A stretch of DNA of 64,000 bases, from assembly GCF_026008515.1 (NCBI RefSeq), contig NZ_BQYM01000002.1, forward strand, positions 248,001 through 312,000, written 5' to 3'. The position numbers were made by a program, and so were the translations under genes. Each line of letters starts with the position of its first letter. Position 1 is the first letter of the stretch. Source of the DNA: Hoyosella levis. Its GTDB lineage: Bacteria; Actinomycetota; Actinomycetes; Mycobacteriales; Mycobacteriaceae. This document shows, piece after piece, positions 1 to 64,000 of this stretch. The notes beneath the pieces are model-generated. The model searched no databases, had not been told where the DNA came from, and worked only from the letters and a program-made list of their open reading frames with translations.

Positions 1-1
1 G

Positions 2-625
2 GTTCTCGGCGGGATGCTCGCGCTGTCCGGTCTCGGATCGGAGTCGCTCGTGCGTGACCCCGCGTGGCATGTGATGGACCTGGGCCGGCGCATCGAGCGA
101 GCTAGCCAGCTCGCCGCGTTGATCGGGGCGACGCTGAGCGGCTCGCACCCGGAATCGACGGAGTCCGCGCTGATGGAGTCGGTGCTGCTCGCGTGCGAGT
201 CATCGGTGATGTACCGGCGCCGGCAGCATGGCGTGCTGCGCGTGGCGCCGCTGGCCGAGTTCCTGTTCTTCGATGCGAGCAACCCGCGGGCGCTGGTGTA
301 CCAGCTCGAGCGGATCCGCGAGAACTTCGCGTCCCTGCCCGAGCAGGCCGTACCGGCTCGCGCGCTCCGTCTCGCCGAGGAAATCCTGACGAAGGTGCGG
401 CGTGCCGATCCGCAGGAGCTGGAGGCGGTGGACGAGGACGGCGAACGATCCGTGCTGTCGGCGTTGACGCGCGGCGTGCGGGAGGATCTGCGCGAGCTGT
501 CCGATATCGTCGAGAACAGCCTGCTGGCCCCACCAGTGGACATGCAGCCCATCTGGGTGACCGTCGGTGGCGTGCGGTCCAGCGCCGCGGGGATCACCGA
601 GCCCGCGGATGAGGTGCTGGGCTGA
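2..625 (+). CDS. Alpha-E domain protein (DUF403), 5' end outside window
   Basis: The reading frame is open from the first bases of the window, so the gene begins upstream; 208 codons including the stop are visible. The helical, charged sequence (for example VMDLGRRIERASQLAALI) is typical of the alpha-E/DUF403 family. In this family a DUF403 protein is usually encoded beside a circularly permuted ATP-grasp protein and a transglutaminase-like protease, a set thought to form or cleave peptide or isopeptide bonds, though the substrate is unknown. The transglutaminase partner follows directly with a TGATG overlap, so the two are translationally coupled. The ATP-grasp partner would be expected just upstream of the window. 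Family assignment is good; biochemical role is not established. Confidence 0.8.
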   Translation, partial: VLGGMLALSGLGSESLVRDPAWHVMDLGRRIERASQLAALIGATLSGSHPESTESALMESVLLACESSVMYRRRQHGVLRVAPLAEFLFFDASNPRALVYQLERIRENFASLPEQAVPARALRLAEEILTKVRRADPQELEAVDEDGERSVLSALTRGVREDLRELSDIVENSLLAPPVDMQPIWVTVGGVRSSAAGITEPADEVLG

Positions 626-1551
626 TGAGCACGCGCGCCTACCGGGTCACCCACATCACCACGTACTCGTACCCCGAACCGGTCACGTCGTCCTACGGCC
701 GCGGGTACGTGACCCCGCTCGAGATGCCGGAGCAGCGTCGGCTCGAGCACAGCGTCACCGTATCGCCGGAGCCGACGGACCAGTCGTTCATGACGGACTA
801 CTACGGCAACACCGGGGTGTACTTCCATGTCACGTCCGATCACCAGGAGCTGAGCGTCACGGGACGTTCCCTGGTGGAGGTCGATGCGCCGGAGGAGGGC
901 TACTTGCGCTCGGGGCTCGCGGACGCGCCGTGGGAGATGTGCCGGCCGGTAGGGCGGGATGGCGCCCGCGCGGTGGACTTCTTGCTCGATAACGATCCGC
1001 CCGAGATCACCGAGCAGGTCCGCGAGTACGCGGCAAGCATCCTGGTGCCCGGCCGCCCGCTCGCCGAGGCGGTGTGGGACCTGACGCACCGCATCTTCAC
1101 CGAGTTCCACTACAAGTCCGGCTCGACGACGGTATCGACAAAGGTATCGGAGGTCATGGAGCGCAGGTCGGGCGTGTGCCAGGACTTCGCTCGCGTCGCC
1201 ATCGCCTGCTTGCGCTCGCATGGCCTCGCGGCGAGCTATGTCTCGGGCTACCTCGCCACCACCCCGCCGCCCGGCAAGGAACGCATGATCGGCGCGGATG
1301 CCACCCATGCCTGGGCCGCGGTGTGGCTGCCTGGCGACCGATGGCTCGCGTTCGACCCCACGAACGATCAGTTCGTCGATGAGCGATATGTCACCGTCGC
1401 GCGCGGACGGGACTTCACGGATGTCTCGCCACTGCGCGGCATCATCTTCACCAAGGCGAAAAAGAGCTCCATGTCAGTGTCTGTCGATGTGGCACCTGTG
1501 GAGAGCCCAAGAGATTCCGAGCACGCCGACGGCGTACACCGTTCCGGCTGA
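625..1551 (+). CDS. Transglutaminase-like cysteine peptidase family protein
   Basis: This 308-residue protein has the two-part structure of bacterial transglutaminase-like proteins. An N-terminal beta domain (about residues 5-90, starting YRVTHITTYSYPEPV) precedes a papain-fold transglutaminase core. The catalytic triad is visible as Cys185 in SGVCQDFAR, His228 in DATHAWAAVW and Asp244 in AFDPTND. No signal peptide is seen, so it is probably cytoplasmic. It overlaps the upstream DUF403 gene by one base (TGATG), which supports the ATG at 625. The neighbourhood matches the widespread DUF403/ATP-grasp/transglutaminase set, suggesting hydrolysis or formation of an amide bond made by the partner ligase; the actual substrate is unknown. 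Confidence 0.85.
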   Translation: MSTRAYRVTHITTYSYPEPVTSSYGRGYVTPLEMPEQRRLEHSVTVSPEPTDQSFMTDYYGNTGVYFHVTSDHQELSVTGRSLVEVDAPEEGYLRSGLADAPWEMCRPVGRDGARAVDFLLDNDPPEITEQVREYAASILVPGRPLAEAVWDLTHRIFTEFHYKSGSTTVSTKVSEVMERRSGVCQDFARVAIACLRSHGLAASYVSGYLATTPPPGKERMIGADATHAWAAVWLPGDRWLAFDPTNDQFVDERYVTVARGRDFTDVSPLRGIIFTKAKKSSMSVSVDVAPVESPRDSEHADGVHRSG

Positions 1552-1573
1552 ACAACGAGTAGCGTGGATAGCG

Positions 1574-2764
1574 ATGACCGCGATGATGCCCGATCCGCCT
1601 GAACCCGCACGGTCCGTCGTGGCCGCTGCCGAGCAGCTCCTTGCCAAGCGCTACGGCGTTGTTGTCCGCTTGACCGATCCGGAGGATCTCGGCGGCAGCG
1701 GGCAAGCGATCGTTCTCCGGGTCCGCGTTGCCGAGAGCCCTATCAAGCTCTCCCGCACGCTGATCATCAAGCAGATCCATGACCGGGCCCGTACCCCGCG
1801 CAACGGCCAGTCGCACGTGGAGAGCTTCCTGCGGGAAGTGGTCTCCTACCAGTTCGCCAACTCCCTGGCCACGCGGCACCGCCCGGGCCCGGAACTGCTG
1901 GCCCATGACCTCGACCAGCACCTGCTCATCCTCTCCGACCTCGGCGATGTCCCCAGCCTGGGCGCGGTGGTGCAGGAGGATCAGGAATCCGACACCACCA
2001 ATGTGCTGATGGGGCTCGCGCAGAGCCTCGGCCGGATGCACGCGGCGACGGCAGGCCGATCCGAGGACTTCGGTGCCCTGCTGCGCCGTGCCCGCTCCCG
2101 CTTCCCCATGTCGCCGGTCCTGCCGCCGGAGCCGTTCCTCGATGCGCTGCGCGAAGCACCCCGGCTGCTCGCCGACCGCCTGGGCATGGCCACTCCAGCC
2201 GGGATCCAGCAACGGGTGAATGACTACGCGGAGCTGCTGACAAGTTCCTCCTACCGCGCGTTCAGCCCGGGGGATCTCTGCCCGGACAATATCGTCGTCA
2301 GCGCATCGGGCATCCGGTTCCTCGACTATGAGTCCGGCGGCTTCCGCGATGCCACGCTCGACCTCGGTTGCTTGCTGGTGTCGTTCCCGCAGTGCTCGTG
2401 CGATCTTGGCCTCGCGCCCGAGCAGGCCGATGCCATGGTCGATGCCTGGCTGGCGGAGGTGGAAGGCGTATGGCCGCAGCTGCGCGAGGGAGATCTGCTG
2501 CGGGACCGGTTGCTCGCGGCCCGCACCGTGTGGGTGTGGCTGTCCACGGCCTGGCACTTGCCCAATGACTACTCCCGCCGCGCGGCGGAGCGGGAGCACT
2601 CGCGGGCTCAGCCCGCCGAGCAGGCCCTCGCGAGCCGGTGGGCAGGTCTTGCGCTCGCTGCCGATGCTGCTGGCGCCGAGGATCTTGCCCGCCACGCCAC
2701 CGACGTGATGGACGCGCTCTCGAGCCAGCGGTCACCGACTGCCCGGAGCGTCCGTATCCGCTAG
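1574..2764 (+). CDS. Phosphotransferase-fold (APH-like) family protein
   Basis: A 396-residue protein with the aminoglycoside phosphotransferase/choline kinase fold. It shows a conserved lysine in the N-lobe (LIIKQI, Lys66), a Brenner-type catalytic loop SPGDLCPDN with Asp234 and Asn239, and the following metal-binding Asp251 in FLDYES. The usual catalytic-loop histidine is replaced by proline. The substrate cannot be read from sequence; sugar, amino-alcohol or another small-molecule kinase activity are all possible. I prefer the ATG at 1574. There is no good Shine-Dalgarno, but a TAGCGT hexamer lies 8 bases upstream, as in near-leaderless actinobacterial mRNAs; ATGs at 1583 and 1586 are alternatives. 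It lies 22 bases after the transglutaminase gene and converges with the phosphatase gene. Confidence 0.75.
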   Translation: MTAMMPDPPEPARSVVAAAEQLLAKRYGVVVRLTDPEDLGGSGQAIVLRVRVAESPIKLSRTLIIKQIHDRARTPRNGQSHVESFLREVVSYQFANSLATRHRPGPELLAHDLDQHLLILSDLGDVPSLGAVVQEDQESDTTNVLMGLAQSLGRMHAATAGRSEDFGALLRRARSRFPMSPVLPPEPFLDALREAPRLLADRLGMATPAGIQQRVNDYAELLTSSSYRAFSPGDLCPDNIVVSASGIRFLDYESGGFRDATLDLGCLLVSFPQCSCDLGLAPEQADAMVDAWLAEVEGVWPQLREGDLLRDRLLAARTVWVWLSTAWHLPNDYSRRAAEREHSRAQPAEQALASRWAGLALAADAAGAEDLARHATDVMDALSSQRSPTARSVRIR

Positions 2765-2785
2765 GTGCTCGGCGGTCCCCGGCGG

Positions 2786-4048
2786 TCAGTGCTGCAGCAG
2801 AGCCGGGAGCGGGGAACCATCCCAGCCCCCGGAGGGAGCGGCCAGTCCGAAGAGTCCAGCGACCGTGGGCGCGATGTCCATCGTGCTCACCGCCTCGGTC
2901 ACGGTGGTCCCGCGCCGCAGCCGCGGATCACCACCAGTGACGATCATCGGGATCGGTGTGGTCACTGCATGGCCATGGTTGCCAGGGATCGGATTGGACA
3001 GCACCGTGGGGTCGGTGAACCGCCAGCCCGCGTGGCACAGTGCCACCACATCGCCGGCCCGGTCGCCGAGGCCAAGCTCGGCGGGCTCGTGCAGGCCCTC
3101 GATGCCGGGATGCGGCGACGCGATGCGCCGCATGCGCGCGATGGCCTCGCCCCGCAGCCCCGGGTCGCCCGTCCAGTACCACAGCGACGCGCCCCCATTG
3201 TCGGCGATCTGCACATTGTCGCGCAGCATCGGATCAAGCAGGAAGGGCACCTGCATGCTGATCAAGGACAGTGGCGCGGACCAGTCCATCGAATGATCAG
3301 CGGTGACGATGACCACGCTGCGGTCCCACCGGCCAGCCTGGTGCAGGTGATCGATGAAGCGCTGCACCTGCAGGTCCGTGTTGCGCACCGCGGCGGCGCG
3401 GGCGAGCCGGAGACCCGTGCCGGTGAGATCGATATGGCCGACGCGATCCACATCGCCGAGATTGGTGAAGGTGAACCGGGGCGCATGGTCGGAATGGATG
3501 CGCAGCAGCGCGTCCATGGTCGCTTGGTCCGGGGCATGCTCGGTGAGCGGGATCAGCGGCGCGGGATCCCACTGCACGCTGGCGCGGCCGTCGAAGAGCC
3601 CATGCAGGTAGTCCTTGGACAGCACGCTGGCCGTGGCGACGCCGCGCTCGGCCCGAAGCCGCTCGAGGATCGTCGGGGCCGCGAGGTCCGAGGGCCGGTC
3701 GAGCGTCCGGATCCGTTGCTCGGTGCGGTCATAGATCGAGTTGGCAGGCACCCCCGAGCGGGCAGGGCGCACGCCCGTGACCATCGCGGTGTGATTGGGC
3801 AATGTCTCAGCGATGGAGATGGCATCCGCGTTCTGGTACCGCACCCCGGCGGCGTCGAGCGCGGAGAGCCGCGGCATCTGATCCGGCGTGACCTCGTCGA
3901 CGCGCAGGCCATCGATGACGAGCACATGCACCTCGCGCGCGCTGGCAGCCACGGGAGCGGCGTGCGCGGCGCGGGAGAGGGCGGTGGCGGCGATCGCGCC
4001 GGACATTCCGGCCAGCACCGCGCGACGGGATGGATGGATCGGGGGCAT
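2786..4048 (-). CDS. Exported alkaline phosphatase/nucleotide pyrophosphatase family protein
   Basis: A 420-residue protein of the alkaline phosphatase superfamily, type I phosphodiesterase/nucleotide pyrophosphatase branch. The N-terminus SRRAVLAGMSGAIAATA has a twin arginine followed by a hydrophobic stretch and an AHA-A type cleavage site, so export (probably Tat) is likely. The metal site is visible: Asp46 (VLVIDG), nucleophile Thr82 in the ETLPNHT signature, then GDVDRVGHID, VTADHS and NHGHAV supplying further Asp and His ligands. It would hydrolyse phosphate mono- or diesters outside the membrane. The AGGAG just upstream overlaps the stop of the phoD-like gene, so the two minus-strand genes form an operon. 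The exact substrate is unknown. Confidence 0.85.
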   Translation of the reverse strand: MPPIHPSRRAVLAGMSGAIAATALSRAAHAAPVAASAREVHVLVIDGLRVDEVTPDQMPRLSALDAAGVRYQNADAISIAETLPNHTAMVTGVRPARSGVPANSIYDRTEQRIRTLDRPSDLAAPTILERLRAERGVATASVLSKDYLHGLFDGRASVQWDPAPLIPLTEHAPDQATMDALLRIHSDHAPRFTFTNLGDVDRVGHIDLTGTGLRLARAAAVRNTDLQVQRFIDHLHQAGRWDRSVVIVTADHSMDWSAPLSLISMQVPFLLDPMLRDNVQIADNGGASLWYWTGDPGLRGEAIARMRRIASPHPGIEGLHEPAELGLGDRAGDVVALCHAGWRFTDPTVLSNPIPGNHGHAVTTPIPMIVTGGDPRLRRGTTVTEAVSTMDIAPTVAGLFGLAAPSGGWDGSPLPALLQH

Positions 4049-4057
4049 GCGGATCTC

Positions 4058-5731
4058 CTACCGGCGCTCGGGACGTGGGGAAAGCGGGGCCGCGGGACCG
4101 AGCTGGCCCGAGCCCGCGGCAGTGCGCAAGGAGTAGGCGTGCCGTGCTCGCGCAGCAGGGTCGGCGGGATCGGTGATGAACCACCAGTCCATCTGCGCGT
4201 GGTCGGTGGTGACCTCCAGGACCCCGTATCCGTGGGAGTCGAGCTCGACGAAGCGAACGTGCTGGTTCGTCGCGCGCAACGCGTTCTCGATCGCGGGGCT
4301 GACGGTGCGCGGCGGAACGCGCAGGATGTCGTCGATGTTCTTCGAGGTCACTGATGGAACCACGTACTCGACGCCCACGGTTCCGGCGGCGGGGTAGTTC
4401 GCTGCATTGCGGGGCAGCTCGCTCGCCCACGACGAATGGATGTCACCGGTGAGGAACACGGCATTGCGCGAGGGCGCGCTGTCGAGCGCCGCGAGCACGG
4501 CAGCCCGGTCGGCTGTGTAGCCGTCCCACTGGTCTCCGTTGAAAGGGATGCCGCCCCGCGGGATGCCGAGCATGGCGGTCAGCGCCTCGGTAGTGGTTGG
4601 CTCGAGCGGGGGGAGAACGATCGGGGCGATCATCACGGGATTGCCGATGAGCTGCCACGTAGCAGTGGAGGTGGTCGTGCCGCGGATCAGCCAGTCGCGC
4701 TGCTCGGTGCCGGTAATAGTGCGAGCAGGATCATCAATGGCGCGGCCATCGGTTCCGGTGGCCGCGGGCCTGTCCCGGTACGAGCGGAGGTCGAGCATGG
4801 AAAGCTCCGCGAGCGAGCCGAAGGAGAGGCGCCGATACAACGTGTCGCCCGAGCGCGGCCGGATCGGCATCCACTCGAGGTAGGCCTGCAGCGCGGCCGC
4901 GTATCGGTCGGCCCAGGCGCCCTCGGAGGGATCGTGGTTCTCCGCGCCGCCGCGCCAGGCGTCGTTGGCGGACTCGTGATCGTCCCAGATCGCGATGACC
5001 GGCACCGTGGCGTGCAATTCTTGCAGGTCGGGGTCGGTCTTGTACTGGGCGTGCCGCTGCCGGTAGTCCGTGAGGGAGACGATCTCGTGGGGCGGCTGGT
5101 GCAGCCGCACGGAGCCATTCTTTCCGCCGTACTCGCCCTGGCCGTTCTCATAGAGGTAATCGCCCAGATGCACGACCGCATCAAGATCACCCCGGGCTGC
5201 CAGGTGGCGGTAGGCGGAGAAGCTCCCGGCCTCCCAGTTCGCGCACGAGACGACCCCGAGCCGCAGGCGATCGACGACGGTGCCGGGCGCGGGGGTGGTG
5301 CGGGTGATGCCGGTGGGCGAGGCCTCGCCTCGCGCGCTGACGAAGCGGTAGTAATAGGTTGTCGAGGGCGCTAGGCCGCCCGTGTCCACGAGCACCGTAT
5401 GGTCCCTCCAGGCTCCTGTGCTCGCGGTGCCCGAAGCGATGCGGTTCGCGAACCCGGGGTCCGTGGCGATCTCCCAGCGGATCGTCGCGTCAGGGCCGGC
5501 ACCCGACCCTGGCGCTGCCTCGGGGACCGGCGTGACGCGCGTCCAGAGGATGACTGATCGCGATGTCGGGTCTCCGGAGGCGACACCATGCAGGAAGATG
5601 CCCCCGGCCTGGGCCGAGGCGATCGGGGCTCCGGCCGCGAGGGCTGTGCCGGACAGAGCGATGCTGCCCAGGGCGGCGCCCGCTCGGAGCACGGTCCGCC
5701 TGCTCGGGCTGCCAGGCTGCGTGACAGTCAT
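4058..5731 (-). CDS. phoD: PhoD-like alkaline phosphatase, Tat-exported
   Basis: A 557-residue alkaline phosphatase D/phosphodiesterase of the metallophosphatase fold. The Tat signal is clear: SRRTVLRAGAALGSIALSG followed by an Ala-rich cleavage region ending SAQA. Metal-binding motifs are seen in order: HLGDYLYENG, IWDDHESAND and LTGDIHSSWASEL. A PhoD N-terminal domain (about residues 45-140) with the ASGDPTS and VILWTRVTP signatures precedes the catalytic domain. PhoD enzymes release phosphate from extracytoplasmic diesters and usually use Ca and Fe. I start it at the ATG whose complement ends at 5731, because upstream in-frame codons run into the promoter region and a TACTGT element sits 6 bases upstream. 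It is the first gene of a two-gene phosphatase operon. Confidence 0.88.
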   Translation of the reverse strand: MTVTQPGSPSRRTVLRAGAALGSIALSGTALAAGAPIASAQAGGIFLHGVASGDPTSRSVILWTRVTPVPEAAPGSGAGPDATIRWEIATDPGFANRIASGTASTGAWRDHTVLVDTGGLAPSTTYYYRFVSARGEASPTGITRTTPAPGTVVDRLRLGVVSCANWEAGSFSAYRHLAARGDLDAVVHLGDYLYENGQGEYGGKNGSVRLHQPPHEIVSLTDYRQRHAQYKTDPDLQELHATVPVIAIWDDHESANDAWRGGAENHDPSEGAWADRYAAALQAYLEWMPIRPRSGDTLYRRLSFGSLAELSMLDLRSYRDRPAATGTDGRAIDDPARTITGTEQRDWLIRGTTTSTATWQLIGNPVMIAPIVLPPLEPTTTEALTAMLGIPRGGIPFNGDQWDGYTADRAAVLAALDSAPSRNAVFLTGDIHSSWASELPRNAANYPAAGTVGVEYVVPSVTSKNIDDILRVPPRTVSPAIENALRATNQHVRFVELDSHGYGVLEVTTDHAQMDWWFITDPADPAARARHAYSLRTAAGSGQLGPAAPLSPRPERR

Positions 5732-5737
5732 GAACGG

Positions 5738-5743
5738 ACAGTA
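5738..5743 (-). promoter_or_regulatory. Putative -10 element of phoD-like gene (leaderless)
   Basis: On the minus strand TACTGT is followed by 6 bases and then the ATG of the phoD-like gene. This TANNNT-N6-ATG spacing is that expected for a leaderless transcript starting at the A of the start codon, common in actinobacteria. No convincing -35 is seen and there is no Shine-Dalgarno. The assignment is inferred from spacing only. Confidence 0.45.
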
Positions 5744-5781
5744 ATGCACGGTTGCGTGCCGCGCGGGGTCATGGTGGCGGC

Positions 5782-5803
5782 GCCCGGCAAGAATTCGCCG
5801 GGC
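5782..5803. repeat. Short inverted repeat in divergent phoD/rarA region
   Basis: A perfect 7-base inverted repeat (GCCCGGC and GCCGGGC) is separated by the 8 bases AAGAATTC. It lies between two divergent start codons (5731 and 5872). It could be an operator or simply chance in GC-rich DNA; nothing else supports a function. Confidence 0.3.
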
Positions 5804-5858
5804 ATTCACCTCGCGCGCACCGAGCTCGCTGGTACCCACGCCTCCGTCGGCGCTCGGG

Positions 5859-5864
5859 TATCCT
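5859..5864 (+). promoter_or_regulatory. Putative -10 element of rarA (leaderless)
   Basis: TATCCT at this position is followed by 7 bases and the ATG of rarA at 5872. No Shine-Dalgarno precedes the ATG, so a leaderless mRNA is likely. The divergent phoD-like gene shows the same arrangement on the other strand. The call rests on spacing and hexamer match only. Confidence 0.45.
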
Positions 5865-5871
5865 CGCCGGG

Positions 5872-7266
5872 ATGAGCGACCACGACGGCGGCCTGTTCGA
5901 CGCGCCCGGTGAGCAGCCCGATGAGGAGGCGCAAGCACCTCGCGATCCAAGCGCGGCCGGGTCGCGGTCGCCGCTCGCGGTGCGCATGAGGCCCCGTGCG
6001 CTCGACGAGGTCGTCGGCCAGGACCAGTTGCTCGCTCCCGGCTCGCCGCTGCGGCGCCTCGTCGAGGGAACCGGTGCAGCTTCGGTCATCCTCTATGGCC
6101 CGCCCGGCACTGGCAAGACAACGCTCGCCTCGTTGATCTCCACTGCCACGGGACGGCGCTTCGAGGCGCTATCGGCATTGTCGGCAGGCGTCAAGGAGGT
6201 GCGCGCGGTCATCGAGATCGCCCGGCGGCGCGTCGTTCACGGCGAGCAGACAGTCTTGTTCATCGATGAGGTGCACCGCTTCTCGCGCACGCAGCAGGAC
6301 GCGCTGCTCGCTGCGGTGGAGAACCGCACCGTCCTGCTCGTGGCCGCGACGACGGAGAACCCCTCATTCTCGGTGGTGGCGCCGTTGTTGTCGCGGTCGC
6401 TGATCCTGCGGCTGCGGCCCCTCGATGCCGCCGCGATCGGTGAGCTGCTCGACCGCGCGGTCGGCGACCCCCGGGGGCTCGACGGGCGGGTCACGCTCGC
6501 GCCGGACGCTCGCGCGCACCTTGTTTCGCTCGCGGCAGGCGATGCGCGGCGGGCCCTGACCGCGCTGGAGGTCGCCGCTGAGACGGTCCTCCAATCCGGT
6601 GACGGGACCAACCTGGCTAGCGCGGTGCCCCTCGTCGACCTGTCCACGGTCGAGTCGTCGATCGATCGCGCGGCGGTGCGCTACGACCGCGACGGCGACC
6701 AGCACTATGACGTGATCAGTGCCTTCATCAAGTCCATTCGTGGCTCGGATGTCGATGCGGCGCTGCACTACCTCGCCCGGATGATCACCGCGGGGGAGGA
6801 TCCCCGATTCCTCGCGCGGCGCCTGGTCATCCACGCCAGCGAGGACATCGGCATGGCCGATCCCACCGCGCTGCAGACCGCCACCGCGGCGGCCCACGCG
6901 GTCCAGATGATCGGCATGCCCGAGGCGGGCCTGACCCTCGCGCACGCGACGATCCACCTCGCGACCGCGCCCAAGTCCAACGGCGTCGTCGCGGCGCTGA
7001 ACGCCGCGATGGCCGATGTCGCGGCAGGCAAGTCCGGCAGCGTTCCGGCACACCTGCGCGACGGTCACTACACCGGTGCCAAGGGACTCGGCAACGCTGT
7101 CGGCTACCAGTACCCGCATGACACCGCGGACGGGGTCGTCGCGCAGCAATACCCGCCCGATGAGCTCGTCGGCATCGACTACTATCGTCCGACGACGCAC
7201 GGCTTCGAGAGGGAGCTCGCGTCCCGCGTGCCACGGCTGCGGCGCATCGTGCGGGGCCCGCGCTGA
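5872..7266 (+). CDS. rarA: Replication-associated recombination protein A (RarA/MgsA AAA+ ATPase)
   Basis: A 464-residue AAA+ ATPase related to clamp-loader subunits. The Walker A is GPPGTGKTT (residues 76-84) and Walker B is LFIDEVHRF (129-137). The arginine-containing sensor region, the linker and the C-terminal tetramerisation domain ([28 protein letters not shown]) all match RarA. The family acts at stalled replication forks and DNA gaps with SSB, RecA and polymerase. The start at 5872 is preferred over the upstream in-frame codon at 5752, which would add about 40 Arg-rich residues from promoter DNA. It stands alone upstream of alaS, the order I recall for mycobacteria (Rv2559c-Rv2555c). 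Length is normal for the family. Confidence 0.93.
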
Positions 7267-7416
7267 GCCTCGCGGTCCCGCCCTGCGGGCAGCATCTCGC
7301 GGGCGGACGCAGCGCGAGCCGGTGGTGCGTGATGCGCGTCGCGGTTGCCGGTACCCTGAACGGGGCGTTCCGGCCCATCGGTTCCCGATACCTACTTCTT
7401 CGAGCGAGGACGAGCA

Positions 7417-10086
7417 GTGCAGACCCACGAGATCCGCAGGCGATTTCTTGACCATTTCGTCAAGGCCGGCCACGTGGAGGTGCCCAGCGCGTCGCTGATC
7501 CTCGACGATCCCAACCTTCTCTTCGTCAACGCCGGAATGGTGCAGTTCAAGCCCTACTTCCTCGGCCAGCAGACGCCGCCATACAGCCGCGCCACGAGCG
7601 TGCAGAAGTGCGTGCGCACCGGTGATATCGAGGAGGTCGGCAAGACCACCCGGCACAACACGTTCTTCCAGATGGCCGGGAACTTCTCGTTCGGCGACTA
7701 CTTCAAGGAAGGCGCCATCACCCTGGCCTGGGAGCTGATCACCAAGTCTCAGGACGAGGGCGGCTACGGGTTCGATCCCGAGCGCATCTGGGTCACCGCG
7801 TATGAGCAGGACCCCGAGGCCGCGGAGATCTGGAAGCGCGTCGCCGGCATCCCCGAGGAGCGCATCCAGTTCCGCGATGGCAAGGACAACTACTGGGACA
7901 TGGGCGTCCCCGGCCCCGGTGGCCCCTGCTCGGAGATCTACTACGATCGCGGCCCCGAGCATGGCAAGGATGGTGGCCCCGTCGTCGACGAGGACCGCTA
8001 CCTCGAGATCTGGAACCTCGTGTTCATGCAGGACGAGCGCGGCGAGCTGAGCCCCAAGGCCGGCCATCCACCCGTTGGCGAGCTGCCAAAGAAGAACATC
8101 GACACCGGCATGGGGGTCGAGCGCATCGCGCTGTTGCTGCAGGGCGTGGAGAACGTCTACGAGACCGACCTGGTCCGCCCCGTCATCGAGAAGGCCCAGG
8201 AGCTCACTGGTAGCCGCTATCACGTGGGCAACCACGACAATGACGTGCGCTTCCGTGTCATCGCCGACCATGCGCGCACCGCAGCGATGCTCATCGCCGA
8301 CGGCGTCAACCCCGGCAACGACGGTCGCGGATACGTGCTGCGGCGCCTGCTGCGGCGCATCGTGCGATCCGCCCGGCTCCTCGGCGCCACCAAGCCGGTG
8401 ATGTCGGAGTTCATGACCATCGTCTGCGAGATGATGGCTCCGTCCTACCCCGATCTCGCATCCGGCTTCTCGCGCATCGAGCGCGTCGCGGTGGGGGAGG
8501 AGTCCGCATTCCTTCGCACGCTCGACACCGGCTCCCGGCTGTTCGAGACCGCCGTGGACGATGCGCGATCCGCGGGAAAGTCGGTGCTCAGCGGCAACGA
8601 GGCGTTCGCCCTGCACGACACCTACGGCTTCCCCATCGACCTGACGCTCGAGATGGCCAGCGAGGCAGGGCTCAGCGTCGATGAGGAAGGGTTCCGCTCG
8701 CTCATGGCCGAGCAGCGGCAGCGCGCCAAGGCAGATGCGCACTCGCGCAAGCAAGCCCATGCCGATCACACCGTCTACAAGGAGCTGCTCGACCGGCATC
8801 CCACCGAGTTCACCGGCTACACCGAGCTGAACTCGGAGGCGCGTGTGCTTGGTCTCGTCCACGCGGGCCAGCGGGTTCCACATGCCGCCGTGGGCGAGGA
8901 GATCGAGGTCATCCTCGACCGGTCCCCGCTCTACGCCGAATCCGGTGGCCAGCTCGCCGACACGGGCCACATCACGGCGGCAGGGCTACGGCTCGCCGTC
9001 CACGACGTGCAGAAGATCGGCAAGAAGCTCTGGATCCACAAGGCCACCGTCGAGGAGGGGGAGGTCATCGAGGGCACCGAGGTGCTCGCCCAGGTCGATC
9101 CCGGATGGCGGCGTGGTGCCACCCAGGGGCATTCCGGCACCCACCTCGTCCATGCAGCACTGCGCCAGGTCCTCGGACCCAACGCGGTACAGGCCGGATC
9201 CCTGAACAAGCCTGGCTACCTCCGCTTCGACTTCTCCTGGCAGGGCGGTCTCTCCGACGCCGTGCGGCGCGAGATCGAGGAAGTGACCAACGAGGCCGTG
9301 CTCGCCGACTTCCCCGTCAACACCTTCGAGACCGACCTGCCCCGCGCCCGGTCCATGGGAGCGCTCGCCCTGTTCGGCGAGAACTACGGTGATCGCGTCC
9401 GCGTGGTCGAGATGGGCGGCCCATTCTCCATGGAGCTGTGCGCGGGAACCCATGTGGGCAGCACCTCGCATGTTGGCCCGGTCTCCATCCTCGGGGAGTC
9501 CTCCGTCGGTTCGGGCGTGCGCCGCGTCGAGGCCTACGTCGGCCTTGATTCGTACCGCTACCTCGCGCGCGAGCGCGCCCTCCTCGAAGGCGTGGCCTCC
9601 GCGCTCAAGACCTCTCCGGAGGATGTTCCCGCACGCGTCGAGGCGCTCGTCGAGCGGCTCAAGGCGGCGGAGAAGGAGCTCGAGAAGCATCGCACCGCCG
9701 CGCTCATGTCCTCGGCGGGCACTTTGGCCGCGGCGGCCGAGCGGATCGGTGGCATCCGGCTCGTCGCGCAGGCCGCGCCCGAGGGTGTGAGCGCCAACGA
9801 CCTGCGTGTTCTCGCGGCCGACGTGCGCGGCAGGCTGGGCTCCGAGCCCACCGTGGTGGCCTTGTTCAGCACGCTGCAGGGCAAGGTGCCCTTCGTGATA
9901 GCCGCCAACGATGCCGCCCAGCAGCTCGGCGTGAAGGCCGGGGACCTCGTGCGCGCCGCAGCTCCAGCGGTCGACGGGCGCGGTGGCGGCAAGGCCGACA
10001 TGGCGCAGGGCTCGGGAACCGCCGCGTCCGGGATCGAGGCAGCCCTCGCCGACGTGCGCGCGGCCGTGGCCGCAGCGAGCCGGTAG
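7417..10086 (+). CDS. alaS: Alanyl-tRNA synthetase
   Basis: An 889-residue alanine-tRNA ligase of full length. The N-terminal class II catalytic core contains [13 protein letters not shown] and [18 protein letters not shown]. The editing domain carries the zinc ligands His572 and His576 (HSGTHLVH) and Cys675 and His679 (CAGTH). The C-terminal DHHA1 domain ends with [12 protein letters not shown]. It charges tRNA-Ala in the cytoplasm and hydrolyses Ser- and Gly-tRNA-Ala. The GTG start at 7417 has GAGGA 6 bases upstream. The 150-base region before it has no visible T-box. The ruvX gene follows after 5 bases, so alaS heads the alaS-ruvX-mltG-aroE unit. Confidence 0.97.
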
Positions 10087-10091
10087 CGCTG

Positions 10092-10640
10092 ATGCCACCG
10101 ACGAGCCCCGAAGAGCGCGGGGAGCAGGCTAGCGATCCCTCCATCCCGGTGTCCCCGGACCGGCCAGGCGCGGATGATCCTGGCCGCGGCCGTCGCATCG
10201 GCATCGACGTGGGCACCGTGCGGATCGGCATCGCCGCTAGCGATCCCGACGGCATTCTCGCCTCACCGGTCACCACGATCACGTGCAAGGGCACGGATGC
10301 ATCGCGATCCGGTGAAATCCGCCCCATCCTTGAGATCATTGACGAGTATGAGGCGGTGGAAGTCATCGTCGGCCTTCCCCGCACCATGCGGGGCGAGCAC
10401 GGCGTGGCCGCCCGCATGGCGGTGGAGCTCGTCGAGCACTTGCGCGCTGGGACGTCCATCCCGATCCGCATGGCGGATGAGCGGCTCACCACCGTCATCG
10501 CGCAGCGCGATCTCCGCCTGAGCGGCAAAAAGGCCAAGCAACAGCGTGGCATCATCGACCAAGCCGCAGCCGTGGCGATACTCCAGGCATGGCTGGACGA
10601 GCGAGCACGGAACCGACCCACGATGGAGGATCGCGAGTGA
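10092..10640 (+). CDS. ruvX: Putative Holliday junction resolvase / pre-16S rRNA nuclease YqgF
   Basis: A 182-residue RNase H-like nuclease. The catalytic first strand reads [14 protein letters not shown] with Asp39. Conserved [14 protein letters not shown] and the C-terminal DERLTTV and [13 protein letters not shown] motifs follow. The family processes the 5' end of 16S rRNA in some bacteria and is also described as a Holliday junction resolvase. The first 34 residues are a Pro/Asp/Gly-rich extension before the fold, common in actinobacterial homologues. It sits 5 bases after alaS and overlaps mltG by GTGA, so it is part of that operon. Confidence 0.9.
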
Positions 10641-11902
10641 GCGACAACCAGGGACCCGACTGGGGAGAGCAGCACGGCGGCAGAGCCGGGCCTACCTGGA
10701 TCGAGCCCGAGGACAGCACCCCCCTGGAGGTGCGGCAGGAGCGCGAGCGCGCCCGTCAGCGCCGCCGCCGCCGGGGCATGGTGTTCTTCCTGGTGCTCCT
10801 CCTGATCGTGGGCGCTGGAGTGGCCTGGCTGGTCAAGGGGTTCCTCGACGGCCGGGGCCCCGAGCCCACGCCCGACTACACCGGATCGGGCACCAACGAG
10901 GTGGTCGTCCGGGTCCACGAAGGGGATTCAGGAACCAATATCGCGCAGTCGCTGCTCGACCGCGATGTGATCAAGAGCGTCGCCGCGTTCATGGGAGCCG
11001 CCCATGGCAGCGATGAGCTCAATGCCATCCAGCCGGGCTACTACAAGGTCCGGGCACAGATCCCCGCCTCGGCCGCGGTGGACATGCTCACCGATCCCGA
11101 GCGGCGCGTTGGCTCGTTCGTCATCCCCGAGGGGCGCCAGCTCGATGACATCGTCTCCACCTCGGGCGCGGTCACGCCCGGGATCTACTCGCTGGCGGCG
11201 GAGGCGTCCTGCGTCGAGCTCGACGGCGAGCGATCCTGCCACGAGGCAGACGACTTCCGGCAGGCCGTGGCCGACGGCAGCCTCGAGGATCTCGGCGTCC
11301 CGGAATGGGCGCGGGAGGGTGTCGCTGCCGCCGAGGATCCGGAACGGCGCATCGAGGGCCTCATCGCCGCTGGGCAGTGGGATATCGACCCCTCGGGCAC
11401 CCCGATGGAGATCATCAACGAGATGCTCGACCGCAGCAGCCGCATGTATGACGCGACGGGCATCGAGCAGACCAGCGAGAGCATCGGCGTCACCCCGTAC
11501 GAGGCCCTGGTCATCGCGTCGCTGCTCGAGCGGGAATCCCAGCCGGAGGACTTCGCGAAGGTGGCTCGTGTGATCCTGAACCGTCTCGACATCGGCATGA
11601 TGCTGCAGTTCGACTCCACCGTGAACTATGCCCTCGATTCCGTCGAGATCGGGACCACCGACGCCGATCGTGCCCGCGTGACCCCGTGGAACACCTACGC
11701 CAAGCTGGGCCTGCCCCAGACCCCGATCAGCTCGCCGAGCGTGGAGGCGCTGCAAGCGACGGAGAACCCCGCGGAAGGCGACTGGATCTACTTCGTCACC
11801 ATCGACCTCGAGGGAACGACCGTCTTCACCAATACCTACGAGGAGCATCAGCGCCAGGTGGACATCGCCTCGCAGAACGGAGTGTTCTCGAGTGGCCGGT
11901 GA
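10637..11902 (+). CDS. mltG: Endolytic murein transglycosylase MltG (YceG-like)
   Basis: A 421-residue membrane-anchored lytic transglycosylase. A short charged cytoplasmic region with an Arg-rich stretch (about 38-46) precedes one transmembrane helix (residues 49-70, [17 protein letters not shown]). A LysM-like segment and the YceG catalytic domain with the glutamate in [17 protein letters not shown] follow. MltG cuts nascent peptidoglycan and sets strand length, releasing strands at the membrane. The GTG at 10637 is preferred: it has GGAGGA at 10625-10630 and overlaps the ruvX stop (GTGA). The codon at 10589 lies inside ruvX and lacks such a site. Its stop overlaps aroE by 11 bases. Confidence 0.92.
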
Positions 11903-12713
11903 GCCGCGCAAGGCCGCAGTGCTGGGTAGTCCCATCAGCCACTCGCTCTCGCCGCTGCTGCACGCGGCCGCCTACCGCGCGCTGGGCCTCGACGGCTGGA
12001 CCTATGACCGCATCGAGTGCCCCGCCGGGGAGCTCGCGCGGATAGTCTCTGGTCTTGGCCCCGAATGGGTGGGGCTGTCGGTCACCATGCCGGGCAAGAC
12101 CGAGGCGCTGCGGTTCGCTACCGAGCAGACCGAACGGGCACTGATGGTGGGTTCCGCGAATACCCTGGTCCGGACTGCGGACGGATGGCGGGCGGACTGC
12201 ACCGATATCGATGGTGTGGTGGGCGCGCTCGCGGAGCTTGGCCTCGGCGCCGGAGACGCTCGCCGGGCGGTCATCGTTGGGGCAGGAGGCACGGCCCGGC
12301 CGGCCCTCGCGGCCCTTGCCGCGCTCGGCACGGAGAGCGCCACCGTCATCGCGCGGGACGAGGGCCGGGCGGCAGGGACCGTGGAATGCGGCCGGGCCGC
12401 GGGCCTCGACACCGACTGGGCGCCGTTCGATGCCCTGCCGGGAGTGGCAGCCGCGAGCGATGTGCTGATCAGCACAATCCCCGCCGGTGCGATGGAGCCG
12501 CACGCCGCGGGAGCGGCCCGCGCCTCCCGCGTCCTCGACGTCATCTACCATCCCTGGCCGACCCCTCTGGCCCGGGAGGTCGCGGCTCGAGGTGGCCAGG
12601 TTGTCGGTGGCCGCAGCATGCTCCTCAATCAGGCCTACGGGCAGGTCGAGCAGTTCACCGGCCGCCCCGCCCCACGTGAGGCGATGCTCGCCGCGCTGGA
12701 CGAGACCTCCTGA
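11892..12713 (+). CDS. aroE: Shikimate dehydrogenase
   Basis: A 273-residue NADP-linked shikimate 5-dehydrogenase, reducing 3-dehydroshikimate to shikimate in aromatic amino acid synthesis. The substrate loop SHSLSP (residues 16-21) and the catalytic lysine in TMPGKTEAL are present, as is the dinucleotide-binding GAGGTARPAL. The C-terminal motif MLLNQAYGQVEQFTG is typical. The GTG start lies 11 bases inside the end of mltG, so translation is coupled. It is followed after 9 bases by the prepilin peptidase gene and then by aroC, aroK and aroB. Expected length. Confidence 0.93.
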   Translation: MAGEPRKAAVLGSPISHSLSPLLHAAAYRALGLDGWTYDRIECPAGELARIVSGLGPEWVGLSVTMPGKTEALRFATEQTERALMVGSANTLVRTADGWRADCTDIDGVVGALAELGLGAGDARRAVIVGAGGTARPALAALAALGTESATVIARDEGRAAGTVECGRAAGLDTDWAPFDALPGVAAASDVLISTIPAGAMEPHAAGAARASRVLDVIYHPWPTPLAREVAARGGQVVGGRSMLLNQAYGQVEQFTGRPAPREAMLAALDETS

Positions 12714-12722
12714 CGCTGGCTC

Positions 12723-13211
12723 ATGCTCCTGCTCGCCGCTGCGGCGGTGCCGTGGATGACGGTCCTGGCCTGGTTCGACCTGCGGCAGCATCGCCTGCCG
12801 AACTGGCTGACCCTGCCTGGTGCCGTAGTGATTCTCGTCATCTCTACTGCAATGGGGCATGGTGTCCCGGCGTTGCTCGGCGGGCTGCTGCTTGGCCTGC
12901 TCTACCTCGTGCCGCACCTGCTCTCGCCCCGATCGATGGGCGGTGGAGATGTCAAGCTGGCCCTCGGCCTCGGCGCGCTGGCCGGCCCGCACGGGGCAAC
13001 CGCATGGTTCATCGTCGCGGTCGCCGCGCCCGTCCTGACGATACTGGCCGGCGCCGTGATCGCTGCGCGCGACCGTGGGGCCGGTGCGGGCGATAGCCTG
13101 GGCCGTATACGCTTGCCACACGGACCTTCGCTCTGTGGAGCCACCGCGGTCGCGCTCATCCTGGCGCATGGCGTGGCTCTCGCGCAGGGGATGGTGCCGG
13201 GACCGTCCTGA
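12723..13211 (+). CDS. Small A24-family prepilin peptidase
   Basis: A 162-residue, highly hydrophobic protein with about five or six membrane segments. The two catalytic aspartates of aspartic prepilin peptidases are visible: Asp19 in WFDLRQHRLPN and Asp76 in the GGGDVK signature (residues 73-78). It lacks the N-terminal cysteine/methylase domain of full-length PilD, so it is a peptidase-only TadV/CpaA-type enzyme. It would cleave signal peptides of Flp-type pilins. No pilin or secretion genes are in this window. The same position next to aroE is, from memory, held by Rv2551c in M. tuberculosis, so it is a conserved passenger of the cluster. The ATG lies 9 bases after aroE. Confidence 0.88.
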   Translation: MLLLAAAAVPWMTVLAWFDLRQHRLPNWLTLPGAVVILVISTAMGHGVPALLGGLLLGLLYLVPHLLSPRSMGGGDVKLALGLGALAGPHGATAWFIVAVAAPVLTILAGAVIAARDRGAGAGDSLGRIRLPHGPSLCGATAVALILAHGVALAQGMVPGPS

Positions 13212-13232
13212 ACTCGTGGGAAGATGGAACAC

Positions 13233-14456
13233 GTGCTGCGCTGGATAACTGCCGGAGAATCACACGGACCCGCCCTGGTCGCCATGCTCGAGGGCATGGT
13301 GGCGGGCGTCGAGGTGACATCGAACGATATCGCCGAGAACCTCGCGCGCCGCCGCCTCGGCTACGGCCGTGGCGCGCGCATGAAGTTCGAGGCCGACAAG
13401 GTCACCCCGCTCGGCGGGCTGCGCCACGGCAAGACACTGGGTGGCCCCATCGCCATCGAGGTCGGCAACACCGAGTGGCCCAAGTGGGAACAGGTCATGT
13501 CGCCCGATCCCGTCGATCCAGCGATCCTCGCGGATCTCGCCCGCAACGAGCCACTCACCCGCCCGCGGCCCGGCCATGCTGATTTTGCCGGAATGCTCAA
13601 GTATGGGTTCGATGATGCCCGGCCCGTGCTCGAGCGCGCGAGTGCCCGCGAGACGGCGGCGCGCGTCGCCGTGGGAACCGTCGCCCGCCAGTTCCTCAAG
13701 CAATGCCTCGGCGTGGATGTCGTGTCGCATGTGGTGAGCATCGGAACCGCCGCCACTACTTCCGATGCGGTGCCCGGCGCTGACGATCTCGCCGCGATCG
13801 ACGCGAGCCCTGTCCGCGCGCTCGTCCAGGAGGCCGAGGACGCCATGATCAAGGAGATCGAGGCGGCGAAGCGGGCTGGCGATACCCTGGGCGGAGTGGT
13901 CGAGGTCGTCGTCCATGGACTGCCGATCGGCCTGGGCTCGTTCATCAGCGGCGAGAACCGGCTCGATGCGCGCCTCGCGGCGGCGCTGATGGGCATCCAG
14001 GCGATCAAGGGCGTCGAGATCGGTGATGGCTTCGAGACCTCGCGGCGCCGCGGCTCGGCCGCCCACGACGAGATGACGCCCGGCCCGGACGGGGTGCTGC
14101 GCTTGTCGAACCGCGCGGGCGGGCTCGAGGGCGGCATGACCAATGGCCAGCCCCTGCGCGTGCGCGCCGCCATGAAGCCGATCTCCACCGTTCCCCGGGC
14201 CTTGCGCACCATCGATATGAGCACGGGCGACGAGGCCGTGGCCATCCATCAGCGCTCCGACGTGTGCGCTGTTCCCGCCGCGGGAGTGGTGGCGGAATCC
14301 ATGGTGGCACTCGTGGTCGCCCAGGCCGTGCTCGAGAAGTTCGGTGGCGACTCGCTCGCCGAGACGACCCGCAACGTCGAGGCCTACCTGGCTGAGATCG
14401 ACGAGCGGATGCGCTGGGAGGAGCGGCGGCGCGCTGCCTCGGGGGAGCCGGTCTGA
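13233..14456 (+). CDS. aroC: Chorismate synthase
   Basis: A 407-residue FMN-dependent chorismate synthase, converting EPSP to chorismate. Signatures are [19 protein letters not shown] at the N-terminus, [44 protein letters not shown] and the C-terminal [16 protein letters not shown] choose the GTG at 13233 because GGGAAG at 13218-13223 is then 9 bases upstream and the protein begins [12 protein letters not shown], as in mycobacterial AroC. The ATG at 13224 directly abuts that purine run and would add three residues. The aroK start follows the stop with no gap. Confidence 0.95.
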
Positions 14457-16138
<1,682 letters not shown>

Positions 16139-16179
16139 CGATCCATCTGCTGTGAGCTGTCGCGGATAGCGCCGGCGCG

Positions 16180-16244
16180 CCGACGAGTGTGCGATAACCG
16201 TCGGTGTGCCGGGCTGAAACGGTCGTTCTTCGCACACTCGTCGG
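16180..16244. repeat. 15-bp perfect inverted repeat downstream of aroB
   Basis: The arms CCGACGAGTGTGCGA (16180-16194) and its exact reverse complement (16230-16244) are separated by 35 bases. The element lies between aroB and the convergent B-4DMT gene. It could be a terminator stem or a REP-like repeat; neither end has a T-run. It sits directly before a second, longer palindrome. Confidence 0.7.
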
Positions 16245-16251
16245 CCTCTGA

Positions 16252-16297
16252 CAACGAGGGGAAGCCTGCACCATGTGGTGCAGGCTTCCCCTCGTTG
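16252..16297. terminator. Perfect 22-bp inverted repeat, likely bidirectional terminator
   Basis: Two 22-base arms (16252-16273 and 16276-16297) are exact reverse complements with only TG between them, giving a very stable hairpin on either strand. The left arm begins CAACGAGGGGAAGCC. It lies between aroB (ends 16138) and the convergent B-4DMT gene (ends 16319), the expected place for a bidirectional terminator. There is no T-tract, which is common for GC-rich actinobacterial terminators. A mobile palindromic repeat is the alternative. Confidence 0.6.
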
Positions 16298-16318
16298 AGC
16301 AGTCTTGGGCTTGTGAGA

Positions 16319-16960
16319 CTACCGCTTGTCGTCGCGGTCCGTGGCGCGCTCCGCGGCGAAATCGGAGTCGCGATACTCACCTGCGTGCTCGGAATCGCTA
16401 TGCTGCGCTTCCCCGTGCTGTGCGTCCCCGTGATGGGCGTCCGAGCGGTGCGAACCGGCGAGGATCGGCTCCTTCTGGTGGTGCGCATGAATGGGATGCC
16501 GCCCGTACTCGTCCTCGGGCTCCGGCTCGGTCGACCGGCGCCGCGCCCGGGAACCGAAGACCCGCCCAAGGAGAATGCCGATCTGCGCGGGAATCGACAG
16601 CATGAGCAGCATGAATCCCGCGCCGATGGTGACCTCGATGATCAGGTTGCCGCTACCGATGCCCGGAAGGATGAACCACAGCAGCCAGGAGACAAAGCCG
16701 GAGACGACGCCCGCCACTCCGGCCGATTTCAGCCACAGCAGCGTGAGATCTGCACGATCCTCCTCGTCCTCGAACTCTTTCGCGTCGGCGTAGCCGTCGA
16801 AGAAAGGCCAGGCGAGCGCCGCGATCATCACGACAAGGATGGCGATATAGCGCTGGGTGGAACCGGATTCGGGCCAGGCGTAGATCCCGTAGCCGAGCAC
16901 TGCCCGGACGAAGACAACGACGGCCGCGAGGATCAAACCACGGATGAGCCACAAGTTCAT
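16319..16960 (-). CDS. B-4DMT family four-helix membrane protein with His-rich tail
   Basis: A 213-residue integral membrane protein. Four helices are visible at about residues 5-25, 38-55, 76-100 and 106-135, matching the actinobacterial B-4DMT family, whose transport substrate is not known. The cytoplasmic-looking tail is unusual: residues 155-192 hold ten histidines, and residues 174-193 form four 5-residue repeats (DAHHG, DAQHG, EAQHS, DSEHA). Metal binding is possible but inferred. I start at the ATG ending at 16960 because the helix begins there and a TACCCT element lies 6 bases upstream. The same gene lies between aroB and pepQ in mycobacteria as I recall (Rv2536). Confidence 0.8.
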   Translation of the reverse strand: MNLWLIRGLILAAVVVFVRAVLGYGIYAWPESGSTQRYIAILVVMIAALAWPFFDGYADAKEFEDEEDRADLTLLWLKSAGVAGVVSGFVSWLLWFILPGIGSGNLIIEVTIGAGFMLLMLSIPAQIGILLGRVFGSRARRRSTEPEPEDEYGRHPIHAHHQKEPILAGSHRSDAHHGDAQHGEAQHSDSEHAGEYRDSDFAAERATDRDDKR

Positions 16961-16966
16961 AGAAGC

Positions 16967-16972
16967 AGGGTA
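16967..16972 (-). promoter_or_regulatory. Putative -10 element of the B-4DMT gene (leaderless)
   Basis: On the minus strand TACCCT is followed by 6 bases and the ATG. There is no Shine-Dalgarno sequence. The spacing suggests transcription starts at the start codon. Inferred from sequence only. Confidence 0.4.
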
Positions 16973-17102
16973 GCGGTTATGCGACCGTGATGTGTGACAT
17001 CCCATGCCCGGTATCGGTGAATGGTTCCCGTCACAGCGCGCGCGCACCGGTATCGTCGGTGCTGGACATCGCTGGGACGGCAAGGAACGGGGAGATCTCG
17101 AC

Positions 17103-18251
17103 GTGACTTCGATCATGGCTGGCCCAGAGGCGTTCGCGCATCGTCGCGAGCGCCTGCGAACGGTGCTGGAGGAAGAAGGGATCGACGCGATCCTGGTGAC
17201 CAATCTCGTGAACGTGCGCTACTTGACGGGTTTCACGGGATCCCATGCGGCATTGCTCGTCGCCAGTGACCAGCATGGCGGGGATCGCGCCACCGTGATC
17301 GCCACGGATGGGCGATACACGACCCAGGTGGCGCAGCAGGCGCCGGGCCTTGCTGTCGAGATGGCACGATCTGGCGCGCTCCGGCTGGCCACCCTCGCCG
17401 CGGAACGGTTCAACGGACGGCTGGCCTTCGAGAGCGGCACCGTCACCGTGGCGCAGCACGAGCAACTAGTCGGCCAGGCCGCAGGCATCGAGCTGTTCGG
17501 CACGCGAGGGATTGTCGAGGAGCTGCGCATCGTCAAGGATGCCGCCGAGCTCGCCTCGCTCGAAGCCGCGTGCGGCGTTGCGGACCGGGCCCTGGCCCGG
17601 CTGATCGACTCCGGGGCATTGCGCCCCGGGGAGCCCGAGCGGCTGGTCGCGCGGAAGCTGGAATGGCTCATGCATGAGGAGGGCGCTGAGGGGATCGCCT
17701 TCGAGACGATCATCGCGGCTGGTGCCCACTCGGCCGTGCCGCACCACCGGCCCACCGATTCGCTGATCGAGCGGGGCGACCTCGTCAAGATGGACTTTGG
17801 TGCCGTGGTGGGCGGGTATCACTCGGACATGACGCGCACGGTCGTGGTAGGGGCGCGACCGGAGCCCTGGCAGCAGCGGATCCATGACATTGTTCGCGAG
17901 GCGCAGGAAGCGGGCCGCGCAGCCGCCGTGGAGGGAGGATTGACCGGGGATGTCGATGGCGCGTCGCGCGCGGTGATCGCCGCTGCGGGGCATGGTGATC
18001 ACTTCGTTCATAGCACCGGGCATGGCGTTGGCCTGGAGATCCACGAGGCGCCCTCGGTGGCGCGGAATGCCGACGGTAGACTACTCTGCAACACTGCTAT
18101 CACCGTGGAACCCGGAATATACCTGCCAGGCCGCGGTGGGGTCAGGATCGAGGACACCGTGGTCATCACGGCCGCGGTGGCCGAGGGCATGGCCGGCGGG
18201 GGAGGTCCCGCAGTGCTGACGACCACGACCAGGGAGCTCCTTGCCATCTAG
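17103..18251 (+). CDS. pepQ: M24 family Xaa-Pro peptidase
   Basis: A 382-residue metallopeptidase of the aminopeptidase P/prolidase family. A creatinase-like N-terminal domain (about 1-125) precedes the pita-bread catalytic domain. All five dinuclear metal ligands are visible: Asp231 and Asp242 (KMDFGAVVGGYHSDMTR), His307 (STGHGVGLEIHE), Glu336 (TVEPGIY) and Glu350 (VRIEDTV). It removes N-terminal residues before proline in the cytoplasm. The GTG at 17103 has GGGGAGA 7 bases upstream and is preferred over the ATG at 17004. It heads pepQ-efp-nusB. Confidence 0.92.
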   Translation: MTSIMAGPEAFAHRRERLRTVLEEEGIDAILVTNLVNVRYLTGFTGSHAALLVASDQHGGDRATVIATDGRYTTQVAQQAPGLAVEMARSGALRLATLAAERFNGRLAFESGTVTVAQHEQLVGQAAGIELFGTRGIVEELRIVKDAAELASLEAACGVADRALARLIDSGALRPGEPERLVARKLEWLMHEEGAEGIAFETIIAAGAHSAVPHHRPTDSLIERGDLVKMDFGAVVGGYHSDMTRTVVVGARPEPWQQRIHDIVREAQEAGRAAAVEGGLTGDVDGASRAVIAAAGHGDHFVHSTGHGVGLEIHEAPSVARNADGRLLCNTAITVEPGIYLPGRGGVRIEDTVVITAAVAEGMAGGGGPAVLTTTTRELLAI

Positions 18252-18328
18252 GGAAGTCTCTAGGTCCGCGGCCGGCTGGCCGGGGCGCCAACGATTGAAC
18301 CACCACACTTTTACAGGAGAAACACGTC

Positions 18329-18886
18329 GTGGCATCGACTGCTGATTTCAAGAACGGGCTAGTCCTCAAGATCGATGCCCAGTTGTGGCAGATCACCGAG
18401 TTCCAGCATGTCAAGCCCGGCAAGGGGCCGGCGTTCGTCCGCACGAAGCTCAAGAACGTGATGTCGGGCAAGACGGTCGACAAGACCTGGAACGCTGGCG
18501 TGAAGGTCGAGGTCGCCACCGTCGACCGCCGCGACATGACCTACCTGTACCGCGATGGCAACGATTTCGTGTTCATGGATGGCCAGACGTTCGAGCAGAT
18601 CCACATCAGCGAGGCGACGGTCGGCGACGGCGCGCGATTCCTTCTCGAGAACACGGTCGTGCAGGTGGCCACCCATGACAACGAGCCGCTGTACGTGGAA
18701 CTGCCGGTGACGGTCGAGCTTGTCGTCCAGCACACTGATCCCGGCCTGCAGGGCGATCGCTCCACGGGCGGTTCCAAGCCCGCCACGCTGGAGACCGGCG
18801 CCGAGATCCAGGTTCCATTGTTCGTCACCACGGGCGAGAAGCTGAAGGTGGATTCCCGTGACGGCAGCTACCTTGGTCGCGCGTGA
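18329..18886 (+). CDS. efp: Translation elongation factor P
   Basis: A 185-residue elongation factor P, which relieves ribosome stalling at polyproline. It has the KOW-like domain I (residues 1-64) and two OB domains. The tip loop reads [10 protein letters not shown] with the lysine at position 32. This PGKGP loop is the actinobacterial form that is reported to work with an unmodified lysine, and no epmA/epmB-like gene is nearby. The GTG start has ACAGGAG upstream. It overlaps nusB by four bases (GTGA). Confidence 0.96.
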
Positions 18887-19551
18887 CCAGCAATCGTTAC
18901 AAGAAGCTCGGCGCACGTCATAAGGCGCGCCGCCGGGCAGTGGAGATGCTGTTCGAGTCGGAGGCCCGGGGCGAGGTCGCCACGGTAGTCCTCGGCGAGC
19001 GCGCGGCATTGGCCCGTGCCGAGGTCGTCCCACCGATCGCGGACTACACCCACGCGCTCGTGAGCGGTGTCGTGAGCAATCAGGCCAGGATCGACGACCT
19101 GATCGCCTCCCACCTGCACGAGTGGACGCTGGAGCGGTTGCCCGCGGTGGATCGCGCGATCATGCGAGCGGCAGCCTGGGAGCTGCTGTACGCCGAGGAC
19201 GTGCCTCCCGGCGTTGCCGTTGACGAAGCGGTAGAGCTGGCCAAGGAATTGTCGACCGACGACTCCCCCGGATTCATCAACGGCGTGCTCGGGCACCTGG
19301 TGCACATCGTTCCAGCGATGCGGGAAGCCGATGCTCGGCTGGAGGAGACTGTGGCCGCGCAGGCGTCCGTCGCGGACCAGGCCGAGGACGCGGAACCCGC
19401 TGACGAGCTGCCCGAGGCTGCGGAACACGCCGACGATCCATCCGCTCTCGCGGGCGCTGCTGATGACGCGGCGAGCGGCGCTGGGCCCGCCGCTGGGACT
19501 GATACCGATACCGCGGCAACCGATACCACGGCGGCAGACCGCGACTGGTAG
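18883..19551 (+). CDS. nusB: Transcription antitermination factor NusB with acidic C-terminal extension
   Basis: A 222-residue protein whose first ~150 residues are the all-helical NusB fold ([57 protein letters not shown]). NusB binds boxA RNA with S10 and supports rRNA antitermination. Residues ~152-222 form an Ala/Asp/Thr-rich, acidic and probably disordered tail, making the protein longer than the typical 140-160 residues. The GTG overlaps the efp stop. It is followed by the PyrR-binding leader of the pyrimidine operon. Confidence 0.93.
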
Positions 19552-19570
19552 AGTCGCGGAAGCAGAACGA

Positions 19571-19609
19571 CATCCTTTAACGATCCGTCCAGTGAGGCGG
19601 AGAAGGAGG
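19571..19609 (+). promoter_or_regulatory. PyrR-binding RNA element sequestering the pyrR ribosome binding site
   Basis: The leader contains TCCAGTGAGGC (19588-19598), matching the conserved loop of PyrR-binding RNAs. The loop is closed by CCG/CGG (19585-19587 with 19598-19600). A lower stem TCCTT (19573-19577) pairs with AAGGA (19603-19607). That lower stem uses part of the AAGGAGG Shine-Dalgarno (19603-19609) of pyrR, whose GTG is at 19615. When UMP-bound PyrR stabilises the hairpin, ribosome access should fall. Translational repression of this type is established for mycobacterial pyr operons. No separate terminator is seen. Confidence 0.85.
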
Positions 19610-19614
19610 CCTGG

Positions 19615-20217
19615 GTGAGCCCAGACGAATCGTCTGCAGCACCAGCCACGCAATCCGCACGCGCGGATGGGCGGGAGCTGCTGTCTGCTGCGGACGTGAA
19701 GCGGACGGTGGCGCGGATCGCGCACCAGATCATCGAGAAGACCGCTCTCGATCAGCCCCAGGGCACCCCCGTGATGCTCGTCGGCATCCCCACCCGGGGT
19801 ACCACTCTCGCGCAACGCCTCGCGGATCGCATCAAGGAATTCTCCGGCGTCGAGGTTCCCATCGGGTCGCTCGATACCACCCTGTACCGCGACGATCTGC
19901 GCAACAAGCCGCATCGCCCCCTTGAGCGCACCTCGATGCCCGTTGGCGGCGTTGACAATTGCGTTGTCATCCTCGTCGACGATGTGCTGTTCTCCGGCCG
20001 CACCGTCCGCTCGGCGCTCGATGCGCTCCGGGATGTTGGCCGCCCGCGCGTGGTGCAGCTCGCCGTGCTCGTTGACCGTGGCCACCGCGAGCTCCCCATC
20101 CGCGCTGACTACGTGGGCAAGAACATCCCCACGGCCCGCGCCGAGGATGTCTCAGTGCTGCTGACGGAGCACGACGGGCAGGATGCGGTGGTGCTCCGGT
20201 CACCAGGAGCAGCCTGA
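19615..20217 (+). CDS. pyrR: PyrR bifunctional regulator / uracil phosphoribosyltransferase
   Basis: A 200-residue PyrR of the type I phosphoribosyltransferase fold. The PRPP-binding motif is [18 protein letters not shown], with [14 protein letters not shown] and the flexible-loop region TLYRDDL upstream. It binds the leader RNA when loaded with UMP and lowers expression of its own operon; uracil phosphoribosyltransferase activity is typical. The first ~20 residues are a disordered Ser/Ala extension. The GTG has AAGGAGG 5 bases upstream, inside the regulatory hairpin. It overlaps pyrB by one base (TGATG). Confidence 0.95.
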
Positions 20218-21158
20218 TGAAGCACCTGCTCAGCATCAATGATCTCAGCGTCGACGATGCCACCGGCATCCTTGACGAGGCGACCCGGTTCGAGCAGGCC
20301 CTCGCCGGGCGCGAGGTGCGCAAGCTGCCGACGCTGAGGGGCCGCACCGTCATGACGGTGTTCTACGAGAACTCGACGCGGACCCGCGTCTCCTTCGAGG
20401 TCGCGGGCAAGTGGATGAGCGCTGACGTGATCAATGTCGGCATCAGCGCATCGTCGGTGAGCAAGGGCGAGTCCCTGCGCGACACCGCGCTCACGCTGCA
20501 CCGCGCCGGCGCCGACGCGCTCATCGTGCGCCACCCCGACTCCGGCGCGGCCCAGCTCATGGCGGGCTGGACCACCGCCAACGATGGCACCGGTCCCGCT
20601 GTCATCAACGCCGGCGACGGCACCCATGAGCACCCCACGCAGGCCCTGCTCGACGCCTACACGCTGCGCCAGCGGCTCGGAGGCCTCGACGGCCGCCGGA
20701 TCGTGATCGTCGGCGATGTGCTGCACAGCCGCGTGGCCCGCTCCAATGCCCTGCTGCTGTCCAAGCTCGGCGCGGAGGTCATCCTGGTCGGCCCACCGAC
20801 GCTGATGCCAGTGGGCGTGCACGAATGGCCCGTCACCGTCGGCTACAGCCTCGACGCCGAGCTCCCCGCGGCGGACGCCGTGATGATGCTGCGCGTGCAG
20901 GCCGAGCGCATGAACGGCGGTTTCTTCCCCTCCGCGCGCGAGTACGCCATCACCTACGGGCTCAACGAGCGGCGCCGCGCGATGCTGCCCGAGCATGCTG
21001 TAGTGATGCACCCCGGCCCGATGGTCCGCGGCATGGAGATCGGCTACTCCGTGGCGGACTCGCCCCAGTCCACGGTGCTCGACCAGGTCGCCAACGGTGT
21101 GCACGTCCGCATGGCCGTGCTGTTCCGGCTCCTGGTCGGGGTGGAGGAGAAAATATGA
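20217..21158 (+). CDS. pyrB: Aspartate carbamoyltransferase, catalytic subunit
   Basis: A 313-residue aspartate transcarbamoylase, joining carbamoyl phosphate and aspartate in the second step of UMP synthesis. The carbamoyl phosphate site is STRTR in [13 protein letters not shown] (residues 49-61), and [12 protein letters not shown] and the aspartate-binding LRVQAERM are present. No pyrI regulatory subunit is encoded, as is usual in this group. It overlaps pyrR by one base and pyrC by four (ATGA). Confidence 0.96.
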
Positions 21159-22459
21159 CGAGCAATCCGACCATCATTCGAGGGGCCCGCCCGTACGGCG
21201 AGGGCGAGCCGGTGGACATCGCCATCGCCGACGGCGTCATTACCGCCATCGGTGCTGGCCTCGATCTTCCCAAGGGCGCGACCGAGATCGACGGCACTGG
21301 CAGGATCCTGCTGCCTGGGCTGGTCGACATGCACACCCACCTCCGCGAGCCAGGCCGCGAGGACACCGAGACCATCGATACGGGCTCCGCGGCCGCCGCC
21401 CTCGGTGGCTACACCGCGGTCTTCGCTATGGCCAATACCGATCCGGTCGCGGACAACGTCGTGATCACCGACCACGTGTGGCAGCGCGGGCAGGACGCCG
21501 GGATCGTCGATGTGCACCCCGTGGGCGCGGTAACCATCGGGCTCAAGGGCAAGCAGCTCACCGAGATGGCGGCGATGGCGAGCGGCAAGGGCCGGGTGCG
21601 GATGTTCTCCGATGACGGCGTGTGCGTCGAGGATCCGCTGGTCATGCGCCGCGCCCTCGAGTATGCGCGTGGCCTGGACGTGCTCATCGCGCAGCACGCC
21701 GAGGAACCTCGCCTCACCGTGGGCGCTGTCGCGCACGAGGGCCCGACCGCGGCACGGCTGGGCCTGGCCGGGTGGCCTCGCGCAGCGGAGGAAGCGATCG
21801 TCGCCCGCGATGCGCTGCTCGCCCGGGACGCCGGTTACCGCGTGCACATCTGCCATGCCTCCACCGCGGGCACCGTCGAGCTCGTCAAGTGGGCGAAGGC
21901 CCAGGGCATCTCGCTGACCGCCGAGGTGACGCCGCATCACCTGCTGCTCGATGACTCGCGGCTCGAGACCTACGATGCCGTCAACAAGGTGAACCCGCCG
22001 CTGCGCGAGCGGTCCGACGTCGAGGCACTGCGCGCGGGGCTCGCGGCCGGGATCATCGACTGCGTGGCCACCGACCACGCGCCGCATGCCGAGCAGGACA
22101 AGTGCTGCGGGTTCGCGCACGCCCGGCCAGGCATGCTGGGCCTGCAGACGGCCTTGTCGATCATTGCCGAGGTGATGGTCAAGCCGGGCCTGCTGACCTG
22201 GCGCGAGGTGGCGCGCGTGATGAGCGAGCGGCCCGCGGAGATCGTGCGGCTGCATGATCAGGGCCGGCCCATCGAGGTGGGGGAGCCAGCGAACCTGGTG
22301 CTGGTCGATCCGGACGCGCGCTGGACCGTGCGCTCCGACGAGTTCGCGAGCATCTCGCGCAACAACCCCTTCGAGGGCCTGGAGCTGCCGGCGCGGGTCA
22401 CGATGACCATGCTGCGCGGCCGCGTCACGGCACGCGATGGCGAGGTGATCCCGCGATGA
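21155..22459 (+). CDS. pyrC: Dihydroorotase (class I)
   Basis: A 434-residue zinc amidohydrolase that cyclises carbamoyl aspartate. The metal-binding HTH (His60, His62) lies in [13 protein letters not shown], with ICHASTAG and the catalytic aspartate in VATDHAPHA. The class I length and motifs distinguish it from the short E. coli type. The ATG at 21155 has GGAGGAG upstream and overlaps the pyrB stop, so the long open frame before it is not coding. Confidence 0.95.
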
Positions 22460-23085
22460 CCCGGCTCGTGCTGACCGTCGCGCTGTTCGCGGTCTGGGCA
22501 CTCCTGGTGTGGCTGATGATCCGCGCGTGGCGACGGCGCGGGGAGCTGCAAGAGGGCATCGTCGGAGCGCTCGCCCCCGTGCCGGAGACGCTTGGCGATC
22601 CCGTGCTGGGCCCGAGCCACGGCCTCTACGTGGGCTCGACGCTCGCGCCGTCGTGGATCAACCGGGTCGCCGTGGGCGACCTGGGCGACCGGGCGAACAC
22701 CGACCTGCTCGCTTTCGAGGAAGGGGTGCTCCTCGCGCGGCAAGGTGCGTCCGATGTGTGGATCCCCCGGGACCAGGTCCTCGGCCTGCGCACCGAGCGC
22801 GGACTCGCCGGCAAGGTCATGACCAAGGACGGGCTCCTCGTCATCCGCTGGCGCACCAGCACCGGGGCGGAGATCGACAGTGGCTTCCGGGCCGTCGACA
22901 AGAACGAGTATCCGAAGTGGATGGCGCTCTGGCAGCACGATTCCGGACCGACCACCGGATCGACCACTGGATCGCCCACTGGGCCATCCAGCAGTGACGG
23001 CACGACAAGCAGCCCCGCGGCACCTGATGACCCGGCCGCGCGGGAAAACAATGGGACCAACGGAAAGAACGGTGTAGACGGGTGA
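22456..23085 (+). CDS. Membrane-anchored PH-like protein in the pyr operon
   Basis: A 209-residue protein of unknown function. One transmembrane helix (residues 3-23) is followed by a basic patch (RAWRRRG) and a ~120-residue domain resembling the bacterial PH-like proteins found between pyrC and carA in mycobacteria (Rv1382 as I recall). The C-terminal ~45 residues are low complexity, rich in Thr, Ser, Gly and Asn, with a 12-bp tandem repeat in the DNA. It overlaps pyrC and carA by four bases each, so it is co-expressed with pyrimidine synthesis, but no catalytic motif is visible. Confidence 0.75.
22951..22986 (+). repeat. 12-bp minisatellite, three units, in coding sequence
   Basis: Three consecutive units ACCACCGGATCG, ACCACTGGATCG and CCCACTGGGCCA encode TTGS, TTGS and PTGP in the tail of the PH-like protein. 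Copy number could vary between strains by slippage without breaking the frame. Confidence 0.75.
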
Positions 23086-24247
23086 GCGAAGCAGCTCTGG
23101 TCCTCGAGGACGGCAAGATCTATCGGGGCCGTGCGTTCGGGGCGGAAGGACAGACCCTCGGCGAGGCGGTGTTCAGCACCGGGATGACCGGCTACCAGGA
23201 GACATTGACCGATCCGAGCTACCACCGGCAGATCGTGGTGGCCACGGCTCCGCAGATCGGAAACACTGGCTGGAACCTGGAGGACAGCGAGTCCTTCGGC
23301 TCGCGTGGCTGCGAGTCAGCCGGCCCCGCCGGCAAGATCTGGGTGGCCGGCTACGCCATCCGCGAGGCCACACGCGTGGTGTCGAACTATCGCGCGAGCC
23401 ACAGCCTGCAGGAGGAGCTCGAGCTGCAGGGCATCGTCGGCATCCAGGGGATCGACACCCGTGCCGTGGTGCGCCACCTGCGCAACTTCGGCGCGATGCG
23501 CGCTGGCGTGTTCTCCGGCGCGGAGCTCGCGAGCGATGAGGACCTCCTCGACCGCGTCCGCAACCAGCCGTCGATGCTCGGTGCTGATCTCTCCGCCGAG
23601 GTATCCACCGCCAGCACGTACGTCATCGAGCCCGACGGCGCTCCCCGCGCCACCATCGTCGCTGTCGATCTCGGTATCAAGACCAACACCCCGCGCATGC
23701 TCGCCCAGCGTGGCGTGCGCGTGCATGTGGTGCCGAGCTCGGTCAGCCTCGAGGACATCCTCGAGCTCGAGCCAGACGGCGTGTTCCTTTCCAACGGGCC
23801 GGGCGACCCCGCGACGGCGGATGGCGCGGTGCAGCTGACCAAGGCAATCCTGGGCCAGCGCCTGCCACTGTTCGGCATCTGCTTCGGCAACCAGATCCTG
23901 GGCCGCGCGCTCGGGCTGGGCACCTACAAGATGAAGTTCGGCCATCGCGGCATCAACATCCCGGTCATCGATCACGCCACCGGCCGGGTCGCCATCACCG
24001 CGCAGAACCACGGGTTCGCCCTCGAGGGCGAGGCAGGCCAGGAGTTCGACACCCCCTTCGGGCGGGCCGTGATCAGCCACACCTGCGCGAACGACGGCAC
24101 CGTCGAGGGCGTGCGCCTGCTCGATGGATCCGCGTTCTCCGTCCAGTACCACCCCGAGGCCGCGGCGGGCCCCCACGACGCCGCGTACCTGTTCGACCAG
24201 TTCGTCACGCAGCTCGACACCGCATCGGCCCAGAAAGGCACCGCGTA

Positions 24248-24248
<1 letters not shown>
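23082..24248 (+). CDS. carA: Carbamoyl-phosphate synthase small (glutaminase) subunit
   Basis: A 388-residue glutamine amidotransferase subunit supplying ammonia to CarB. The N-terminal CPSase small-chain domain (about 1-150, including [14 protein letters not shown]) precedes a class I GATase domain. Its nucleophile cysteine is in [12 protein letters not shown] and the His-Glu pair is in [11 protein letters not shown]. The GTG overlaps the upstream gene by four bases and the stop overlaps carB by one. Confidence 0.97.
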
Positions 24249-27573
<3,325 letters not shown>

Positions 27574-27577
<4 letters not shown>

Positions 27578-28434
27578 GCGGCACCGCGGGGGATCCTCGC
27601 GGACGGCGCTCCTTCGGGGAGAGGCTCTGGAACGCCACTGCCGAGCGGGGCCCGCTGTGCGTGGGCATCGACCCCCACGCGGCGCTGCTCGAGCAGTGGG
27701 GGCTCGCCGACGACGCCGAGGGGCTCGCGCGCTTCAGCGACATCTGCGTGGAGGCGTTCGGCGGCATCGCGGCCGTGGTCAAGCCACAGGTGGCGTTCTA
27801 TGAGGCGCACGGCTCGGCCGGGATCCGCGTCCTGGAGAACACGATGGGGGCGCTGCGGGAATCTGGTGCTCTCGTGCTCGCGGACGCCAAGCGCGGGGAC
27901 ATCGGCTCGACCATGGCGGCCTACGCGCGCGCCTGGCTCGATGATCGCTCGCCGCTCGCCGCGGACGCCGTGACAGTGTCGCCCTATCTCGGGCTCGGCT
28001 CGCTGGAACCGGCCCTGGCCCTCGCGAGGGCCACCGGGCGCGGGGCATTCGTGCTCGCCGCCACCTCCAATCCGGAGGGCGCATCGGTGCAGCGTGCCAC
28101 CACCGCGACGGGCAGGACGGTCGCCCAGGGCATCGTCGATGAGGTCGCCGCGCTCAATGCCGGGGCCGAGCCGATGGGCTCGATCGGCGTTGTCGTCGGC
28201 GCGACGCTCGGCGACGTGCCGGACCTCTCCGGCCTCAGCGGCCCGGTGCTGCTCCCGGGCGTGGGGGCCCAGGGCGGCACCGCGGCGGATGTCGCACGGA
28301 TCCTCGGCCCAAGCGCCCGGCTTGCGCTTCCCGCTGTCTCGCGGGATATCCTCAGGTCAGGGCCATCGATCGGGGCGGTTCGTAATGCAGCGCTACGCAT
28401 GATCGAGCAGTTCCGGTTCCTCGCTAGCGCCTAG
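27574..28434 (+). CDS. pyrF: Orotidine 5'-phosphate decarboxylase
   Basis: A 286-residue OMP decarboxylase of the longer, mycobacterial type. The catalytic signature is [10 protein letters not shown] with Lys106, and the N-terminal [13 protein letters not shown] and the PGVGAQGG phosphate-binding loop are present. It performs the last step of UMP synthesis. ATGA overlap with carB marks it as the last gene of the pyr operon. pyrD and pyrE are not in the window. Confidence 0.95.
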
Positions 28435-28446
28435 GGAGTGGCCTGC

Positions 28447-28469
28447 GCCACACTGATCGGTGGTGTGGC
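28447..28469 (+). terminator. Weak hairpin after pyrF
   Basis: Arms GCCACAC (28447-28453) and GTGTGGC (28463-28469) form a 7-bp stem 13 bases after the pyrF stop. It is followed at a distance by an AT-rich segment ending in TGTTTT (28492-28497). It may end the pyr operon, but the stem is short and the T-run is distant. Confidence 0.35.
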
Positions 28470-28632
28470 CCGCCGAAAATAACGATATTTCGTGTTTTCC
28501 CAGCGTGTCGTGGAGCGAGGGCGCATTGTGCCCGGTCAGCGCGGTATGGTCGATGCGCGTTTCCAAGCGCGCGAGACCGCCACGCTGGACCAGGATAGAA
28601 GTATCCGATGCGGCCCGGTGTGTACGGTCGCT

Positions 28633-28654
28633 CCCGCCGCGTCCTCGCGGCGGG
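28633..28654 (+). promoter_or_regulatory. GC hairpin in the mihF leader
   Basis: CCCGCCGCG and CGCGGCGGG form a perfect 9-bp stem with the loop TCCT, ending 30 bases before the GTG of mihF. It lies within the 250-base region between pyrF and mihF, where the promoter must be. A terminator for the pyr operon or a structured leader are both possible. I see no other convincing element in this gap. Confidence 0.4.
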
Positions 28655-28684
28655 ATACATGAAGGCAGATGAGACGGAGGAATC

Positions 28685-29005
28685 GTGGCCCTTCCCCAGT
28701 TGACCGATGAGCAGCGTGCTGCAGCCTTGGCCAAGGCGGCAGAAGCTCGCCGGGCGCGGGCAGCGCTCAAGGAGCAGCTCAAGCGTGGCGGAACTGACCT
28801 CAAGCAGGTGCTCGCCGACGCTGAGACCGACGAGATCCTCGGCAAGATGAAGGTTTCCGCACTGCTCGAGGCCCTGCCCAAGGTAGGCAAGGTCAAGGCA
28901 AAGGACATCATGACCGAGCTCGAGATCGCTCCGACCCGCCGCCTGCGCGGACTCGGTGATCGCCAGCGCAAGGCCTTGCTCGAGCGTTTCGACTTCGAGG
29001 CCTGA
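28685..29005 (+). CDS. mihF: Mycobacterial integration host factor mIHF
   Basis: A 106-residue nucleoid-associated protein. It has an N-terminal helix ([21 protein letters not shown]) and the helix-two-turn-helix DNA-binding core ([22 protein letters not shown], then [17 protein letters not shown]). The family is restricted to actinobacteria, binds and bends DNA, and supports phage integration and global regulation. The GTG has CGGAGGAA upstream. It is followed 7 bases later by gmk, as in mycobacteria and streptomycetes. Confidence 0.95.
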
Positions 29006-29012
29006 GAGCCTC

Positions 29013-29630
29013 GTGATCGCTGTCGTGAATGATTCATCATCCTCGCGACCCGGATCGAGCTCGGCAGCGCGGCGAAGGGGTCGGCCAGTTGTGCTGGTCG
29101 GCCCCTCGGCCGTTGGCAAGTCGACAGTGGTCAAGCGATTGCGCGAGAAGATCCCCGACCTGTGGTTCAGCGTGTCCGCGACGACGCGGGCACCGCGGCC
29201 CGGCGAGGTCGACGGTCATGACTACCTCTTCGTCAGCCGTGCGGAGTTCGACCGCATGATCGAGGATGGCGAGCTCCTCGAGTGGGCGGACATCCATGGC
29301 GGCATCCAGCGCTCGGGAACTCCGCGCAAGCCCGTCGAGGAGGCCGTGGGCGCGGGGCTGCCCGTGCTGATCGAGGTCGATCTTGTTGGCGCGCGCGCCA
29401 TTCGCGAGACCATGCCCGGCGCCGCGTTCGTGTTTCTCGCCCCGCCGGACTGGGAGACACTGGTCGCCCGGTTGCGTGGGCGCGGCACCGAATCGCCCGA
29501 TGTGGTGGAGCGGCGCCTGCGGACCGCGCGGACCGAGATCGCTGCCCAGGACGAGTTCGACCATGTAGTGATCAACGACGACGTGGAACGTGCGGCCTCC
29601 GAGTTGGTATCGTTGCTGACTGGGCCGTAG
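29013..29630 (+). CDS. gmk: Guanylate kinase
   Basis: A 205-residue GMP kinase. The P-loop is GPSAVGKST (residues 30-38), followed by [21 protein letters not shown], the GMP-binding motif, and the Arg-rich lid region [18 protein letters not shown] ~24-residue Ser/Arg-rich N-terminal extension precedes the fold, as in other actinobacteria. The start is uncertain: GTG at 29013 follows GAGAG at a fair distance, and GTG at 29025 is also possible. The codon at 28956 lies within mihF and is rejected. Confidence 0.92.
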
Positions 29631-29758
29631 GCGCACGCGCGTTTCGTGTGTTCCTGCTGGTGCCGTGCACCGGTGCCAAGAGGGACATGCAGTCCCTGCG
29701 GAGCGCTTGATGAGTGGACCGGGCGATTTGGCCTGGATCCACGTGATGAGGAGATTGT

Positions 29759-30049
29759 GTGACTGTGAACCAGACGGCGGCCGCTAGCGGTACCCCGATG
29801 TATGACCCCCCGATGGGCCTGACCAACCCGCCGATCGATGAGCTCCTTGACCGGGTCTCGTCGAAGTACGCCCTTGTGATCTTCGCGGCCAAGCGCGCGC
29901 GCCAGATCAACGATCACTACAACCAGATCGGCATGGGCATGAACGAGTATGTGGGCCCGCTCGTCGACCCTGGCCTGCATGAGAAGCCGCTGTCGGTGGC
30001 GCTGCGGGAGATCCACGGCGATCTTCTCATCCACAACGAAGGCGAATAG
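29759..30049 (+). CDS. rpoZ: RNA polymerase omega subunit
   Basis: A 96-residue omega subunit, which chaperones beta' into RNA polymerase. The core motif [20 protein letters not shown] and the AAKRARQIN helix are present, and the C-terminus continues [14 protein letters not shown]. The GTG at 29759 has GAGGAG upstream. A 128-base region separates it from gmk and contains a 6-bp hairpin AGGGAC/GTCCCT at 29681-29697. Confidence 0.94.
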
Positions 30050-30060
30050 CGAGGTCCGCC

Positions 30061-31332
30061 GTGTCGGCGACAGGAACCAGCGCGCGGGATGATCATTCGG
30101 CGCCCAAGCGCGTCGTGGTCGGAGTTTCGGGCGGCATCGCGGCATACAAGGCATGCGCCGTGATCCGCTATTTCGCTGAGTGCGGGCACTCGGTGCGCGT
30201 GATCCCGACGGAGTCGGCCCTGCAGTTCGTGGGCGCCGCGACGTTCGAGGCATTGTCGGGCAATCCGGTCACCACGAGCGTCTTCCAGGACATCCCGGAT
30301 GTGGCGCACGTGATGATCGGCCAGGAGGCCGACCTCATCGTCATCGCGCCAGCGACGGCTGACCTCATGGCAAGGGCGGCGCACGGTCGCGCTGATGACC
30401 TGCTCACCGCGACCCTGCTGACCGCCCGCTGCCCGGTGCTGATGGCACCGGCGATGCACACCGAGATGTGGGAGCATCCCGCGACGGTCGACAACGTGGC
30501 CACGCTCCGTTCCCGCGGGGTAGTCGTGATGGAGCCCGCATCCGGCCGCCTGACCGGGCGCGACTCCGGGCCGGGACGGTTGCCGGAGCCCAGCGAGATC
30601 AGTGGGCTTGGCGCGATGCTGCTCGAGCGGCCTGACTCGCTGCCGCGTGATCTCACGGGCTGCTCGGTAGTGGTGAGCGCCGGCGGCACCCGGGAGCCGC
30701 TCGATCCAGTCCGGTTCCTCGGCAACCGTAGCTCGGGCAAGCAGGGCTACGCGCTCGCACGCCTCGCGGTGCAGCGGGGCGCGCGGGTGACGCTTGTCTC
30801 GGGGGTGACCGCCGATCTCGAGCCGCCCGCGGGCGCGCACGTGATCCAGGTGACCACCGCCGAGCAGATGCAGGATGCGGTCCGCGCCCATGCCGAGACC
30901 GCGGATGTCGTGATCATGGCCGCCGCGGTGGCGGACTACAGGCCCGAGTCGGTGGCCGAGAGCAAGATCAAGAAGGTCCAGGACGAGCCCGCGACCATCG
31001 CCCTGGTGCAGAACCCCGACATCCTCGCCGGGATCGTCGAGCAGCGCGGCTCGGGCGACCTGCCCGCCACGCGTGTCATCGTGGGATTCGCCGCCGAGAC
31101 CGGCGATGAGCATGGCGATGTCCTGACTCACGCGCGCAGCAAGCTGCAGCGCAAGGGGTGCGACCTGCTGGTCGTCAACGCGGTGGGGGAGGGCAAGGCC
31201 TTCGAGGTCGACTCGAACATGGGCTGGATACTGCGCGCCGATGGCGGGGAATCCGCATTGCCGTTGAGTTCGAAGAACCTTATGGCAAGCCGGATTCTCG
31301 ACGCGGTGGGAACCCTGCTCTTCACGATGTAG
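30061..31332 (+). CDS. coaBC: Bifunctional phosphopantothenoylcysteine decarboxylase / synthetase
   Basis: A 423-residue fusion for two steps of coenzyme A synthesis. The N-terminal flavin-dependent CoaC domain starts GVSGGIAAYKACAVIR and has the APAMHTEMW motif (His in place of the usual Asn, as in mycobacteria). The CoaB domain begins near VVVSAGGTREPLDPV and includes RFLGNRSSGKQGYALA and the AAAVADYRP motif. The GTG is 11 bases after rpoZ. It would act in the cytoplasm upstream of CoaD and CoaE. Confidence 0.95.
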   Translation: MSATGTSARDDHSAPKRVVVGVSGGIAAYKACAVIRYFAECGHSVRVIPTESALQFVGAATFEALSGNPVTTSVFQDIPDVAHVMIGQEADLIVIAPATADLMARAAHGRADDLLTATLLTARCPVLMAPAMHTEMWEHPATVDNVATLRSRGVVVMEPASGRLTGRDSGPGRLPEPSEISGLGAMLLERPDSLPRDLTGCSVVVSAGGTREPLDPVRFLGNRSSGKQGYALARLAVQRGARVTLVSGVTADLEPPAGAHVIQVTTAEQMQDAVRAHAETADVVIMAAAVADYRPESVAESKIKKVQDEPATIALVQNPDILAGIVEQRGSGDLPATRVIVGFAAETGDEHGDVLTHARSKLQRKGCDLLVVNAVGEGKAFEVDSNMGWILRADGGESALPLSSKNLMASRILDAVGTLLFTM

Positions 31333-31480
31333 CAGCCATGTTGGGTTCCACTGCTCCCACGCCGTCCTGGAGCGGTCGTAATTGGTATCGGCTCACCGCA
31401 GGATCGGCTTGCTCCGCTACTGTCGGATATCGCGCATACCCGGCGAGAACCTGGCGCCATACAAATGAGAGGGCACAAAC

Positions 31481-32695
31481 GTGAGTGCGAGAAGTCGCAG
31501 GCTATTCACCAGCGAATCAGTGACCGAGGGTCACCCTGACAAGATTTGCGACGCCATCAGCGATTCCATCCTCGATGCGATCCTCAAGGAGGATCCCCGA
31601 GCACGCGTCGCGGTCGAGACACTGGTCACCACTGGCCAGGTGCATGTCGCCGGCGAGGTGAGCACCCGTGCCTACGCGGACATCCCCACGATCGTGCGCG
31701 AGCGTGTTCTCGAGATCGGCTATGACTCCTCCTCCAAGGGATTCGACGGCAACTCCTGCGGCGTGAACATCGCGATCGGCGCCCAGTCCCCCGAGATCGC
31801 CCAGGGCGTCGACAACGCCTACGAATCGCGCGTCGAGGGCCTCAGCGAGGACGACCTCGATCGCCAGGGCGCCGGAGACCAGGGCCTGATGTTCGGGTAC
31901 GCCTGCCTCGATACCCCCGAGCTCATGCCACTTCCTATCGCGCTGGCGCACCGCCTCGCTCGCAGGCTCACGGAGGTCCGCAAGTCCGGCATCCTTCCCT
32001 ACCTCCGGCCCGACGGCAAGACGCAGGTCACCATCGAGTACGACGGCGAGAAGCCCGTCCGGCTCGATACCGTCGTCGTTTCCACCCAGCACGCCGCGGA
32101 CATCGACCTCGACAACCTGCTCACCCCCGATATCCGCAATCATGTGGTCAACGCGGTTCTCGCGGAGATCGATGTGCCCAGCCTCGACACCTCCGAGGTG
32201 CGGCTGCTCGTCAACCCCACGGGACGATTCGTGGTTGGTGGACCGATGGGAGATGCCGGCCTGACCGGGCGCAAGATCATCGTCGACACCTACGGCGGCA
32301 TGTCCCGGCACGGTGGTGGCGCCTTCTCCGGCAAGGACCCCTCGAAGGTGGACCGCTCAGCGGCATACGCCATGCGCTGGGTAGCCAAGAACGCGGTCGC
32401 CGCGGGCCTCGCCGAGCGGATCGAGGTGCAGGTCGCCTACGCCATTGGCAAGGCTGCCCCCGTCGGATTGTTCGTCGAGACATTCGGGACCGAGAAGGTC
32501 GACCCCGTCATCATCCAGGACGCGATCACCGAGGTGTTCGACCTCCGGCCAGCCGCGATCATCCGGGATCTTGACCTGCTGCGCCCCATCTACGCGAAGA
32601 CCGCCGCATACGGCCACTTCGGGCGCACTGATATCGATCTGCCGTGGGAGCAGACCGATCGGGTCGAGGAGCTTCGCAAGGCCGCGGGCCTCTAG
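31481..32695 (+). CDS. metK: S-adenosylmethionine synthetase
   Basis: A 404-residue methionine adenosyltransferase. Signatures are [20 protein letters not shown] at the N-terminus, [12 protein letters not shown], and the P-loop-like [19 protein letters not shown]. It makes SAM from ATP and methionine. The GTG lies in a 148-base gap after coaBC with AGAGGG upstream; I see no recognisable SAM riboswitch there. priA follows with a 40-base gap. Confidence 0.97.
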
Positions 32696-32735
32696 GCCCG
32701 AGCGATCAGGATACGGGGGAGACGGAGGCCACCAA

Positions 32736-34736
32736 CTGGAGCGACAGGCCGCGGCCGCGCTGCCGATCGCGCAGGTGCTGCCGCTTCTCGAGGTTCCCCA
32801 TCTCGACCGCGAGTTCGACTACCTCGTGCCCGCGGAGCTTGACGCGCACGCGCAACCTGGAGTGCGCGTGCGCGTTCGCTTCTCCGGCCGCCTTGTCGAC
32901 GGATTCATCCTGGCCCGCATCGAGCAGAGCACGCACGAGGGCAAGCTCACCTGGCTGAACAAGGTCGTCTCGCCCGTTCCGGTCCTGCCCCCGGACCTGC
33001 TGGCGCTCGTCGAGCGCGTGGCGCGCCGCAATGCCGGGACACGGGCCGATGTGCTGCGGCTCGCCATTCCGCCCCGGCATGCCCGGGCCGAGAACGAGGA
33101 TCCACCGGCGAGCGTCAAGGCGGCGATCCCCGAGCCGCCCGTCGGCGCGTGGCAACGCTACGAGCACGCCGACTCCTACCTCGCGGCGCTCGCCGCCCAC
33201 CAGCCCGCGCGCGCCGTATGGAACCCTGTCCCCGGCGAGCAATGGTGGACGCGCCTCGCGGAGGCCGCTGCCACCGCTGCTGCCGCAGGCAGCGGAGTGA
33301 TCGTCATCGTGCCGGACCAGAACGACCTTGATCGCGTCGGCGCGGCGTGCACGACGGTCATCGGTGACGAGCATGTGGCCATACTGGCGGCGGGGCTGGG
33401 CCCCACCGAGCGGTATCGGCGCTGGCTAGCCGTCCTCCGCGGCGACCGGCGCGTGGTGGTCGGTACCCGCAGCGCCATCTTCGCTCCCATCCACGACCTC
33501 GGCCTGATCATCCTGTGGGACGACGGCGATGATTCGCTCTGGGAACCGCGTTCCCCCTACCCGCACTCGCGTGATGTCGCCGTGCATCGGGCGCACCTCG
33601 CTGGCGCTGGCCTTCTGCTCGGGTCGTTCTCCCGGACCTGCGAGGCGCAGTTGCTGGTCGAGACAGGCTGGGCGCATGCCCTCGTCGCCCCCCGCGAGGC
33701 GGTGCGCCGCGCCGCGCCGCGGGTGGTGGCGCGGGCCGATAGCGATATCGCGCTGGAGCGGGATCCGGCCGCGCGGGCGGCGCGCATCCCAGCTTTCGCC
33801 TTCCAGGCAGCCCGCGCCGCGCTCGACCGGGGCGAGCCGGTGCTCATCCAGGTGCCACGTCGCGGCTACCTTCCGGCCGTGGCCTGCCAGGATTGCCGGG
33901 ACCAGCTGCGCTGCCGTCGCTGCGCGGGCCCGATGGAGCTCCGGCAGCGCGACGGGGCCTACTCCTGCCGCTGGTGCGGCACGGCCGAGCAGCAACCACG
34001 CTGCAGGCGCTGCGGGTCAGTGAAGGTGCGCGCCACCGTGATCGGCGCGAAGCGAACGGCGGAGGAGCTCGGGCGCGCGTTTCCCGGTGTCGCCGTGATC
34101 ACCTCGACCGGCGGGGAGGGCGCGCCGGAGGTGGGCCCTGGCGCGGCACTGGTCATCAGCACGCCAGGGGTGGAGCCTCCCGCCACCGATGGCTACGGTG
34201 CCATCCTCCTGCTTGATGGGTGGCTGCTGCTCGGCCTCGCGGACCTGCGCGCCGGCGAGATCGCGCTGCGCAAGTGGATGGCGGCGGTAGCGCTCGCCCG
34301 CCCCGCCTCGATGGGCGGCGTGGCCGCGGTGATGGCGGATCCCGAGAATGCCGTGGTGCAGGCGATGGTGCGGTGGGATCCCGGTGGTTTCGCGGCGGAG
34401 GAGCTGCGAAGCCGCGCCGAGGTCGGTTTCCCGCCGGCGGTGCGGATGGCGGTGATCGATGGCACGCATGCCGCGGTATCGGCGTTCCTCGCGGCGATGC
34501 AGATGCCGGAGGGCGCCGAGGTCCTGGGGCCCGTGCCGCTGCCGTGGACGGCGCGCCCGCCGGTGATCGGCGAATCGGTGCGCGAGGAGGGAGATGTCGA
34601 GCGCATCCTGGTGCGGGTTCCGCGGACGAGGGGGGCGGAGCTTTCCGATGCGCTGCGGGCGGCGCAGGCGGTGTGCAGCTCGCGGCGGGAGACGTCTGCG
34701 GTGCGGGTGCAGATCGACCCCTTGAACATCGGCTAG
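32736..34736 (+). CDS. priA: Primosomal protein N' (PriA), ATPase-degenerate actinobacterial type
   Basis: A 666-residue PriA-like protein. The N-terminal 3'-DNA-binding domain (VPHLDREFDYLVPAEL) and four CXXC zinc-binding pairs (CQDC, CRRC, CRWC, CRRC around 33889-34017) are intact. The helicase motifs are degraded: the Walker A position reads PVPGEQWW and the DEAH box reads LWDDGDDS, as in other actinobacterial PriA, so helicase activity is doubtful. The start is odd: no ATG, GTG or TTG lies in frame between the metK stop and 32775. The best site is CTG at 32736, with GGAGG 7 bases upstream (32724-32728). GTG at 32775 would remove residues conserved in homologues and lacks a ribosome binding site. 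Confidence 0.85.
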   Translation: MERQAAAALPIAQVLPLLEVPHLDREFDYLVPAELDAHAQPGVRVRVRFSGRLVDGFILARIEQSTHEGKLTWLNKVVSPVPVLPPDLLALVERVARRNAGTRADVLRLAIPPRHARAENEDPPASVKAAIPEPPVGAWQRYEHADSYLAALAAHQPARAVWNPVPGEQWWTRLAEAAATAAAAGSGVIVIVPDQNDLDRVGAACTTVIGDEHVAILAAGLGPTERYRRWLAVLRGDRRVVVGTRSAIFAPIHDLGLIILWDDGDDSLWEPRSPYPHSRDVAVHRAHLAGAGLLLGSFSRTCEAQLLVETGWAHALVAPREAVRRAAPRVVARADSDIALERDPAARAARIPAFAFQAARAALDRGEPVLIQVPRRGYLPAVACQDCRDQLRCRRCAGPMELRQRDGAYSCRWCGTAEQQPRCRRCGSVKVRATVIGAKRTAEELGRAFPGVAVITSTGGEGAPEVGPGAALVISTPGVEPPATDGYGAILLLDGWLLLGLADLRAGEIALRKWMAAVALARPASMGGVAAVMADPENAVVQAMVRWDPGGFAAEELRSRAEVGFPPAVRMAVIDGTHAAVSAFLAAMQMPEGAEVLGPVPLPWTARPPVIGESVREEGDVERILVRVPRTRGAELSDALRAAQAVCSSRRETSAVRVQIDPLNIG

Positions 34737-34756
34737 CGGCACTCTGGAGCGTGCCG
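34737..34756 (+). terminator. Short hairpin after priA
   Basis: CGGCAC and GTGCCG form a 6-bp stem with an 8-base loop starting at the base after the priA stop. It may help end transcription before the padR promoter. The stem is weak and has no T-run. Confidence 0.3.
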
Positions 34757-34793
34757 ATCCTCGAGGGACGGGATGTCCGAACGGTATCGGCTA

Positions 34794-34841
34794 TTGATTA
34801 ATGACCGGTCACGATATATCGTGAGTGTAACGACATATCGA
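34794..34841 (+). promoter_or_regulatory. padR promoter with overlapping operators
   Basis: TTGATT (34794-34799) and TATCGT (34817-34822) are spaced by 17 bases and could be the -35 and -10. The perfect palindrome ACGATATATCGT (34811-34822) covers the -10, and a second imperfect copy ACGACATATCGA lies at 34830-34841, one or two helical turns away (19 bases centre to centre). PadR regulators bind such AT-rich dyads, so autorepression is likely. Confidence 0.65.
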
Positions 34842-34853
34842 AGGGAACTTTTC

Positions 34854-35438
34854 ATGCGCCACGAGCACCGCAACTCCACCCACAGGGGATCGCGCCACCC
34901 GCGCCGCCAGGACCGCCCCCCGGGCCTCCATATCGAGGGCTTCCAGCGCGGCCAGGGACTCATCCGCATCGGCGTGCCGGCACGCAAGGACCGCAATCGC
35001 CGCGGCGACGTCCGCGCTGCCATGCTCCTGCTCCTCGCCGAGCAGCCGATGCACGGCTACCAGCTCATCCAGGAGATCGAGACCCGCAGCGAAGGGGCAT
35101 GGAAGCCCAGTCCCGGCTCCATCTACCCCGCGCTCGCCCAGCTCGAGGATGAGGGAATCGTCCAGATCGACAAGATCAGCGGACGCAAGACAGCCAGCCT
35201 CACTCCGAAGGGCAACACCTATATCGACGACAACCGCGCCACCCTCGGCGACCCGTTCGCCCTGGACACGACCCCCGCCGGCAGCAGTGGCCGCGAGATC
35301 CGCCAGCTCGCGAGGCTGCTCGGCGCCGCTGCCGGTCAGGTCGCCGCGGTGGGCACGCCCGCCCAGCGCGATGAGGCAGCGCAGATCCTCACCGACGCCC
35401 GCAAGAAGCTCTACCGCATGCTCGCCGGCGAGGAGTAG
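34854..35438 (+). CDS. PadR family transcriptional regulator
   Basis: A 194-residue winged-helix regulator. Residues ~53-125 are the PadR domain with MHGYQLIQEI and the recognition region PSPGSIYPALAQLEDEG; the C-terminal helices (125-194) should mediate dimerisation. The first ~50 residues form an unusual basic, His/Arg-rich extension. The ATG at 34854 has GAAGGGAA upstream; the codon at 34773 would place the operator inside the gene. Members repress efflux pumps or stress genes and release DNA on binding small ligands. Here no target gene sits beside it, so apart from autoregulation its regulon is unknown. Confidence 0.9.
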   Translation: MRHEHRNSTHRGSRHPRRQDRPPGLHIEGFQRGQGLIRIGVPARKDRNRRGDVRAAMLLLLAEQPMHGYQLIQEIETRSEGAWKPSPGSIYPALAQLEDEGIVQIDKISGRKTASLTPKGNTYIDDNRATLGDPFALDTTPAGSSGREIRQLARLLGAAAGQVAAVGTPAQRDEAAQILTDARKKLYRMLAGEE

Positions 35439-35504
35439 CGGGCCGGAGCTGGGTCGGCTGCCTCGGTGACAGCCGGGCCCGCCCGCCAAGCCGGGCCCAG
35501 ACGC

Positions 35505-35574
35505 CAAACGCGATAGAAGCTGCAGCCAACACGGCGTGTCTCACCGGCGTGCCGGGCAGCTTCTATCGCGTTTG
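35505..35574. repeat. 19-bp inverted repeat, member of the CAAACGCGATAGAA family
   Basis: The arm CAAACGCGATAGAAGCTGC (35505-35523) is exactly complementary to 35556-35574, with a 32-base spacer. It fills the convergent gap between padR and fadB. The same core (CAAACGCGATAGAA and its complement) recurs at 44270-44319, so this is a dispersed repeat family that may act as a bidirectional terminator. Confidence 0.8.
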
Positions 35575-35597
35575 CGATGAGTGCGCGCGCAGCGAAG

Positions 35598-37706
35598 CTA
35601 CAGGCTCGCGACGCCTGGCTCGAGGAAGCGCTTGCCGTTGACGGCCTCGGAGGTGCCGGTGCGATCGAGGTACGGGGTGATGCCGCCGTTCCAGAACGCG
35701 AAGCCGCCACCGAGGATCATGCACAGGTCGATGTCCTGGGCGGCCGCCACGACGTTCTCGTCGAGCATCAGCTGGACCTCCTCGGCGAAGGCGCGGCGTG
35801 TCCGGTCAAGGACCTGCTCCGCGGTCGAGGGGCTGTCGCCCTGGGGCCAGAGGTCCGCGACCTGCGGATCGACTACCTGCTTGCCGCTCTCGTCGTTGGC
35901 CCAGATGGACTTGAGGCCGGCGTCGACGATGGCGCGCAGGCCGGGGGAGTCCTTGAACCGGTCGGGCGCGTACTCGGAGAGGGTCTCGCCGGTGTGCAGC
36001 GCAACGGCGGGACCGACCAGCCCGAGCAGGGCGAAGGGCTTCATGGGCATGCCAAGCTCGGTGATGGCGACGTCTGCCACATCGAAGGGGGTGCCTTCGT
36101 CGACGGCATTCATGACCTCGCCGAGGGTGCGGATGAGCAGCCGGTTGAACACGAACCCGGGCAGGTCAGCGACGAGCACCGCGGACTTCTTCAGCGACTT
36201 GGCGGTCGCGAACGCGGTAGCCAGTGTCACGTCGTCGGTCTTGTCGCCCTTGATGATCTCGAGCAGGGGCAGCACGGCGACGGGGTTGAAGAAGTGGAAC
36301 CCGACAACACGCTCGGGATGCTTGAGCTCGGCGGCCATCTGGGTGATCGAGAGCGACGAGGTGTTCGTCGCGAGGATGGTGTCCTCGGCGATGTGGTCCT
36401 CGAGCTCGGCGAAGATCTTCTTCTTCAGGTCGAGGTTCTCGAAAACGGCCTCGATGACGAAGCTGGTGCGCGCGAACGCCGCCTTGTCGAGCGAGCCGGT
36501 GACCAGCGCCTTGAGCCGGTTGGCGGCGTCGGGGGAGAGGCGCCCCTTGCCCTGCAGCTTGTCGATCTCGCCGTGGACGTATTCCAGCCCCTTGTCGATG
36601 CGCTCCTGGTCGATGTCGGTCATGATGACCGGGACCTTGAGCTGGCGGGCGAACAGCAGGGCGAGCTGGGAGGCCATGAGGCCGGCGCCAATGATGCCCA
36701 CGCCGGTGATGGGCCGGGCGAGGGACTTGTCGGGCGCCCCGGCGGGCCGCTTCGCACGGCGCTGCACGAGGTCGAAGGCGTAGAGCCCGGCCCGCAGCTC
36801 GTCGCTCATGATGAGGTCAGCAAGAGCCTCATCCTCCGCAGCGAATCCCTTCGCGAGCGAGTCGGGATCGTTGATGTCGGTGTCCTTGGCAAGCGCGAGA
36901 AGCTCGAGCGCGCGAGCAGGTCCGGGGGCGAATCCCTTGGTCTTGGCGTCGACGAACTTGGTGGCGCGAGCGAGGGCTTCGTCCCAGCCCTGGCCACGGT
37001 CGATCTCGGGACGCTCGGGGGTCGTCTCGCCGTTGATGACGGAGGCGGCCCAGCGCAGCGACTGCTCGATGAAATCGGCGGAGTCGAGCACCTCGTCGAA
37101 GATGCCGAGCCCGGCGGCCTGCTCGGGCTTGAGCATCTTGTTGTTGCTCAGCGCGTTCTCGAGGATCACGGTGACCGCGTTGGCGGGCCCGATGATGTTG
37201 GGCAGCAACTGCGTGCCGCCCCAGCCGGGCACGAGGCCGAGGAAGCACTCGGGCAGCGCGATGGCCGCGGCGCTGCGGGAGACGGTGCGGTAGTGGCAGG
37301 CGAGCGATACCTCGAGTCCACCGCCCATGACGGCGCCGTTGACGAACGCGAATGTCGGGATCGTCGCGTCGCGGAGGCGCTTGAACACCTTGTGGCCGAG
37401 CTGCCCCATCTCGAGGGCGAGGCTGCGGTCGGTGATGGTGGGAACGCCCTTGAGGTCGGCGCCGACAGCAAAGATGAAGGGCTTGCCGGTGATCGCGATC
37501 GCGGTGGGGCTCGCGTCGAAAGCGGTGTCGAGAGCGGCGTCGAGCTCGGCGAGGCCGGTGGGTCCGAAGGTGGACGGCTTGGTGTGATCAAACCCGTTGT
37601 CGAGGGTGATCAGCGCGACCTTGCCGGAGACGCCGGGGACGTCGATGAGGTTGGTGTAGGCGTGGGTGACGACTTCGTCGGAAAATGCGGAGGCGAGATC
37701 AGTCAT
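35598..37706 (-). CDS. fadB: Fatty-acid oxidation complex: enoyl-CoA hydratase / 3-hydroxyacyl-CoA dehydrogenase
   Basis: A 702-residue multifunctional beta-oxidation protein. The N-terminal crotonase domain contains FIFAVGADLKGVPTI and the glutamate region ALPECFLGLVPGWGGTQLLP. The NAD-binding 3-hydroxyacyl-CoA dehydrogenase domain opens VGIIGAGLMASQLALLFA and includes NTSSLSITQMA and GFHFFNPVAVLPLLEII; two C-terminal helical domains follow (PGFVFNRLL). It hydrates enoyl-CoA and oxidises the 3-hydroxy product. Encoded 6 bases after fadA on the minus strand, with GGAGAGAAGG upstream, it forms the trifunctional system with that thiolase. Confidence 0.95.
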   Translation of the reverse strand: MTDLASAFSDEVVTHAYTNLIDVPGVSGKVALITLDNGFDHTKPSTFGPTGLAELDAALDTAFDASPTAIAITGKPFIFAVGADLKGVPTITDRSLALEMGQLGHKVFKRLRDATIPTFAFVNGAVMGGGLEVSLACHYRTVSRSAAAIALPECFLGLVPGWGGTQLLPNIIGPANAVTVILENALSNNKMLKPEQAAGLGIFDEVLDSADFIEQSLRWAASVINGETTPERPEIDRGQGWDEALARATKFVDAKTKGFAPGPARALELLALAKDTDINDPDSLAKGFAAEDEALADLIMSDELRAGLYAFDLVQRRAKRPAGAPDKSLARPITGVGIIGAGLMASQLALLFARQLKVPVIMTDIDQERIDKGLEYVHGEIDKLQGKGRLSPDAANRLKALVTGSLDKAAFARTSFVIEAVFENLDLKKKIFAELEDHIAEDTILATNTSSLSITQMAAELKHPERVVGFHFFNPVAVLPLLEIIKGDKTDDVTLATAFATAKSLKKSAVLVADLPGFVFNRLLIRTLGEVMNAVDEGTPFDVADVAITELGMPMKPFALLGLVGPAVALHTGETLSEYAPDRFKDSPGLRAIVDAGLKSIWANDESGKQVVDPQVADLWPQGDSPSTAEQVLDRTRRAFAEEVQLMLDENVVAAAQDIDLCMILGGGFAFWNGGITPYLDRTGTSEAVNGKRFLEPGVASL

Positions 37707-37712
37707 GCGTGG

Positions 37713-38924
37713 TTATGCCTTCTCTCCGGTGTAGTTGGGGTTCTCCCAGATGACGCTGCCGCCCATGCCCATGCCGATGCACATCGTGGTCAGGCCATAG
37801 CGCACATCGGTGCGTTCCTTGAACTGGTTGCTGAGCTGCGTCATCAGGCGCACGCCCGAGGACGCGAGGGGGTGGCCGCACGCGATGGCGCCGCCCCAGG
37901 GGTTGACGCGCGAATCGTCGTCGGCGATGCCGAAGTGCTCGAGGAAGGCGAGCACCTGCACGGCGAAGGCCTCGTTGATCTCGAACAGCCCGATGTCGTT
38001 GATGGTCAGGCCGGTGCGGTCGAGCAGCTTCTCGGTGGCGGGAACGGGACCGATGCCCATGACGGCGGGATCGACGCCCTTGAAGGAGAAGCCGACCATG
38101 CGCATGCCGATGGGCAGGCCAAGCTCGGTGGCGGTGTCCTCGCCGGCGATGATCGCGGCGGTAGCGCCGTCGTTGAGGCCCGCGGCATTGCCCGCGGTGA
38201 TGCGGCCACCGGTGCGGAACGGCGTCTTGAGGCTGGCGAGATCCTCGAGGGTGGTCGAGGGGCGGGGCGGCTCGTCAGCGGTGGCGTAGCCCCAGCCGGT
38301 CTCGGCGTGGCGGGTGGCGATCGGAACGAGGGTCTGGGCGATCTTGCCGGCGGCGCGCGCGGCCTCGTACTTCTGCTGGCTGCTGATGGCGTAGGCGTCG
38401 GTGCGGTCCTTGGTGATGGTCGGGAACCGGTCGTGCAGGTTCTCGGCGGTGTTGCCCATCACGAGGGCGCTCGGGTCGACGAGCTTGTCCGCGAGGAAGC
38501 GGGGGTTGGGGTCCACGCCCTCGCCCATGGGGTGGCGGCCCATGTGCTCCACGCCGCCAGCGATGGCGAGGTCGTACTGGCCGAACCCGATCGCGCCCGC
38601 CGTGGTGGTGACGGAGGTCATCGCGCCCGCGCACATGCGGTCGATGGAGTAGCCAGGCACGGTCTCGGGAAGGCCAGCGAGGATGGCGGCGGAGCGGCCG
38701 ATGGTGAGGCCCTGGTCGCCGGTCTGGGTGGTCGCGGCGATCGCCACGTCGTCGATGCGGTCGGTGGGCATCTGGGGATTGCGGCGCACGAGCTCGCGGA
38801 TGCAGTTGACGATCAGGTCATCGGCACGGGTCTCGGCGTAGATGCCCTTCTTGCCTGCGCGCCCGAAAGGCGTACGGATGCCGTCGACGAAGACGACGCT
38901 CCGGTAATTGGTGGTGGATGCCAC
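37713..38924 (-). CDS. fadA: Acetyl-CoA C-acyltransferase (beta-ketothiolase)
   Basis: A 403-residue thiolase. The acyl-accepting cysteine is in SIDRMCAGAMTS, and the C-terminal His and Cys are in NPWGGAIACGHPLASSG and TTMCIGMGMGG. It cleaves 3-ketoacyl-CoA in beta-oxidation together with FadB. The GTG ending at 38924 has AGGAGGA upstream and starts ASTTNYRSVVFVDGIRTPFG; the longer open frame to 39233 crosses into the lipase gene and is rejected. fadA-fadB order matches the mycobacterial Rv0859-Rv0860 pair as I recall. Confidence 0.95.
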   Translation of the reverse strand: MASTTNYRSVVFVDGIRTPFGRAGKKGIYAETRADDLIVNCIRELVRRNPQMPTDRIDDVAIAATTQTGDQGLTIGRSAAILAGLPETVPGYSIDRMCAGAMTSVTTTAGAIGFGQYDLAIAGGVEHMGRHPMGEGVDPNPRFLADKLVDPSALVMGNTAENLHDRFPTITKDRTDAYAISSQQKYEAARAAGKIAQTLVPIATRHAETGWGYATADEPPRPSTTLEDLASLKTPFRTGGRITAGNAAGLNDGATAAIIAGEDTATELGLPIGMRMVGFSFKGVDPAVMGIGPVPATEKLLDRTGLTINDIGLFEINEAFAVQVLAFLEHFGIADDDSRVNPWGGAIACGHPLASSGVRLMTQLSNQFKERTDVRYGLTTMCIGMGMGGSVIWENPNYTGEKA

Positions 38925-39116
38925 GCGGTGTTCCTCCTGGTGGAGTTGGGCTATTGGCTGGAACATCCCCACTCTAGATCCCCGTCTGGAACCGTGGGCC
39001 GGGAGCCGGGTACCTGAATGCAGCAGTTTCGTTCGGCTCCGGTCCCAATTGTGCGTATTCTCGAATCCGTTTGCACCATGATTGCCCCCTTTTCGGTGGG
39101 CGGCTCGGAGGTTGGC

Positions 39117-40169
39117 ATGGGAATCGGGCACGCATACTGGCGGCAGTCCGCCATGATCACCGCTGCGATCATGGTCGCCCTTTCCGTGCTCGCCGCCCAG
39201 CAGGCCCCGGCCCAGCCAGTCCCAGCCCAGCAAGCCCCGGCCCAGCAGGAATCAACCCAGGAAGCGGCCAGCGCGGTCATGCCGACCGTGACGGGGCCCT
39301 TCCAGCCCACTCCCATTCTTGCCAAGCGCGCGGACAAGGCCAACCCGGGCCTCGCGCCGGAGGGAGCCAACGATTTCGCCTGCCGGCCTGGGGATCGGTC
39401 CCCCGTGCTGCTCGTGCACGGCACGGACGCCTCTGCCTATAGCGACTTCGCGTCGCTCGCGCCCCGGCTGCGCCTCGAGGGGTACTGCGTGTTCGCGCTC
39501 AACTATGGCGTTGGCGAGCCAGGGCTCGACCTGAGCCCCACGAGCGGGCATGATGTGCCAACCTACGGAACAGCGGACATCAGGAGCTCGGCAGCCGAGG
39601 TCGCCGATGCCGTCCAGCGGATCCAGCGCGCGACCGGAGCGAGCACCGTCGATCTGGTGGGATTCTCGCAGGGCGCCAATGTCGCCCGGTACTACACCAA
39701 CAAGCTCGGCGGCGCGCGGCACGTCGATGCGTGGATCGGCATCGCGACCCCCACCTATGGCAATGGCGCCTTCTCCACCATCACCGCGATCCCCGGCGCG
39801 CCGGAGCTGCTGGCCGAGGCGCTCGCCCCGGCCCTCGTCCAGCAGATCGAGGGGTCGGACTTCCTGCGCGAGCTCAACTCCCCGGTCGACACGGTCGCAG
39901 GGGTTTCCTACACCACGATCAACACCCGGCACGACGAGGTGATCCAGCCCCTGCAGAACGCGGCGCTGCGCGGACCGGGCGCGCGCGGCATCATCCTCCA
40001 GGACCTGTGCCCCCTCGACATGAGCGGGCACTTCCAGTTGCTCTACAACCTGACCGTTCACGACCTGGTGCTCGGCGCGCTCGATCCCCGGCACGAGCCG
40101 AGCGCCGCATGCCAGATGATGGCGCCCGGCGTGGGCCTGGTGGAGACCTTCGTCGCGAGCAACAGCTGA
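39117..40169 (+). CDS. Secreted lipase / alpha-beta hydrolase (lipase class 2)
   Basis: A 350-residue exported hydrolase. Residues ~10-30 are a hydrophobic signal segment, followed by a Gln/Pro/Ala-rich linker with 10-residue repeats. The hydrolase fold shows the oxyanion strand VLLVHGTDASAYSDF (98 onward), the nucleophile Ser184 in GFSQGANVARYY, an Asp in NTRHDEVI and a His in DMSGHFQLLYN. It resembles the lipase class 2/EstA family acting on lipids outside the cell. The ATG at 39117 is chosen for GGAGG 5 bases upstream; ATGs at 39018 and 39078 lack one. It is divergent from fadA, suggesting a lipid-use neighbourhood. Confidence 0.85.
   Translation: MGIGHAYWRQSAMITAAIMVALSVLAAQQAPAQPVPAQQAPAQQESTQEAASAVMPTVTGPFQPTPILAKRADKANPGLAPEGANDFACRPGDRSPVLLVHGTDASAYSDFASLAPRLRLEGYCVFALNYGVGEPGLDLSPTSGHDVPTYGTADIRSSAAEVADAVQRIQRATGASTVDLVGFSQGANVARYYTNKLGGARHVDAWIGIATPTYGNGAFSTITAIPGAPELLAEALAPALVQQIEGSDFLRELNSPVDTVAGVSYTTINTRHDEVIQPLQNAALRGPGARGIILQDLCPLDMSGHFQLLYNLTVHDLVLGALDPRHEPSAACQMMAPGVGLVETFVASNS
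39195..39254 (+). repeat. Two 30-bp direct repeats in the lipase linker
   Basis: Two nearly identical 30-base units (39195-39224 and 39225-39254), each beginning GCCCAGCA and containing GCCCCGGCCCAGC, encode AQQAPAQPVP and AQQAPAQQES. They extend the linker after the signal peptide and may vary in copy number. Confidence 0.75.
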
Positions 40170-40176
40170 GCGAAGT

Positions 40177-40205
40177 TCGCGGCCGGGCGCCAGATCAATA
40201 GACTG
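40177..40205 (+). promoter_or_regulatory. Possible fmt promoter
   Basis: TTCGCG (40177-40182) and TAGACT (40200-40205) are 17 bases apart in the 74-base gap between the lipase and fmt, giving a leader of about 30 bases with the AGAGGGAGA binding site. The -10 is good, the -35 poor. Confidence 0.35.
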
Positions 40206-40243
40206 GTCCAGTCGAACGACCATCCACCACCAGAGGGAGATCC

Positions 40244-41170
40244 ATGCGGCTCGTCTTCGCAGGCACCCCCGAACCGGCAGTGCCGGCCCTGCGCCGCCTG
40301 ATCGAAAGCTCCCGCCACGAGGTGGTGGCCGTGGTCACGCGCCCCGACGCGGCCGCCGGACGTGGCCGCCGCGCGCGCCGGAGCCCGGTGGGACAGCTCG
40401 CCGACGAGCATGGCATCCCGGTGCTCGCCCCGCACCGCCCCTCGGATCCCGGGTTCCTGGAGCAGCTCAGGGCTATCGGCCCCGATTGCTGCCCGGTCGT
40501 GGCCTACGGCGCGCTGCTGACCCGCGAGGTCATCGAGATTCCTCGCCTGGGCTGGATCAACCTCCACTTCTCCCTGCTGCCGGCCTGGCGCGGGGCCGCG
40601 CCCGTGCAGGCCGCCATCGCCGCGGGTGACGGAATGACCGGCGCCACGACATTTCGCATCGACGAGGGCCTCGATACCGGCGACGTGCTGGGAACGATGA
40701 CCGTGCGCATCCGCCCGACCGACACCTCCGGCGTGCTGCTCGAGCGGCTCGCAAGCGCGGGCGCGGTGCTGCTCGAGCACACCATGGACGGGCTCGAGGA
40801 CGGTGCGCTGACCGCCCTTCCACAGCCAACCGATGGCATCTCGCACGCCCCGAAGGTCACCGTCGAGGCGGCACGAGCGCGCTGGGACCAGCCGGGCCAT
40901 ATCGTGGACCGGCACATCCGCGCCATGACACCCGCACCGGGCGCGTGGACCATGGTCGGTGACCTGCGCGTCAAGATCGCCAGCGCAGGCGTGGACGAGG
41001 CCACGATCCTTGCTCCGGGCGAGATCCGAGCGACCAAGAACACCGTGCTCGTGGGCACGGCCACCGGAGCGCTACAGCTCGACACCGTACAGCCCCAGGG
41101 CAAGAAAGCCATGCGCGCCGCCGACTGGGCTCGGGGCGCGCGACTCGCAGAAGGAGCGACCGCTCAGTGA
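40244..41170 (+). CDS. fmt: Methionyl-tRNA formyltransferase
   Basis: A 308-residue formyltransferase that formylates initiator Met-tRNA using 10-formyl-THF. The catalytic Asn-His-Asp site is visible in [20 protein letters not shown], and the N-terminal Rossmann start is [19 protein letters not shown]. The C-terminal OB domain (about 210-308) binds tRNA. The ATG has AGAGGGAGA upstream. It overlaps rsmB by four bases (GTGA), a conserved translational coupling. Confidence 0.95.
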
Positions 41171-42651
41171 CTCCCTCCGAACCATCCAGGCACGGGCCCG
41201 CCCACAACCCGCGGCGCGGTGGCAGGGGAGGCAGCAGGCCTGGTCCCAAGCCCCCGCACCGCGAGTCCGGGCGCCGCGGTCCAGCCCGGGCCGAGCCGCC
41301 TGCCGATGCCGCGCTGGACCCCGCCCGGATAGCCGCCCGCGATGTGCTGCGCGCGGTCCGTGATCGCTCGGCCTACGCGAACCTCATGCTGCCGAAGCTG
41401 CTCCGCGATCGCCGGATCACCGGCCGCGATGCAGCCTTCGCCACCGAGCTCACCTATGGCGCATGCCGCGCGCAGGGACTGCTCGACGAGATCATCGCTG
41501 CCGCCGCGGGCCGGCCCGCGGCCGAGATCGACGGCACGATCCTCGATATCCTCCGGCTCGCCGCCTACCAGCTGTTGCGCACCAGGGTGGCGCCGCATGC
41601 CGCGGTGAGCACCGCCGTCGCGATGGCCCGGACCGAGGGCGGCGAGCGCATCACCGGCTTCGTCAACGCGGTGCTGCGCCGGGTCTCGGAGAAGACCGAG
41701 GAGCAGTGGGTCGCGCAGCTCGCGCCGACCGATCCGATCGGCCGGGCCTCGTTCACCCATGCCCACCCGCGCTGGATCGGCCAGGCCTTCGCTGACGCTC
41801 TCGGCGCGAGCGCCAACGAGATCGATGAGGCGCTCGCCGCCGACGACGCGCGGCCCACGATCCACCTCGTCGCCCGGCCTGGCGAGATCACTGGCGAGGA
41901 GCTCGCTCTCATCACCGGGGGCACGGAGGGCACCTACTCGCCGTATGCCGCATACCTGGAGTCGGGCGATCCTGGAGACCTCGATCCGGTCCGCGAGGGC
42001 CTCGCAACGGTGCAGGACGAGGGTAGCCAGCTCGTGGCGCTCGCGGCCCTGCGCGCACCGGTCTCCGGGGCTGACGGGGGACGCTGGCTGGATCTCTGCG
42101 CGGGCCCGGGCGGAAAAGCAGCACTGATGGGCGCGATCGCCGCGATCGATGGCGCCCGGCTCGACGCGGTCGAGATCTCCACGCACCGGGCCGAGCTGGT
42201 CCGCGCCTCCGTGAAGGGGCTCCCGGTCGCTGTCCTCGAGGCCGACGGCCGGGACAGCGGCCTCGAGCCAGGCTATGACCGCGTTCTCGTCGATGCCCCG
42301 TGCACGGGCCTCGGCGCGCTCCGCAGGCGGCCGGAAGCACGCTGGCGCAAGCAATCCAGCGACGTGGCGGAACTGGCACGGCTCCAGCGGGAGCTCCTTG
42401 ATGCCGCGATCGATCTCGTGCGGCCCGGCGGGATCGTGGTGTACTCGACGTGCTCGCCACATGTGGCAGAGACGATCGGTGTTGTCTCCCAAGCGATCCG
42501 CAAGCGTGGCGTCGAGGCGATCCCCGCGGGCGAGGCGCTGCCCGAGGTGCCCCGCGCTGCTGCTGGCCCTGCAGGCGAGTTCGTGCAGCTGTGGCCGCAC
42601 CGGCACGGGACCGATGCGATGTTCATCGCTGTGCTGCGCAAGCCCGAGTAG
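41167..42651 (+). CDS. rsmB: 16S rRNA (cytosine-5) methyltransferase RsmB/Fmu
   Basis: A 494-residue rRNA m5C methyltransferase. A ~50-residue Pro/Arg/Gly-rich N-terminus precedes a NusB-like RNA-binding domain (about 50-190). The SAM-binding motif is [17 protein letters not shown]; the motif IV cysteine is in [19 protein letters not shown] and the catalytic motif VI cysteine in [11 protein letters not shown]. It methylates C967-type positions in 16S rRNA. The GTG overlaps fmt by four bases. Confidence 0.93.
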
Positions 42652-42709
42652 CCGCGCCTGGCTCTTGGCGGGGCCGCTAGCTCGCTGGGCGGGGCGTGGC
42701 CGAGCGGCG

Positions 42710-42715
42710 TACTAT
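42710..42715 (+). promoter_or_regulatory. Putative -10 element of the amidase gene (leaderless)
   Basis: TACTAT is followed by 7 bases and GTG at 42723, the leaderless arrangement seen at several other genes in this window. No Shine-Dalgarno is present. It decides the start chosen for the amidase. Confidence 0.45.
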
Positions 42716-42722
42716 CGGCCCG

Positions 42723-44171
42723 GTGCGAGACACCGACATGCCCCCGGCGGTACCAGAGGCGCGGGTGCATGCCTTCCGCGATGACGCGCTTGGCGATCAC
42801 GATGCGGTAGGGATCGCCGCCGCGATCCGGGATGGCAGCATCTCCGCGGCCGAGGCGGTCGAGGCCGCGATCTCGCGTGTCGCCGAGGTCGAGCCCCGCC
42901 TTCATGCCTTGCAGCTCGCGGACTTCGAACGTGCCCGCGAGATGGCGCGCATGCTGCCGCCTGGAGCTCCCGGTGCTCTCTCGGGCGTGCCCTCGATGCT
43001 GAAGGACAACGTCAATCTCGCCGGGCAGCCGACCACGCGGGGATCGCTGGCCGTTCCGGCGCGCCCCGTCCGCCATACCGATCGCTTCGTCGAGCAATAC
43101 CTGGCGGTGGGGCTGGTGCCGCTCGGCAAGTCGCGCCTGCCCGAGTTCGGCTTCAATGCCTCCACCGAGTTCGCTAGCTCCGAGCCCACCCGCAATCCCT
43201 GGAACCTGGATTACTCGGCCGGAGCTTCCTCGGGCGGCGCGGCAGCATTGGTTGCCAGCGGCGCGCTGCCCATCGCCCATGCCAACGACGGCGGCGGCTC
43301 GATCCGCATCCCGGCCGCCGCGTGCGGGCTCGTCGGGCTCAAGGCAAGCCGCGGCCGCATGCGCACCGAGCCCGTGCAGGACGCGCTGCCCGTCCGCATC
43401 ATCTCCGATGGCGTGGTCGCTCGCTCCGTCCGTGATGTCGCCGCCTTCCACTCGGATGCCGAGCGCGTGTTCCGCAACAAGTCGCTGCCGCCCATCGGGG
43501 ATATCCGCGCGCCGGGCGAGCAACGGCTGCGCATCGGAATCGTCATCAACTCCGTGGTGGACCGCGCCACCGATCCCGAGACAGCGAGCGCGGTGCGCGG
43601 GACCGCGGACCTGCTCGCCGGCCTCGGCCACCACGTGAGCGATGCCACCCTGCCGGTGGGGCCCGGATTCGCGCGGGACTTCGTGCACTACTGGGGAATG
43701 CTGTCGGTGATCCTCACCGCCCCCGGTCGCTGGATGCATGGCCGCGAGTTCAACCGGGCGCGCCTCGATCCGCTGACGCTCGGGCTTGCCCAGCGGTATT
43801 GGCGCGAGGCGTTCCACACCCCGGCTGTATTGCGTCGCCTGCGTGGCACGTCCGCGGTGGTGCAGGAGTGGTTCGAGCCGTGGGACATCGTGCTGAGCCC
43901 CGTGGTGGGCCACACAACGCCACCTATCGGGTACCTCTCGCCCAACCATCCCTTCGAGGAGCTGATCGAGCGGCTGCAGACCTATGTGTCCTTCACGCCG
44001 CTCAACAATGCGGCCGGGAACCCCGCGATCTCGCTGCCCGCTGGCACGACCAGCGATGGCAGGCCGATCGGCGTGCAGCTCTCCGCCCCGCTCGGAGGGG
44101 AGCGAGCACTGCTGGAGGTGGCGATGGAGATCGAGCAAGCGAGGCCGTGGCGGCGCATCCAGGCTGGCTAG
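42723..44171 (+). CDS. Amidase signature family enzyme
   Basis: A 482-residue amidase. The Ser-cisSer-Lys triad is visible: the lysine in SMLKDNVNLAG, then the signature region AGASSGGAAALVASGALP and DGGGSIRIPAAACGLVGLK. Such enzymes hydrolyse amides; the substrate (small aliphatic or aryl amides, nylon oligomers, peptides) cannot be told from sequence. It is not GatA: no gatB or gatC is nearby and the order is fmt-rsmB-amidase. I start at GTG 42723 because of the -10-like TACTAT; GTG at 42696 and ATG at 42738 are alternatives. Confidence 0.85.
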   Translation: MRDTDMPPAVPEARVHAFRDDALGDHDAVGIAAAIRDGSISAAEAVEAAISRVAEVEPRLHALQLADFERAREMARMLPPGAPGALSGVPSMLKDNVNLAGQPTTRGSLAVPARPVRHTDRFVEQYLAVGLVPLGKSRLPEFGFNASTEFASSEPTRNPWNLDYSAGASSGGAAALVASGALPIAHANDGGGSIRIPAAACGLVGLKASRGRMRTEPVQDALPVRIISDGVVARSVRDVAAFHSDAERVFRNKSLPPIGDIRAPGEQRLRIGIVINSVVDRATDPETASAVRGTADLLAGLGHHVSDATLPVGPGFARDFVHYWGMLSVILTAPGRWMHGREFNRARLDPLTLGLAQRYWREAFHTPAVLRRLRGTSAVVQEWFEPWDIVLSPVVGHTTPPIGYLSPNHPFEELIERLQTYVSFTPLNNAAGNPAISLPAGTTSDGRPIGVQLSAPLGGERALLEVAMEIEQARPWRRIQAG

Positions 44172-44207
44172 TCGCTGGCGCATCGGCGCCTGGCCGTTGC
44201 CGCGGTC

Positions 44208-44271
44208 GTGGTGAGACCCGGCCGTGGTGAGCCCCCGACGTGGTGAGCCCCCGACGTGGTGAGACCCGGCA
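44208..44271. repeat. Four tandem 16-bp repeats after the amidase gene
   Basis: Four consecutive units: GTGGTGAGACCCGGCC, GTGGTGAGCCCCCGAC twice, and GTGGTGAGACCCGGCA. The outer pair and the inner pair match each other best. The array lies 36 bases after the amidase stop and runs straight into the CAAACGCGATAGAA inverted repeat. Confidence 0.85.
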
Positions 44272-44319
44272 AACGCGATAGAAGCCGTGGAAATGGCGGG
44301 GTAGTTTCTATCGCGTTTG
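44270..44319. repeat. 14-bp inverted repeat, second member of the CAAACGCGATAGAA family
   Basis: The arm CAAACGCGATAGAA (44270-44283) is exactly complementary to 44306-44319, with a 22-base spacer. It lies between the amidase gene and a convergent membrane-protein gene, like the copy at 35505-35574. Shared sequence at two loci argues for a repeat family rather than a one-off terminator. Confidence 0.8.
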
Positions 44320-44388
44320 ATAGTTTCCCGTGCTTTTGTCCCTGGTTCGGTTCCCGCCCGACGGCTCCGCCCGCGTCACCCGCCAGCG

Positions 44389-44823
44389 TCAGCCGCGAGC
44401 GGTGTGGCGCAGCCACCACAGGCCGAGCAGCGGCAGCACGAGCGGGATGAACAGGTACCCGGACCCGTAGTGCGACCACACTGTCGGCTCCGGGAACCAT
44501 TCCGGGACTACCAGGCTGACCGTGCCGACGATGAGAACCCCGGCGAACTCGATGAGGCACGACCACGCAGCGAGGCGACGGGAGACCGTGCTCGCGCGCG
44601 CGAGCGTGAAGGTGGCGACGATGTAGAACACGGCGGCTACCGCGGAGAGGCTGAACGCGATGGGAGCGACGTCGAACCGCTGCACGATCTGCACGAACGA
44701 GCGCGCCGCGGCGGCGAGGCTGAACACTGCGTAGAGGGCGATGAGCACGCGCCCCCCGCCGGTTCGGGTGCGCTCGCGCAACTGCTCCTCGTCGTGGGGA
44801 CGGGCCGGGGTGGCAGGGCTCAC
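44389..44823 (-). CDS. Small four-helix membrane protein, unknown function
   Basis: A 144-residue protein with about four transmembrane helices (including VLIALYAVFSLAAA, IAFSLSAVAAVFYIVATFTL, EFAGVLIVGTVSLVV and GYLFIPLVLPLLGLWWL) after a ~25-residue charged N-terminus. I do not recognise a characterised family. The GTG ending at 44823 overlaps the stop of the upstream membrane-protein gene by four bases (GTGA on the minus strand), so both are made together and may form a complex. It converges with the amidase gene. Confidence 0.75.
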   Translation of the reverse strand: MSPATPARPHDEEQLRERTRTGGGRVLIALYAVFSLAAAARSFVQIVQRFDVAPIAFSLSAVAAVFYIVATFTLARASTVSRRLAAWSCLIEFAGVLIVGTVSLVVPEWFPEPTVWSHYGSGYLFIPLVLPLLGLWWLRHTARG

Positions 44824-45215
44824 GGCGCCAGCCCGCTCTCGGGGGCGACCCATAGCGCATACATGCGCAGCACCATGATCGGCACGGACATCAACGCGAT
44901 GGTCAGTACACCGGCACCGGCACGAGTCCGGTCACCGAGCGCCCACCACACTGCGATGGGGAGGATCAGCGGCACACCGATGAGATAGAGGACGAACGTC
45001 AACGTGTCGATGTCGCGATCGCCCGAGATCAGCAGTACCACGCCAAGAACCGATTGCGCGATGGTCAGCAGTTCGACGAGGACAAGGGCGCCGAGCAGGA
45101 CCTTGTCGGAGCGCCGGGCGGGGTCGAGGGGACTGCCCGCGATCACCTTGATGAACGTCCACAGCATGCCCGCGAGAGCGAGCGCGGTGATCGTGAGGGC
45201 AAGGGTCGTGTTCAT
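44820..45215 (-). CDS. Small four-helix membrane protein, unknown function, coupled to next gene
   Basis: A 131-residue protein with about four transmembrane helices ([78 protein letters not shown]). Its family is not recognised and no catalytic motif is visible. It is divergent from rpe with only 41 bases between the starts. A TAAAGT element lies 9 bases upstream (45225-45230). Its stop overlaps the start of a second membrane-protein gene. Confidence 0.75.
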
Positions 45216-45224
45216 CGCGTTCGG

Positions 45225-45230
45225 ACTTTA
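45225..45230 (-). promoter_or_regulatory. Putative -10 element for the membrane-protein pair
   Basis: On the minus strand TAAAGT lies 9 bases before the ATG that ends at 45215, implying a leader of only a few bases. It shares a 41-base divergent region with the rpe promoter. Confidence 0.35.
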
Positions 45231-45244
45231 GCACTCGCACCTCT

Positions 45245-45250
45245 TACACT
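45245..45250 (+). promoter_or_regulatory. Putative -10 element of rpe (leaderless)
   Basis: TACACT is followed by 6 bases and the ATG of rpe. There is no Shine-Dalgarno. If correct, the mRNA has no 5' leader, which rules out an FMN riboswitch ahead of the rpe-rib gene run. Confidence 0.5.
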
Positions 45251-45256
45251 CGCATC

Positions 45257-45946
45257 ATGGCTGCTCACCCCACCGCCCCCATCATCGCCCCCTCGATCCT
45301 GTCGGCCGATTTCGCGCACCTGGCTGACGATGCCCGTGCTGTCGACAATGCCGACTGGCTGCACATCGACGTCATGGACGCCCATTTCGTGCCGAACCTG
45401 ACCTTCGGCCTCCCCGTGGTCAAGAGCCTGATGAAGGCGTCGAGCAAGCCGTTCGATTGCCACCTGATGATCGAGAACCCGGAGCGGTGGGCCCCGCCGT
45501 ATGCCGAGGCTGGTGCCTACAACGTGACGTTCCATGCCGAGGCCACCGACGATCCCGTCTCGGTCGCCCGCGCACTTCGCGCGGCAGGCTCCAAGGCTGG
45601 CCTGTCCATCAAGCCGGGCACCCCGCTCGAGCCCTACATCGAGATCCTCAAGGAGTTCGATGTGCTGCTGGTCATGAGCGTCGAGCCCGGATTCGGCGGC
45701 CAGAGCTTCATGCCCGAGGTGCTCGACAAGGTCCGCACGGCTCGCAGGCTCGTTGATTCCGGCGAGCTCGACCTCATGATCGAGATCGACGGCGGCATCG
45801 CGCTCGACACGATCGATGAGGCCGCAGCGGCCGGGGTGGATTGCTACGTGGCCGGATCAGCGGTCTACGGCGCGGCCGATCCGGCGGCGGCAGTGGACCA
45901 GCTGCGCGCGCGTGCCCGCGCCGCGGACCCGCGCTGCGCCAGCTAG
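45257..45946 (+). CDS. rpe: Ribulose-phosphate 3-epimerase
   Basis: A 229-residue TIM-barrel epimerase interconverting ribulose 5-phosphate and xylulose 5-phosphate. It shows [15 protein letters not shown], the metal-binding [28 protein letters not shown], and the catalytic/phosphate region [12 protein letters not shown] and IEIDGGI. It supplies the non-oxidative pentose phosphate pathway and ribulose 5-phosphate, the riboflavin precursor used by RibBA downstream. ribD starts 13 bases after it, so they are probably co-transcribed. Confidence 0.96.
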
Positions 45947-45959
45947 CCAGGGGCCTGCG

Positions 45960-46967
45960 ATGCGCGTGCACCTGGACGAGGCGATGCGCCAGGCCGTCGA
46001 GGCATCCGAGCAGGCGCGTGGCCGGACCAGCCCGAATCCACCGGTGGGCGCGGTCGTGCTCGATGTCGCGGGAATGATCGTTGGTGTCGGCGCCACGCAG
46101 CCGCCCGGGGGCCCGCACGCCGAGGTGATGGCCCTGCGCGAGGCGGGCGAGCGTGCGTTCGGTGGGACCATGGTGGTCACGCTCGAGCCCTGCGATCACT
46201 ATGGGCGGACGCCGCCGTGCAGCCAGGCAGTGATCGACGCGGGCATCGCGCAGGTCCATTATGCGGTGGACGATCCGATGGCAATGGCCAGCGGCGGCGC
46301 GCGGACGCTTCGACGAGCCGGGGTCGTGGTCACTACTTGGTATGACCCCAGCGCGGTGACGCGTGGCCCGCTGCGGGCGTGGCTGCATCGCCAGCGCACG
46401 GGGCGCCCGCACGTCACCTACAAGTACGCTGCGTCCCTCGACGGCCGCTGTGCTGCCGAAGATGGCTCGAGCCAGTGGATCTCTGGCGTGGCGTCCCGGG
46501 CGCGGGACCGGCTCGAGCGCTCGCGGATCGATGCGATCATCGTGGGCACTGGCACGGTGCTCGCCGATGATCCGTGGCTGACCGCGCGGCTTCCCGATGG
46601 AAGCCTCGCCGACCATCAACCGGCGCGCGTGGTGGTGGGTACTCGCGAGCTGCCGCCGACGGCGCGGGTGCTCGATGATGCCGCGCCGACGATCCTCGTG
46701 CGGTCGCGGGATATCGCCGAGGTCATCGATTCGCTCGGCGATCGCACCGATGTGGTCCTCGAGGGCGGGCCGCACCTCGCGGGCGCTTTCTTCAAGGCCG
46801 GGCTTGTCGATCGGATCTCTGCCTATGTCGCGCCGATGATCCTCGGTGCTGGCACGCCCGCGGTCGTTGATGCTGGCGTCGGGAATATCGCTCGGGCGCA
46901 CCGGTTTGACTGTGAGAGCGTCGAGATGCTCGGGGAGGATGTGCTCATCAGCCTCGTGCCGCGATAA
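45960..46967 (+). CDS. ribD: Bifunctional riboflavin deaminase / reductase RibD
   Basis: A 335-residue fusion. The N-terminal zinc deaminase domain has PHAEVMAL and LEPCDHYGRTPPCSQA. The C-terminal reductase domain begins HVTYKYAASLDGR and includes SQWISGVASR and VGTGTVLADDPWLTARL. It deaminates and reduces the pyrimidine intermediate after GTP cyclohydrolase II. ATG at 45960 follows rpe by 13 bases. Its length is typical. Confidence 0.94.
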   Translation: MRVHLDEAMRQAVEASEQARGRTSPNPPVGAVVLDVAGMIVGVGATQPPGGPHAEVMALREAGERAFGGTMVVTLEPCDHYGRTPPCSQAVIDAGIAQVHYAVDDPMAMASGGARTLRRAGVVVTTWYDPSAVTRGPLRAWLHRQRTGRPHVTYKYAASLDGRCAAEDGSSQWISGVASRARDRLERSRIDAIIVGTGTVLADDPWLTARLPDGSLADHQPARVVVGTRELPPTARVLDDAAPTILVRSRDIAEVIDSLGDRTDVVLEGGPHLAGAFFKAGLVDRISAYVAPMILGAGTPAVVDAGVGNIARAHRFDCESVEMLGEDVLISLVPR

Positions 46968-46998
46968 CGTGGAGGCCGACCGTCGGACAGGAGCGCGA

Positions 46999-47670
46999 GT
47001 GTTCACAGGAATCGTGGAGGAACGTGGCGAGATCGCCGCGATCGACACCATGGGTGATTTTGCCCGACTGACCGTTCTCGGGCCGCTGGTCGCCTCGGAT
47101 GCCCGGCATGGGGACTCCATCGCGGTCAATGGCGTCTGCCTGACCGTGGTCGACGTCCTGTCCGAGGGCGCCTTCACTGCTGACGTGATGGGGGAGACCC
47201 TGGACCGCACGAGCCTGGGCAAGCTCGGCGAGGGCAGCGCCGTCAACCTTGAGCGCGCGATGGCGCTCGGTGCGCGGCTCGGCGGGCACATCGTGCAGGG
47301 TCATGTGGACGCGACCGGAACAGTCCTCACCCGCACCAGCGCGGACAAGTGGGAGATCGTCCGGGTCTCGCTGCCGGACCGCATCGCCCGATATGTCGTC
47401 GAGAAGGGCTCGATCACCGTGGATGGCGTATCACTGACCGTCTCGGCGGTGGGCGTCGATGTCCACGGCAGCTATTTTGAAGTTTCCCTCATACCGACCA
47501 CACTGGACCTGACGATCCTCGGGCGCAGCCCGGTCGGCACCGTCGTGAACCTAGAGGTCGATGTGATCGCCAAGTATGTCGAGCGCCTCACGGCGTTCGC
47601 CCAGGAAGGGCCGCGTGATCTCGCGGCCGACGAACCCGGTGCCCCGGGCAGCCGGGCCGAGGAGCAGTAG
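46999..47670 (+). CDS. ribE: Riboflavin synthase alpha chain
   Basis: A 223-residue riboflavin synthase with two tandem lumazine-binding barrels: [16 protein letters not shown] and [14 protein letters not shown] in the first, GHVDATGTV and [16 protein letters not shown] in the second. It disproportionates two lumazines to riboflavin. The GTG at 46999 has AGGAG upstream. The last ~20 residues are an acidic tail. Also named ribC in mycobacteria. Confidence 0.95.
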
Positions 47671-47672
47671 CT

Positions 47673-49905
<2,233 letters not shown>

Positions 49906-49915
49906 CCTGGTTGCT

Positions 49916-51940
49916 GTGGCTGATCCCTCGACTTACCGTCCCGCTCCCGGAACCATCCCGACCGACCCCGGGGTGTATCGGTTCCGCGACGGCACCGGTC
50001 GCGTGCTCTACGTGGGCAAGGCGAAGAACCTGCGCAACCGGCTCAACTCCTATTTCGCCGACCTCACTGGCCTGCAGCCGCGCACCCGAAACATGGTCAC
50101 CACCGCGACCGGCGTCGAGTGGACGGTCGTGGGCACGGAGGTCGAGGCGCTGCAGCTCGAGTACAACTGGATCAAGGAGTTCGATCCGCCGTTCAATGTG
50201 CGATACCGGGACGACAAGTCCTATCCGGTCCTCGCGGTCACGCTGAACGAGGAGCTGCCGCGGTTGTTCGTCTACCGGGGCCCCCGGCGCAAGGGAGTCC
50301 GCTACTTCGGGCCCTACTCGCACGCCTGGGCGATCCGCGAGACGCTCGATCTGTTGCTGCGGGTATTCCCGGCCCGCACCTGCTCGGCCGGCGTGCTGCG
50401 CCGCCACCAGCAGCTTGGTCGGCCCTGCCTGCTCGGCTACATCGACAAGTGCTCCGCGCCCTGCACGGGAACGGTCTCCGCCGCGGAGCATCGCCGCATC
50501 GTGGAGGATTTCTGCGACTTCCTGGCCGGGCGCACTGACCGCCTGGTCCGCCAGCTCGAGCAGGAGATGCGCGCCGCTGCCGAGGAGCTGGACTTCGAGA
50601 AGGCAGCGCGCCTGCGCGATGATGTCGGCGCGCTGCGCCGCGCCCTCGAGAAGCAGGCGGTGGTGCTCGGAGATGGCACTGATGCTGATGTGATCGCGTT
50701 CGCCCACGATGACCTCGAGATCTCGGTGCAGGTGTTCCATGTGCGGGACGGCAGGGTTCGGGGCCAGCGCGGCTGGGTCAACGAGAGGGTGGAGGACGCC
50801 AGCGAGGGTGAGATCGTCGAGGAGTTCCTCACGCAGTTCTATGGGGAGCAGTGGTCGCTGGCGCAGGCCGCCCCGGACTCGCAGGCCGCGACAGCGGGAG
50901 CGATTCCCAAGCTTGTCCTGGTGCCATCCATGCCCCCGGATCCCGAGAGCATGGAGCGCTGGCTCGCCCAGCAGCGCGGATCAGGCGTGACGGTGCGGGT
51001 GCCGCAGCGCGGTGACAAGCGCGCGCTTGCCGATACGGTGCAGCGCAACGCCGTGGAATCCCTGGCGCAGCACAAGCTCAAGCGCGCGGGCGATCTCACC
51101 GCCCGGTCGGCGGCCTTGCAGGAGCTGCAGGAGGCGCTCGATCTCGATTCCGCGCCGTTGCGCATCGAATGTGTCGACATCAGCCATGTGCAGGGCACCG
51201 ATGTGGTGGGTTCGCTCGTCGTGTTCGAGGATGGCATCGCCAAGAAGTCCGACTACCGGCATTTCGCGATCAAGGAGGCCGCTGGGGACGGTCGTTCCGA
51301 CGACGTCGCGAGCATCGCGGAAGTGACGCGTCGCCGGTTCGCGCGCCACGCCGCCGACCAAGCGCCGAGCGATCCAGCGGAAGCCGGGGAGAACGGGGAC
51401 GGCGGGGCGAGCGAGGGGCCTGCGCCGGGAATCGATCCCGCGACCGGCCGACCGCGCCGGTTCGCCTATCCACCGAACCTCTACATCGTTGACGGGGGAG
51501 CGCCGCAGGTCAACGCAGCGGCCAGGGTCCTCGACGAGCTTGGCGTGACCGATGTGGCGGTGATCGGGCTGGCGAAGCGCCTCGAGGAGGTGTGGCTCCC
51601 TGACGACCCGTACCCGGCGATCCTCTCGCGGGGCAGCGATGCGCTGTTCCTGCTGCAGCGCGTTCGCGATGAGGCGCACCGCTTCGCCATCACCTTCCAC
51701 CGGTCGAAGCGTTCCCGGCGCATGACAGCCTCGGCCCTCGATGCCATTCCCGGTCTCGGCAGCGCCCGCAAGACCGCGCTGGTCACACACTTCGGCTCGG
51801 TGGCGCGCTTGCGGGCGGCAAGCATCGAGGAGATCACGGGAGTGCCGGGCATCGGCGAGACGATCGCCCGCGCGGTGCACGAGGCGCTCAACGGGGAAAA
51901 TCCCGCGCAGGACTCCCCACGGGCCGCTCCAGTCGAATAG
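49916..51940 (+). CDS. uvrC: Excinuclease ABC subunit C
   Basis: A 674-residue nucleotide-excision-repair nuclease. The GIY-YIG domain ([20 protein letters not shown]) makes the 3' incision. A UVR motif follows ([20 protein letters not shown]), then the RNase H-like domain making the 5' incision ([30 protein letters not shown]) and C-terminal helix-hairpin-helix pairs ([27 protein letters not shown]). A Gly/Glu/Pro-rich insert (51340-51460) within the second nuclease domain explains the length above the usual ~610-650. The GTG lies 10 bases after the PH-domain gene. Confidence 0.96.
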
Positions 51941-51966
51941 CCTCTGGGGCATAGATCCTGCGGCAT

Positions 51967-51994
51967 TGCCCCGGCGATTGCGGACGCCGGGGCA
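51967..51994 (+). terminator. 10-bp hairpin between uvrC and rapZ
   Basis: TGCCCCGGCG and CGCCGGGGCA form a perfect 10-bp stem with the loop ATTGCGGA in the 96-base gap after uvrC. There is no T-run. It may be a terminator or an mRNA-processing stem before rapZ. Confidence 0.5.
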
Positions 51995-52036
51995 GCAGCA
52001 TGGCACGATACCGAACTACGACAAGGACGGCATGGC

Positions 52037-52921
52037 GTGAGCGAGCACAGCAGTCCACCCGACATCGATGTTGCCCTGGTCACGGGTCTTTCCGGGGCAG
52101 GGCGGGGCACCTCGGCGAAGGTCCTCGAGGATCTTGATTGGTATGTCGTGGACAATGCCCCGGCCGAGGTCGTGCCGGAGATCATCGACCTCGGACGCAA
52201 CGCCGAGAACCCGATCCGTCGTCTAGCGGTGGTGCTCGACGTGCGCAGCAGGGCCTTCGCTGGCGGCCTGGAGACGGTGGCCCGCGAGCTCGCCGAGCGT
52301 GGCATCCGCCCCCGGATCGTCTTCCTCGAGGCCTCTGATGCGGCGCTCGTGCAGAGGTTCGAGCAGGTGCGCCGCAGCCACCCCCTGCAGGGCGACGGGA
52401 CGCTGCTCGAGGGCATCGCCGCGGAGCGGCAGCTCGTCGCGCCGGTGCGTGGCATGGCCGATATCGTCATCGACACGTCGAACTTGTCGGTCCATGATCT
52501 CCGCGCGCTCCTCGAGCCCGCGTTCGAGGATCCCGATAGTGCCCGCATCCGCGTCGCGGTGGTGTCGTTCGGGTTCAAGTACGGGCTGCCGCTCGATGTG
52601 GACATGGTGGTGGACGTGCGCTTCCTGCCGAACCCGCATTGGGTGCCCGAGCTGCGCAGCAATACTGGCCAGGACGCGGGCGTGCGCGACTACGTGCTGT
52701 CCCAGGATGGGGCCAAGCAGTTCCTCGGCACGTTCCGCGAGCTGCTCGAGCCAGTGCTGCGGGGCTATCGCGTCGAGGGCAAGCGGTACATGACCATCGG
52801 CGTGGGCTGCACGGGCGGCAAGCATCGCAGCGTCGCCATGACCGAGGCGCTCGCCGCGATGCTCGCCGAGGATGCCGAGCTGACGGTGCGCACCCGCCAC
52901 CGGGATCTGGGCAAGGAATGA
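52037..52921 (+). CDS. rapZ: RapZ/YvcJ-like nucleotide-binding protein
   Basis: A 294-residue P-loop protein. The nucleotide loop reads GLSGAGRGTS (residues 17-26) with arginine in place of the usual lysine, as in other actinobacteria, followed by EDLDWYVVDNAPAEVVPE. The C-terminal domain contains RFLPNPHWVPELRSNTG and IGVGCTGGKHRSVAMTE. In E. coli RapZ controls glmS through small RNAs; the actinobacterial role is unsettled. The GTG at 52037 has AAGGA 9 bases upstream. It overlaps yvcK by four bases, in the conserved uvrC-rapZ-yvcK-whiA order. Confidence 0.92.
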   Translation: MSEHSSPPDIDVALVTGLSGAGRGTSAKVLEDLDWYVVDNAPAEVVPEIIDLGRNAENPIRRLAVVLDVRSRAFAGGLETVARELAERGIRPRIVFLEASDAALVQRFEQVRRSHPLQGDGTLLEGIAAERQLVAPVRGMADIVIDTSNLSVHDLRALLEPAFEDPDSARIRVAVVSFGFKYGLPLDVDMVVDVRFLPNPHWVPELRSNTGQDAGVRDYVLSQDGAKQFLGTFRELLEPVLRGYRVEGKRYMTIGVGCTGGKHRSVAMTEALAAMLAEDAELTVRTRHRDLGKE

Positions 52922-53859
52922 GCTCGGCCGTCGTCGCGCTCGGCGGAGGGCACGGGCTGTACGCCACGCTCACCGCTGCACGCACGCTCACCAAGGACAT
53001 CACCGCTGTCGTGACGGTCGCCGATGATGGTGGTTCCTCCGGCCGGTTGCGCTCCGAGCTGAATCTCGTGCCGCCGGGCGACCTGCGCATGGCGCTCGCT
53101 GCTCTCGCGGGGGACGACGAGCACGCCCTGTTGTGGCGCGATGTCATCCAGCATCGGTTCCGGGGCACCGGCGCCCTCGCCGGCCATGCCGTCGGGAACC
53201 TCATCCTCGCTGGGCTCGCGGAGGTGAAGAATGACATCATCGCCGCGCTCGATGAGCTTGGCCGCATCCTGCAGCTCGACGGGCGCGTGCTGCCCATGGC
53301 GACGATCCCGCTGCAGATAGAGGCTGATGTCGTCGGGCTCGAGGAGGATCCCCGCATCAGTCGTGTCATTCGCGGACAGGTCGCGGTAGCCACGACGCCC
53401 GGCAGGGTACGCCGCGTGCGGCTGCTCCCCGGAAGCCCCATGGCCTGCGCGGAAGCCGTCGAGGCGATCGACAATGCGGATCTTGTTGTGCTGGGACCGG
53501 GTTCATGGTTCAGCAGTGTCATCCCGCACGTCCTCGTCCCCGAGCAGCGGGAGGCGCTCATCCGTACCCGGGCGCGGCGGGCGCTAGTCCTCAATCTCGG
53601 GCCGCAGGCTGGGGAGACCGCAGGATTCTCCGCTGAGCGGCATCTTCACGTACTCTCGCAACACGCACCTAGTTTTCGCGTCGACCAGATCATCGTGGAT
53701 AGCGGCACCGTGCCCCCGGGCAGCGAGCGCGCTCATCTCGCCCGGGCGGCCGCCCAACTAGGTGCCGAGGTGCGATACGCCGATGTATCCGTGCATGGGA
53801 CCAGCAAGCATGACGTCGGCAAGCTCGGCGCGGTTCTCGGTGATGTTCTCGCCGGATGA
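52918..53859 (+). CDS. yvcK: YvcK/CuvA family protein (CofD-like fold)
   Basis: A 313-residue protein of the gluconeogenesis-factor YvcK family. The N-terminal nucleotide-sugar-binding region is VALGGGHGLYATLTAARTL with VTVADDGGSSGRLRSEL; VGNLILAGLAE and LVVLGPGSWFSSVIPHVLVP follow. Homologues bind UDP-sugars and are needed for cell-wall integrity (CuvA in mycobacteria). The ATG overlaps the rapZ stop (ATGA). Confidence 0.92.
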   Translation: MSSAVVALGGGHGLYATLTAARTLTKDITAVVTVADDGGSSGRLRSELNLVPPGDLRMALAALAGDDEHALLWRDVIQHRFRGTGALAGHAVGNLILAGLAEVKNDIIAALDELGRILQLDGRVLPMATIPLQIEADVVGLEEDPRISRVIRGQVAVATTPGRVRRVRLLPGSPMACAEAVEAIDNADLVVLGPGSWFSSVIPHVLVPEQREALIRTRARRALVLNLGPQAGETAGFSAERHLHVLSQHAPSFRVDQIIVDSGTVPPGSERAHLARAAAQLGAEVRYADVSVHGTSKHDVGKLGAVLGDVLAG

Positions 53860-53943
53860 CGCCCGGGCTCGCGGCCCAGCGGGATGGCTCGTGCGATCGC
53901 GCCTAGGAACTGACCCGAGGAACGATCGGAAGGAAACGACACC

Positions 53944-54927
53944 GTGGCAATGACTGCGGAGGTCAAGGATGAGCTGAGCCGGCTGTCCATCACCCAAGTG
54001 AGCGCCCGCAAGGCGGAGGTCTCCTCCTTGCTGCGGTTCTCCGGCGGGCTGCACATCGTGGCGGGGCGCGTGGTCGTCGAGGCAGACGTCGATACCGGTT
54101 CGGTGGCACGGCGGCTGAGGCGCGACATCCATGAGCTCTATGGCTACCCGTCCGAGATCCATGTCATCGGAGCGACTGGCATACGCAAGAACACCCGCTA
54201 CGTCGTGCGCGTCGCGAAGGATGGCGAGGCGCTCGCGCGGCAGACCGGACTGCTCGACCTGCGTGGCCGACCGGTGCGTGGACTGCCCGCGCACGTGGTG
54301 GGGGGCGGCATCGCGGACTCCGAGGCCGCGTGGCGTGGCGCGTTCCTCGCGCACGGCTCCCTGACGGAGCCGGGTCGATCAGCTGCGCTCGAGATCGGCT
54401 GCCCCGGTCCGGAAGCTGCCATGGCGCTCGTCGGTGCCGCACGGCGCATGGGCATCACCGCGAAGGCCCGCGAGGTGCGGGGAGCTGATCGCGTGGTCGT
54501 CCGCGATGGTGATGCCATTGGTGCACTCCTGACCCGGATGGGCGCGCAGGATCTCCGGCTCGTGTGGGAGGAGCGGCGCATCCGCCGCGAGGTCCGCGCG
54601 ACCGCGAACCGCCTCGCGAACTTCGATGATGCGAACCTGCGCCGGTCCGCGCGCGCCGCGGTCGCGGCCGCCGCGAAGGTCGAGCGCGCGCTGGACATCC
54701 TCGGCGAGGAGGCGCCCGAGCATCTTGCCGCCGCTGGCCGCTTGCGCATCGAGCACCGGCAATCGTCCCTCGAGGAGCTTGGCCAGCTCGCTGATCCGCC
54801 CCTGACCAAGGATGCGGTAGCGGGTCGGATCCGGCGCCTGCTGTCGATGGCGGACCGGCGCGCCCGCGAGATGGGCATGCCCGATACCGAATCGGCTGTC
54901 ACCCCGGAGCTGCTCGAGGACGCCTAG
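53944..54927 (+). CDS. whiA: DNA-binding protein WhiA
   Basis: A 327-residue WhiA. The N-terminal part is a LAGLIDADG homing-endonuclease-like fold without nuclease residues ([28 protein letters not shown] region), and the C-terminal helix-turn-helix is [26 protein letters not shown]. WhiA controls sporulation septation in Streptomyces with WhiB; in non-sporulating actinobacteria it is linked to division. The GTG at 53944 has AGGAAA 7 bases upstream; ATG at 53950 is less well spaced. Confidence 0.95.
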
Positions 54928-54975
54928 CCACGAGCGCGGGTTACAAGCAAGTTTCCCCGGTTAGGACGGCGCGAA

Positions 54976-54997
54976 AGGTCCGCTCGGCAGCGGACTT
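54976..54997 (+). terminator. Hairpin between whiA and gap
   Basis: A 9-bp stem (AGGTCCGCT with AGCGGACTT, one G-U pair) closes the loop CGGC, 48 bases after the whiA stop. It separates the whiA group from the glycolytic genes. No T-run follows. Confidence 0.5.
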
Positions 54998-55040
54998 CCT
55001 CGCCTCGCGCGGCTACTGTGGTGGGCAACCTCGTCGATGA

Positions 55041-56090
<1,050 letters not shown>

Positions 56091-56109
56091 GGGACTAGGA
56101 ACATACGCT

Positions 56110-57333
56110 ATGACTGTGAAGACGCTCAAGGAACTGCTCGAGGCTGGCGTGGATGGTCGAACCGTCCTCGTCCGGTCGGACCTGAACGTGCCGCTCAAGG
56201 ACGGCGTGATCACCGATGCGGGCCGCATCATCGCCTCGGCCCCCACGATCGGCGCGCTCGCCGACGCCGGGGCACGCGTGATCGTCACCGCCCATCTCGG
56301 GCGCCCCAAGGGTGGCCCGGATCCCGCTCTGTCCCTCGCGCCCGTGGCCCAGCGGCTCGGCGACGAGCTCGACCGCTACATCCAGCTCGCCGGTGACGTC
56401 GTTGGCCAGGACGCCCAGGAGAGGGCCGCGGGGCTCACCGAGGGCGATGTGCTCCTCGTGGAGAACGTTCGCTTCGATCCGCGCGAGACCAGCAAGGATG
56501 ATGCCGAGCGCCAGGCCATGGCCCGTGACCTCGCTGCCCTCGCCGGACCGGACGGGGCGTTCGTCTCCGATGGATTCGGCGTTGTGCACCGCAAGCAGGC
56601 CTCCGTCGTTGACATTGCCGCGCTGCTGCCAAGCTACGCCGGTGGTCTTGTCGCGGCCGAGGTCGAGGTGCTGGCCAACCTCGCCGAATCGCCCGAGCGT
56701 CCCTACACGGTGGTGCTCGGTGGATCCAAGGTCTCGGACAAGCTGGCGGTGATCGAGGCTCTCGCGCCCAAGGTCGATTCGCTCATCATCGGCGGCGGCA
56801 TGTGCTTCACCTTCCTCGCCGCGCAGGACCTGCAGGTCGGTTCGTCGCTGCTGCAGGAAGAAATGATCGACACCTGCAAGGATCTGCTCGATCGCTATGG
56901 CGATGTGATCCACCTTCCCTCCGACATCGAGGTCGCCACCGAGTTCAACGAGGAATCCGACTCGAACTCGGTCGCGTCCACCGCCATGATGGATGACTGG
57001 ATCGGCCTGGATATCGGGCCGGAATCAGTGCGCCACTTCGCGGCCGTCCTCGCCGAGTCCCGCACCATCTTCTGGAACGGCCCGATGGGGGTGTTCGAGA
57101 TGGAGAAGTTCGCCCTCGGCACGCGCGGAGTGGCCGAGGCCATCATCGAGGCCACCGGCAAGGGCGCGTTCACGGTTGTCGGCGGCGGGGATTCCGCTGC
57201 AGCGGTGCGCGCGCTGGGCCTTCCCGAGAGTGGCTTCTCGCACATCTCCACCGGTGGTGGCGCCTCGCTGGAGTACCTCGAGGGCAAGGACCTGCCTGGT
57301 ATCACGGTGCTCAGCGAGCCGACGGGGGTCTGA
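56110..57333 (+). CDS. pgk: Phosphoglycerate kinase
   Basis: A 407-residue kinase forming ATP from 1,3-bisphosphoglycerate. It shows the substrate region [27 protein letters not shown], and the nucleotide-binding GGSKVSDKL and [13 protein letters not shown] loops. I take the ATG at 56110, with AGGA 9 bases upstream; the open frame from 56023 starts inside gap. tpiA follows after 3 bases. Confidence 0.97.
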
Positions 57334-57336
57334 TCG

Positions 57337-58119
57337 ATGCCACGGACACCGCTGATCGCGGGCAACTGGAAGATGAACATGAATCACCTGGAGGCCATCG
57401 CGCTCGTCCAGAAGATCTCGTTCGCCCTTCCCAGCAAGTACTACGGCAAGGTCGATGTCGCGGTGCTCCCGCCGTTCACCGACCTGCGCAGCGTGCAGCA
57501 GATCATCGATAGCGACAAGCTCAAGCTCCGCTACGGGGCGCAGGACATCTCCGTGCACGATTCCGGCGCCTACACCGGCGAGATCAGCGGACCCATGCTC
57601 GCCAAGCTTGGTTGCACGTACGCGGTGGTCGGGCACTCCGAGCGGCGCACCCATCATCACGAGGATGATGCGCTCGTGGCCAGCAAGGCCAAGGCCGCGC
57701 TCACGCACGGGCTCATCCCGATCATCTGCATCGGCGAGGGCCTCGATATCCGGGAAGCCGGAGAGCACGTCGAGCACAATCTCGCCCAGCTGCGCGGCTC
57801 GCTCGAGGGGATCAGCAGCAAGGACCTGCCCAAGGTGATCATCGCCTACGAGCCGGTGTGGGCGATCGGCACCGGCAAGGTCGCCTCGGCCGCCGACGCG
57901 CAGGAAGTATGCGCGGCGATCCGCTCGGAGCTCTCGCGCGTTGCCTCCCCGGAGACCGCGGGCGCGATGCGGATCCTGTATGGCGGATCGGTCAGCTCGA
58001 AGAACGTTCGCTCACTGGTCGCGGAATCCGATGTCGATGGTGCCCTTGTCGGAGGAGCCTCGCTGAAGTCCGATGATTTCGCCCAGCTATGCGCCATCGC
58101 TGCGGGCGGCCCGTTCTAG
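57337..58119 (+). CDS. tpiA: Triosephosphate isomerase
   Basis: A 260-residue TIM-barrel enzyme. Lys is in AGNWKMNMN, the catalytic His in [14 protein letters not shown] and the catalytic Glu in [15 protein letters not shown], with the phosphate loop GGSVSSKNV. It completes the gap-pgk-tpiA triose section. secG follows after 187 bases. Confidence 0.97.
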
Positions 58120-58190
58120 AACACGCTTCCAGGCGCCGCTTATGGCCACCGCCGCCGCTCAGCGGTGCTGCCACGATGATGCTTGCCGGT

Positions 58191-58216
58191 CTGGCGATTC
58201 GAAACCGGATCGCCAG
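58191..58216 (+). repeat. 8-bp inverted repeat upstream of secG
   Basis: CTGGCGAT and ATCGCCAG enclose a 10-base loop in the 187-base gap between tpiA and secG. It may be a tpiA terminator or part of the secG promoter region. I checked this gap for a tRNA gene and saw none. Confidence 0.4.
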
Positions 58217-58306
58217 CCGGGTAAGCTCACGCCAGACAACGAGCCAGTACCGCCCCGATGGCCTCCGGGCGCGTCGGGAAACCACACACCTGCGAGAAAG
58301 AGTTCC

Positions 58307-58540
58307 ATGTCACTGTTCCTGGACATCCTGCTGGTCAGTACGAGCATCATCATGGTGATGCTGGTGCTGCTGCACCGCGCCAAGGGCGGCGGACTGTCAT
58401 CGCTGTTCGGTGGTGGCATGCAGTCGAGCCTGGCGGGTTCCACTGTTGCCGAGAAGAACCTCAACAGATTCACGGTGTACGTGGCGATAGTCTGGGCCGT
58501 GGCGATCGTGGGGATGGGCCTGCAGGTCCGCTACGGCTGA
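58307..58540 (+). CDS. secG: Preprotein translocase subunit SecG
   Basis: A 77-residue membrane protein of the SecYEG channel. Two transmembrane helices (about 3-22 and 55-73) flank the conserved cytoplasmic loop RAKGGGLSSLFGGG. The ATG has GAGAAAGAG upstream. The position after tpiA is conserved in actinobacteria. The longer in-frame extension from 58073 is out of keeping with the family length. Confidence 0.93.
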   Translation: MSLFLDILLVSTSIIMVMLVLLHRAKGGGLSSLFGGGMQSSLAGSTVAEKNLNRFTVYVAIVWAVAIVGMGLQVRYG

Positions 58541-58565
58541 TCCTTCTCGATCTGGCCCCGTCTCG

Positions 58566-59420
58566 CTAGGCGACGAGCGCGCTGGTGCTCGAAGACGGTT
58601 CGGTGTGGTTCTCGATCCATGCGCGGATGCGCGGCCGGTGCACAAGCACGATGAGGATCGGTGTGGCGATCGCGATGCTCGCCGCGTTCACGTAGTCGGC
58701 CGTCATGAGATAGCCCAGCACTGCCACCATGCCGAGGCTTGCATAGAGCGTAGAGAGAAACGGCACTGTGGGGCGCCAGTAGTTGCGGGCCGCCCACACA
58801 CTGACCGCGGTGATCGTGACGATGCACGAAACCAGCACCCACGATTGCCAGTACGCGCCGAGCGACACGCCCTCGGGGCGGTCGAGGTCCAGCCAGCGCG
58901 TCACTGTCATGAGGGCCGCTGTGACGGTGAGGATCGTGCTCGCGATCACATTGATCACTTCCCGGCGCGAGAAGTGCCGCGTGGGCACGATGATGTCCTC
59001 GCTCGACCGTGCCAGGGCTGAGTTCTCCAGCGCCGCCTTCGCCGGGGCGGATCCGGGGGAGCGGGTGATGCGATCGATCCACGGTGCCACACTGAGCACG
59101 AGGATGGCTGTGAGAACCACGACCACGCCCAGGGCACTGGAGAGCGCTTCCCAGAGACGGCCAGCTAGCAGGTCGATGCCGATCCCGGCGCCAGCGAGCA
59201 TCACGTAGGCGCGGCCAAGGAACCGGGATGCCCTGCCCCGGTAGCTCCGTGCCGCCCAGATCGCAGCCGGAACGAGGAGCGCCACGCAGGAGAGCACGCC
59301 GACCCGGCGCCACGCCCCGACGCTTCCCGGGATGTCTGGCCAGAGCAGCGCCGCGTGGAAGCACAGTCCGCCAGCGAGCGCGAGGAACGCGGCCAGGTTG
59401 ACTATCTCATGCCGCTTCAT
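58566..59420 (-). CDS. Eight-helix membrane protein with internal duplication, coupled to pgl
   Basis: A 284-residue integral membrane protein of unknown function. Residues ~2-120 and ~151-270 look like two copies of one four-helix module. REVINVIASTI mirrors KRHEIVNLAAFL near each start, SVWAARNYW (207-215) mirrors AIWAARSYR (53-61) after helix two, and each copy ends with a hydrophobic helix and a basic segment (WIDRITR, RPRIRAWIE). The start overlaps the pgl stop by four bases (ATGA), so it is the last gene of the tkt-tal-pgl operon. No transporter or enzyme motif is recognised. Confidence 0.75.
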   Translation of the reverse strand: MKRHEIVNLAAFLALAGGLCFHAALLWPDIPGSVGAWRRVGVLSCVALLVPAAIWAARSYRGRASRFLGRAYVMLAGAGIGIDLLAGRLWEALSSALGVVVVLTAILVLSVAPWIDRITRSPGSAPAKAALENSALARSSEDIIVPTRHFSRREVINVIASTILTVTAALMTVTRWLDLDRPEGVSLGAYWQSWVLVSCIVTITAVSVWAARNYWRPTVPFLSTLYASLGMVAVLGYLMTADYVNAASIAIATPILIVLVHRPRIRAWIENHTEPSSSTSALVA

Positions 59421-60151
59421 GGCAGTTCCTGTGCTGAGTCTTGGTCGAGGTACCAGGTGGTGCGCAGGGCGCCCGTCGCGGCGGCTGCGGGGCATTCCTG
59501 CACTGGCGCGCCATGGAGAGCCGCGGCAACAGCGCTCGCCTTGCCCGCGCCAGAGACCAGCAACCACACCTCTTCGCTGTGCTGCACCGCCGGGAAGGTG
59601 AGAGTGAGTCGTTGCGCGGGAGGCTTGGGCGATGCGGTCACGGCCACCACGTGGCGATCATGCTCGGCAACGGCAGGGTCGTGCGGGAACAAGGAGTTGA
59701 TGTGCCCGTCCGGGCCCATCCCGAGCAGGTGCACATCAAACCGGGGCAACCCGCCATTGCCTAGTAGGTGCAGGTGCTCCTCGTAGGCCAGCGCGGCCCT
59801 CGCCGGATCGCCAGCGAACTCGCCCTCGTTGGCGGGCATGCGGTGGATCCGTGCGGCATCGAGCGGCATATGGGCGAGCAGCGCCTCATCGGCCTGGGTG
59901 TCGTTGCGATCCGGGTCCCCGGTGGGCAGGAAGCGCTCATCGCCCCAGAAGATGTCGATGCGCTGCCAGTCGATGCTCTGGTGATCGCGCAGTTGCTCGA
60001 GCACCGCGATGCCCGTGCTGCCGCCAGTGATAACGATGCTGGCACTGCCGTAGCGGCGCTGCGCTGCTGCTATGGCGTCGGAGAGGTCCTGCGCAGCGGC
60101 GCAGGCCAGGGTGGTGGCATCGGGGTGGACGAGGATCTCTGGCGTGGCCAT
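59417..60151 (-). CDS. pgl: 6-phosphogluconolactonase
   Basis: A 244-residue DevB-type lactonase. It shows VITGGSTGIAVLEQL, the FWGDERFLPTGDPDRNDTQA motif and the catalytic LLGMGPDGHINSLFP with GAGKASAV. It hydrolyses 6-phosphogluconolactone in the oxidative pentose phosphate pathway. The ATG ending at 60151 is supported by homologue starts; the ribosome binding site is poor. Its usual partners zwf and opcA are not next to it. Confidence 0.93.
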   Translation of the reverse strand: MATPEILVHPDATTLACAAAQDLSDAIAAAQRRYGSASIVITGGSTGIAVLEQLRDHQSIDWQRIDIFWGDERFLPTGDPDRNDTQADEALLAHMPLDAARIHRMPANEGEFAGDPARAALAYEEHLHLLGNGGLPRFDVHLLGMGPDGHINSLFPHDPAVAEHDRHVVAVTASPKPPAQRLTLTFPAVQHSEEVWLLVSGAGKASAVAAALHGAPVQECPAAAATGALRTTWYLDQDSAQELP

Positions 60152-60164
60152 GGGCCCGGTCCGG

Positions 60165-61298
60165 TCAGCCCTGCGCTCGCGCGTCGCGGATCTGCGCCTC
60201 GATCGCCTCGAGCAGCTCGCCCCACGACTTCTCGAACTTGTCGACACCCTCGGTCTCGAGCTGCGCGAACACATCGTCGAGGTCGATGCCGACTGCGGTG
60301 AGCGCGTCGAATACCTGCTGCGATTCGGCAGCCGTGCCGCTGATGGTGTCGCCATGCACCGGGCCATGATCGGCGGTGGCCTCCAGCGTCTTCTCCGGCA
60401 TGGTGTTGACGGTCTGCGGCGCGACGAGCTCGGTGACGTAGAGGGTGTCGGGATACTCGGGATTCTTCACGCCGGTGGAGGCCCAGAGCGGGCGCTGCGC
60501 GTGCGCTCCGGCGTCGGCGAGGGTGTTCCACAGGTCGTTGGAGCCGCCGAACACCCGCTCGAACAGGGCGTAGGCGAGTCGCGCATTGGCCAGCGCTGCC
60601 TTGCCGCGCAGCGCGAGAGCTTCGTCGCTACCGATCTCCTCGAGGCGCTTGTCGATCTCCGTATCGACGCGGGAGACGAAGAAGGAAGCGACCGAGTGCA
60701 CGTGCGAGATGTCGCGCCCGATGTGGCGGGCCTTCTCGAGCCCGGCGAGGAAAGCGCCGATGACGGCCTCGTAGCGGTGCACGGAGAAGATCAGGGTGAC
60801 ATTGACGCTGACACCCTCGCCGATGACACGGGTGATCGCGGGCAGCCCGGCCTCGGTGGCGGGGATCTTGATCAGCACGTTGGGCCGATCAACGATCTTC
60901 CACAGCTCGAGGGCCTGCGCGACGGTGGAGATGGTGTCATGAGCGAGCCGCGGATCGACCTCGATGGAGACGCGGCCGTCGATGCCTCCGCTTGCCTCAT
61001 AGACGGGGGCGAGCACATCGCAGGCGCGCCGGACATCATCGGTGGTCAGCACACGGATGACCTCGTCGACGTCGGCGCCCCGGCCGACGAGCTCGGTGAA
61101 CTGTGCCTGGTAGGCATCGCCCTTGGTGAGCGCGCCCTGGAAGATGGTGGGGTTGGTGGTGACGCCGACGACGCTGCGGGTGTCGATCAGCTCGGCGAGG
61201 TTCCCCGAATCGAGCCGCTCGCGGGAGAGATCGTCGAGCCAGACGGAGACACCAGCGGCGCTGAGCTGGGCCAGGTTGCTGTTCTGGGTATCGGGCAC
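60165..61298 (-). CDS. tal: Transaldolase
   Basis: A 377-residue transaldolase of the longer actinobacterial type. It shows [29 protein letters not shown], the Schiff-base lysine in [12 protein letters not shown] and [12 protein letters not shown]. It transfers dihydroxyacetone units in the non-oxidative pentose phosphate pathway. I prefer GTG ending at 61298, with AAGG 9 bases upstream; TTG ending at 61307 would add three residues. It lies 93 bases after tkt, with a hairpin between. Confidence 0.95.
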
Positions 61299-61320
61299 GG
61301 TAGCCAACCTTGGAAATCAA

Positions 61321-61370
61321 GCGGTGCCACGTGCTGCCTCGGCCGGAGCCCAGGCAGACCGTGGCACCGC
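61321..61370 (-). promoter_or_regulatory. Long hairpin between tkt and tal
   Basis: GCGGTGCCACG (61321-61331) pairs with CGTGGCACCGC (61360-61370), and an inner TGCCT/AGGCA stem (61335-61339 with 61352-61356) extends it. On the minus strand it ends about 10 bases before the tal ribosome binding site and is followed by TTGATTT. It could be a tkt terminator, a processing site or a brake on tal translation. Confidence 0.5.
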
Positions 61371-61391
61371 GGTGGGGAGTCTGATGTGTGG

Positions 61392-63491
61392 TTATCGGGC
61401 AGCGGCAAGCGAGGCGCGAGCCGCATCGATGACAGCCTCGGTGGTGATCCCGAACTCGCGGAACAAGGTCTTGTAGTCGGCCGAGGCACCGAAGTGCTCG
61501 ATCGACACGGCCTTGCCATAGGAGCCGAGGTGACGATGCCAGGGCATCGCGATGCCTGCCTCTACCGTGACCCTAGCGCGAACCGCAGCGGGCAGCACGC
61601 TTTCCTGATAGTCGGCATCCTGCTGCTCGAACCAATCGAGGCAGGGCACCGAGACAACGCGGGTGCCGATGCCCTCGGCCTCGAGGGCGGCGCGGGCAGC
61701 CACCGCGAGGTGCAGCTCGGAACCGGTGCCCAGCAGGACCACCTGCAGGTCCGATGCCTCGGCATCGTGCAGCACATATGCTCCGCGGGCAACTCCGGCG
61801 GCGGCCTTCTCGCTGGTCCCCTGCAGGACGGGCACGTTCTGGCGGGTCAGCGCGAGCGCGGTGGGGCCGGTGCGGTGCTCGAGAGCGGCCTTCCACGCGA
61901 AGCTGGTCTCGTTCGCGTCGCCGGGCCGCACCACCGACATGTTCGGGATGGCGCGAAGGGCGGCAAGATGCTCGATCGGCTGGTGGGTGGGGCCGTCCTC
62001 GCCGAGGCCGATGGAATCATGCGTCCACACGTACAGCGCGGGCACCTGCATCAGCGCGGCGAGCCGCACGGCGGGGCGCATGTAGTCGCTGAACACGAGG
62101 AAGGTGCCACCGTAGGCGCGGGTGGGCCCGTGCAGCACGATGCCATTGAGGATCGATCCCATCGCGTGCTCGCGCACTCCGAAGTGAAGGGTGCGGCCGA
62201 ACGGCTGCGCCTTCCAATGGCTGGTGGAGATGCTCTCCGGGCCGAACGAGGGCGAGCCGGGGATGGTCGTGTTGTTCGACTCGGCGAGGTCCGCGGAGCC
62301 GCCCCACAGCTCGGGGAGGATCGGGCCGAGCGCTGCGAGGACCTTGCCGGAGGCCTTGCGGGTGGCAATGCCAGCCTCGTCGGGCTCCCAGGTCGGCAGG
62401 TGCGATTCCCAGCCCTCGGGGAAGCGACCGGCATGCAGCCGGTCGAAGAGATCCTTGGCCTCGCTGTTCGCGGCGGCCCACGCATCGAACTGCTGCTGCC
62501 ACTCGGTGTGGGCCTGCTGCCCGCGCTTGACCACCTCGCGGGCGTGATCGATCACCGCGGGATCCACGTCGAAGCTCGCCTCGGGATCGAAGCCGAGCGC
62601 CGTCTTGACCGCTGCGACCTCGTCCGCGCCGAGGGCGGCACCGTGGGACGCGCCCGTGTTCATCTTGTTCGGCGCGGGGTAGCCGATGATGGTGCGCAGG
62701 ATGATGATGGACGGCTTGTCGGTGATCTGCTGCGCGCGCTCGACCGCCTCGAGGATGCCGGTGACGTTCTCGCCGCCCTGGACCTGCTCGACGTGCCAGT
62801 CGTAGGCCTCGTAGCGCTTGGCCACATCCTCGCCGAGCGCGATGGCGGTGTCATCCTCGATCGAGATCTCGTTGGCGTCGTAGAACACGATCAGGTTGCC
62901 GAGCTGCTGGACGCCCGCGAGCGAGGAAGCCTCGGAGGTGACGCCTTCCTCGATGTCGCCATCGGAGGCGATAACGTAGACGTTGTGATCGAAAAGGCTC
63001 TCGCCGACCGGGGTGGACGGATCGAGCATGCCGTGCTCGCGACGAGCCGCCATGGCCATGCCCACGGCGGACGCGAGGCCCTGGCCGAGCGGGCCGGTGG
63101 TGATCTCGACTCCCGCGGTGTGCCCGTGCTCCGGGTGGCCGGGGGTGAGGCTTCCCCACTTGCGCAGCTGCTTGAGGTCATCGAGCTCGAGGCCGTAGCC
63201 CGAGAGATACAGCTGGATGTATTGGGTGAGGCTCGAATGACCGCAGGAAAGGACAAACCGGTCGCGGCCGACCCACTCGGGGTCGGTCGGGTCATGACGC
63301 ATGATCCGCTGGTACAGGACATAGGCAAGCGGGGCGAGGCTCATGGCGGTGCCGGGGTGCCCGCTCCCGCAGTGCTGCACGGCGTCGGCTGCCAGCACCC
63401 GGATCGTGTCGACGGCACGAGTGTCGAGCTCGGTCCAGTCATCAGGTAGGTGAGGGGTTGTCAAGGTGCGGATCTCGTCTGCTGCCGACAC
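61392..63491 (-). CDS. tkt: Transketolase
   Basis: A 699-residue thiamine-diphosphate enzyme. The N-terminal domain has QHCGSGHPGTAMSLAPLAY and the diphosphate/Mg site SDGDIEEGVTSEASSLAG with FYDANEISIE. The pyrimidine domain has VWTHDSIGLGEDGPTHQPIEH. It transfers two-carbon units in the pentose phosphate pathway. The GTG ending at 63491 has AGGAGA 9 bases upstream and follows the family's usual N-terminus. It is the first gene of the minus-strand tkt-tal-pgl group and is divergent from ctaB, as in mycobacteria. Confidence 0.97.
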   Translation of the reverse strand: MSAADEIRTLTTPHLPDDWTELDTRAVDTIRVLAADAVQHCGSGHPGTAMSLAPLAYVLYQRIMRHDPTDPEWVGRDRFVLSCGHSSLTQYIQLYLSGYGLELDDLKQLRKWGSLTPGHPEHGHTAGVEITTGPLGQGLASAVGMAMAARREHGMLDPSTPVGESLFDHNVYVIASDGDIEEGVTSEASSLAGVQQLGNLIVFYDANEISIEDDTAIALGEDVAKRYEAYDWHVEQVQGGENVTGILEAVERAQQITDKPSIIILRTIIGYPAPNKMNTGASHGAALGADEVAAVKTALGFDPEASFDVDPAVIDHAREVVKRGQQAHTEWQQQFDAWAAANSEAKDLFDRLHAGRFPEGWESHLPTWEPDEAGIATRKASGKVLAALGPILPELWGGSADLAESNNTTIPGSPSFGPESISTSHWKAQPFGRTLHFGVREHAMGSILNGIVLHGPTRAYGGTFLVFSDYMRPAVRLAALMQVPALYVWTHDSIGLGEDGPTHQPIEHLAALRAIPNMSVVRPGDANETSFAWKAALEHRTGPTALALTRQNVPVLQGTSEKAAAGVARGAYVLHDAEASDLQVVLLGTGSELHLAVAARAALEAEGIGTRVVSVPCLDWFEQQDADYQESVLPAAVRARVTVEAGIAMPWHRHLGSYGKAVSIEHFGASADYKTLFREFGITTEAVIDAARASLAAAR

Positions 63492-63755
63492 TGGTTGGCT
63501 TCTCCTGGAATGCTGGAACAGTTGTGGACCGATGGTATCCCTGCTCAATGGTGCCATCCCCGCCACCCTAGCGGCGAATCCCGAGCCAGCGAGTCGCGGG
63601 ACAGGATCATGGGATACCGTGATTCGGCAGGTTCGACCGCTCCGACTACCATCATGGTCTGTAGGCACCGGAACGAAACGAGGATCCTGGCGAGCGGCCC
63701 CTGCGCGCGGGCACGCCATCACGCAATGTGAGTCCAGGTATCGCTAGGAGACAAA
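63492..63755. other. Divergent tkt/ctaB intergenic region
   Basis: This 264-base gap must hold both promoters. On the plus strand TTCGGC (63623-63628) and TACCAT (63647-63652) are 18 bases apart and could serve ctaB, but the match is poor. I see no gene, RNA or strong inverted repeat here. Confidence 0.4.
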
Positions 63756-64000
63756 GTGCGGATGAGGGCGCAAGCAGGCAACGGGCATGGCTTCGCCCAG
63801 AGCGCGCACGAGGCACCCGGAGAATCGGGCTCCGACCACGCCGGGGCGCCTCGCGGCATGCTTGGCCAGGCTCGCAGCAAGGTCATGGCCTACGTGGCGC
63901 TGACCAAGCCGCGCGTAATCGAGCTCCTTCTCGTCACGACCATCCCGGCGATGCTGCTCGCCTCTCGCGGCACCGTTGATCCTTTGCTGATCCTCGCCAC
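63756..64000 (+). CDS. ctaB: Protoheme IX farnesyltransferase (haem O synthase), 3' end outside window
   Basis: The first 81 codons of CtaB are visible before the window ends. The family start of the first membrane helix reads [24 protein letters not shown], which includes the TKPR and LLLVTT motifs of bacterial CtaB. A ~42-residue Gly/His/Ala-rich extension precedes it; a shorter start at the ATG at 63858 or 63888 is possible. The GTG at 63756 has AGGAG (63747-63751) upstream. The enzyme farnesylates haem B for cytochrome oxidase. Its place divergent from tkt is conserved. Confidence 0.88.

Follow-up and report, generated by a model that had tools for sequence, protein, structure and literature searches.

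The aroB/B-4DMT junction

The window, by which we mean the whole 64,000-nucleotide stretch analysed (G000:C2:248001-312000), belongs to a genome of 3.61 Mb in 35 contigs (G000). It carries the aroB gene for 3-dehydroquinate synthase and, on the opposite strand, a B-4DMT family transporter gene, so that the two genes converge (Table 1). The source is a relative of Lolliginicoccus suaedae: the AroB protein shares 96% identity with its counterpart there and 86% with the one of Hoyosella rhizosphaerae. The start of the transporter gene is that of a home-made gene caller, and the open frame reaches 17203. When relatives of the transporter were sought in viral contigs, 15 stretches fitted a pattern and none was confirmed.

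Two inverted repeats lie between the stop codons. One is the 46-nt palindrome. The other, which was absent from the original prediction, is an imperfect inverted repeat 6 nt upstream of the palindrome, designated R1. The aroB transcript would run into R1 first and the palindrome second, and the B-4DMT transcript would meet them in the reverse order.

Table 1. Coordinates of the genes and repeats in the window.
Feature	Position	Strand	Description
aroB, 3-dehydroquinate synthase	15023..16138	+	TIGR01357, 344.6 bits (cut-off 305)
R1, imperfect inverted repeat	16179..16245	.	model match 16175-16249, 60-nt core 16183-16242
46-nt palindrome	16252..16297	.	22-nt arms (16252-16273, 16276-16297) around TG; putative bidirectional terminator with no U-tract
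B-4DMT family transporter gene	16319..16960	-	NF037996, 131.2 bits (cut-off 100)
R2 copy, longer (68 nt)	35506..35573	.	between convergent genes
R2 copy, 48 nt	44271..44318	.	arms AAACGCGATAGAA / TTCTATCGCGTTT; between convergent genes

Sequence, fold and copy number of the palindrome

The palindrome reads CAACGAGGGGAAGCCTGCACCA-TG-TGGTGCAGGCTTCCCCTCGTTG, and the complementarity of its 22-nt arms is 100%, just as first described. The aroB stop (16138) is 113 nt away and the B-4DMT stop (16319) 21 nt away. Under a model of independent bases with 17/33% composition, about 1.6e-5 palindromes of this kind (arm ≥22, loop 0-8) would be expected in 3.61 Mb. RNA from either strand was predicted to fold into a 21-bp stem with a 4-nt loop, at -47.8 kcal/mol for the plus strand and -49.0 kcal/mol for the minus strand (z = -9.2 and -10.2). 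None of 200 shuffles was as stable on either strand.

Both tails, AGCAGTCTTGGG on the plus strand and TCAGAGGCC on the minus strand, were free of T-runs. The claim that the palindrome has no T-tract thus holds on both sides, and this is usual in mycobacteria according to the available text of a review (PMC12288462). A consensus terminator scan gave no terminator-like match at the palindrome, and a canonical (L-shaped) intrinsic terminator fails here for want of a T-tract directly after the stem. A genome-wide search for the arm sequence had been proposed as a check. The only strong matches were the palindrome itself on its two strands, and the other four were 14-18-nt pieces with E values of 1.2-2.3. 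The palindrome is therefore single-copy, which rules out a genome-wide repeat. In Rfam, 12 matches were found at E ≤1, to microRNA and other hairpin families; all were far under the gathering scores and were taken as chance.

The junction in related genomes

Comparison with close relatives, also proposed originally, revealed homologous hairpins with compensatory changes at the same junction in two sister species, GCAGAGAGCCCGCGCCACATGGCGCGGGCTCTCTGC in L. suaedae (G001) and CAGGGAGCCCGCGCCATGGCGCGGGCTCCCTG in a third species (G002). Across these three sequences, which are all that the covariation test contains, 7 of the 22 stem pairs were changed on both sides, none was changed on one side only and none was broken. 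The remaining 15 pairs were invariant, 5 of them having letters in one sequence only. On four of five covariation measures, 0 of 500 shuffles reached the observed value; on the fifth, which counts further pair types, 93 of 500 did. At the aroB junction of another genome of the genus, G003, the sequence reads as in H. rhizosphaerae, with a hairpin present and R1 absent.

For a broader view, 80 loci were fetched by AroB, and 65 of these had a B-4DMT match on the opposite strand. The computed gap was negative at 7 of the 65 (overlapping or misplaced) and very long at several. A hairpin scoring ≥12 was present in the gap at 36 of the 65 junctions, compared with 0.05 in total predicted from shuffles. 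The examined gap contained none at the other 29, which include at least one case, L073, of a hairpin after aroB being hidden by a negative gap. By eye, the sequences of the junction hairpins were mostly unrelated between genera. Nine Nocardia junctions (L036, L037, L042, L044, L045, L053, L054, L059 and L061) have hairpin words like AACGGCGCACCC in common, and these may be another lineage-specific 3'-end family.

Perfect hairpins across the genome

The genome was sampled as 40 stretches of 20 kb at regular spacing, to which the window was added (864 kb in all). A simple home-made coding model placed 703 genes in this sample (84% coding) and missed some, such as a 189-aa frame at 14457-15026. 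We listed 36 perfect hairpins (arm ≥12, loop ≤8), compared with 6 in three shuffled copies together, none of the 6 exceeding 14 bp (bases were shuffled within 200-nt blocks). The arm of the focal palindrome was the joint longest of the 36, equal with one other. By place, 13 hairpins were convergent, 16 codirectional and none divergent, with 4 inside called genes and 3 at the edges of stretches. Among gaps of 30-400 nt, those with a hairpin numbered 11 of the 63 between convergent genes, 11 of the 258 between codirectional genes and none of the 91 between divergent genes (convergent vs divergent, P = 3e-5). The 8 bases following hairpins of arm ≥10 in such gaps were 30% T, compared with 16.6% in the counted non-divergent intergenic regions, and only 2 of 37 tails had at least 5 T in the 8. 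This placement, together with the mildly T-rich tails, is what terminators with poor U-tracts would be expected to show.

When the repeats were counted along with the hairpins, a perfect hairpin, R1 or the second repeat R2 (below) occurred in 36 of 85 convergent, 4 of 112 divergent and 27 of 313 codirectional gaps of at least 20 nt. The other 49 of the 85 convergent gaps contained none of these, indicating that convergent genes do not need them. Among the 85, the focal gap alone had both a perfect hairpin and R1, and two others had a hairpin together with R2. There is also turnover in this class: hairpins of arm ≥11, the focal one included, were kept at the orthologous place in 3 of 6 cases in L. 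suaedae and 3 of 4 in the third species.

The R1 family

R1 consists of an outer arm, an A-rich linker, an inner arm, a loop, and then the second inner arm, a T-rich linker and the second outer arm. A covariance model built from 21 copies gave, at E ≤0.1 and with both strands counted, at least 104 matches in G000, 118 in G001 and 98 in G002. These counts are lower bounds, 150 of 2317-2928 candidates per genome having been scored (150 of 2891 in G000). There was no match at this threshold among the 150 candidates scored in G003, so that R1 was found in three of the four genomes of the genus examined. One 19-nt half of R1 (≤1 mismatch) occurred in 7 of 301 genomes of the GTDB family: 45, 78 and 37 times in G000, G001 and G002, and once each in four further genomes that belong to a single genus. 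Over all genomes, the reversed control gave 2 matches. A search of plasmids with the R1 stretch gave no match.

The 864-kb sample held 14 copies, of which 6 were convergent, 4 codirectional, 3 divergent and 1 in a called gene; a weak match (L159:5916-5991, 22.1 bits, E 0.02) was excluded. A larger set of 116 copies from the three species, which are not independent and were partly selected by score, comprised 57 convergent, 40 codirectional and 15 divergent copies, with 2 in genes and 2 at edges. For comparison, 18% of the intergenic bases in the sample lie in convergent gaps. The length was nearly constant, 113 of the 116 copies aligning to the model without gaps. The five columns that follow the inner stem (52-56) contained at least 4 T in 102 of 112 copies, and columns 20-24 contained at least 4 A in 80 of 112. 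At two loci, L114 and L123, tandem partial copies of the R1 arm directly adjoin full copies.

R1 was present at the aroB junction in G000, G001 and G002, and among 12 examined loci of relatives it was found only at that of L. suaedae (L008). Most copies also kept their place. From G000 to G001, at least 30 of 40 were at the same place, 1 place had no copy, and 9 had flanks outside the compared sequence; the G001 pieces were fetched around known R1 copies, which makes 30 a lower bound and under-counts losses. In the reverse direction, 30 were shared, 3 lacked a G000 copy and 19 places were outside the compared sequence. In 28 orthologous pairs, identity was 90-96% in the outer and inner arms, 69-76% in the linkers and loop, and 73-74% in the flanks. 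When neutral divergence of 27% was simulated, 171 of 780 copies were still detectable, with a motif identity of 80%; selecting detectable copies therefore does not explain the conservation of the arms. R1 is old, and it is apparently under selection where it stands.

This conservation concerns the sequence and not the pairing, which speaks against R1 working purely as a hairpin. Covariation among 36 copies was weak, most stem pairs scoring no higher than shuffled partners, with column pairs 14/63 and 38/39 the better ones. Between orthologs, 65 stem pairs were changed on one side, 49 of them making or breaking a pair, and only 3 both-side changes kept a pair. The orientation of R1 agreed with the gene strand in 4 of 13 codirectional gaps of G000 and disagreed in 9, leaving a one-way reading unsupported. 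An origin from a mobile element, of the kind formed by REP sequences and a Y1 transposase, was likewise unsupported. The transposase (PF01797) occurred in one of the four genomes of the genus, with a single match in G000, and was missing from the two other R1 carriers, G001 and G002; the copies, moreover, are conserved in position.

The R2 and g29 families

R2, with the form AAACGCGATAGAA-N22-TTCTATCGCGTTT, had 72, 65 and 88 exact-arm copies in G000, G001 and G002 when a gap of 8-38 was allowed. A search of 16 further genomes, G003 and 15 from other genera, found none, and the control gave 0. All matches listed from G002 and G000 were 48 nt long, in a search that allowed 34-64. In the 864-kb sample, with up to 3 mismatches per arm, there were 31 pairings, two of which share one site; 27 of the 31 were 48 nt long. 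By place, 22 were convergent, 7 codirectional, 1 divergent and 1 at an edge. A further 51 half-site words (≤3 mismatches) had no partner and were taken as chance. The R2 core showed little pairing past its first position, and several core positions paired below the expectation across copies. This sparse pairing implies that R2 is not a full hairpin.

The third family was reached from a starting word that occurs in mycobacterial genomes. The word matched 3 of 81 genomes, all of genus g29, which is probably Mycobacterium, and six loci there look like the R1-type plan, some with imperfect right arms. A pattern of this plan (GCGAG....CG.AAA, gap 18-40, TTT.CG....CTCGC) matched 13 of 298 genomes of the order, from 3 of 77 genera, and its reversed control matched 0. 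Eleven of the 13 belonged to g29. Of the other two, G000 had a single match, and G439 is an incomplete genome from another family in which one g29-type 60-mer (locus L258) lies on a contig that possibly represents contamination.

The g29 elements take the form GCGAGCAGACGC-N36-GCGTCTGCTCGC (L275-L314, five genomes). The lengths of 48 copies from these genomes were 60 (41 copies), 59 (5) and 61 (2), at places chosen by a pattern allowing 48-70 and in a reading that allowed 30-120; two further pairings (80 and 115) reuse an arm of a 60-nt copy. Across the genus, at least one exact-arm copy was present in 100 of 148 genomes, with a maximum of 56 and a control of 0. Among 77 plus-strand matches listed from 13 genomes, 72 were 60 nt long, 4 were 59 and 1 was 62, with 45-75 allowed. 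Convergent gaps contained 27 of the 48 copies and codirectional gaps 15; 3 more were divergent and 3 fell inside called genes. A stop codon lay within 15 nt of 38 of the 42 copies in the first two groups. Pairing was well kept in this family. In the 41 exact 60-mers (the other 7 copies were left out), 91% of cells paired, compared with 80.7% in shuffles, and 16 of 27 pairs showed both-side changes. The covariation score was 0.249 against 0.083, a value that 0 of 500 shuffles reached. One g29 60-mer searched against plasmids and phages gave no match. A link to a named species comes from a published M. tuberculosis pckA primer, which on our reading extends from the stop codon into GGCGAGCAGACGC, with one arm visible only (in the accessible text of PMC5843633).

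Interpretation of the palindrome

We consider it reasonably probable that aroB and the B-4DMT gene share the palindrome as a transcription terminator of the 'I-shaped' kind, which has no U-tract, here working in both directions. Its position, its structure and the structure-preserving changes together point to a structure acting as RNA at the ends of both transcripts. RNA from either strand would fold into the 21-bp GC-rich hairpin behind RNA polymerase; this hairpin would pause the polymerase and promote release, possibly with the help of NusG and Rho, and would leave a stable 3' end. A terminator at this place would guard both genes against antisense reading. That polymerase stops here, and by which route, we infer from the sequence. 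The original prediction had offered a hairpin that stops transcription from both sides or a DNA cruciform. The hairpin stands as the best reading in view of the convergent genes, the hairpin class at 3' ends and the compensatory changes, and for the cruciform the only support here is the symmetry of the site.

In the available text of a 2025 review, mycobacterial genes are said to use mostly I-shaped terminators without poly-U, ≤50 bp from the stop, and Rho-dependent termination is called dominant in mycobacteria (PMC12288462). Streptomyces Term-seq terminators follow a similar trend, with long stable hairpins and few U (PMC12207403, in the portion available). Set beside the mycobacterial 50 bp, the 113 nt to the aroB stop, with R1 in between, count against the I-shaped reading, while the B-4DMT stop, at 21 nt, is inside that distance. 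Further points against it are the dominance claimed for Rho, the 29 of 65 junctions with no such hairpin in the examined gap, the 49 of 85 convergent gaps that contain neither hairpin nor repeat, the 3 of 6 orthologous places in L. suaedae that had no hairpin, and the number of sequences in the covariation test, which is three. It is disputed whether the RNA polymerase of actinobacteria stops at hairpins that lack a U-tract: Ahmad (2020) reportedly claims that the U-tract is dispensable, and Czyz (2014), to go by its title, is said to find that mycobacterial RNA polymerase requires one, which also counts against this reading. G000 offers a natural series of such hairpins, and the focal one covaries between sister species.

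The main rival holds that Rho terminates further on, and that the hairpin only halts 3'-5' exonuclease trimming, thereby defining and protecting both mature mRNA 3' ends. It predicts the same anatomy, a stable fold placed at the 3' end. The dominance of Rho in M. tuberculosis, where canonical sites are only 2-4% in the review text available (PMC12288462), favours it. So does SEnd-seq, which, in the sections of the report accessible, describes strong termination sites as scarce and, at 121 sites, finds no motif conserved on the 3' side of the hairpins (PMC10937400). Trimming alone leaves the T enrichment in the hairpin tails unexplained, and we regard this rival as possible, with a chance that is appreciable but clearly the smaller part. 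An element working at the DNA level, whether its dyad is bound by a protein or it relieves supercoils between the convergent genes as a cruciform or gyrase target, would suit the perfect dyad with its 2-nt centre and the convergent setting. Such an element is improbable given that the palindrome is unrepeated in the genome and that the junction hairpins of other genera look unrelated by eye; the 7 both-side changes among the three species also fit a structure and not a bound sequence.

R1 might instead do the terminating, in which case the palindrome would be a relic or a redundant backup. The enrichment of R1 at 3' ends, its largely conserved positions, the T-rich stretch after its inner stem and its presence at the aroB junction in all three species that have R1 speak for this, as does the focal gap being the one convergent gap with both elements. 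A relic would hardly keep perfect pairing through 7 both-side changes, and the pairing of R1 itself is poorly kept between orthologs, which makes this the least probable of the explanations and a very unlikely one. On the preferred reading as a bidirectional I-shaped terminator, the palindrome is an unusually strong but otherwise ordinary example of a type of element already known.

Possible role of the fixed-length families

The neighbouring families of near-fixed length may matter more than the palindrome. R1 (60 nt) and R2 (48 nt), both in Lolliginicoccus, and the g29 family (60 nt) have much of a plan in common, with conserved arms, a more variable core, a near-fixed length and a place at gene ends, and all three favour gaps between convergent genes. 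The tight length and conserved arms exceed the needs of a simple hairpin terminator. Tentatively, several lineage-specific 3'-end palindrome families of near-fixed length in the window's GTDB family might act as two-way transcription boundaries that are sequence-specific and depend on a factor, which would add a third mode to intrinsic and Rho-dependent termination. On that reading, as neither feature is required by a hairpin, a protein would probably recognise both arms at a set spacing, on DNA or on a rigid RNA hairpin; the tight length and variable centres point to such a putative reader, which is open to direct search. If these families are terminators, they would help to explain how facing genes are separated in GC-rich mycobacteria, which are reportedly poor in canonical terminators.

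A search of open-licence PMC text found no description of the R1, R2 or g29 families. The arm sequences gave short-word matches only, some in topics that are non-actinobacterial by title and some in primers or oligonucleotides. For dispersed palindromic repeats in Actinobacteria, only Thermomicrobium turned up.

Comparison with known systems

Inverted pairs of DNA-uptake sequences act as terminators in Neisseria and Haemophilus. The R1-type families resemble them in the short conserved word, the inverted pairs and the location at 3' ends, and differ in their nearly fixed spacing; no uptake role is known for them. R1 also resembles the REP/BIME elements associated with TnpAREP (RAYT), which are dispersed, multicopy extragenic palindromes, 13 of the 14 sampled R1 copies being outside called genes. 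However, REP sequences are 20-40 bp long in the available text of PMC3733652, whereas R1 has a near-fixed 60-nt core, occurs without a Y1 transposase in G001 and G002, and has kept its position between G000 and the sister species G001 for at least 30 of 40 copies.

A survey of 40 genomes including M. tuberculosis describes stem-loops at the 3' ends of convergent genes, with a preference for convergent over divergent gaps and for sites near stop codons, as here (PMC1590033). The portion of that text available names new repeat families for Yersiniae, Bordetellae and Enterococci and describes no actinobacterial one.

The palindrome itself is like the mycobacterial I-shaped terminators, as described in the accessible text of PMC12288462, in having a stable GC-rich hairpin, no poly-U and a place 3' of stop codons. 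Unlike them, it lies 113 nt, and not less than 50 nt, from one of its two stops. It goes beyond their description in that its arms are the joint longest in 864 kb and it is common to two convergent genes, with release so far only predicted. The bidirectional terminators of Bacillus cereus, as far as the accessible part of the report on their compensatory evolution goes (PMC5381666), have a flanking A-tract and T-tract that the palindrome lacks, and the junction stems here look unrelated between genera. Like the palindrome, they place one stem between convergent genes and keep its pairs through double substitutions.
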